Shown: one piece after another, positions 1-32,428 of the stretch
How the letters are laid out: each line of letters begins with the position of its first letter
Numbering within the stretch: the stretch's first letter is position 1
Assembly: GCA_030427835.1 (NCBI GenBank)
Contig: JAUICN010000020.1
Coordinates: forward strand, 1 to 32,428
From: Polyangia bacterium
GTDB taxonomy: Bacteria > Myxococcota_A > Polyangia > Polyangiales > JAUICN01
Length of the DNA stretch: 32,428 nucleotides
Direction of reading: 5' to 3'
Translations under genes and position numbers: made by a program
Notes under the pieces: generated by a model
Told to the model about the DNA's origin: nothing
Seen by the model: the letters and a program-made list of their open reading frames with translations, nothing else
Databases searched by the model: none

Positions 1-688
1 CACGGAGCTCTTGGGTCTTGGGTCGGCTTCCTAGGGGAGTACGCAAGACCCGACGCATGCCAAGCACAGAGCCGGTGAGTGGTTCACTTCGCTCGTCCAT
101 GCGTTGACGTACGGCAGTGACTACGTTCTGCAGCGGCATGTGCCTGAGCATGGGGGGCACGGTGAGGGAGAGAGTGGGGGGAGTCACGCCTGCACGGCGA
201 CGAAAGTAGACCTTAGGTCGGGGGATACGTGTGGCGATGTCGGTGCCGAGTTGTTCGGGCAGGGTGAGAAGGCCTTCCCACTGGGAGGGGCGTTTTACGA
301 GGCGTGCGGTGACGGGGTTGAGGGCGATGTAGGCGAGCTTGTCGAGTACGGCCTCGGGAGACTCCAGGGTGACCATGTTGTAGGAGCCTGGGGCAAAGAG
401 ACCACCCTCGACGCCCCGGAACTCCCCTATGGCCCTGGACATTTCCCGATTGACCCAGTGCATGAAGCGGGGGAGCTGGCCGAGCATGTCGGTGAGGAGG
501 ATATGGTAGTGGTTGCTCATGAAGACGATGGCGTGGAATTCGACTCCAAACATGGCGGCGCCCCGGGCGAGCACATATTTGAGGATATCGTTGACCATGG
601 GGCTCGGGATGAGGAAGAAGCGGCGTTGTAGGCACCGTCGGGTGACCATGACGGTTTTCCCGGGGAGGATTTGACGGGGCTGACTCAT
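1..688 (-). CDS. REP-associated tyrosine transposase (RAYT, IS200-like Y1), 3' end beyond the window
   Basis: The reading frame opens with ATG at 686-688, just after a strong AAGGGGG ribosome binding site, and runs without a stop through base 1, giving 229 codons of a gene that continues off the left edge. Around residues 52-65 lies the HUH signature (FHAIVFMSNHYHILL, histidines 60 and 62). Around residues 119-130 comes YIALNPVTARLV, which fits the catalytic-tyrosine region of the Y1 family (Tyr120). In this family the metal-bound HUH histidines and the tyrosine nick single-stranded DNA at hairpins, and RAYTs are thought to have spread REP palindromes. It appears as a single gene without insertion-sequence ends, as usual for RAYTs, and the DNA directly upstream is full of short palindromes. 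Family assignment is firm; present activity is not shown. Confidence 0.85.
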   Translation of the reverse strand, partial: MSQPRQILPGKTVMVTRRCLQRRFFLIPSPMVNDILKYVLARGAAMFGVEFHAIVFMSNHYHILLTDMLGQLPRFMHWVNREMSRAIGEFRGVEGGLFAPGSYNMVTLESPEAVLDKLAYIALNPVTARLVKRPSQWEGLLTLPEQLGTDIATRIPRPKVYFRRRAGVTPPTLSLTVPPMLRHMPLQNVVTAVRQRMDERSEPLTGSVLGMRRVLRTPLGSRPKTQELR

Positions 689-729
689 GCCCCCTTATCG
701 GACAGACACTGTCGCCAGTTGCGTCAATT

Positions 730-856
730 CGAACGTCAGCGTCGTTTTATGACGCGTCTGGCCCATCGGAAGGCCTGAAAACGACCCAGGTTCGTTTCAT
801 CAGAGGTCTCTTTTGCGCAAGAAGTGGATGGTTTTTGCGCGTACCTGGGTTGTTTT
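730..856. repeat. REP/BIME-like cluster of alternating inverted repeats
   Basis: Three related units lie in alternating orientation between the RAYT and der. The unit at 730-748 reads CGAAC, a variable core, then GTCGTTTT. The unit at 778-794 reads AAAACGACCCAGGTTCG, the inverse. The unit at 840-856 reads CGTACCTGGGTTGTTTT, forward again. The 778-794 and 840-856 arms match at 15 of 17 positions, and one of the two differences is a G-U wobble as RNA. An inner stem (GCGCAA 815-820 with TTGCGC 835-840) and small hairpins (GACAG/CTGTC at 701-713, GCGTC/GACGC at 739-755) add structure. A copy identical to the reverse complement of 778-794 lies at 7896-7912. Position beside a RAYT makes REP-type repeats the natural reading; it could also act as a 3' structure for der. 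Confidence 0.6.
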
Positions 857-878
857 GGGGGCTAAAAGTGAGAACGAT

Positions 879-2246
879 CTAGGGGGTTGGCTTTTTCCCC
901 TTGGCTTTGAATACGAGGCGGATGGGGGAGCCCTCAAAGCCGAAGCGTTCGCGGATTTGGTTTTCCACGTAGCGGCGGTAGCTGAAGTGCACATCGTCAG
1001 GGCGATTGGATACGATCACAAACGTGGGTGGGCGTACCCGTGCCTGGGTAATGTAGTAGAGGCGCACGACTCGCTTGTTCATGGTGGGGGGGGGGTGGTT
1101 TTCCAGCACCTCCGCGAAAAAGCGATTCAGTTCACCGGTACCCACCCGTTTGTCGTGGTTGGCAATACTCGCTAGCGCGGCTTCCATCAGCGCGTCCACA
1201 CCCTTGCCCTGTTTTACGCTCAAGGGAAGGATGGGTGCCCAGGGGGTGAACTTCATCAGCTCCCGGATCTTCTCTTCGCATTCCTTGCGTTGGGCGCCCG
1301 TCACCAAGTCCACCTTGTTGAGGCCGATGACCAGTGCGCGGCCCCTGTCCTTCACAAGGCCTGCGATCTTTGCATCCTGCTCGGAAGGTTCCCTGTCCGC
1401 GTCGATCATCAAGATTGCGCCGTGGCTCCGCTCCACAGAACGCACCGATTGAATCACACCAATGGCCTCGGTACCGTGCTTCACCCGCGCTTGCCGCCGC
1501 ATGCCTGCAGTATCGGTGACCACAAGGGGTTGGTCACCCACCTGCACCACCGAATCGATGGAGTCCACGGTGGTGCCAGGCACTTCGTGCACGACCTGCC
1601 GTTCCTCGCCCACCAGCACGTTCAAGAGTGAAGACTTCCCAGCGTTGGGCCGACCCACCACAGCCACGCGGGGGGTGCGTTCCTCTTCCTCGCCCACCTC
1701 TGAAACGGGTGGGAACTGGGCCACCATGGCCTCCTCCAGTGCCCCGGAACCATGGCCATGGAGCGCAGACACAAACAGCAGGTTGTCTAACCCTAGGCTG
1801 TAGTGGGAATGCCCCGCCTGAATCGAACGTTCCGAGTCGGCCCGGTTCGCGATGTACAACACGGAGCATTTCACCCGGCGCAACGCGGCCACGGCGTCTT
1901 CGTCCGAACTCGTAGGTTCGGTTTGAGCGTCCAGCACGCACAGGATCACATCCGCCTCTTCCACCGCGATGGTAACCTGACGAGCAATGGATTCGGTCAG
2001 CGCATCGGAGGACGCCAAGTCCAATCCACCCGTGTCCACCAAAAGGTAGTCGCGGCCAAGGGCATGGGCCATGGCGTAGTGCCGGTCTCTCGTAACTCCA
2101 GGTTCATCCCGCACCACCGCAAGTCGACGACCCACCAGGCGGTTGAACAGGGTGGACTTCCCCACGTTGGGTCGCCCCACCACGGCCACCACCGGAAGTT
2201 GCACACCTCCGCCTTCGGTCGTGCGCGAGGGAACGTGATGTTTCAC
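879..2246 (-). CDS. der: Ribosome-assembly GTPase Der (EngA)
   Basis: Der is the tandem GTPase needed for 50S ribosomal subunit maturation. Two G domains are visible. The first has GRPNVGKS at residues 24-31 and DTGG at 71-74. The second has GRPNAGKS at 198-205, DTAG at 245-248 and NKVD at 310-313. They are followed by the C-terminal KH-like domain (about 365-445) and a basic tail. Length (455) is normal for the family. The first domain carries NRAD (134-137) where NKxD is usual. The GTG start overlaps the era stop as GTGA, suggesting translational coupling. A later GTG at 2204 would begin directly before the conserved VAVVGRPN strand and is an alternative start. Confidence 0.96.
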   Translation of the reverse strand: MKHHVPSRTTEGGGVQLPVVAVVGRPNVGKSTLFNRLVGRRLAVVRDEPGVTRDRHYAMAHALGRDYLLVDTGGLDLASSDALTESIARQVTIAVEEADVILCVLDAQTEPTSSDEDAVAALRRVKCSVLYIANRADSERSIQAGHSHYSLGLDNLLFVSALHGHGSGALEEAMVAQFPPVSEVGEEEERTPRVAVVGRPNAGKSSLLNVLVGEERQVVHEVPGTTVDSIDSVVQVGDQPLVVTDTAGMRRQARVKHGTEAIGVIQSVRSVERSHGAILMIDADREPSEQDAKIAGLVKDRGRALVIGLNKVDLVTGAQRKECEEKIRELMKFTPWAPILPLSVKQGKGVDALMEAALASIANHDKRVGTGELNRFFAEVLENHPPPTMNKRVVRLYYITQARVRPPTFVIVSNRPDDVHFSYRRYVENQIRERFGFEGSPIRLVFKAKGKKPTP

Positions 2247-3349
2247 GGTTGCACCGCCGTTTCACTCCCCAGGAGTTCGCGCACACGGCGGGGGTCCCGT
2301 GTCCACCCTTCCACCACCTTCACCCAAACCTCCAGGTGAACCTTCTTGCCAAGCATGGTCTCCATCGCCTTTCGGGCTTCCGTGCCGATGGCCTTGAGCT
2401 GAAGCCCGCCCTTGCCGATAAGAATCCCCTTGTGAGAAGCCTTTTCCACCACGATGGAGGCCTGAATGCGAGTGAGTCTGTCCTGTTCCTCATAGTGGTC
2501 CAGGTACACCGCGACCCCGTAGGGGATCTCGGCACGAATCTGCCGCATCACCGAACCCCGAAGGTGTTCGCACACGAAAAAGCGTTCCGACCGATTCGTC
2601 CACATCTCGGGGTCGTAGGGCATGCCTTCGGGAAGGCATTTGCGCACCTCCTTCACGAGTGAATCCAACTGGGTTCCCTTGAGCGCACTCACGGGTACCA
2701 CAGCACGAACACCCTCATAGGCCTGCCACGCCGACATCCGCGGCAACAGGTAGTCCTTGATGCCCAGTTCATCCACCTTGTTGATGGCCACCACGATGGG
2801 CTTGGCCGCGGTCGACGAATCCCCATTGCTGGAAGTCAACTGCCGCAGTATCCGAGCCGCGCGGCTTTCGCGTACATGGTAGGCCGGGTCGGTCTCGGGG
2901 CTGCTTTTCCCAATGGTATCTCCATCCTCCGGGCCGTCGCCTGCTTCACTGGATTGCAGGGCCTCCGGGCTGGGTTTTGGCCGCCGTGGATCGGAACGCT
3001 GAATCTTAAACCCTCGGTCGGTGCAATCATCCATCAACAGAATGCAATCCGCATTTTCCATGGCGTGGCTCGCTTCCTGCACCAGTTGTTGGTGCAGGGC
3101 GGTCTTGGGCCGTGCCACCCCTGGGGTGTCCATCCAGGCAATCTGGGTGGGTGGGTCCTCGATCTGTTGCACACCCAGAATATGCATCCGTGTGGTACCG
3201 GGGCGCGGGGTCGTCACCGAAAGGGATTGCCCAAGCAGCCGGTTCATCAATGTGGATTTCCCCACATTGGGTGCCCCCAGGATCACACAGCTCCCCCCCC
3301 GAGGAGCGTCCGTGGACTCAGGGGCTGTTTCTTGAGGAAGGCGGTTCAT
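2243..3349 (-). CDS. era: GTPase Era, with an acidic insertion in the G domain
   Basis: Era binds the 3' end of 16S rRNA and couples 30S subunit maturation to GTP state. The protein shows GAPNVGKS (25-32), DTPG (74-77), NKVD (190-193) and a C-terminal KH domain with GKGGLQLKAIG near residues 310-320. At 368 residues it is longer than the usual roughly 300. The excess is a low-complexity, Ser/Glu/Asp/Pro-rich insertion at about residues 112-180, between the DTPG and NKVD motifs. Start is ATG at 3347-3349. It is the first gene of an era-der unit, divergent from the esterase lipoprotein gene that starts 23 bases away. Confidence 0.95.
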   Translation of the reverse strand: MNRLPQETAPESTDAPRGGSCVILGAPNVGKSTLMNRLLGQSLSVTTPRPGTTRMHILGVQQIEDPPTQIAWMDTPGVARPKTALHQQLVQEASHAMENADCILLMDDCTDRGFKIQRSDPRRPKPSPEALQSSEAGDGPEDGDTIGKSSPETDPAYHVRESRAARILRQLTSSNGDSSTAAKPIVVAINKVDELGIKDYLLPRMSAWQAYEGVRAVVPVSALKGTQLDSLVKEVRKCLPEGMPYDPEMWTNRSERFFVCEHLRGSVMRQIRAEIPYGVAVYLDHYEEQDRLTRIQASIVVEKASHKGILIGKGGLQLKAIGTEARKAMETMLGKKVHLEVWVKVVEGWTRDPRRVRELLGSETAVQP

Positions 3350-3372
3350 GAACCGGCTAGTATGACTGGCCT

Positions 3373-4539
3373 ATGGGAACTTCCAAGTGGGCGCTACTCT
3401 GCGCAGGGTTTTGGGTGACAACCGCCTGTGGGAGCACCAAACCACCTTCAAAACCTGCGGAAACTACCCCTCCGCCCGCGCCCAAGGCGAGTACCGCGTC
3501 TCCAGCCCAGTCTGCCCAAGAGCAGCAAGAACCCCCCCCTGCCCAACCACCGGCACCGTCGCAAGCCCCTGCCACACCCCAGGCCAACCCCCCTTTCGAT
3601 TGGGCCCGTTGGGCCCGTTCGAGCGATCTACCCATACCCACGCCACCTGTTGCAGTGCAGTGTGAAGGGCTTGATACGTCTGCCCGCCCCGTGTCCTGGC
3701 GGCCCAACAATGGGTTTGCCGTGCGCGATGGTGAGGAGCTCATGCTCGATCTAGCTGCACCAAAACATCAAGAGCCCAAGGCCTGGGTTCTTCTTCTGCA
3801 CGGCGGGGGCTGGCGCGCAGGTGAACGCGCCCACCTCCATCGCGAGGCGGTGACCCTAGCGAGCATGGGCTACGCCGCGGCCACGGCAGACTATCGGCTT
3901 GCGCCCGACCACCCCTACCCCGCGGCCCTAGAAGACACCCACTGTGCCACGCTGCTGATGCGAGATTTGCGATTCAGCATCGACCACAACATGTCCAGCC
4001 CACTGGTGCTGATTGGGTTTTCTGCGGGAGCTCACCTTGCAGCGATGGTAGCTGCGACGGACTACAGGGGGAACGTCCTTTGTGGACGCCGTTCGGGGCC
4101 AGACTCCCCAGATACTGGTACCCACGTACCGTCCGGTTGGGAGGTATCGGGCTGGGTAGGCTACTACGGCCCCTACGTTCTTTCCCCCATCACCCGTTGG
4201 CACCGTGCCAATCAACGCATGATTTCCAAGTTCCTTGGCGGCACCACGGCCGACCTTGAATCCCTTGAAGGCCTGGCCCAGCAAGCCACCCCCACGTTCC
4301 ACGTGCGTACCGAGCCCACTGTTGGCAGGGCGCTTCTTGTCCATGGAAGCAAGGACGTCTCCGTTCCACCCGCCGAAAGCCACGCCATGGCAAAAGCCAT
4401 CCGAGAAAAGGGTGGCATCGCCAACGTGCTGGAGCTCCCCGAACTCCCCCACGGGTTTCGCCTCTTTTCACCTCTTCCGGGGGCTTCCGTGGGCGCCTGT
4501 GAAACCCTCAAATTCATTCAATCCCTCGCCACCCCATAG
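3373..4539 (+). CDS. Alpha/beta-hydrolase lipoprotein, HSL/BD-FAE-like esterase
   Basis: A short hydrophobic signal ends in TTAC (Cys19), an acceptable but not ideal lipobox. A Pro/Ala/Thr-rich linker follows to about residue 90. The hydrolase domain (about 105-388) has the oxyanion motif HGGGW (143-147), the Y-R-L-A-P element of hormone-sensitive-lipase-like enzymes (174-178), the nucleophile elbow GFSAG (Ser217), a likely acid Asp328 in HGSKD, and His360 in LPHGF. These together support a carboxylester hydrolase active outside the cytoplasm, anchored to a membrane by lipid. The substrate cannot be told from sequence. No strong Shine-Dalgarno precedes the ATG. The small membrane-protein gene follows after 22 bases, so the two are probably co-transcribed. 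Confidence 0.85.
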   Translation: MGTSKWALLCAGFWVTTACGSTKPPSKPAETTPPPAPKASTASPAQSAQEQQEPPPAQPPAPSQAPATPQANPPFDWARWARSSDLPIPTPPVAVQCEGLDTSARPVSWRPNNGFAVRDGEELMLDLAAPKHQEPKAWVLLLHGGGWRAGERAHLHREAVTLASMGYAAATADYRLAPDHPYPAALEDTHCATLLMRDLRFSIDHNMSSPLVLIGFSAGAHLAAMVAATDYRGNVLCGRRSGPDSPDTGTHVPSGWEVSGWVGYYGPYVLSPITRWHRANQRMISKFLGGTTADLESLEGLAQQATPTFHVRTEPTVGRALLVHGSKDVSVPPAESHAMAKAIREKGGIANVLELPELPHGFRLFSPLPGASVGACETLKFIQSLATP

Positions 4540-4561
4540 TTTCCCAGGCTAGAACACCCCC

Positions 4562-5104
4562 ATGGAACCCGCCTCCCTCGCACTGGCCATCGGCGCCGTC
4601 ATCTTCGGTGTGCTGAGCATCGTGAATCTCATGACTCCGTACCTGGGTATGATCTTCGGTCTGCTCGCTCCGGTCTGCGCGCTAGTCGGCGGTGTGCTCG
4701 GCTTGCTCGCCTGGTCCAAGGCCGACGACGAAGACCGACCCACCATGCCTTCCATCGCAGGCATGTCCATCAACGCGGTCCTGCTGATCCCTGCCATCGC
4801 CGTGGGCCTCTTTGGCGGTACCTGCAATGCCGCCATTACCATGGCCTCAAGCAAGGGCGTCCACGTGCAGGATATCCAAGAATCCATAGAAGAAGCGAAA
4901 GCCAAGCAAGCCGAAGAAACCGAAACCCCATCTGCTGACGAACCTCCCGCAGACGAATCATCCACAGATGAGGCGCAAACTGGAGAAGAAAAACAGGGCA
5001 AGCCAGAGCCCAAAGACAACTTTGATGACCTGGACGAAGACGAACTTGCCATCGACGACAACATCAAACTCCCACCCCCACCGCTGCCCGCCCAGGGCCG
5101 CTAA
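4562..5104 (+). CDS. Small membrane protein with acidic cytoplasmic-type tail
   Basis: This 180-residue protein has no function I recognise. It starts with two Gly/Ala/Leu-rich hydrophobic segments (about 5-25 and 30-50), a charged loop (ADDEDRP) and a third hydrophobic segment (about 65-88). The arrangement recalls the DUF4190-type small membrane proteins, but that is only a resemblance. From about residue 95 it becomes a strongly acidic, Glu/Asp/Pro/Ser-rich low-complexity tail ending in a proline run (PPPPLPAQGR). No clear ribosome binding site precedes the ATG. It follows the esterase lipoprotein gene by 22 bases and ends 20 bases before the convergent binding-protein gene. Confidence 0.7.
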   Translation: MEPASLALAIGAVIFGVLSIVNLMTPYLGMIFGLLAPVCALVGGVLGLLAWSKADDEDRPTMPSIAGMSINAVLLIPAIAVGLFGGTCNAAITMASSKGVHVQDIQESIEEAKAKQAEETETPSADEPPADESSTDEAQTGEEKQGKPEPKDNFDDLDEDELAIDDNIKLPPPPLPAQGR

Positions 5105-5112
5105 ACAACCGT

Positions 5113-5147
5113 ATGTGGGGCAGGCTAGGGCTTGGCGGTCCCCACAT
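5113..5147. terminator. Stem-loop between convergent genes, possible bidirectional terminator
   Basis: ATGTGGGG (5113-5120) and CCCCACAT (5140-5147) form a perfect 8-bp stem with a 19-base loop, where the plus-strand membrane-protein gene meets the minus-strand binding-protein gene; it overlaps the last codons of the latter. Only three T residues follow on the plus strand, so it is not a classical intrinsic terminator. Confidence 0.35.
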
Positions 5148-6309
5148 TTGCCAGGATGGAATGGTTGGGTTCCAGGTCGGCTAGTTCTAGGGCATTGGGC
5201 GCCACCAACCCCCGGAGGTCAGGCAAACTACCGATGTGAGACGTGGCGAGCATGCGATCCGCCGGGGCTTGCAATGCTTCCAGAGAAAACGCGAGTCGTG
5301 AGCGCAGCTTCGGCAGGTACAACGCGATCTGTTCAGCGTACACAGATTCAGAGAGGTGTGTGGTACCGGGGATCAGGTCAATGTTTCCAAGGCGGTGAGC
5401 CTCCGTCAGCACGACGTGAGCGTGCCTCTGTGCGAGCGCGGTGAGCTGGCCTTCCGCTGCGGCCCGCGTGTAGGCCTCTGACAGAGTGGCCAGCGTAGCA
5501 TCCATGGCCCTTGAAAAACGAGCCACCTCCTCAGGCATCACATGGGGGCCGTGCACGAGAAGGTAGGCATCTGTCGGGAATCCGAACGGGGAGCTTTCGG
5601 TGCTGTAGTGTCGAACCGGGTACCCCTGGGCAGGCAACACCACGGCGCCAGTGGTGCGAAACATCCAAACCCCATCGCAGGATCCATCCAGCAGGGAGGT
5701 GTGGCTAAACCCGGTGGACACGATGTTTCCAAAGGTGACGTTTTCAAGAGATGCCCAAACGTTGAGCACATCCCTTGAAATATGACCCAGGTTCATTCCC
5801 ATGGTTTTTCCGTTCAAGTCCTGGATCGAGCGAACAGGGGATTGTTCAGTGACTCCGAAGCCCACGAAGTTGGCATTGGAATAGAGCAAACCAAACGCCG
5901 TTACAGAGGTCCTCTGGTTTGCCGCTCGGCTTACCAACATCTCGGGTCCTCCCAATACCGCAATGTCGGCACGTCCGGATTCCACATCGTCCAATGGGTT
6001 TCCCTCTCCGTAGAGCATTTCCACCGACAGTTGTTCCTGGGCAAAGTCTGCCAAATACAATGGAAGTGAAGCTCCGTCTGCATCCGATATGGGCGACCGC
6101 ACGACAAGTGTTCCGTACCCCTTAGAGAAACCGTCCGAAGGTGCTCCCGTTTCCGCGGTGCAGCCTGCCACTCCCAGCAGTGCCGCTCCCAGCAGTGCCG
6201 CTCCCAGCAGTGCCACCCCCAACAGTGCCACCCCCAACAGTACGATTCCCAGTGTTCCTGTGGTGACAGCGATACCCATTCTAGCTGCTTTCAAATTGTG
6301 CCGTTCCAT
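5125..6309 (-). CDS. NMT1/SsuA-like substrate-binding lipoprotein (orphan)
   Basis: The mature part resembles periplasmic binding proteins of the NMT1/SsuA/THI5 and TAXI type. It has an early beta strand followed by a region like PLYLADFA, then GRADIAVLGGPE (a ligand-lobe strand) and IQDLNGKTMGMNLG, the equivalent of the common D-L-K-G-K-x-I-G motif. The signal peptide ends in LGVAGC, a good lipobox. Its hydrophobic core is built from five near-identical LLGxA units encoded by a 15-bp tandem repeat. ATG 6309 is chosen because GAGGAG (6315-6320) sits 5 bases before it; the ATG at 6312 is only 2 bases away, and an in-frame start at 6372 has no such site. No permease or ATPase gene is adjacent, so ligand and role are unknown. 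Confidence 0.75.
   Translation of the reverse strand: MERHNLKAARMGIAVTTGTLGIVLLGVALLGVALLGAALLGAALLGVAGCTAETGAPSDGFSKGYGTLVVRSPISDADGASLPLYLADFAQEQLSVEMLYGEGNPLDDVESGRADIAVLGGPEMLVSRAANQRTSVTAFGLLYSNANFVGFGVTEQSPVRSIQDLNGKTMGMNLGHISRDVLNVWASLENVTFGNIVSTGFSHTSLLDGSCDGVWMFRTTGAVVLPAQGYPVRHYSTESSPFGFPTDAYLLVHGPHVMPEEVARFSRAMDATLATLSEAYTRAAAEGQLTALAQRHAHVVLTEAHRLGNIDLIPGTTHLSESVYAEQIALYLPKLRSRLAFSLEALQAPADRMLATSHIGSLPDLRGLVAPNALELADLEPNHSILANVGTAKP
6170..6259. repeat. 15-bp in-frame tandem repeat in a signal peptide
   Basis: Units begin at 6170, 6185, 6200, 6215 and 6230, with a degenerate sixth at 6245. The second and third are identical (GCTCCCAGCAGTGCC); the others differ by a few bases. Each unit encodes five residues (Leu-Leu-Gly-x-Ala) on the minus strand, so a gain or loss of units keeps the frame and changes only the length of the signal-peptide core. 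Confidence 0.9.
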
Positions 6310-6451
6310 CATTTCTCCTCGTGTCGTGTCATGGAGCCTCCCACCAGGCACCTTGCTTGGACATGTGTACACCCCATGTACTCCGTCATTTCACGGGATT
6401 TTTCTTTTCACCTGACGGGTTTACCCGGGAGCCCACATGATTGGGTAAGGT
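6310..6451. promoter_or_regulatory. Divergent promoter region between binding protein and ECF sigma gene
   Basis: This is the only non-coding space upstream of both divergent genes, so both promoters should lie here. A small inverted repeat (ACATG 6361-6365, CATGT 6375-6379), overlapping two GTAC copies (6367-6370, 6378-6381), is a possible operator. No convincing -35/-10 pair was found. Confidence 0.3.
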
Positions 6452-7009
6452 ATGGCCCTATCGCCCCAGAAGGTTCAGGACCCGGCCCAGAGGTTTCGGG
6501 ATCTATTCGACCGCAACGTTGCTTGGATGAGCCGTACACTGCAGCGGTTCGGCGTACATCGACGGGATTTGGAAGACGTAAGCCAGGAAGTGTTCCTACT
6601 GATTCACCGGAATCTTCCGACATTTGATGGCGCCTGCCACGAACGCGCGTGGATGACCGCGTTTGCAGCCCGCACAGCGGCCAACTACCGGCGCTTGGCA
6701 CGGCACCGCCGTCAAAAGTTCTCCGACGAACTGGAAGAACCTGCTCCGCTTGAAGCAAACACTGCCCTGCGGCCGGATGTGGAAATGGAAATGCGCCAGC
6801 GCCGTCGCCTGGTGCTCACCGCGCTACGCACACTGGACCTAAAAAAGCGCGTGGTGGTTTCCATGCATGAACTGGATGGGTTCTCCGCCTCAGAGATTTC
6901 CACCGCACTTCATATTCCCACCAACACCGTGTACTCCCGCCTCCGATCCGGAAAAGCGGAGTTTCGCCGAGCGCTCATGACCCTTACAAAACCAGGAGAC
7001 GTGGGATGA
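6452..7009 (+). CDS. ECF-type RNA polymerase sigma factor
   Basis: At 185 residues it has the two-domain layout of extracytoplasmic-function sigma factors. Region 2 (about 15-85) includes DLEDVSQEVFLLIHRN, the conserved core-binding and -10-recognition helix pair, and AWMTAFAARTAANYRR. Region 4 (about 113-175) includes the helix-turn-helix FSASEISTALHIPTNTVYSRL used for -35 recognition. A GGTAAGG element sits directly before the ATG at unusually short spacing. Its stop overlaps the next start as ATGA, so sigma factor and membrane partner are translationally coupled, the usual layout for a sigma factor and its regulator. It is divergent from the binding lipoprotein gene, which could be a target; this is only positional inference. 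Confidence 0.92.
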   Translation: MALSPQKVQDPAQRFRDLFDRNVAWMSRTLQRFGVHRRDLEDVSQEVFLLIHRNLPTFDGACHERAWMTAFAARTAANYRRLARHRRQKFSDELEEPAPLEANTALRPDVEMEMRQRRRLVLTALRTLDLKKRVVVSMHELDGFSASEISTALHIPTNTVYSRLRSGKAEFRRALMTLTKPGDVG

Positions 7010-7704
7010 CTCATCAAGACCTGAACTCCAATCGCGACCTGGAGACGTTGCTCGAAGCCGAACGGTTGGAGCCACCGATGCCAGCCTTTGCACCAAAACT
7101 ACGCCGTCGGGTGGAAGCCGCTGCGCTCGTGGGCGCAGCAAGCACCACCCTGCTCGACACGGTGCTTGAAACAGGGATCAAAAAGTCCTGGTGGAATCCA
7201 GTAGGTACGCCCCCGTGGCTCGCCCTGGGAATGGTTGCAAGTGTGGCGACAGGCGTGGGCATCGGCGCCAACCTTGCGGAGGATCCTCCACCCCAGGGGG
7301 TGCCCGTGGAAAACGTTCGGCTTCCCGTCCCGTCGACTAAGCATCTTCATGGGTTCGCGCCTGCCACATCCACGAACCTAGAAAAGCGTGGTTATGAAAC
7401 TCGCGGGATCCCCGGTAGCACCGATTCCAGTCAGGCCGTTCCTTTCAAAGTTCCGCACCCACGTGCTCCCTCAGCCGAGGCCCTGTTGCAGGCTGCCCAG
7501 CGATCCCTCGATCGCGGGGAACCCATGGCAGCCAGGCTGCTTTTGGCGCGATGTAAAATACTGTTCCCCCATCCTCCTGAGGGTTTTGCCAGCTCCATCA
7601 CCCAGCTAGACGCCCAGATCCAACAGGTCCTAGATGACCAGGCTCAGAAAGCCGCGGGCGCCACAACACCGCCTGCATTGATTTCCGCACCGGTTTCGCC
7701 GTAG
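7006..7704 (+). CDS. Single-pass membrane protein coupled to the ECF sigma factor, putative anti-sigma factor
   Basis: The 232-residue protein begins with an acidic soluble segment (about 1-60) and has one hydrophobic segment around residues 69-88 (PWLALGMVASVATGVGIGAN). The rest is Pro-rich, then a helical C-terminal region (about 160-215) with EALLQAAQRSLDRGEPMAARLLLARCK, resembling the helical repeat region in myxobacterial sigma-associated proteins. The topology and the ATGA overlap suggest an anti-sigma factor. However, no H-x3-C-x2-C zinc motif of the ZAS domain is present, so function rests on context. The 7705-7925 gap follows. Confidence 0.6.
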   Translation: MTHQDLNSNRDLETLLEAERLEPPMPAFAPKLRRRVEAAALVGAASTTLLDTVLETGIKKSWWNPVGTPPWLALGMVASVATGVGIGANLAEDPPPQGVPVENVRLPVPSTKHLHGFAPATSTNLEKRGYETRGIPGSTDSSQAVPFKVPHPRAPSAEALLQAAQRSLDRGEPMAARLLLARCKILFPHPPEGFASSITQLDAQIQQVLDDQAQKAAGATTPPALISAPVSP

Positions 7705-7744
7705 CCCGCACAGCAACTGCCCAACCACACCAAATCCCTGCGTC

Positions 7745-7764
7745 GGTCGGGGACACACCCGACC
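7745..7764. repeat. Small perfect hairpin in the 7705-7925 gap
   Basis: GGTCGGG (7745-7751) and CCCGACC (7758-7764) form a 7-bp stem with a 6-base loop, 41 bases after the preceding stop. An A-tract follows, so it would not be an intrinsic terminator for the plus strand. Similar short palindromes are typical of RAYT-associated repeats. Confidence 0.45.
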
Positions 7765-7895
7765 CAAAAAAACTCAACGATTTCCAAAGCGCTGGGGCCA
7801 GGCCCTATTTGCCCGCCTCACCGGCGTCACACCCCAGTCCTTTCCCCTTTCCAAGCTGGAAGATAGAAATAGATTTGGAATCATTAGAGAATTTT

Positions 7896-7912
7896 CGAAC
7901 CTGGGTCGTTTT
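7896..7912 (+). repeat. Dispersed copy of the REP-like 17-mer
   Basis: CGAACCTGGGTCGTTTT here is identical to the reverse complement of 778-794, more than 7 kb away, and lies in non-coding DNA. It sits 13 bases beyond the end of the minus-strand lipase gene. The copy at 840-856 lies similarly, just past the end of the minus-strand der gene, in the same orientation. Confidence 0.65.
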
Positions 7913-7925
7913 TGGGGATGGAGGT

Positions 7926-9119
7926 TTAGGAGGAGCTGTTCATTAGGAACTGGCTGATGGCATCCATGGAGGAGGAGAAGTTGGCCCGGGAGTAGACAGC
8001 ACCACTATGCAGCCAGTCCACGTGTTTGGCGGGGTAGATGTTGTCATCAAAGTGGCCCACCACATCCAGGTGGTCGCCGCGGCCGGCCCAGATCACTTTG
8101 CCCCATGGCATGCTGAGTGATGGCACGACGCCGTCTGTGAGTGCGCCGTCAGGCTGCACACCCAGACCCACCTTAAGTGCAGGCAAGTTGTGTTCCTGTG
8201 GGGCTGGGTAGGGGTAGGTTTGGGGTTCGCGAACCGATACCGAATAGAGCGTGGAGTACACCGCTGCGGAAAGCGTCGCCGTGGGGGACGTAATGCGTTT
8301 TGCAAAACCGAGGGGTGAGGGCGATGGAGCTGCGGTCACCACGCTACCGTAACGCACGTCTGCAGCGTTCTCTGCGGCTGCATTAAAGATGTCCATACAT
8401 TCTGGAGTCACCTGAAGAATACCACCCTGGTCGTAGCGAATGCCCTCCAGCCAGGTACGCACTTCGTCACGGCCCTTTTCACCAAGAAACCGGAGAAGGA
8501 GATCCGTGCTGCGATCCAGCAGTTGAATATCGGCACCTACCGCGTCATCAAACCGACCAAGGGATGCCACAAGGTTGGAGAAGATCGTGAGCGGGGGGCC
8601 CCCAAATCGTAGGGTGGTAAATGTCAGCAGCGAAAGCGCGTACAGCATTCGAGTGCCCGACACCGTGGAGAAAAACTGCGCCAGTGGCGTGCCGTAGTGT
8701 GGGGTGTTGATGGTCACCACTGAGTCCAGGCGCGGCAGCCAGTCGGTGGTGGACGGGTCCAAATGCAAATCCGTGGACGGTGATGCCAAAAGCCTTGCAT
8801 CCAATCCGCCAGTCGAGTGCCCCACAAGATGGATAGGCCCCGGATCCTCACGGCAGGTACGGGCAACCGTTTCCGCGACCACCTGGGCCCGGCGTCGAAT
8901 GGACGAAGTGGGTGGCGTAGGCACCACTACCATATGAATGCGTTTGCCGGCGGATTCGAAATGCTCGCCCAGTTCGCGCTCCATGTGCTCAAAGTAGTCG
9001 TAGCCGGCCAGCTTTCCGAACCCGAACATTCCGGGAATCAAATACACGTGATGGGTGCCGACCGAATCACTTTTTGGTGGCCCCGCGAAACTCGTGGCGG
9101 AGGTGCCCCCAAACCCCAT
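7926..9119 (-). CDS. Alpha/beta-hydrolase, LipA/PGAP1-like lipase
   Basis: Near the N-terminus the protein has VYLIPGMFGFG, the oxyanion-type strand of bacterial triacylglycerol lipases, and then HLVGHSTGGLDARLL with the nucleophile in GHSTG. Toward the C-terminus DGVVPS supplies a likely catalytic Asp and GDHLDVVGHF a likely His; these elements occur in family I lipases and PGAP1-like esterases. There is no convincing signal peptide, so a cytoplasmic location or unusual export is possible. ATG 9119 is preferred because GAGG lies 7 bases upstream of it. An in-frame ATG at 9158 would add 13 residues but has no ribosome binding site. Confidence 0.8.
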   Translation of the reverse strand: MGFGGTSATSFAGPPKSDSVGTHHVYLIPGMFGFGKLAGYDYFEHMERELGEHFESAGKRIHMVVVPTPPTSSIRRRAQVVAETVARTCREDPGPIHLVGHSTGGLDARLLASPSTDLHLDPSTTDWLPRLDSVVTINTPHYGTPLAQFFSTVSGTRMLYALSLLTFTTLRFGGPPLTIFSNLVASLGRFDDAVGADIQLLDRSTDLLLRFLGEKGRDEVRTWLEGIRYDQGGILQVTPECMDIFNAAAENAADVRYGSVVTAAPSPSPLGFAKRITSPTATLSAAVYSTLYSVSVREPQTYPYPAPQEHNLPALKVGLGVQPDGALTDGVVPSLSMPWGKVIWAGRGDHLDVVGHFDDNIYPAKHVDWLHSGAVYSRANFSSSMDAISQFLMNSSS

Positions 9120-9249
9120 GATAGAGCCTCGGGCCGGGCTGCGGGACGAACGTGGCATGGCGAATTAGTAGCCGCGGTGCGTCACTGGCCACAACTTTGT
9201 GACCGTCGACTCGATTTTTGCGTACGGACAGTTACCTTTTAGGCGTTTC

Positions 9250-9966
9250 ATGTTCTTCCAGAAATCACGCTTTTCTACCATCGCCGCAGGGATTGTCTTT
9301 TTAGCAGTTCCCGCATGCGGCAATAGCCCCCAATCGCTCCAGGGCGCAGGGCAGGGCCATCGGAATTCGCCACAATCGATGGAGGGTAAGCAGGATCGGG
9401 GCCAGATCGTTCAGCCCCCCTTCGCGGTGACAGGAAATGTGGAAGGGCCCATGCTCACCTGGTTTGACGACGAAGGCCTGCACGTGGCCAGCAACCGCGA
9501 GGAGGTACCCCCGGCCCACCGCAGCAAGGTTCGGGTGGACTCCCTGGACATTCCACCCAGCGAACGCCTTCCTCCAAACAAGGTCTACGTGGCCGATCTC
9601 TCCAAGTCAGATGAGGATGGAAACTACACCGTCCGCGTTCTTGAACGTTCCAGCTTTGAGTCCTGGGTGGCCGACGCCCAGGCCAAAGTGGCTCTCGCCA
9701 CCAACGACGTCATCATCTACGGCGCAGACTGGTGCGGTGCCTGCCGGGCCGCGGCACGCTACTTCCGCGAGCAAAACATTCCCTTTGTGGAAAAGAACAT
9801 CGAAAAAGATCCCGGTGCGCGTCGGGAAATGAAAGCCAAAGCCAAGGCGGCTGGCGTACGCACCTCCGGAATTCCGGTCATCGATTTTCGCGGCACCCTG
9901 CTCGCAGGCTTCGACGTCCAGAGGATCCAGGCATTGATGGCCCAGGGGAAACGGACCACGCTGTAG
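9250..9966 (+). CDS. Thioredoxin/glutaredoxin-like lipoprotein
   Basis: A signal peptide ends in the lipobox VPAC (Cys23 from this start), so the protein is predicted to be exported and lipidated. After a linker comes a region of unknown fold (about 60-140). The C-terminal thioredoxin-fold domain (about 150-238) has ADWCGACR, so a CGAC redox pair at residues 162-165, and a cis-proline in SGIPVIDF (206-213). Helix and strand order and size fit glutaredoxin/NrdH-like domains better than full thioredoxin. It likely handles disulfides outside the cytoplasm. The upstream in-frame GTG at 9199 would put 17 polar residues before the signal peptide, so ATG 9250 is preferred. hflX begins 40 bases downstream on the same strand. 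Confidence 0.8.
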   Translation: MFFQKSRFSTIAAGIVFLAVPACGNSPQSLQGAGQGHRNSPQSMEGKQDRGQIVQPPFAVTGNVEGPMLTWFDDEGLHVASNREEVPPAHRSKVRVDSLDIPPSERLPPNKVYVADLSKSDEDGNYTVRVLERSSFESWVADAQAKVALATNDVIIYGADWCGACRAAARYFREQNIPFVEKNIEKDPGARREMKAKAKAAGVRTSGIPVIDFRGTLLAGFDVQRIQALMAQGKRTTL

Positions 9967-10006
9967 GTTCTTCTCTTTCCTCCTCCTTTTTTTAGCGAAA
10001 CAGCCT

Positions 10007-11788
10007 GTGAATATTTTCGGAAACACCCAGGGCCTCAGTCAGGCCCAAATCAAATCCCTGGAACAGATCCTTCGGCGCCGTGTTCCTTTTTCCACCCTGA
10101 CCACACCGGAGCTCACCCGCTCCCTGTGTGAGGTGGCCCACACCACCCATCGTCAGGTCGGCGTGTTGGTCAATCGTCAGGGTGTCGTGGAATGGGTCAT
10201 CGCAGGCGACTCTCAACGGCTCATGTTGCCGGACATCGGTCGCTTGCGTGGTGCCCGTGGCCGCCTGCGAGGTTTGCGGCTCATTCACGTGCACCTTCGA
10301 AACGAGCCCCTTTCCCGGGATGACCTGGTGGATCTCACCCGCCTGCGGTTGGATTTGGTGGCCGCAATTTGCCTTTCCCCCGAGGGCCGACCGCTCACGG
10401 TGTACTACGGCCACAACCTTCCGTTGCGCCCCCGTCAACCGGGCGACCCTGAAGACTACCGACCACCCGCCTACGAAACCCAAGGCCCCATCCCCTACCG
10501 GTTGCTCGACTTCAATCCCGAAGAGCACATCCGTGGGCTTGAGGCGGAGTTTGCCCGGGCCGCCCAACAGCAGGAGACTCCCGCACCCGAAGGCCGTGCG
10601 TTGTTGGTGCACGTGGCCCAGAAGCAAAGGCCCCCAAAGTCTGGCCCAACAGCATCACCCAATGCCATCGCCCAGGCCCCCTCGGTGGATGTCATCATGG
10701 GGGAGCTTGAGGAGTTGGCACGCACTGCGGGCCTGGATGTTGCCGACACCATCGTGCAGCGCCGTGCCCGCATGGACCCGCGGTATCTCCTGGGCCGGGG
10801 CAAGCTGGAGGACGTGGTCATCCGCGCCATGCAGGTGGACGCAGACGTGCTCATCTTCAACCAAAACCTTTCCCCCACCCAATCCGCCGTCATCGCGGGT
10901 TTCACAGATCTCAAGGTCATCGATCGCACCCAGTTGATTCTCGACATCTTTGCCCAGCATGCCCAAAGCACAGACGGCAAGTTGCAGGTGGAGCTCGCCC
11001 AGATGAAGTACCTGCTACCGCGCCTAGGCACCCGGGACGATGCCCTGTCCAGGCTCACCGGCGGTATTGGCGGTCGCGGCCCCGGCGAAACCAAGCTTGA
11101 GATTGGCAGAAGGCGTGCCCACGAGCGCATCACCCGGCTTGAAAAGCAGTTGAAGAACCAGGCCAAACAACGATTGCAACGGCGCAGCCTTCGCCAGAAG
11201 CACGGCGTGCCCATCCTTTCCATCGTGGGCTACACCAATGCAGGAAAAAGCACGCTGCTCAATGCACTCACCCAGAGCGATGTCATCGTTGAGAACAAGC
11301 TTTTCGCCACCCTAGACACCCGATCCCGTCGGCTGCGGTTTCCCAGGGAGAGAGAAGTCATCATCACCGACACGGTGGGTTTCATTCGTGATCTTCCGAA
11401 GGACCTCTTTAACGCGTTTCGCGCCACCTTTGAAGAAGCCCAGGATGCAAACCTCCTACTCCACGTGGTGGATGCTTCCACCGATGAGATCGATGATCAC
11501 ATGGCCACCACCGATGATCTCATCAAGGAACTGGGCTTGGATGCGGTTCCTCGGCTGGTGGTCATGAACAAATCCGATCAACTCACGCCTGAAGAGATCG
11601 ATATTCTCCGCCAACGCTACGAAGGCACCATCGATCACGTGTTCACCAGTGCCCTCGATCCCCAAACCCTGCATCCGCTCCTCGAAAAACTAGAATCCAA
11701 CCTCTTCCCGAGTGCTCCGGATCACGACGCGGTCAAAGCTACTCACGAAAGGGCGGAGTTAAGCCACATTGAGAATATCGCCGGGTAG
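10007..11788 (+). CDS. hflX: Ribosome-associated GTPase HflX with long N-terminal region
   Basis: HflX splits or rescues stalled ribosomes under stress. The signature GGIGGRGPGETKLEIGRRR (352-370) and a coiled helix rich in Arg/Gln (371-397) lead into the G domain. It has GYTNAGKS (408-415), then DTVGFIRDLP and NKSD. Length is 593 residues, well above the roughly 430 of the E. coli protein. The extra is N-terminal (about 1-220), with its own folded-looking region and a Pro/Ala-rich linker; longer HflX forms are known in this part of the bacterial tree. Start is GTG with only a weak upstream site. The 3' end overlaps the convergent esterase gene by 30 bases. Confidence 0.93.
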   Translation: MNIFGNTQGLSQAQIKSLEQILRRRVPFSTLTTPELTRSLCEVAHTTHRQVGVLVNRQGVVEWVIAGDSQRLMLPDIGRLRGARGRLRGLRLIHVHLRNEPLSRDDLVDLTRLRLDLVAAICLSPEGRPLTVYYGHNLPLRPRQPGDPEDYRPPAYETQGPIPYRLLDFNPEEHIRGLEAEFARAAQQQETPAPEGRALLVHVAQKQRPPKSGPTASPNAIAQAPSVDVIMGELEELARTAGLDVADTIVQRRARMDPRYLLGRGKLEDVVIRAMQVDADVLIFNQNLSPTQSAVIAGFTDLKVIDRTQLILDIFAQHAQSTDGKLQVELAQMKYLLPRLGTRDDALSRLTGGIGGRGPGETKLEIGRRRAHERITRLEKQLKNQAKQRLQRRSLRQKHGVPILSIVGYTNAGKSTLLNALTQSDVIVENKLFATLDTRSRRLRFPREREVIITDTVGFIRDLPKDLFNAFRATFEEAQDANLLLHVVDASTDEIDDHMATTDDLIKELGLDAVPRLVVMNKSDQLTPEEIDILRQRYEGTIDHVFTSALDPQTLHPLLEKLESNLFPSAPDHDAVKATHERAELSHIENIAG

Positions 11789-12577
11789 TGGCACCGGGGT
11801 GTAGAACAGTCTTCGCCGCAGGGCAGTCTGTAGCCATTCCTCCATGCGCAAACGCATACCATCCGAGGTTTCGTGGCCCACGCCATCAAAGCGAATAAGA
11901 ACCACCCGAAACCCCTTCTCTTGCATGGTTCGAACGGCACGTTCCGTTCTTGGGTAGGCGATGATTCCGTCCGCGGTGCCATGCATGGCCCAAAATTCAG
12001 GGTAGGTGACGTGGGGCATGGGTTCGGGAACCATCACCGGTGGAAACCAGCTCGACATGGTGATCACCATGCCCACCACCTCCGGGTGATGCAGCCCCAT
12101 GAACTGGGCAAGGATTCCGCCCTGTGAAAACCCGATGACAATGGGCAGCCCCCGGGTCGGGTGCACCTTCATCAGTTCAAAAAGAAACTTCACCAGTTCC
12201 AAACCCCGGGAGTGAATCGCGGCACGAATCTGCGGTGTGAGGCCCTTTCTGATCGATGCGGGAAGCCACGTGTACCCCTCGCCCAGGGGTTCAGGTGCCT
12301 GGGGCACAATCAACCGCATGGGTTCACGAATGCCTAAAAACGACCCCCGGGGCACGTGGGGCCTATCCGCGCGACCGTGGAGAAACACCACCATAGGAAG
12401 CTTGGCGTCCTTTTCCACGTCCTCCGGCTGCACGGTGGTGTATTTGAATCCAGAAAGAAACCGCTCCTGGATCGTCACGTCCCGGGTGGCCGCAAGGGGC
12501 TCTGCGTACAACTGCACCGCACAACTGGTCCATGCCAGTGCCACCATTCCCAAAAAGACCTCAGCGACCGGCCCCAT
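11759..12577 (-). CDS. Exported carboxylesterase/phospholipase-like hydrolase (Abhydrolase_2 type)
   Basis: An N-terminal hydrophobic stretch (about 5-25) is a signal peptide, ending either at TSC (Cys19, weak lipobox) or after QLYA. The hydrolase has VVFLHGRAD (oxyanion region, 63-71), GFSQGG (Ser151), GTADGII (Asp203) and GVGHE (His235), the triad order of small carboxylesterases and phospholipase/carboxylesterase family members. The substrate is unknown. It is the last gene of the hisD-led minus-strand operon, starting 5 bases after the preceding stop, with an AGGAA site in that gap. It converges on hflX with a 30-base coding overlap. Confidence 0.82.
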   Translation of the reverse strand: MGPVAEVFLGMVALAWTSCAVQLYAEPLAATRDVTIQERFLSGFKYTTVQPEDVEKDAKLPMVVFLHGRADRPHVPRGSFLGIREPMRLIVPQAPEPLGEGYTWLPASIRKGLTPQIRAAIHSRGLELVKFLFELMKVHPTRGLPIVIGFSQGGILAQFMGLHHPEVVGMVITMSSWFPPVMVPEPMPHVTYPEFWAMHGTADGIIAYPRTERAVRTMQEKGFRVVLIRFDGVGHETSDGMRLRMEEWLQTALRRRLFYTPVPLPGDILNVA

Positions 12578-12582
12578 GGTTC

Positions 12583-13221
12583 CTACAGCGGCTCAATGGA
12601 AAGGTTATCGAACGTCAGCTGGCTCTCCCAGTTGTTGAACGCAAAGTGATCGTGCCCCCGGCCCCAAAGCGGTTCAGGGTCCACCATCTGAACGATTTGT
12701 TCACCGTCTACCCATGCCGTGATCCTGTTTCCATCCCGTTCAAGCTTTACCCTGTAGGTTTTCCCTACGTCGACCTTTTTGGCCTTGCCCACCACGCGGT
12801 CATTGCCGTGCTCGTTCATGCGAGCCATGCAGTTCACCGTATTTCCCCAGCCCCCAAAGATAAACACGTAGCTCGTGGCCGTGTAGGAATCGGTCGTCGC
12901 CTTGGACACGCCGTCCCCGTAGAGCTCCACTTTGATATCCCCCACCTCAGAATCGCTGCGCACGTCAAACTGTACACGCACATTCCTGGGGAGCTTTCGG
13001 CGAAGCCACAGCGGTTTGTTTTTCGCACCCTGAATACGCAGGGAACCCTCCTGGATTTTGTAGTTGCCACCGGTGTTGTGCCAAAGCTTACCCAAATCAG
13101 CACGATCGAAATCGTCCTGAAAGCCAGCGGGCCCAATGGCAGGATCTCCCTGGGGGGTGCAGCTCCAAAGTAATCCAATCAACGCAACACTAGCGATCCG
13201 TGCAGCCATCCCCATTGGCAT
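12583..13221 (-). CDS. Lipoprotein with lectin/glucanase-like (DUF1080/ConA-like) fold
   Basis: A short signal peptide ends in LLWSC, a good lipobox. The mature part looks like a jelly-roll of the concanavalin-A/3-keto-disaccharide hydrolase (DUF1080) type: DDFDRADLGKLWHNTGGNYKI at the start, alternating beta segments, TYRVKLERDGNRITAWVDGEQI in the middle, and FDNLSIEPL at the end. Such domains bind or act on sugars, but no catalytic set is evident, so binding is as likely as catalysis. ATG 13221 is chosen because GAGGAAGG lies 5 bases upstream; the longer in-frame start at 13263 lacks this. The start overlaps the end of the TSP3 barrel gene by 32 bases. Confidence 0.72.
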   Translation of the reverse strand: MPMGMAARIASVALIGLLWSCTPQGDPAIGPAGFQDDFDRADLGKLWHNTGGNYKIQEGSLRIQGAKNKPLWLRRKLPRNVRVQFDVRSDSEVGDIKVELYGDGVSKATTDSYTATSYVFIFGGWGNTVNCMARMNEHGNDRVVGKAKKVDVGKTYRVKLERDGNRITAWVDGEQIVQMVDPEPLWGRGHDHFAFNNWESQLTFDNLSIEPL

Positions 13222-14299
13222 CACGTCCTTCCTCAGCCTGTTGTTTTGGGCAACGGTCGTCATCGTCCATTACCATGTCTCGATCGTCATCCGGGTCCAG
13301 GCAACCGTCCCCATCCTCAAACCCGTCGTAGTCCTCCGGGAGAAACTTACAAAGGTCATCCTCATCCGGAACGTGGTCCCGGTCCACGTCGTCGTAGGAT
13401 AGGGAGGGGAATCGGCCTAAGGTAAATGTCACGTCTGCCAGCGGGGTGCCGTATCCACCCGATCGCCCGGCCCCCGCAGTCAATGTCCACCAGTGGCCGC
13501 GCAAATCGCGCTTCACCCCGGCCCGCACACGGGTACCCAGATGGTCGGTTCGGGTCGATAGCCGCGTGGCGTGGGCCTGGCCGTGTACTTCAGCAAGAAT
13601 CGACCAGGACTGAAGGCCAGGAATGCGAACCTTACCACCCAGGGTAGCCCAAAGTTCATCCTGCCAACGGGGATCCTCCTGGGCCACTTTCTCAAACCGA
13701 TGCAGCCACGCCAATCGTAGGGAGCCCTCAATATTCAAGAGCTTCGCGTCGGTGATGAACTCGCCCCGTACCGTGGCGCCCCGGTCTCCCAACCAGCCAT
13801 CATCCGTGCCCAGGGGGGCCGTGGCCCAGGCTGCCAACGCCAGGCCCCAACGGTAGGGAACAAGCGAGCCCCCATAGGGAGGGGTTGTATCCTTCAGTGT
13901 GCGGATCAACCCCAGGTGAGGATCCGAAATGGCGCCCTGTTTTGTTGTACTATCGCCACTCTGAAAAGGAGTGCCGCTGATCATACCCGCCAACCGTGTG
14001 CGCTCCCCAAGCGTGTACTGGGCCGATACCCCAAGTTCCGATCGAAAATCCACAAGAGACTGCCCGTTGCCCTCGGCGAGTGGTACGTAGGCGAGCCCGC
14101 CCATCCCCAGCACGCTCCAACGCCCGATGACCGCATCCTCCGGGCTCGGGGTGTGGCTTGAATGCACACTTACGGCTCCATGTGGGTCCGCCGCCCATCG
14201 AAGTGAACTCGTATCCCGTTGGGCCACAGCAGTGCCGTGAAATCCAGCCCAACCCACTACGCTCGCCGCAAGCAACTGAAAGTACAGCATCCGAATCAC
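13190..14299 (-). CDS. Outer-membrane barrel-like protein with C-terminal TSP3 repeats, no OmpA domain
   Basis: A signal peptide (about 1-26, ending TAVAQ) precedes some 260 residues of alternating beta-strand sequence typical of an outer-membrane barrel. From about residue 312, TSP3-like calcium-binding repeats follow (DVDRDHVPDEDDLC, DGFEDGDGC, DPDDDRD, DANGDGC), with Asp at regular spacing and paired cysteines. In relatives this layout usually continues into an OmpA peptidoglycan-binding domain; here the protein stops right after the last repeat. The GTG start overlaps the ttcA stop as GTGA; an ATG lies at 14290. It is the third gene of the hisD-led operon. The barrel assignment is inferred from pattern. 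Confidence 0.72.
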   Translation of the reverse strand: MIRMLYFQLLAASVVGWAGFHGTAVAQRDTSSLRWAADPHGAVSVHSSHTPSPEDAVIGRWSVLGMGGLAYVPLAEGNGQSLVDFRSELGVSAQYTLGERTRLAGMISGTPFQSGDSTTKQGAISDPHLGLIRTLKDTTPPYGGSLVPYRWGLALAAWATAPLGTDDGWLGDRGATVRGEFITDAKLLNIEGSLRLAWLHRFEKVAQEDPRWQDELWATLGGKVRIPGLQSWSILAEVHGQAHATRLSTRTDHLGTRVRAGVKRDLRGHWWTLTAGAGRSGGYGTPLADVTFTLGRFPSLSYDDVDRDHVPDEDDLCKFLPEDYDGFEDGDGCLDPDDDRDMVMDDDDRCPKQQAEEGRDANGDGCTDR

Positions 14300-15183
14300 G
14301 AGTAGCTACCTACCACGTCTCCGCGTTCCGCGGGCGCACCACTGACCACGGGCAGCTTAACTGGCCCTCGGCCTGTTGAAGTCGCTGGACTCTTGTCTCG
14401 AAGAACAGAGGAATATTGCAGTCGTTCGTCTAGCAAATGGGATGGGCGCACGTGCTTCAGGGAGGCCAAAAGGCTTTCGCGCACCTGGGGGATGCGGGTT
14501 TCCAGGTCATTCAACAGCCGTTTCATCTCCTGGCGTTGCAAGTTCTCCTGGGAACCGCACAGGTTGCACGGAAGAATGGGGTACCGCTCCAGTTCCGCCA
14601 ACTGGGCAATGTCCTTTTCGGCCAGGTACAACATGGGGCGAATCACCGTATTGCGGCCGTCCTTCGTTTCCAACTTTGCGGGCATGGCGCCCATGGACCC
14701 CGCAAAGAACATATTGAGCAAAAGCGTCTCAATCGCATCGTCCCGGTGGTGACCAAGCGCAATCTTGGTGCAGCCAAGATCCTCCGCCAGGTTGTACAGC
14801 ACCCCACGCCGCAGTCGTGAACACAGGGAGCAGTAGGTTTTCCCCTCAGCGACCCTATCCTTCACGATCGAATAGGTATCCTCCCGTACAATGTGGTGAA
14901 CCACACCCTCCTGCTCCAACCAACGCGCAAGCGGCGTACCGTCGTAGCCCGGTTGCGCCTGATCCAGGTGCACTGCCACAAGTTCAAAAGAAATCGGCGC
15001 ACGGGTTTGCAAGCGCCGCAGCAGCTGTAGCAGCGTGTAACTGTCCTTGCCGCCGCTTAGGCACACCATGATTCGATCGCCGTCATCGATGAGATGATGT
15101 TCGGCAATGCATTGTCCAAGCCCCTTGCCCAGGTCCTTCCATAGGTCCTTCCACGGGCGGCCATGGGCTTCGGTGGCGTTCAC
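14296..15183 (-). CDS. ttcA: tRNA 2-thiocytidine biosynthesis protein TtcA
   Basis: TtcA adds sulfur to C32 of certain tRNAs, using an iron-sulfur cluster and ATP. The protein shows the PP-loop SGGKDS (43-48), then YCSLCSRLRRGVLY with Cys118 and Cys121, GHHRDDAIETLLLN (144-157), and CNLCGSQ with Cys206 and Cys209. This set of cysteine pairs is the cluster-binding pattern of the TtcA/TtuA group. Length (295) fits TtcA. The start is GTG, overlapping the hisD stop as GTGA, which suggests coupled translation. The final 30 or so residues are low-complexity and not conserved in character. Confidence 0.92.
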   Translation of the reverse strand: MNATEAHGRPWKDLWKDLGKGLGQCIAEHHLIDDGDRIMVCLSGGKDSYTLLQLLRRLQTRAPISFELVAVHLDQAQPGYDGTPLARWLEQEGVVHHIVREDTYSIVKDRVAEGKTYCSLCSRLRRGVLYNLAEDLGCTKIALGHHRDDAIETLLLNMFFAGSMGAMPAKLETKDGRNTVIRPMLYLAEKDIAQLAELERYPILPCNLCGSQENLQRQEMKRLLNDLETRIPQVRESLLASLKHVRPSHLLDERLQYSSVLRDKSPATSTGRGPVKLPVVSGAPAERGDVVGSYS

Positions 15184-16460
15184 AGGTGCGTGTCCTTTGT
15201 GAGGCGGATATCCACGGCTCGCGCGTGGGCCTCAAGCTCCTCGGCCCGGGCCAATCCGCTCAACATGGCCCCCTGGGATTTCAACGCACTGGCGCCGTAT
15301 CGAATAATCGAGGTGCGGATGAGAAAATCGTACACCCCAAGGGGTGATCCAAACCGCGCAGCACCGCCGGTGGGCAACACATGGCTTGGCCCCGCGGCGT
15401 AATCGCCCGCGGCCTCCGGGGTATGGGCACCCAAAAACACCGCACCCGCGTGATGAATGTTCGAAAGCAAATCGTAGGGGTCGCTTACGTTCAAGGAAAG
15501 GTGCTCAATGGCAATTTCATCGGCCACCCGAGCCGCTTCCGCAAGATCTCCAACCACAAAAGCAAGGCCGTTCTTCGAAAGCGCTTCCCGTGCCATGGGC
15601 GCCTTGGGCAAGGTTTCCAGTTGTCGTTGTACCTCAGTCGCCACAGCCTCGGCCTGACGCCGGGAAAGGGTGATCAGCAGGGGGTAGGCATCCTCGTCGT
15701 GCTCTGCCTGGGACAGTAGATCCGCCGCGACCCAGGCAGGGTTGGCCCGGTCGTCGGCCACCACAAGGATTTCACTCGGGCCTGCAATCTGATCAATGTT
15801 CACCAAACCAAAGACCAGGCGCTTTGCACAGGCCACGTACAGGTTGCCCGGGCCCACGATGGTTTCCACCCGATCTACGCTCGACGTTCCGTAGGCCAAT
15901 GCACCAATGGCCTGGGCGCCTCCCACATCAATAATCTCGGTAACTCCGGAGAGCTCGGCCGCCAACAACAACGTGTCCGTGGGGCGCGGTGTGGCCAACA
16001 CGATGCGTTTCACGCCAGCCACCTGGGCAGGAATGGCAGACATCAACACCGTGGAGGGGTACCGTGCCTTGCCACCGGGGGCGTACACGCCGGCGCTCTT
16101 GACCGGCCGAACCCGTTGACCCAGCTCCACACCCTCTTCCAGGTAGCGAAACCCCGGGTCCCTCTGATGCTCATGGTACCGGCGTACCCGGGCGGCAGCC
16201 TCCTCCAGGTGATCCACCAGTTGCGGCGCCAGCCGCTCCCGGGCAGCGCCCCAGGAGTCCCGGGGAACCTGCATATGCTCTACATTTCTACCGTCGAACC
16301 TCTCCGTGTATTCCTGCACGGCCGCGTCTCCCCGGTCCCTGACCTGGTCCAGAATATCCCGCACCACCGGCTCCACCCGAGCCAGATCAGCCTCACCCCG
16401 TCGAGTAAGGCCCTCCAGGGTGTGGTCGTATTCGGTTGTCCCACGCTCAAAAATTCGCAC
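15180..16460 (-). CDS. hisD: Histidinol dehydrogenase HisD
   Basis: HisD carries out the last two oxidations of histidine synthesis, from L-histidinol to L-histidine with NAD+. Clear signatures are GVYAPGG, the VGPGN loop, AGPSE and QAEHDEDA (Gln and His as zinc ligands). Further on are IEHLSL (the catalytic Glu-His pair) and GDYAAGPSHVLPT. A GTG at 16460 is chosen: GGAGAAGG lies 8 bases upstream and the 426-residue product has the usual family length. An in-frame GTG at 16541 would add 27 low-complexity residues. No other his gene is in the window. It heads a five-gene operon and is divergent from the EVE-domain gene, with a 101-base gap. Confidence 0.93.
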   Translation of the reverse strand: MRIFERGTTEYDHTLEGLTRRGEADLARVEPVVRDILDQVRDRGDAAVQEYTERFDGRNVEHMQVPRDSWGAARERLAPQLVDHLEEAAARVRRYHEHQRDPGFRYLEEGVELGQRVRPVKSAGVYAPGGKARYPSTVLMSAIPAQVAGVKRIVLATPRPTDTLLLAAELSGVTEIIDVGGAQAIGALAYGTSSVDRVETIVGPGNLYVACAKRLVFGLVNIDQIAGPSEILVVADDRANPAWVAADLLSQAEHDEDAYPLLITLSRRQAEAVATEVQRQLETLPKAPMAREALSKNGLAFVVGDLAEAARVADEIAIEHLSLNVSDPYDLLSNIHHAGAVFLGAHTPEAAGDYAAGPSHVLPTGGAARFGSPLGVYDFLIRTSIIRYGASALKSQGAMLSGLARAEELEAHARAVDIRLTKDTHL

Positions 16461-16561
16461 GATTCCGTCCTTCTCCAAGGTTGGCTTCTTCCTCGAGCCA
16501 TTTAGCACGGGCCCAGTCCCGGTCGACGTGCCTCCGTCCACGCTGCTGGTAGGGTGGCCCC

Positions 16562-17047
16562 ATGCCCAAACCGTGCCGCTATTGGCTCATGAAGAGTGAG
16601 CCCGACGTCTACTCCATCGATGATCTCAAGAAGAACAAAACCTCCTGTTGGGAAGGTGTTCGAAACTACCAAGCGCGCAACTTCATGCGCGACGACATGA
16701 ACGTGGGTGACTGGGTACTCTTTCACCACTCCAACGCCAAACCGCCCGGAGTGGCCGGTGTGGCCAAGGTATGCCGCACCGCCTACCCCGACCACACCCA
16801 GTTCGACCCCAAAAGCAACTACCACGACCCAAAGTCCGATCCCGACAATCCGCGGTGGCAAATGGTGGACGTGAAGTTCGTGGAGAAGTTCAAAGATATG
16901 GTCACCCTCGATCAGCTCAAGGCCGAGAAAAAGCTGGAGGGCATGCGGGTGATCCAACGGGGCCAACGCCTGTCCGTGCAGCCCGTAGAAAAAAAACACT
17001 TTGCACACGTGCTCAAGATGGCCGCCGCGAAGACAGAAATCCCATAG
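16562..17047 (+). CDS. EVE-domain protein
   Basis: The 161-residue protein is a single EVE domain, related to PUA and YTH folds and to human thymocyte nuclear protein 1. It opens with YWLMKSEPDVYSIDDL, followed by WEGVRNYQARNFMRD, then GDWVLFHHSN and GVAGVAKV, and further on YPDHTQFD and WQMVDVKF, all characteristic of the family. EVE domains are thought to bind modified nucleotides, such as modified bases in DNA or RNA; the target here is unknown. An AGGGTGG site precedes the ATG by 4 bases. It is a single gene with no restriction or modification gene next to it. Confidence 0.9.
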   Translation: MPKPCRYWLMKSEPDVYSIDDLKKNKTSCWEGVRNYQARNFMRDDMNVGDWVLFHHSNAKPPGVAGVAKVCRTAYPDHTQFDPKSNYHDPKSDPDNPRWQMVDVKFVEKFKDMVTLDQLKAEKKLEGMRVIQRGQRLSVQPVEKKHFAHVLKMAAAKTEIP

Positions 17048-17299
17048 GATCAGGCGCGTGTACTACATATCCCTGGCGAAGTCGCATCCCCTATGAATTC
17101 AAAACGCTACGGCGCAAACAGATGACGCAAAGCAGAGAACTATTGCAAATCTGACTCATTTTCTACTCATTTTACTGACCTGCCACAGAAGGCCCGGGGA
17201 CACGTAAGTCGGTGCAAAAAGCTGTAGAACGCCACTTTTCTTTGTAGTATCCAGGGCTCGGTCGCAAACAACAACGGTTGCTGTATGAGGAGTCTTTAG

Positions 17300-19165
17300 A
17301 TGAGTACAAATCGAATCTCGCCCTGTTCCAAGAACGACAACCCATATGCAGGTGTGAAGTCGTGGTTGCTCGGGTGCATGGTCGTGGGCCTGCTTGGTTC
17401 CTGTTCCCTTATTGCCAAGGTCAAGCCCGAAGGCCTCGATACTCCGAAAACAAAACGCTCTTCCGAAGGGGGGAGTTCCCCCCGTTCACGCGGCCCAGCG
17501 TCGTCGGTAGTGGGTGGCGCGCCGTCCGTGGCCGACGATGTGGAGCCACCATTTCGGGTGGTTGAGATGCCAGAAGACTTAAGGGTTGTTCCCGCAGAGG
17601 GTGCCAGGACTGTAGAACCCAAAGCCCCTACGTGGTGCGATGTGGAGTTTCGACCATTCCCAGAACACGTCGCAGAAGCCGCGGGTTGGCTAAAAGGAGA
17701 GGTGGAGGACTTCCCGTCAATGGCAGCCCTTGCATGCACCTGGCCCAACGATCCGAACCAACAACAATGGGTCGCGTCCACAATCCAGGAGCTGGTAAAC
17801 CGCATCGGCATCACTGAAGCACATGTCGCCGACTACATGCGCGCAAAACTTGTGGGTGGAAAAAACCCCAACCTCGATACCAACTGTCCGTTCTCAAGAT
17901 CGAACATGGATACTCCCGAAGAGCGTAAGAAAAAGGACACCTACAGCGGTGTTTTCTGTGATAGAGGCATAAGCTCCCTGGGCAACCGCGTGTGGGAGAT
18001 GGATGCGCGGGAAGAGGTCGACATCATCACCCGTCTATCTGTGATGTACAAAGCTGCCCAAGCTAGCGCTGTTACGTGGGCATCCGACGACGAGAGAGTG
18101 TATGGAGATGATGTCGCTCTGGCAAACTATGCATTCTTTAGAAAGGATGCAGAACAGCTAGACGAGGAAGAGTTTTTTGCAGCGGCCAGTGAGTTTGAGC
18201 TGACAGACGTGCAAAAAGGAAACGCAGTCGAGATCTTCTTTACTACAAAGAAGTACTTTGAGTCCCTCAAGCTTACGTATGGTCGATTTGCCCAGCGGAT
18301 GCCTGGTTTCGAGGTGGTTGCTGAAAAGGCTCCTGAAAAGGCATACAACCAGTGGGTCAAGGACTACAAGAGAAACAAGCGAGCCATGGACGACGCGTTT
18401 CGCATAGCAAACGCTTCAGAGTCTGAGCGCGCCGCGGCCATGGAGGGGTGTGCAGAGAAAATGACGAAAGCGTGGGTGTCCTTTGCCAAGAAGCGAAGCC
18501 ACCGCACCAAGGACGATATCATTGAAAGCGCCACCCATTCGGTCGGATACGCATTGCTATCGGCCCTTTCCCATTGTGAAACCTTTAATGAAAACGTGGG
18601 TGTTGCCAACTCCATCGGCACTTTGCTGCAGAACAGCACTTTGCAGCGTGGCCCCCGCACAGCCGCATACCGGGCGTCGTATCGGGCCCTCAAGGAGATG
18701 AAAGAAGCGTCATCAAACTTTCCGTACTCCGGGAAGGTCATGTTTGGAACCAGCAATTCCGGCGAGCTACACACCGTTCCAGGGTTTGCACAGGCACTTG
18801 ACGAAGCCAAAGGGGTGGTGAGTAGCATCCAGCCTGATGGGGACTTCGCCACGATTTCGTTTCGACGTGAAACGGTGACCGAACCTGTGATCGAATGTGT
18901 GTCCACAGGGCGTATTCACTACATCGCGTCCGATGGGTCAATTATCTACGAGTCCAACTGCAGAAAAACGGGCACGCGCCGATACGAGGTGACCGATGCT
19001 CCGGTGAAGATTCCTAAGCTCTTTCTCGGCGGCATCCGCGAAGGTGCATACGTGAAGGTGCAGCTGCAAGGATTTGACCGATCACGAAAGGGCCTTCCTT
19101 TAGAGGTGTTCCGCAGTTCGGCCCAGGAGCGCATGGTCTCCTACTTCGGCGTCCCACTTGGCTAG
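17300..19165 (+). CDS. Large lipoprotein of unknown function
   Basis: The product (621 residues) has a signal peptide ending in the lipobox LLGSC (Cys35), with a polar 18-residue lead. A Ser/Gly/Lys-rich linker follows to about residue 80. The rest is mostly charged and helical with scattered cysteines (for example CDVEF near 112, CPFSRS near 195, CDRG near 215) and a C-terminal part richer in beta strands with CVSTGRIHYIASDGS. I recognise no domain. GAGGAG 8 bases before ATG is among the best ribosome binding sites in the window. Codons are visibly less GC-rich than in flanking housekeeping genes, which hints at transfer or a lineage-specific gene. The next gene, 167 bases on, is another lipoprotein. 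Confidence 0.75.
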   Translation: MSTNRISPCSKNDNPYAGVKSWLLGCMVVGLLGSCSLIAKVKPEGLDTPKTKRSSEGGSSPRSRGPASSVVGGAPSVADDVEPPFRVVEMPEDLRVVPAEGARTVEPKAPTWCDVEFRPFPEHVAEAAGWLKGEVEDFPSMAALACTWPNDPNQQQWVASTIQELVNRIGITEAHVADYMRAKLVGGKNPNLDTNCPFSRSNMDTPEERKKKDTYSGVFCDRGISSLGNRVWEMDAREEVDIITRLSVMYKAAQASAVTWASDDERVYGDDVALANYAFFRKDAEQLDEEEFFAAASEFELTDVQKGNAVEIFFTTKKYFESLKLTYGRFAQRMPGFEVVAEKAPEKAYNQWVKDYKRNKRAMDDAFRIANASESERAAAMEGCAEKMTKAWVSFAKKRSHRTKDDIIESATHSVGYALLSALSHCETFNENVGVANSIGTLLQNSTLQRGPRTAAYRASYRALKEMKEASSNFPYSGKVMFGTSNSGELHTVPGFAQALDEAKGVVSSIQPDGDFATISFRRETVTEPVIECVSTGRIHYIASDGSIIYESNCRKTGTRRYEVTDAPVKIPKLFLGGIREGAYVKVQLQGFDRSRKGLPLEVFRSSAQERMVSYFGVPLG

Positions 19166-19214
19166 TAAGCTCTAGCTTAGTCGCCTAGGCTGCTAGCTTT
19201 GGCAACAACGGATC

Positions 19215-19264
19215 GGGGCCCTGTGCATGACTTAGGACAGCCTGAGTTCGACGGACAGGGCCCC
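19215..19264 (+). promoter_or_regulatory. Long two-stage stem-loop in the leader of the 19333 gene
   Basis: GGGGCCCTGT (19215-19224) and ACAGGGCCCC (19255-19264) pair perfectly over 10 bp. Inside, CTTAGG (19231-19236) pairs with CCTGAG (19241-19246), with one G-U wobble and a 4-base loop. It lies 50 bases after the upstream stop and 68 bases before the next ATG. No T-tract follows, so it may be a leader structure, a processing site or an attenuator instead of an intrinsic terminator. Confidence 0.5.
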
Positions 19265-19332
19265 TGTAGCTTGTGGAAGAGGGAACAATGATGGCAGAGT
19301 CTCCGTACCCACCAGGGAACTAGGAGTTTTCA

Positions 19333-20430
19333 ATGAACGATCGTCAAGGATCTCATACAAGTCAGCGTGCCCTTTCCTTCCTGATCTTGACCCTCGCTGT
19401 TGTGGTATCCCTTTCTGGCTGCAACTGGGCAAACCTGATCATCCCCGCCAAGCCCACCGAGAGCTACCCTCGGCACAGCATGTCTACTGCACTCAACGAT
19501 CGCCTCGCGGTGGTGGCAGAGAACGTAATACACCAGTTTCCTGCGGTGAAGTACCTCTGGTTTTCCCCCACCACCGATGGTTGGAGCAGCGTTCGAAGTC
19601 GTCGCGGCACCCTGCTGGGCCGCAATTTTGTGTTCATGTACGCGTTCTACATTCGTGATTTGAACCAGTGCTTCTGGTGGAAGGGAAGCTACGAGCAGGA
19701 CTGGAACGGAACGGAGTTCGTGGGGGGTGATGTGGAGGTGGGGGAGCCGAAACATGCCAGCGTCTACGACCAACGTATGCGGTGTGACCTCCTGGCGGAC
19801 AACGCACGATCCGACAACCCCTCACCCAAGGGCTACGTTCCACCATACGCGGTCGACTTTGATCCATCCGATCCAGGCAATCCCCCCTACACAACGTTCG
19901 CCGAAAACGCGAATAGGGACTTTGAGCCCGTTGCTGGTTTGGCCTGGGATCATCCTCGACTCTACATCGAAGCAGGAGCCGGGTTCAGCCTCATGGCCAT
20001 GCCCATGGGGTTCAAGTGCGATTTTTGCATGGGTGGCGGTGCGCTCCATGTGGAAGGAATTGCCGGAACCACCTTGCTCAGAAACCTTGGCCGCGAGTTT
20101 AACTTCGATCTTACTGCCGGGTACCGGCTTGCCCTCGACCTAAACGGAACGGGCACGCTCATGCGCCACCAGGGTGCGCTGCAGGCCCGCAACAAGTACG
20201 CGGCCGCCACGATCGGGCTTGGCCCCATGGTCGCCATTCCCACCGGTGACACCGAAAACCCCAGTTCGTCTCGAGGTGGCTTTTCCACGTCCCTTGCGTT
20301 GGAGGTAGCCCTACACAAACACTTCATCGCTGGCGCCGGCGCCACCATGGACGTCTTCAGCCTAGACGATCAAACCCGCAAGTTCCTCACCTACCACGCC
20401 GTCATCAAGTACTCCCTACCCGTGTTCTAG
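19333..20430 (+). CDS. Lipoprotein of unknown function with barrel-like C-terminal half
   Basis: The signal peptide (about 1-30) ends in SLSGC, a clear lipobox. The N-terminal half (about 30-180) has many aromatic residues and short strands (VKYLWFSPTTDGWSSV, YAFYIRDLNQCFWWKG) with no match I know. The C-terminal half (about 195-365) alternates glycine-rich turns and amphipathic strands, including CDFCMGGG, LDLNGTGTLM and IGLGPMVAIPTGD, and ends in a strand closing with phenylalanine. That end resembles an outer-membrane barrel, although lipidation of barrels is uncommon. TAGGAG sits 6 bases before ATG. The stop codon overlaps that of the convergent CDGSH gene by 4 bases. Confidence 0.72.
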   Translation: MNDRQGSHTSQRALSFLILTLAVVVSLSGCNWANLIIPAKPTESYPRHSMSTALNDRLAVVAENVIHQFPAVKYLWFSPTTDGWSSVRSRRGTLLGRNFVFMYAFYIRDLNQCFWWKGSYEQDWNGTEFVGGDVEVGEPKHASVYDQRMRCDLLADNARSDNPSPKGYVPPYAVDFDPSDPGNPPYTTFAENANRDFEPVAGLAWDHPRLYIEAGAGFSLMAMPMGFKCDFCMGGGALHVEGIAGTTLLRNLGREFNFDLTAGYRLALDLNGTGTLMRHQGALQARNKYAAATIGLGPMVAIPTGDTENPSSSRGGFSTSLALEVALHKHFIAGAGATMDVFSLDDQTRKFLTYHAVIKYSLPVF

Positions 20431-21080
20431 ATGCCGTCTGCCTCGAACTGGCGTTTGGTGTGGGCGCCGTCGCAGAAGGGGCGGTTTTGGGATTTGCCGC
20501 ACCGGCATAGGAATACCTTGTTGCCGCTGTACCGAACCTGGCCGCTCCCGGCGCGGATTTGGAATGCACCCTCCACCTTCACAGGCCCGTTCTTGCCAGG
20601 CGTCACCGTTATCTCGCCACTGGGTGCATCGCAGCCTGGGCCCGTTGCGCCCACGGCGCCATTGTCCCGAAACACCGCCTTGGTGTGGGCACCATCACAA
20701 AACGGCTTGTTGGCGGACTCGCCACATCGGCAAAGGGCCACCCGTGTGTGCTTGGTCGTGGAGCCATCCGGCCGTCGCAACGCAATGTCCCCGCGCAGGT
20801 ACACCGGCCCACTGGGTGACACCATCATCTCGTTGGTTGTGGGCGTAGCTTCAGAAACCCCGTCCTTGCGCTCGTACCGCAACGCCCCCGACGGGCATCG
20901 CTCCACAATCCCGGTGGCCTCCTTCAAGGGCGTGGCGTCCGGCGTACACCAGGGGTCCTTGCTCGCATCAAACAATTCCCCCTCCGACCGACCACACTCC
21001 GCCGCGTGCATACACAACGCCCGTTCGTAGATGATCGTCAGTTCCTGCCCCTCGTACCTGCTGATCGCTTCCTTGCCCAT
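20427..21080 (-). CDS. Iron-sulfur protein: Fer4_19-type domain plus two CDGSH domains
   Basis: Three metal-binding parts are visible in 217 residues. The N-terminal part (about 8-72) has cysteines 23, 29, 45 and 62 and ends CPSGALRYE, the divergent ferredoxin type known as Fer4_19. Two CDGSH (mitoNEET-like) motifs follow: C117-x-C119 ... C128 DGAH132 and C192-x-C194 ... C203 DGAH207. Each CDGSH set (three Cys, one His) binds a 2Fe-2S cluster with labile His ligation. No signal peptide is present, so it is cytoplasmic. Proteins of this layout are widespread but of unclear function, with electron transfer or cluster handling suggested. It is a lone gene, convergent with the 19333 lipoprotein gene. 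Confidence 0.9.
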   Translation of the reverse strand: MGKEAISRYEGQELTIIYERALCMHAAECGRSEGELFDASKDPWCTPDATPLKEATGIVERCPSGALRYERKDGVSEATPTTNEMMVSPSGPVYLRGDIALRRPDGSTTKHTRVALCRCGESANKPFCDGAHTKAVFRDNGAVGATGPGCDAPSGEITVTPGKNGPVKVEGAFQIRAGSGQVRYSGNKVFLCRCGKSQNRPFCDGAHTKRQFEADGI

Positions 21081-21156
21081 CCATCGTCCCTAGGCCCTCA
21101 CCGCCCATACTGCAACAAAAAGCCCTTCCTAGGCTGAGTGCTGGGGTATTGGGTCG

Positions 21157-22281
21157 CTACCAGGGTGAGAGTTTCTGCTGAAGTACCACCACACACACCT
21201 CGCGCTGGAAGGTAGACAGTACCCGTTGGGTAAGTAAGCTCAGGGAGACGTTCTCCATGCTGGGGATTCCGCCTCGCATCGCGTTCCAATCGGCTTCATT
21301 ACCAGGAATCTCGAAGCTGGAAACGCTGGCTACGGTAAACTCAAACCCAGGGGAAAAGGTGTACTCGTCTTCACCAGGGGCATTGGAGAGTTCACGAATC
21401 GAAGGCACCCCGGTGGCCCCTTCGATGACAAGCAACGTTTCTCCCCAGAACCGGGTGCTCACCGTAAGATCAGGGCTGGTGCCCAGGAAGGTGGCGTTCG
21501 TCCACGAGGCGTTCGCCTCAAAATCGGCACATCGCAAGGGGCGTGCTTCCACGGCCACGCCCGAATCCCAATCAGGTGACCCATGGTAGAGCGTGTCAGG
21601 CACATTGATGGATTTCGCTCCATGGTCTTTCAGGGCAGAAGCAAACGCTGTCAAGTAAGGAAGAAGCGCTTGAACGGTCCGATGGTGCTCACGTGAAACC
21701 CGTTTTTCCTTAAAGGCGCGCAGGCCAGACTCCAGGTATTCCCACACGGCACCCGTAGTCCAATGGCGAATCACTTCAGCGTACAGTGACCGACGCGCTT
21801 CCTCGAGGGAGATGCCAGTCCCGCCAAGCCAATGGGTCCACGGGGCACGTACCGAGCCAAACCCGGTGGGGTGGTAGTTCGCAAACACATGGAGGAACCT
21901 CCGAAACTCTTCCTCCTCGTACGTATTTAGGTCAATGCCCAACACGAGTGGCAGCACTTCACGAACTTCCGCCGCAGATTGCCTTTTACATACCCTTGGA
22001 AGTTGTTTTTCCTGGAAAAACAACTCGATTCGACTGGTTTCATCGACAAGGCCAATACCGGGAAACTCCTGATCTTCCCCGCAATAGAGATCAGGTGCTC
22101 CCCCCTTGGCAACGTTCTGTGCCGGAGGCTCAGCGCACCCTGCAAACACCAATGCCATTGCAAAGACGGCCCACACGGCTCGAAAGACCTGTTCTACGGA
22201 AATGCAACGAAAGCTCCGCCCGGGTGATTGGAGACTGTTCGGTTGCCCATGTAAGGAAATACCTGTGGTACCTGTGTGCAT
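21157..22281 (-). CDS. Lipoprotein with ADP-ribosyltransferase-like C-terminal domain (putative)
   Basis: The signal region (about 30-48) ends in LVFAGC, a lipobox with Cys49. The middle (about 100-225) is helical. The C-terminal part (about 225-330) follows the order of ADP-ribosyltransferase folds. It begins PDTLYHGS (231-235), where toxins of the R-S-E class have YRG and PARP-like enzymes have WHG. It continues NATFLGTSPD (GTS 267-269 in place of STS), a strand TLLVIEG, and IRELSNAPGEDEYTF, with EDE (304-306) like the ExE catalytic loop, then SPGFEFTV, a common ending strand. The mix of H in motif one with GTS and ExE is unusual, so activity is uncertain. I see no immunity-type neighbour. 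The ATG has no strong ribosome binding site. Confidence 0.55.
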   Translation of the reverse strand: MHTGTTGISLHGQPNSLQSPGRSFRCISVEQVFRAVWAVFAMALVFAGCAEPPAQNVAKGGAPDLYCGEDQEFPGIGLVDETSRIELFFQEKQLPRVCKRQSAAEVREVLPLVLGIDLNTYEEEEFRRFLHVFANYHPTGFGSVRAPWTHWLGGTGISLEEARRSLYAEVIRHWTTGAVWEYLESGLRAFKEKRVSREHHRTVQALLPYLTAFASALKDHGAKSINVPDTLYHGSPDWDSGVAVEARPLRCADFEANASWTNATFLGTSPDLTVSTRFWGETLLVIEGATGVPSIRELSNAPGEDEYTFSPGFEFTVASVSSFEIPGNEADWNAMRGGIPSMENVSLSLLTQRVLSTFQREVCVVVLQQKLSPW

Positions 22282-22593
22282 AGGGTGAAGTAATGCAAAA
22301 GGTGTTCCAGGTCCCGGCGACTCTTAGAACGATCATCTTTCAAAAGAGGTATCCCGCAACTCCGCGAAAAAGCAGAGTCTTTCGATTTTGCCACAGTGCG
22401 AGGTGTTTGGGGCTGGATCCAAAATGTCGCACCGGGACACGCCGTGTCACACCCGCCACGCACAGGGCCCACCGACAATTGTGATCCAACGGAGGAACGC
22501 AGAATCATTCGCGTGTGCCACGGGATTGGTTATGTAAAGTTTCAATTTGTGGGTGACGGGTCAGCTCCACGTTCCCAAAAAGTTTGGAACAGC
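22282..22593. other. Non-coding stretch upstream of the ART-like gene
   Basis: No credible gene is found here. It should hold the promoter of the minus-strand ART-like gene and the 3' region of the FG-GAP gene. A small hairpin, GACAC-GCC-GTGTC, occurs near 22437-22449. Base composition is less GC-rich than the coding flanks. Confidence 0.6.
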
Positions 22594-24543
22594 TTACCGG
22601 GGGTGTCGGCGTCTGAACACAACAAGGCTGACTAGAAATAGACCGAGGAAGGGGAGGTCCCTGGGTGCCGGGCCGACGCTGCAGTCGATGAGGCCGGAGC
22701 CGTCGAGTACGGGGGCGATGGAGAACCCTCCGTCCAGCATGTTGCCCACGCCACCATCCAGGGGGCCGGCATCCACAAGGCCGCCGTCGGGGCCGGAGGT
22801 GGTACTGCTTTCCAGGTAGTCTGCGGTGCCGCTGGAGTCTGCGTCTTGAGGTGCAGTGCAGGGGTCGGTGTCGCCTGCTTCAGTGGCATCGGGGACATTG
22901 TCACCGTCCGAATCATCATCGTTCCACGCGTCCAGGCCATCCCCATCCATGTCGGCGTTGCCCGCCGCATCCGACTGTTCCTGCACCGTGGGAATTCCGT
23001 CCCCATCTGGATCCGAAGCCACCACCACAAGTCGATCATCCGTCAGCGTGTCAGGGTGCACGTTGATTTCGACATCGGGCCAGTTCCCGTTCTGGAACCG
23101 AATCGTCAATCGGTAGTCTTCGCTCTCACCTTGCGGCAATCCAAACACCACCTCAGGGGAACCCTGGCTTCCCACGCCCTGACCGCCATTGATCTCGCGC
23201 ACACCGCTGCGCCAGGAGCCGTCTCGCGTCATCAACTCCAACGTGGCGCCCGTATCCACGGGCGTGATCGGTAACGCCGGGCAACCACTGCTCACATCCG
23301 CACGCACCTCTACTGTCATGGACGGTGCTGCACTCAGATTGTTGCGCCAGAGTTGATTGGGGTTCGAGTTGTGGCTCAAATGCAGATCCAAATCCCCGTC
23401 CCGGTCGTAGTCCACAAATGCCACGCCGTAGCTCACGCCGCCCTGGCCCACGGTAAATGCAGACTCCACAAACGACATGCTGCCACTGTCTGCAAGCAGG
23501 TTCTCATACAGTTTGTCGGCCGAGGCCAAGGACACGTACAGATCCACATCGCCATCGTTGTCGATGTCGCCGCAGGCGGCTCCCGCCGGAGTTGTGGTCG
23601 TGAACAGCGAACTACCTGTGGGCGCAAACGTGCCCGAACTGCTTTGCAACCAAATCTTATTTTGATCCGAGTCGGAGGTTCCCGGGTAGAACAGATCGAA
23701 GTCACCATCGCCGTCAAAGTCGCACAACAGAATGGCGGCCTTGGTGGACGTCTCAAAATCGGGTGTGGTTGCCACAAAGCTCCCGTTGCCCTGGTTGGAC
23801 CAAAAGTCGGTTTGGGACTGCATGCGTGCCATCAAGTCCACATCCCCGTCCCGGTCCACGTCCGTCACGGTGATCCAGTTACCACTACCGCTCACGGTGC
23901 CCGCGGGAAGTCCAAGTGCTGCCATGTCCGCGTGGGTCATGTTGGCCGTGCCGTCCCCGGGGTTCTGAAAGGCACGAAAACCCTTGTCTTCCACGGAGAT
24001 CACATCCAGCCAGCCATCATGGTTCACATCCAGCAAACCCATACCCTCGAAAAATGCAGTGTAGGGGCTTCCCATGGATCCCCCGTCAAACTCGTAGCTT
24101 GCCTGTTGGCTGCCGTTGCCCAGGGCATAACCACCGCCCGAACCCTGGTTCAGGAACACCTGGACCTTGAGCACGGAATTGCGTACCAAGTCCACGTAGC
24201 CATCCTGGTTCACGTCCGCCGCCAAAACGGAACGCTCCACGGGGTTGCGTAGTCCATCCGCACGGGTGGAGGTCACATCCGTGAACGTTGACCCTCCGTT
24301 GCTAAAATACAGGTGGGTCTGGCTGTTGGTCTGCACTGCCACATCCAGAAAACCGTCGTCGTTGAAATCTGCCCAAACGACGCCACCGCTCTTCGATCCA
24401 GTGGTGGCGAGGCCCACGCTCGATGCCACGTCGGTGAAGTCCGCACGGGAGTGGGAGTGCCACGCCAGTAGCCCAACGGGCGCACCCACAGAGACACACA
24501 ACAGCACACGGAAGATCAAATATTGAAGGGAATGAATCTGCAT
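22594..24543 (-). CDS. FG-GAP/VCBS repeat surface protein with ASPIC-like domain and MYXO-CTERM-like tail
   Basis: After a signal peptide (about 1-33), repeats of the type ADFNDDGFLDVAV, ADVNQDGYVDLV, DVNHDGWLDVIS, DVDRDGDVDLMA and DFDGDGDFDLFY continue to about residue 410. These are FG-GAP/VCBS calcium-binding beta-propeller blades. Then comes an ASPIC/UnbV-like domain with REINGGQGVGSQ, followed by a TSP3-like Asp-rich stretch (DPDGDGIPTVQEQ, DMDGDGLDAWNDDDSDGDNVPD). The end is Cys621, a short spacer, a hydrophobic helix (LPFLGLFLVSLVVF) and RRR, the layout of the MYXO-CTERM sorting signal. A surface or secreted protein, possibly processed by a myxosortase, is likely. ATG 24543 is preferred over a TTG two codons upstream. 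Confidence 0.85.
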   Translation of the reverse strand: MQIHSLQYLIFRVLLCVSVGAPVGLLAWHSHSRADFTDVASSVGLATTGSKSGGVVWADFNDDGFLDVAVQTNSQTHLYFSNGGSTFTDVTSTRADGLRNPVERSVLAADVNQDGYVDLVRNSVLKVQVFLNQGSGGGYALGNGSQQASYEFDGGSMGSPYTAFFEGMGLLDVNHDGWLDVISVEDKGFRAFQNPGDGTANMTHADMAALGLPAGTVSGSGNWITVTDVDRDGDVDLMARMQSQTDFWSNQGNGSFVATTPDFETSTKAAILLCDFDGDGDFDLFYPGTSDSDQNKIWLQSSSGTFAPTGSSLFTTTTPAGAACGDIDNDGDVDLYVSLASADKLYENLLADSGSMSFVESAFTVGQGGVSYGVAFVDYDRDGDLDLHLSHNSNPNQLWRNNLSAAPSMTVEVRADVSSGCPALPITPVDTGATLELMTRDGSWRSGVREINGGQGVGSQGSPEVVFGLPQGESEDYRLTIRFQNGNWPDVEINVHPDTLTDDRLVVVASDPDGDGIPTVQEQSDAAGNADMDGDGLDAWNDDDSDGDNVPDATEAGDTDPCTAPQDADSSGTADYLESSTTSGPDGGLVDAGPLDGGVGNMLDGGFSIAPVLDGSGLIDCSVGPAPRDLPFLGLFLVSLVVFRRRHPR

Positions 24544-24863
24544 CTGCAACGAATCTTACTTAAGACGATATCACTGGTTTCAAGAAAACATCGTACACCA
24601 ACACCACGGTAAGCGTGACCATGACACCACAAAAGTATAAGATAGTCGCAGTGCACAGGAGCAAGTCGGCGGCGTCTCGTGCCGGGCCGAGAATATCGCC
24701 CAGGCAAAAAAGCAAATTCAAGTTGCTTTCGGGGGAATCACGGCCGATTTGCTGTGGGTGGAAGTCTGCCCCTGTGGGTGCGCAACACCCATTGAACCAA
24801 AGGCGGAGAGGGTAATCGGTGGATTCCCATGCGGACGCACGAAGGCTTTCAGGGGCACCAAGC
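24544..24863. other. Divergent intergenic region, FG-GAP gene and kinase gene
   Basis: Promoters for both divergent genes should lie here. The sequence is AT-richer near 24545-24660; TATAAG at 24636-24641 could be a -10 element but no -35 box at standard spacing is convincing. Short frames on both strands show no coding character. No RNA gene was recognised. Confidence 0.5.
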
Positions 24864-27176
24864 ATGACAGACTCCAATACAAAGGATTCTGGCGCAGCTC
24901 CCAGGGCACCGGATGCATCGTCTTCGCGGCCGGTTTCTCCCCAAGTCCGCCCTACACACGCACCGCCCAGGAAGTTGGCGGCGGTAAAGGATCCCGCCAG
25001 CGATCCGGCGAAGGATCCCGCAAATGACAATCTCGCCGTTCTAAAAAAACGCCTCGCTTCTTCCAAGGGTGACAACGATGCCACCACGCCGTTCGACCTA
25101 CACACCGGCGACCGGAAATCCACGGACTCGAAATCCACCGACACCGTAGAAGACGCCGATTCCGCAACAGGCACAGGTTCCGGAGCTCGCCAGATGAGCG
25201 CCCTATCCATGGAGTTCCCGGCCCTGCGCCCCTTCGGCCGCTACGAAATTCTGGGCCAGCTGGCCCGCGGTGGCATGGCGGAGGTATTGCTCGCTCGAGA
25301 AGTGCGCCGTGAGCACGAGACCATTCGTCACATCGCGATCAAACGCATTCTTCCCCACATCGCGGGTGAAAAACGATTCATCCAAATGTTCCTGGATGAG
25401 GCGCGCCTGGCCATGCACCTCAACCATCCCAACATCTGCCACATCTACGATTTTGGTGAGTTGGAAGGGTCCTACTACCTGGCCATGGAATGGATCCATG
25501 GGGCTGCCCTCGGCGAGATGATTCGCGCCGCCAAGAAAAAGGCCGGCCTCTCGATTGAGGTGGTGTGCCGCGTCATCTCCAGCGTGGCTGAGGCCCTTGA
25601 CCACGCCCACAACGCAGCGGATGGAGAAGGCAAACCCCTGGGTATCGTTCACCGGGATGTCTCTCCCCAGAACATCATGGTGCGTCACGACGGGGTGGTA
25701 AAACTGTTGGACTTCGGCATCGCCAAGGCGGCCACCCAATGGTCCCAAACAGCATCCGGAGTGGTGAAGGGCAAGTTCGCCTACATGTCGCCCGAGCAAT
25801 GCATGGGCAAACCCCTGGATCACCGATCGGATGTGTTTTCCCTGGGGGTGTGCCTGTACGAAGCCCTTACCGCCCGCTCCGCCTTTCGACGAAAAACGGA
25901 ATTGGAAACCATGCGTGCCGTGGTGCGCTCACCCACCCCGCGCGCCAGGGAACGCCGTCACGAGATCCCCGAAGAACTGGACGAGATTCTCGCCCGTGCC
26001 CTTTCAAAGAAGGCAGACGACCGTTTCCAATCCGCCGGCGAGATGCACGTGGCCCTGGAACGCTTTTTAGCCAAACAGGGTGCGTTTGTGGGCTCCCGGG
26101 ATATTTCAGCTTGCCTGAAGGCTGCCATTCCCGGCAAGGCCACCACCGGGCCCGAGGCGGATCTGACCCTTTCCCCGCTTGCACCGGATCTCAGCGTTCC
26201 CAAGGACGAGCACACCCAAATCAGCGACGCCGCTGCCAAGGCCGCCCGCTCCGGGGTGGATGGCAAGGAGCACCCCTCCTCCCATTCCACCGTAGTCCCA
26301 AGGGAATCCGGCGCACCCCAGCCGAACCCAACCGAGAACCCAACCGAGAACCCAACCGAGAACCCTGCTGGGAAGCAAGTTGGCGAACCAGCCACCGGTG
26401 GAGATACGGTCATCACCTCGTCGTTGCAGGAGCTGGAGCATTCCGGTGAGAATCAACGATCGCGCAGGGCCCTACTTTGGGTGGCTATCTTTTTCGCCAC
26501 CCTTTCTGCTGTATTGCTTGGATGGGTGGGTTTCCGATGGATTCAGGGGGGGCCCAGGGTCATCATTCGGGAAGTCCAGGCCGAGGGAAGTTCTCCCGGG
26601 CCCGGGGTGTTGGGCTCCAAGGCCCTCCAGCAGGAGCAGCCTGCCAACCCGAATCCCACCGGACACGCTGGCGCTCACCCGGGCAACAGCCCCCGTTCTT
26701 CGGGCCCCTCTTCGGGCACGCTAGAGCCAATGGCACAGGGCAAGGGTGTGCTTGTGGTGCGCACCAAGCCCAATCGTGCCTTTGTAAAGGTTGGGCGCCG
26801 TACCCTGCGCACACCTGCACAATTCACGGATCTCCCGGCAGGGCCCGTCGCAGTGGAAATCTGGAAAGACGGCTTTTCCCGCTACAACGGGACCGTGGAG
26901 ATCCCCGAGGGGGAGACCAGGGATCTGGGCGTACAGCTGGATGAGCAGCGCCAGGTGGCCCATGTGCAAACCGGAAAGCTGTATCTCACGACCACGCCGG
27001 CGGCCCAGGTCTTTGCGGGGGCCCGCCGGCTGGGCCAAACGCCGCTCAATGGTGTCAGCGTTCCTGCCGGTATCGTGCGCCTGCGTTTGGTGGATGGTGA
27101 GGGCAAAACCCACCTGAGATCCGTACGGGTGAAGCCGAGAACTTCAACCCGAGCCTTCTTTAGTCTACAACGGTAG
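24864..27176 (+). CDS. Transmembrane Ser/Thr protein kinase with PEGA-like extracytoplasmic region
   Basis: From this start the protein has 770 residues. A disordered acidic/basic N-terminus (about 1-120) includes repeated DPA-type units. The kinase domain (about 125-390) shows GQLARGGMAEV (glycine loop), Lys160 in AIKR, HRDVSPQN (catalytic loop, 263-270), DFGIAK (283-288) and AYMSPEQ. The catalytic set is complete, so it should be an active Hanks-type kinase. A linker with an NPTE repeat leads to one membrane helix (about 448-470). The extracytoplasmic part has two PEGA-like repeats, each with a TPxxF or TPLxG turn (about 645-770). ATG 24864 has AGGGG 8 bases upstream; an in-frame GTG at 24819 is possible. 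The OmpA gene begins 2 bases after the stop. Confidence 0.93.
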   Translation: MTDSNTKDSGAAPRAPDASSSRPVSPQVRPTHAPPRKLAAVKDPASDPAKDPANDNLAVLKKRLASSKGDNDATTPFDLHTGDRKSTDSKSTDTVEDADSATGTGSGARQMSALSMEFPALRPFGRYEILGQLARGGMAEVLLAREVRREHETIRHIAIKRILPHIAGEKRFIQMFLDEARLAMHLNHPNICHIYDFGELEGSYYLAMEWIHGAALGEMIRAAKKKAGLSIEVVCRVISSVAEALDHAHNAADGEGKPLGIVHRDVSPQNIMVRHDGVVKLLDFGIAKAATQWSQTASGVVKGKFAYMSPEQCMGKPLDHRSDVFSLGVCLYEALTARSAFRRKTELETMRAVVRSPTPRARERRHEIPEELDEILARALSKKADDRFQSAGEMHVALERFLAKQGAFVGSRDISACLKAAIPGKATTGPEADLTLSPLAPDLSVPKDEHTQISDAAAKAARSGVDGKEHPSSHSTVVPRESGAPQPNPTENPTENPTENPAGKQVGEPATGGDTVITSSLQELEHSGENQRSRRALLWVAIFFATLSAVLLGWVGFRWIQGGPRVIIREVQAEGSSPGPGVLGSKALQQEQPANPNPTGHAGAHPGNSPRSSGPSSGTLEPMAQGKGVLVVRTKPNRAFVKVGRRTLRTPAQFTDLPAGPVAVEIWKDGFSRYNGTVEIPEGETRDLGVQLDEQRQVAHVQTGKLYLTTTPAAQVFAGARRLGQTPLNGVSVPAGIVRLRLVDGEGKTHLRSVRVKPRTSTRAFFSLQR
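26325..26360. repeat. Three 12-bp in-frame repeats in the kinase linker
   Basis: AACCCAACCGAG occurs three times in a row (26325, 26337, 26349), encoding Asn-Pro-Thr-Glu units just before the membrane helix. Units are identical, suggesting recent slippage. Frame is kept whatever the copy number. Confidence 0.9.
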
Positions 27177-27178
27177 AC

Positions 27179-28651
27179 GTGAACGTTCGCGGATCGATGT
27201 GGGGGCCCTTCTCCCTTGGCCCCTTTTCCCCATGGCTTGGGGTGTGTGCGTTGGGAATTCTGGTCTGCACAACGACCCCCGCCTGGGCCCAAAACGACGA
27301 GGGTTTTGCGCTCCATCGGGTGCAGCTTCCCACGCGACCCCAGGATGGAATGGCGCTGTGGGGCACCCGCAGCTTAGGGGCCCGTGGTCTCCACGTACGA
27401 TTGGCGGCGGACTATGCGTCACGCCCCCTGGGTGCCACGTTCACGGAGGAAGAAGGCCGCATCGATCTCATCCGCCAGTCCATGCTGCTGCATCTTGGGG
27501 TAGCGGCCGGGTTGGGTAGCCGTACGGACACCTGGTTTCGTCTCCCCGTGGCCGTGCTGCAAACCGGCGACGATTCCCAGGCGGCCCCCGTCACCTCGCC
27601 AGCTGCGGGAGGCCTTGGCGATCTCACGCTCGGTGCCTATCACCGGTTGTCCAAATCCCCGGCCTCAAGCGCACAGCTTGGCCTGGTCGGAGAGCTACAC
27701 CTTCCCACGGGTGCCCAGGATGCCCTGCTGAGCGACGGAGGGTTGGCTGCCCGCGGGTTACTCGTGGCGTCCTTACAAACCGGCTCGGTCACCCTGCTCG
27801 CCAACGCCGGTGCAGCCTACAGGCCAGAGCGTACCTTCCTGCAAAATGACTTTGGTAGCCAGCTCCAGTACGGTGCCGGAATCCAGTGGGAACTGCAGGG
27901 TGCCAGGCTGCAGGCGGAACTGCTGGGGGCCGCAGCCCTCACAGGGGATCAAGCGCTCTCCGGCTCCACGTCTCCCTTGGAACTGTGGTTCGGTGGGGTG
28001 ATCCCCTCCGGGGCCTGGCAACTGGGGGCGACCCTGGGTGTGGGCGTAACCCAGGCGGTGGGTGTACCCAGCCTCAGGGGCATGGTGCTTGTGGGCCGTT
28101 CCCTGACGCTGCCTGCTCCCAAGATTCCCGATCCTGAACCCACCGTGGAAGGCCCGGACGGTTGCGAGCTACATCCGGAGCTCTGTGATGGTGTTCAGGA
28201 CCAGGACGGCGACGGCATCCAGGACGCCTTCGACCAATGCGTCAACGAACCGGAAACCTGGAACGAAGTGGCGGACGACGACGGCTGCCCCGATGGCATC
28301 TCCATTGACGGTACTTTGCTGCGCGTACCCCAGGCTGTGCTGTTCGCTGCAGCCCGCAGTGACCTGGCACCCGTCCACTTGCAGGTGTTGGGCCTGATTG
28401 CCGATTTCCTGAAAGAACATCCCGAAATCGAAGCTGTTCAAATCGAGGGCCACGCCTCGGTCGACGAAGGAAGCTTTGAGGGGACCCTCATCCTCTCCGA
28501 ACAACGCGCAGACCGCGTACTGCAGGACCTGGTGCGCCGCGGCGTGGCCCCAGACAAGCTAAGCGCCGTGGGCGTGGGTTCCGATCAGCCGGTAGACCCC
28601 GCCACTCCCGACCTCAACCGCCGTGTGGAGTTCCGCATCCTGGGAATGTAG
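27179..28651 (+). CDS. Outer-membrane barrel with TSP3 repeats and OmpA peptidoglycan-binding domain
   Basis: A signal peptide ends TPAWAQ (about residue 38). A barrel-like region follows (about 60-325) with LRQ-type strands and many Leu/Gly/Ala turns. Next is a TSP3-like part (about 340-385: CDGVQDQDGDGIQDAFDQC, NEVADDDGCPDG). The end is an OmpA-like domain (about 390-490) with VQIEGHASVDEGS, LSEQRADRVLQDLV, VGVGSDQPVDP and RRVEFRIL. It probably ties the outer membrane to peptidoglycan. The GTG start lies 2 bases after the kinase stop, so the two are one operon; ATG 27197 is an alternative. The related TSP3 barrel at 13190-14299 lacks the OmpA domain. Confidence 0.86.
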   Translation: MNVRGSMWGPFSLGPFSPWLGVCALGILVCTTTPAWAQNDEGFALHRVQLPTRPQDGMALWGTRSLGARGLHVRLAADYASRPLGATFTEEEGRIDLIRQSMLLHLGVAAGLGSRTDTWFRLPVAVLQTGDDSQAAPVTSPAAGGLGDLTLGAYHRLSKSPASSAQLGLVGELHLPTGAQDALLSDGGLAARGLLVASLQTGSVTLLANAGAAYRPERTFLQNDFGSQLQYGAGIQWELQGARLQAELLGAAALTGDQALSGSTSPLELWFGGVIPSGAWQLGATLGVGVTQAVGVPSLRGMVLVGRSLTLPAPKIPDPEPTVEGPDGCELHPELCDGVQDQDGDGIQDAFDQCVNEPETWNEVADDDGCPDGISIDGTLLRVPQAVLFAAARSDLAPVHLQVLGLIADFLKEHPEIEAVQIEGHASVDEGSFEGTLILSEQRADRVLQDLVRRGVAPDKLSAVGVGSDQPVDPATPDLNRRVEFRILGM

Positions 28652-28714
28652 GCCCGACAGAATCGTTGCCCCGGGGAAACGACTCCACAAGAGCACGACC
28701 GGCGGCAATCCCAT

Positions 28715-28730
28715 GGCCACCCGAGTGGCC
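28715..28730. terminator. GC-rich hairpin between convergent genes
   Basis: GGCCAC (28715-28720), loop CCGA, then GTGGCC (28725-28730), a perfect 6-bp stem. It lies in the 82-base gap between the OmpA-type gene and the end of the convergent PilZ gene. There is no T-tract, so a role in stopping transcription is uncertain. Confidence 0.35.
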
Positions 28731-28733
28731 CCG

Positions 28734-29339
28734 CTAGGTCGCCATGGCGGCACTTCGAAGGTCAACCGCAGCGGAATCGAACTCAATTGCGGCACATCTT
28801 GGGAACTCCGTAGCCAGCCTAGGATTGCCCCTATCGGAACGTACGACGGTTCCACGCTTCCACGTTTCGCCGGTTCCCCTTTTGGACGAACACCAGCCCG
28901 CAATAATGCGGTCACCCACTTTGTATTGGTTCCGTGTGCGAAAAAGTAAACCACCGGTACTAAGGTCCTGGCTGATTGCCACCTGGTCCATGGAGGCGCC
29001 CTCCCGAAGGACTCGAATCGGCCGTACAAAGTGCATCCGAGCGTAGCGGCGTCGCTCATCGTTGGTTCTTCGAAGGCGAACCCCTGATGACGTAACTTCG
29101 TCGTCCGAAAAGGGTATGTCAGCAGAAGGTTTGCGGACCCAGTACTCGCTAAGATCTTCAAGCGCTTCCCCCAGTGGCATCAAGTACCCCATGGAATCCA
29201 AAAACTCTGCCTTTCCTTCCACGACCAACTGAGCACGCAGTTCCGCATCGTATTCCAGAAACTCTTCCAACAGAATCACGTTCCGTCCAGGTTCTGCGTT
29301 GTGGATCCAAACCCTACCAATACCCGACGCTGCTACCAT
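28734..29339 (-). CDS. PilZ-domain protein, putative cyclic-di-GMP receptor
   Basis: The C-terminal half (about 93-195) is a PilZ domain with both cyclic-di-GMP-binding motifs: an Arg-x3-Arg in DERRRYARMHF (Arg97 to Arg101) and DLSTGG (Asp125, Ser127, Gly130). The N-terminal part (about 1-90) is short and acidic with helices (LLEEFLEYDAELRAQLV) and no recognised domain. A ribosome binding site, AAGGGGGG, lies 6 bases before the ATG. The likely role is sensing cyclic-di-GMP and passing it to surface behaviour such as motility or exopolysaccharide production; the target is unknown. It is one of several signalling genes in 28734-32305. Confidence 0.85.
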   Translation of the reverse strand: MVAASGIGRVWIHNAEPGRNVILLEEFLEYDAELRAQLVVEGKAEFLDSMGYLMPLGEALEDLSEYWVRKPSADIPFSDDEVTSSGVRLRRTNDERRRYARMHFVRPIRVLREGASMDQVAISQDLSTGGLLFRTRNQYKVGDRIIAGWCSSKRGTGETWKRGTVVRSDRGNPRLATEFPRCAAIEFDSAAVDLRSAAMAT

Positions 29340-29467
29340 GGCTATCCCCCCTTGTTAGAATATCCTGGACACAATCCAGGAAATCCATTCATCGGATGAC
29401 GGGGTAAAAAACCTGAGCGTAAAACAGAATTTCAGTGGGGCGCCCTAGGGCAATGTGCGAGGCGAAC

Positions 29468-29872
29468 CTACGAGGGCAATATGGCAGTACGAAACCAGAA
29501 GTTATCAATGGCGCGTACCGCGTCCTTGAGGTCGGCAAGACTTTTGGGTTTCGAAATAAATGCGTTGGCACCGAGTCGATAGGAAAGAAGCACATCTTCT
29601 TTCCGGCTGGTACTCGTAAGCATAATCGCCACCAAGGACCGAAACCGGGTGTCTTCCCGAATCTTACGGAGTATCTCGAAACCGCTCATTCCCGGAAGGT
29701 TGATATCCAACAGGGCAAGGTCCGGGGGAGATTCATCACCGTCCAAAATCTCCCACGCATCTGAACCGTTGCGCGCAACCACAACCTCAATATCTGGGTA
29801 ACTTTCCCTAATGGATTCGACCCACAGGTTCGAATCCGCCGCGTTGTCCTCCACGAGCAATATTCTACGCAT
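29468..29872 (-). CDS. Single-domain response regulator, Rcp1-like
   Basis: A CheY-type receiver of 134 residues with no output domain. It shows the acidic pair Glu8-Asp9 (LLVEDN), phosphoacceptor Asp56 in LALLDINLPG, Thr86 in IMLTST and Lys108 in ISKP. The C-terminal motif FWF...LP is shared with the cyanobacterial phytochrome partner Rcp1 and its relatives. It is divergent from the histidine kinase gene, with 193 bases between. The second Rcp1-like gene (31877-32305) ends in the same way, so both may serve the same kinase. Confidence 0.92.
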   Translation of the reverse strand: MRRILLVEDNAADSNLWVESIRESYPDIEVVVARNGSDAWEILDGDESPPDLALLDINLPGMSGFEILRKIREDTRFRSLVAIMLTSTSRKEDVLLSYRLGANAFISKPKSLADLKDAVRAIDNFWFRTAILPS

Positions 29873-30065
29873 AGTTGTTGGTGCTCCATCTTAAAGCGTA
29901 CACGACGTTCCCCATTGTTCGCCTGGCGTCCCTGAGCAGGAACGTAACTGCACTACACTAACATGCGCCAACAGGATAGGAACAGAAGTACATTCCAGAA
30001 ACCTGTTGCAACCACTCCACAGTTTTGGCGTAGGAATCCCCCCACTCCGATGGCACTATGGGGCC

Positions 30066-30830
30066 ATGGCACCAGACCCCATGAACGGCTATCCGTACGC
30101 GACCAAAGTAGACAGCCAGGTGGATCTCTCCAAGTTTGTGAGCGTGGTCTGCCACGATCTTCACGGCCCGGTGCGGATCATCAGTAGCTACTCAGAACTG
30201 CTGCGGGCATCCCTCGGCAATGGGCAGGACGAGCGCATATTCACGGATCGGTTCCATAAGTACCTCAATGCCATGGCAACCAGTTGCGAACGACTGCAGC
30301 AGCTCTTCGAGGATCTTCACATGTACGGAAATGCATTGGTCAACCCCTGGGAGGGTAAGCCCTTCGATATGGAGCCCGTGATCGTCCGCGCCTGGGATAG
30401 CGTGCAAACCCAAAACAGGACCCGTGAGGTGGAACTCCACATTCCAGAAGTGGTGAAGCGCCCCGTATATGGAAATTCCGATGCCGTTGAAACCATCTGG
30501 AGGCATCTGTTTGCCAACGCCTGGGAATTTGCTCATCCGGATCGGCCCCTGGCCGTGCGCGTGCAAGGTGAAGAAACCGACAGCCATCACCGATTTGAGG
30601 TGTCCGACAACGGCCAGGGCATTGCCAAGGATAGATTGAACGAAATCGGGATACCTTTCCGCAAGCTATCCGACAACCATCCACCGAAGGGCACCGGGCT
30701 TGGCTTGGCCACGGTAACTCAACTCGTGGAAAAACATGGAGGCGAAGTGCAGGTTTCTTCGGAGCAGGGAAAGGGCACGAGTGTCATCTTTTCGTTAAAA
30801 AAAACAGGGGTAGCACCCTGTGATTTGTAA
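30066..30830 (+). CDS. Soluble histidine kinase, Cph1/phytochrome-type core without a sensor domain
   Basis: Only about 20 residues precede the dimerisation domain. The H-box is VSVVCHDLHGPVRII (His30 from this start), similar to the kinase of phytochromes and related sensors. The ATP domain has an N-box-like region FANAWEFA (Asn151), DNGQGI (Asp181) and GTGLGL. No PAS, GAF or membrane segment is present, so input must come from another protein or a very short N-terminus. The start is uncertain: ATG 30066 is preferred, but an upstream in-frame ATG at 30006 and the next ATG at 30081 are possible. Nearest genes are the two Rcp1-like regulators and a barrel gene. Confidence 0.88.
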   Translation: MAPDPMNGYPYATKVDSQVDLSKFVSVVCHDLHGPVRIISSYSELLRASLGNGQDERIFTDRFHKYLNAMATSCERLQQLFEDLHMYGNALVNPWEGKPFDMEPVIVRAWDSVQTQNRTREVELHIPEVVKRPVYGNSDAVETIWRHLFANAWEFAHPDRPLAVRVQGEETDSHHRFEVSDNGQGIAKDRLNEIGIPFRKLSDNHPPKGTGLGLATVTQLVEKHGGEVQVSSEQGKGTSVIFSLKKTGVAPCDL

Positions 30831-30851
30831 AGGAATCGTTTCACAGTTCCA

Positions 30852-31772
30852 CTACTGGATTTCAAACGGCACAACGTATTCCAGGCCTATGCCGAGACCG
30901 TTCTTTTGAGACACCATGAACTCGTTGCGGCGAAGTTCTGCCACCGCGTAAAAGTTCCCAAAGAACCGAAAACCCACCTGGTGTTCAGTGAGCACTGTGC
31001 TCACACAGGTGCCCGTCGGCCCACGAAACCAAAAATTATGGTCCAGAAAACCTGCAACATACAGCCGCTGCTGAAGGTGCCTGGCGAATGGGTGTAGCCG
31101 GTAAACGTGCTCTATTTGAGCGCGGTAGCCACCGGATGTGACGAAATCAAGCTGCGCCGGAAAAAACGTTACAAAGTACCTGAGACCAACTGCCGCGAAC
31201 GCTTTTTTGAGGAAGCGTGCGTCCATCGCACGCCACCTGACGCCCACACGCAGCATGTCGTTGTCCTCTCCTGTCCGGTGAACCCATTGGGTTGAAAGAC
31301 CAAACGTGGACTTCTTTCCAAACGCACTCCATCGCAGGTTCTGCTCGGTCAGGTATTCGGATAGATCCAACGGGCTACCGCTGTTTTGATTCCCCGAATA
31401 GTTGGTAAGGGAAAAGTACTGCACGTTCCGGGTCAGGTTGGCCAACATGTTGATGGTCACCACGGAGAAGCCCCGGGTGTCGTAGTACCCGTTGAAGTCC
31501 ACGAAGCCCTTCCGTACTTGCCGATTTGGTTTCGCTGAACTGCCGGCCTCGGGCACCATGCCAGCCGATGATGCACCATCGTCCGCATGGGAAGTCACCG
31601 CCCAACACAGCCACGCGCAGATGGCGACTCCCAGATGGGGATATGCGACTTTTTTCCACGGCCGAAGCCAGCTCTGCAGCCAGCCCTGCAGCCAGCCCTG
31701 CAACCGCCTCCTCTCTGGGTTTGCCACCGGTCGCGTTTTCAAATCAAGAACTCCAAACCACGAAAGCCACAT
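30852..31772 (-). CDS. Putative outer-membrane beta-barrel protein
   Basis: An unusual N-terminus (about 1-35) has three tandem LQGW/LQSW units, then a signal peptide whose hydrophobic core is about residues 45-60 (AICAWLCWA) with a cut after SHA. The mature part (about 64-306) has strands rich in Tyr, Phe and Trp with Arg/Asn turns (YYDTRGFSVVTINML, WSAFGKKSTFGLSTQW, AQIEHVYRLHPF, NGLGIGLEYVVPFEIQ), consistent with a barrel, possibly of the small Tsx-like channel type. No transport motif is certain. GAAGG precedes the ATG. It converges on the histidine kinase gene, 21 bases apart, and is divergent from the second response regulator. Confidence 0.68.
   Translation of the reverse strand: MWLSWFGVLDLKTRPVANPERRRLQGWLQGWLQSWLRPWKKVAYPHLGVAICAWLCWAVTSHADDGASSAGMVPEAGSSAKPNRQVRKGFVDFNGYYDTRGFSVVTINMLANLTRNVQYFSLTNYSGNQNSGSPLDLSEYLTEQNLRWSAFGKKSTFGLSTQWVHRTGEDNDMLRVGVRWRAMDARFLKKAFAAVGLRYFVTFFPAQLDFVTSGGYRAQIEHVYRLHPFARHLQQRLYVAGFLDHNFWFRGPTGTCVSTVLTEHQVGFRFFGNFYAVAELRRNEFMVSQKNGLGIGLEYVVPFEIQ
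31668..31703. repeat. Three 12-bp in-frame repeats near the barrel signal peptide
   Basis: Units at 31668, 31680 and 31692 (CCAGCTCTGCAG, CCAGCCCTGCAG, CCAGCCCTGCAA) differ by a single base each. On the minus strand they encode Leu-Gln-(Gly/Ser)-Trp, just before the signal peptide of the barrel gene. Confidence 0.88.
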
Positions 31773-31876
31773 CCAGTACCTTCGGCCAGGTAGGGAGTAA
31801 GCATGAGCACTCTATCCAACGTGAACTGGGTAGCTCCAACGTTGACAGCAAGAGCACCTTCGCGAATAAACCTCCC

Positions 31877-32305
31877 ATGGCCGTTCCCGTTCAGATTCTC
31901 TTGGTGGAAGACAATCCAGCAGATGCGGATTTGACCCGTGAAACCATGGAGACGGCAAAGATACGCAACGAAGTGAACGTGGTGTACAACGGCAACGCGG
32001 CACTGGCCTATCTGCATAAACAGCATCCCTACGAAGATGCGGTAACACCAGACATCGTGTTTCTGGACCTCAACCTGCCGGGCATGGATGGGCGTGAGGT
32101 TCTTCGGAGGATCAAATCCGACGAAAGCATTCGCAACATACCCGTGGTAGTTCTTACATCCTCTGAGGCTCAAGAAGACGTGGTGAAGAGCTACGATCTT
32201 CACTGCAACGCCTATGTGCGCAAACCTGTCAACCTGGAGGGGTATCAGAAGATTGTCCAAGCCGTTGATGGGTTTTGGTTCAGTGTGGTCAAGCTACCGT
32301 CCTAG
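31877..32305 (+). CDS. Single-domain response regulator, Rcp1-like
   Basis: Receiver-only protein of 142 residues: Glu11-Asp12 (LLVEDNPAD), phosphoacceptor Asp64 in VFLDLNLPG, Thr94 in VVLTSSE, Lys116 in VRKP, and the Rcp1-type end DGFWFSVVKLPS. The open frame extends far upstream to 31526, but the part before 31877 lies antisense to the barrel gene and is Ser/Ala-rich with no receiver character. ATG 31877, directly before the first strand, is therefore the start. Only a weak site (CCTCCC context) precedes it. No kinase follows downstream within the window. Confidence 0.88.
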   Translation: MAVPVQILLVEDNPADADLTRETMETAKIRNEVNVVYNGNAALAYLHKQHPYEDAVTPDIVFLDLNLPGMDGREVLRRIKSDESIRNIPVVVLTSSEAQEDVVKSYDLHCNAYVRKPVNLEGYQKIVQAVDGFWFSVVKLPS

Positions 32306-32428
32306 AACCCATCTCATAAATACAAGCGAGTGTATTTGAAGCTCAGGGGAATGGGGATGCAAGGCGGTAAGGTGCAGGAATACCGCGAGTATTTCAAATC
32401 CTTGCCAACAAAGCAGCCGCGTTTGCAT
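32306..32428. mobile_element. Possible insertion-sequence terminus, cut by the window edge
   Basis: The sequence after the response-regulator stop begins GAACCCATCTCATAAATA and contains an inverted pair (ATTTGAA 32334-32340, TTCAAAT 32393-32399). This style of start and non-coding lead resembles ends of IS5-like elements from memory. No transposase is visible, so it could equally be plain intergenic DNA. Confidence 0.25.

Follow-up and report, generated by a model that had tools for sequence, protein, structure and literature searches.

A dispersed 17-bp repeat beside RAYT genes of a myxobacterial genome appears to mark the ends of mobile elements

In the usual description, RAYTs are transposases that have been domesticated and no longer move, and the repeats associated with them are passengers. 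The window analyzed here, a stretch of 32,428 nucleotides that is the complete contig C6 of a draft 3.3-Mb myxobacterial genome (3,319,294 bases in 30 contigs), starts inside a RAYT gene that is itself repeated. An earlier note on this DNA had reported three related units in alternating orientation beside the gene, in the pattern of a BIME, and an identical copy of one of them at a distant intergenic site.

The identification of the gene as a RAYT was upheld. Its first 229 codons occupy positions 2 to 688 on the minus strand, it continues on contig C13, and it encodes a RAYT/TIRYT-type Y1 HUH transposase carrying the HUH (NHYH) and Y...NP motifs. Scored while cut by the contig edge (229 residues), the protein matched NCBIfam NF047646 (REP_Tyr_transpos) with 47.8 bits (E 1.3e-12), short of the curated cut-off of 80, and two paralogs that are complete in the core scored 44.0 and 34.4. 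Pfam gave no match to the window protein at 0.001 and only Y1_Tnp at E 0.08-0.17 for two paralogs. Residues N59, H60, H62, N124 and P125 were invariant in 22 homologues and Y61 and Y120 nearly so. The AlphaFold model (pLDDT 89.6) found its best solved match in the RAYT-REP complex 4er8 (Foldseek E 8e-7), the next structural matches being IS200/IS605 transposases. On sequence grounds the protein can be placed in class 2 of the TnpA_Y1 classification, with 2.1 and 2.3 as the apparently nearest subclasses by motif and length (PMC6006769). Seven RAYT genes could be measured in this genome, the other six being 44-60% identical to that of the window, and further copies are cut by contig ends.

All three units beside the gene were recovered. 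The inner one, a degenerate 19-bp unit CGAACGTCAGCGTCGTTTT at 730-748 (plus strand), points outward and lies 41 bp from the RAYT ATG; the non-coding block that joins it to the ATG, ACGCAACTGG...TGTCTGnCCGATA..GG (689-729, minus strand), is kept in RAYT paralogs and has a related layout in other Myxococcales. The next, at 778-794 (minus strand), points inward and forms an inverted pair with the outermost unit, which lies at 840-856 (plus strand) and carries two mismatches. The 17-mer at 778-794 is identical to the one at 7896-7912 (plus strand), the distant copy that had been announced. With up to three mismatches allowed, the window contained four matches against 0.12 expected, a number reached by none of 100 shuffles; the fourth, at 5779-5795 inside a gene, is probably due to chance.

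The repeat is not limited to these sites. At the same threshold the whole draft genome held 74 matches, against 14 for a reversed pattern used as control, and the exact 17-mer occurred 15 times. Enrichment between genes, for which the earlier note had proposed a test, was pronounced: 38 of 40 matches with at most two mismatches lay outside genes, against an expectation of 19% (binomial p about 1e-25), as did all 24 with at most one mismatch, as counted against genes called by a home-made ORF finder in 381 kb of DNA fetched around the matches, 81% of it coding. The unit, 13-17 bp long, can be written CGAACCTGGGTCG-TTTT and its variants differ between RAYT clades. Across units of the form NNAACCTGGGTNN, positions 2 and 12 were associated (G with C or T, C with G; Fisher p 2e-4), which hints at a short hairpin, although C-C combinations were also common. 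The family is thus dispersed and intergenic; it belongs to the RAYT and is apparently undescribed.

Two further suggestions of the earlier note fared less well. Both window copies do lie just past stop codons, at 14-23 bp, but the idea of a role in mRNA 3' ends is weak and unsupported genome-wide: 16 of the 17-mer sites fall in tandem, 6 in convergent and 5 in divergent regions, compared with 54, 14 and 36 for the remaining regions 100 bp or longer, so that they are only mildly short of divergent regions. Nor did the BIME pattern stand. We found no GTAG foot in the unit and no stable fold for a single unit (z -0.1), which led us to reject its identity as a GTAG REP. The segment 725-860, which contains the inverted pair, does fold at -26 kcal/mol (z -3.8), and the palindromic variant CGACCCTGGGTCGTTTT forms a 5-bp hairpin followed by T4. 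Genome-wide, copies are mostly single or directly repeated rather than inverted doublets, and they stand at the ends of RAYT elements or at the right ends of composite repeats of about 200 bp.

Contigs C5 and C9 begin identical to the window from position 733 to 855-859 and are unrelated to it directly past the unit at 840-856. On the 3' side of the window's RAYT, C13 and C19 are identical up to CGAACCTGGGTCGAGTC and unrelated past it; these copies of the window's own element within its genome are known only from contig ends of a draft assembly. A second RAYT clade gives the same picture, the identity between the ends of C15 and C18 beginning just before CGGGTCACGAAG. An outward-pointing unit lies 41-44 bp before the ATG of the RAYTs of C6, C23 (at 23882), C27, C29 and C30, and a second outward unit about 1,084-1,101 bp past the ATG in the same five, the spacing for C6 being derived from 730-748 in the window together with C13:540-556. 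The position of the unit is therefore kept across diverged paralogs. Near-identity up to a unit and unrelated DNA beyond it suggest that the RAYT was moved whole, and outward units at fixed distances on both sides give the layout of a transposon whose inverted ends are separated by about 1.1-1.3 kb.

Comparison with relatives, the nearest of those searched belonging to the same order, pointed the same way. A 233-kb contig of Myxococcales bacterium SKS1.bin67 carries two RAYT copies 4.36 kb apart that are 99% identical over about 1.26-1.28 kb, an identity that starts exactly at GAGGCCCCGACCCAGAG, and the element has a perfect 17-bp inverted repeat, GAGGCCCCGACCCAGAG/CTCTGGGTCGGGGCCTC, at its ends, with more copies of this end beside it. 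In the relative G034, RAYT families 91-96% identical are set in unrelated flanks. Element ends in both genomes have TGGGTCG in common with those of the genome studied here. The 17-mer itself was found 0-3 times (at most two mismatches) in each of 37 relatives at order level, whether or not they have RAYT homologues, a comparison that the earlier note had called for; other genomes thus have other versions of the unit, and several relatives do carry other units beside their RAYTs. The outcomes that the earlier note had named as refuting it did not occur. As judged from these sequences, RAYT elements with defined ends appear to have moved whole, and recently, in more than one clade and in at least three Myxococcota genomes. 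Separately, we observed that the RAYT family is strongly expanded in several genomes of this order, with 49 profile matches in G034, 25 in G001 and 18 in G009, and that copies of TTTCTCTGGGTCGGGGCCTC, the end repeat of the RAYT element, are clustered in a tandem-like manner in the right flank of the SKS1.bin67 locus (about 4116-4220).

Of the strong copies of the 17-mer that lie away from any RAYT, most are preceded by TTGAAATCATTGATTAATTTT. At about 15 loci, TTGAAATCATTGATTAATTTT and the 17-mer make up the right-hand half of a composite repeat some 200 bp long, whose plan is a first module AGCGGKCGAMTTTT..AATGATTTCAA, a second module of type A or B, a unit, a module TTGAAATCATT..AATTTT and finally the 17-mer. 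Homology extends over about 200 bp in a fixed module order at unrelated loci, and the composite is an undescribed repeat. A sequence model of the left half recovered 17 loci here but had no match in 27 order-level relatives, and a model of the right end recovered about 20 strong loci in this genome. The 17-mer at 7896-7912 forms a right end of this kind (27 bits), with module 4, TTGGAATCATTAGAGAATTTT, immediately before it at 7875-7895 (plus strand); a left half is not recognisable there. Covariation was seen between the outer arms of the left half: 94% of cells were paired versus 75% after shuffling, 13 cells had both partners changed, and the score was 0.47, whereas displacing the arms by 1-3 columns gave no more than 0.13, all measured on the a-b' arms (columns 6-11 with 88-93) in a small alignment of 12 related sequences. 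A single RNA fold for the composites was rejected, RNAalifold having found short stems only, as was a known RNA, Rfam having returned only tRNAs across 16 composite-bearing loci and the window. PLSDB contained no plasmid homologue of the one composite tested. No unit could be recognised at the left end of the composites, so that their mobilisation by the RAYT is only putative.

Taken together, these observations lead us to regard positions 1 to about 857 of the window as, probably, the 5' half of a roughly 1.3-kb mobile element that consists of a RAYT/TIRYT gene with outward-pointing units as its ends, the unit at 840-856 being the end on the 5' side; the units would be recognised and cut, and RAYT elements, composites and solitary ends would have spread in this way. 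Single-strand cutting is the established chemistry of Y1 transposases (PMC6006769). By analogy, the transposase would recognise the unit, use its tyrosine to cut single-stranded DNA next to the unit and transfer the segment between two units whatever its content (both latter steps modelled on Y1 chemistry, PMC6006769). Autonomous RAYT elements, short non-autonomous composites ended by units and solitary ends could thereby have come to lie between genes, and the copy at 7896-7912 would be the end of one such composite.

A classical REPtron, in which an immobile, domesticated RAYT spreads the REP/BIME hairpins next to it, would account for the fold and motifs of the protein, for the alternating pair 778-794/840-856 with the folding of its surroundings and for the dispersal of the repeat between genes. 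It is nevertheless unlikely, and already largely refuted, since the GTAG foot is missing, lone units are unfolded and the RAYT is present in many copies, near-identical ones being bounded by units. The 17-mer might instead be native to the composites, with some other system, such as the DUF1016_N-SNase nucleases described below, spreading them and the RAYT elements having borrowed the 17-mer or inserted beside it. Most strong non-RAYT copies are indeed right ends of composites, and composites of types A and B extend over the beginnings of two nuclease genes; this explanation must still be judged rather improbable, because the unit stands at set distances to either side of the gene in five RAYT copies and related genomes have units beside their RAYTs but no composites. 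That the repeats are not mobile DNA at all, but sites where a regulator binds as to operators, or weak terminators favoured by selection at the ends of genes, seems very improbable: the hairpin and T4 of CGACCCTGGGTCGTTTT and the location of both window copies just past stop codons would fit, but homology over about 200 bp in fixed module order at unrelated loci would not, and neighbouring genes are diverse, with no consistent position at gene ends.

The nucleases came to notice through the composites that adjoin them. Three DUF1016_N-SNase fusion paralogs were found, at C18:319601-320452 (plus strand), C27:245418-246269 (minus strand) and C18:216016-216852 (minus strand), the first sharing 60% and 55% identity with the other two; in PADLOC, proteins of the DUF1016 type appear as defence candidate PDC-S02. 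The start codons of the former two lie inside composites, a type A composite in one case and a type B composite in the other, so that composite sequence supplies roughly the first 14 codons of each gene. Just upstream of the third is a doublet of ATTATCTGYGCGGYRGAA, which belongs to a dispersed palindromic repeat, type C (ATTATCTGCGCGGCAGAA), present at about 45 intergenic sites; a closely similar search pattern gave 62 matches with at most three mismatches against 0 for the control. Eleven of the 45 sites are double, usually with a spacing of about 36 bp (for instance C15:211892 and 211928, and C22:172151 and 172187). Types C and B share one plan: an arm, a short centre, the inverted arm, 7 bases and the arm again. 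Of the type C sites, 42 of 45 lie in tandem or divergent regions, with neighbours that, judged by eye, include XerC/D recombinases, PolA, Ffh and DnaK. A regulon was discarded as an explanation for either composites or type C, the neighbouring genes being too diverse. We raise, as a tentative possibility, a second gene-repeat pairing unrelated to the RAYT, in which the three nucleases would each have their own palindromic repeat type (A, B or C), much as a RAYT has its REPs. The divergence of the repeat arms would have kept pace with that of the nuclease paralogs, and the first two types would travel in elements ended by the RAYT unit. In a relative that has a DUF1016_N-SNase gene, no dispersed copies of the sequence upstream of it were found in a sample of less than 2% of that genome, which contains runs of N.

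The mobility of RAYT elements may itself be a new observation. Since RAYT units with defined ends were apparently moved whole, the transition from insertion sequence to REP system is opened to experiment here, both as to which end is cut and as to how a transposon end turns into a genome-wide repeat. Should the nuclease pairing be true, dispersed intergenic repeat families would also have arisen beside a nuclease unrelated to RAYTs.

Among known systems, the closest is the TIRYT/TIRtron of Di Nocera et al. 2013 (PMC3733652), which has inverted repeats instead of GTAG hairpins and TIR copies elsewhere in the genome and is probably subclass 2.1 of the TnpA_Y1 classification of Quentin et al. 2018 (PMC6006769). 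Our system, read from its sequence, would be of this kind, its RAYT-like enzyme falling in class 2 and its end repeats being inverted. Shared are a RAYT-like HUH transposase with a C-terminal extension and inverted repeats on both sides of the gene; particular to the present genome are the many paralogs, the near-identical copies ending at the repeats and the capping of composites of about 200 bp by the repeat. The TIRtron motif GGGGWSAS compares loosely with CGGGTCAC in one clade (7/8), others having TGGGTCG. RAYT/TnpA_REP systems with REP, REPIN or BIME sequences resemble ours in fold, HUH and Y...NP motifs, intergenic dispersal and a cognate repeat beside the gene, and differ in their GTAG foot, stable hairpin and RAYT that is not multi-copy. 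Subclass 2.3 of TnpA_Y1, from Chromatiales and Alteromonadales, is alike in NHYH, Y..LNP, a length of about 300 residues and several copies per genome; compared thus by motif, length and copy number, it belongs to another taxon and no flanking repeat has been found for it. The composites recall MITEs, being short, non-coding and intergenic, with inverted arms and an end shared with an autonomous element, although they share only one end with the RAYT element. IS200/IS605 elements have Y...Q, subterminal hairpins and no TIR, whereas the elements described here combine Y...NP with inverted units at their ends.
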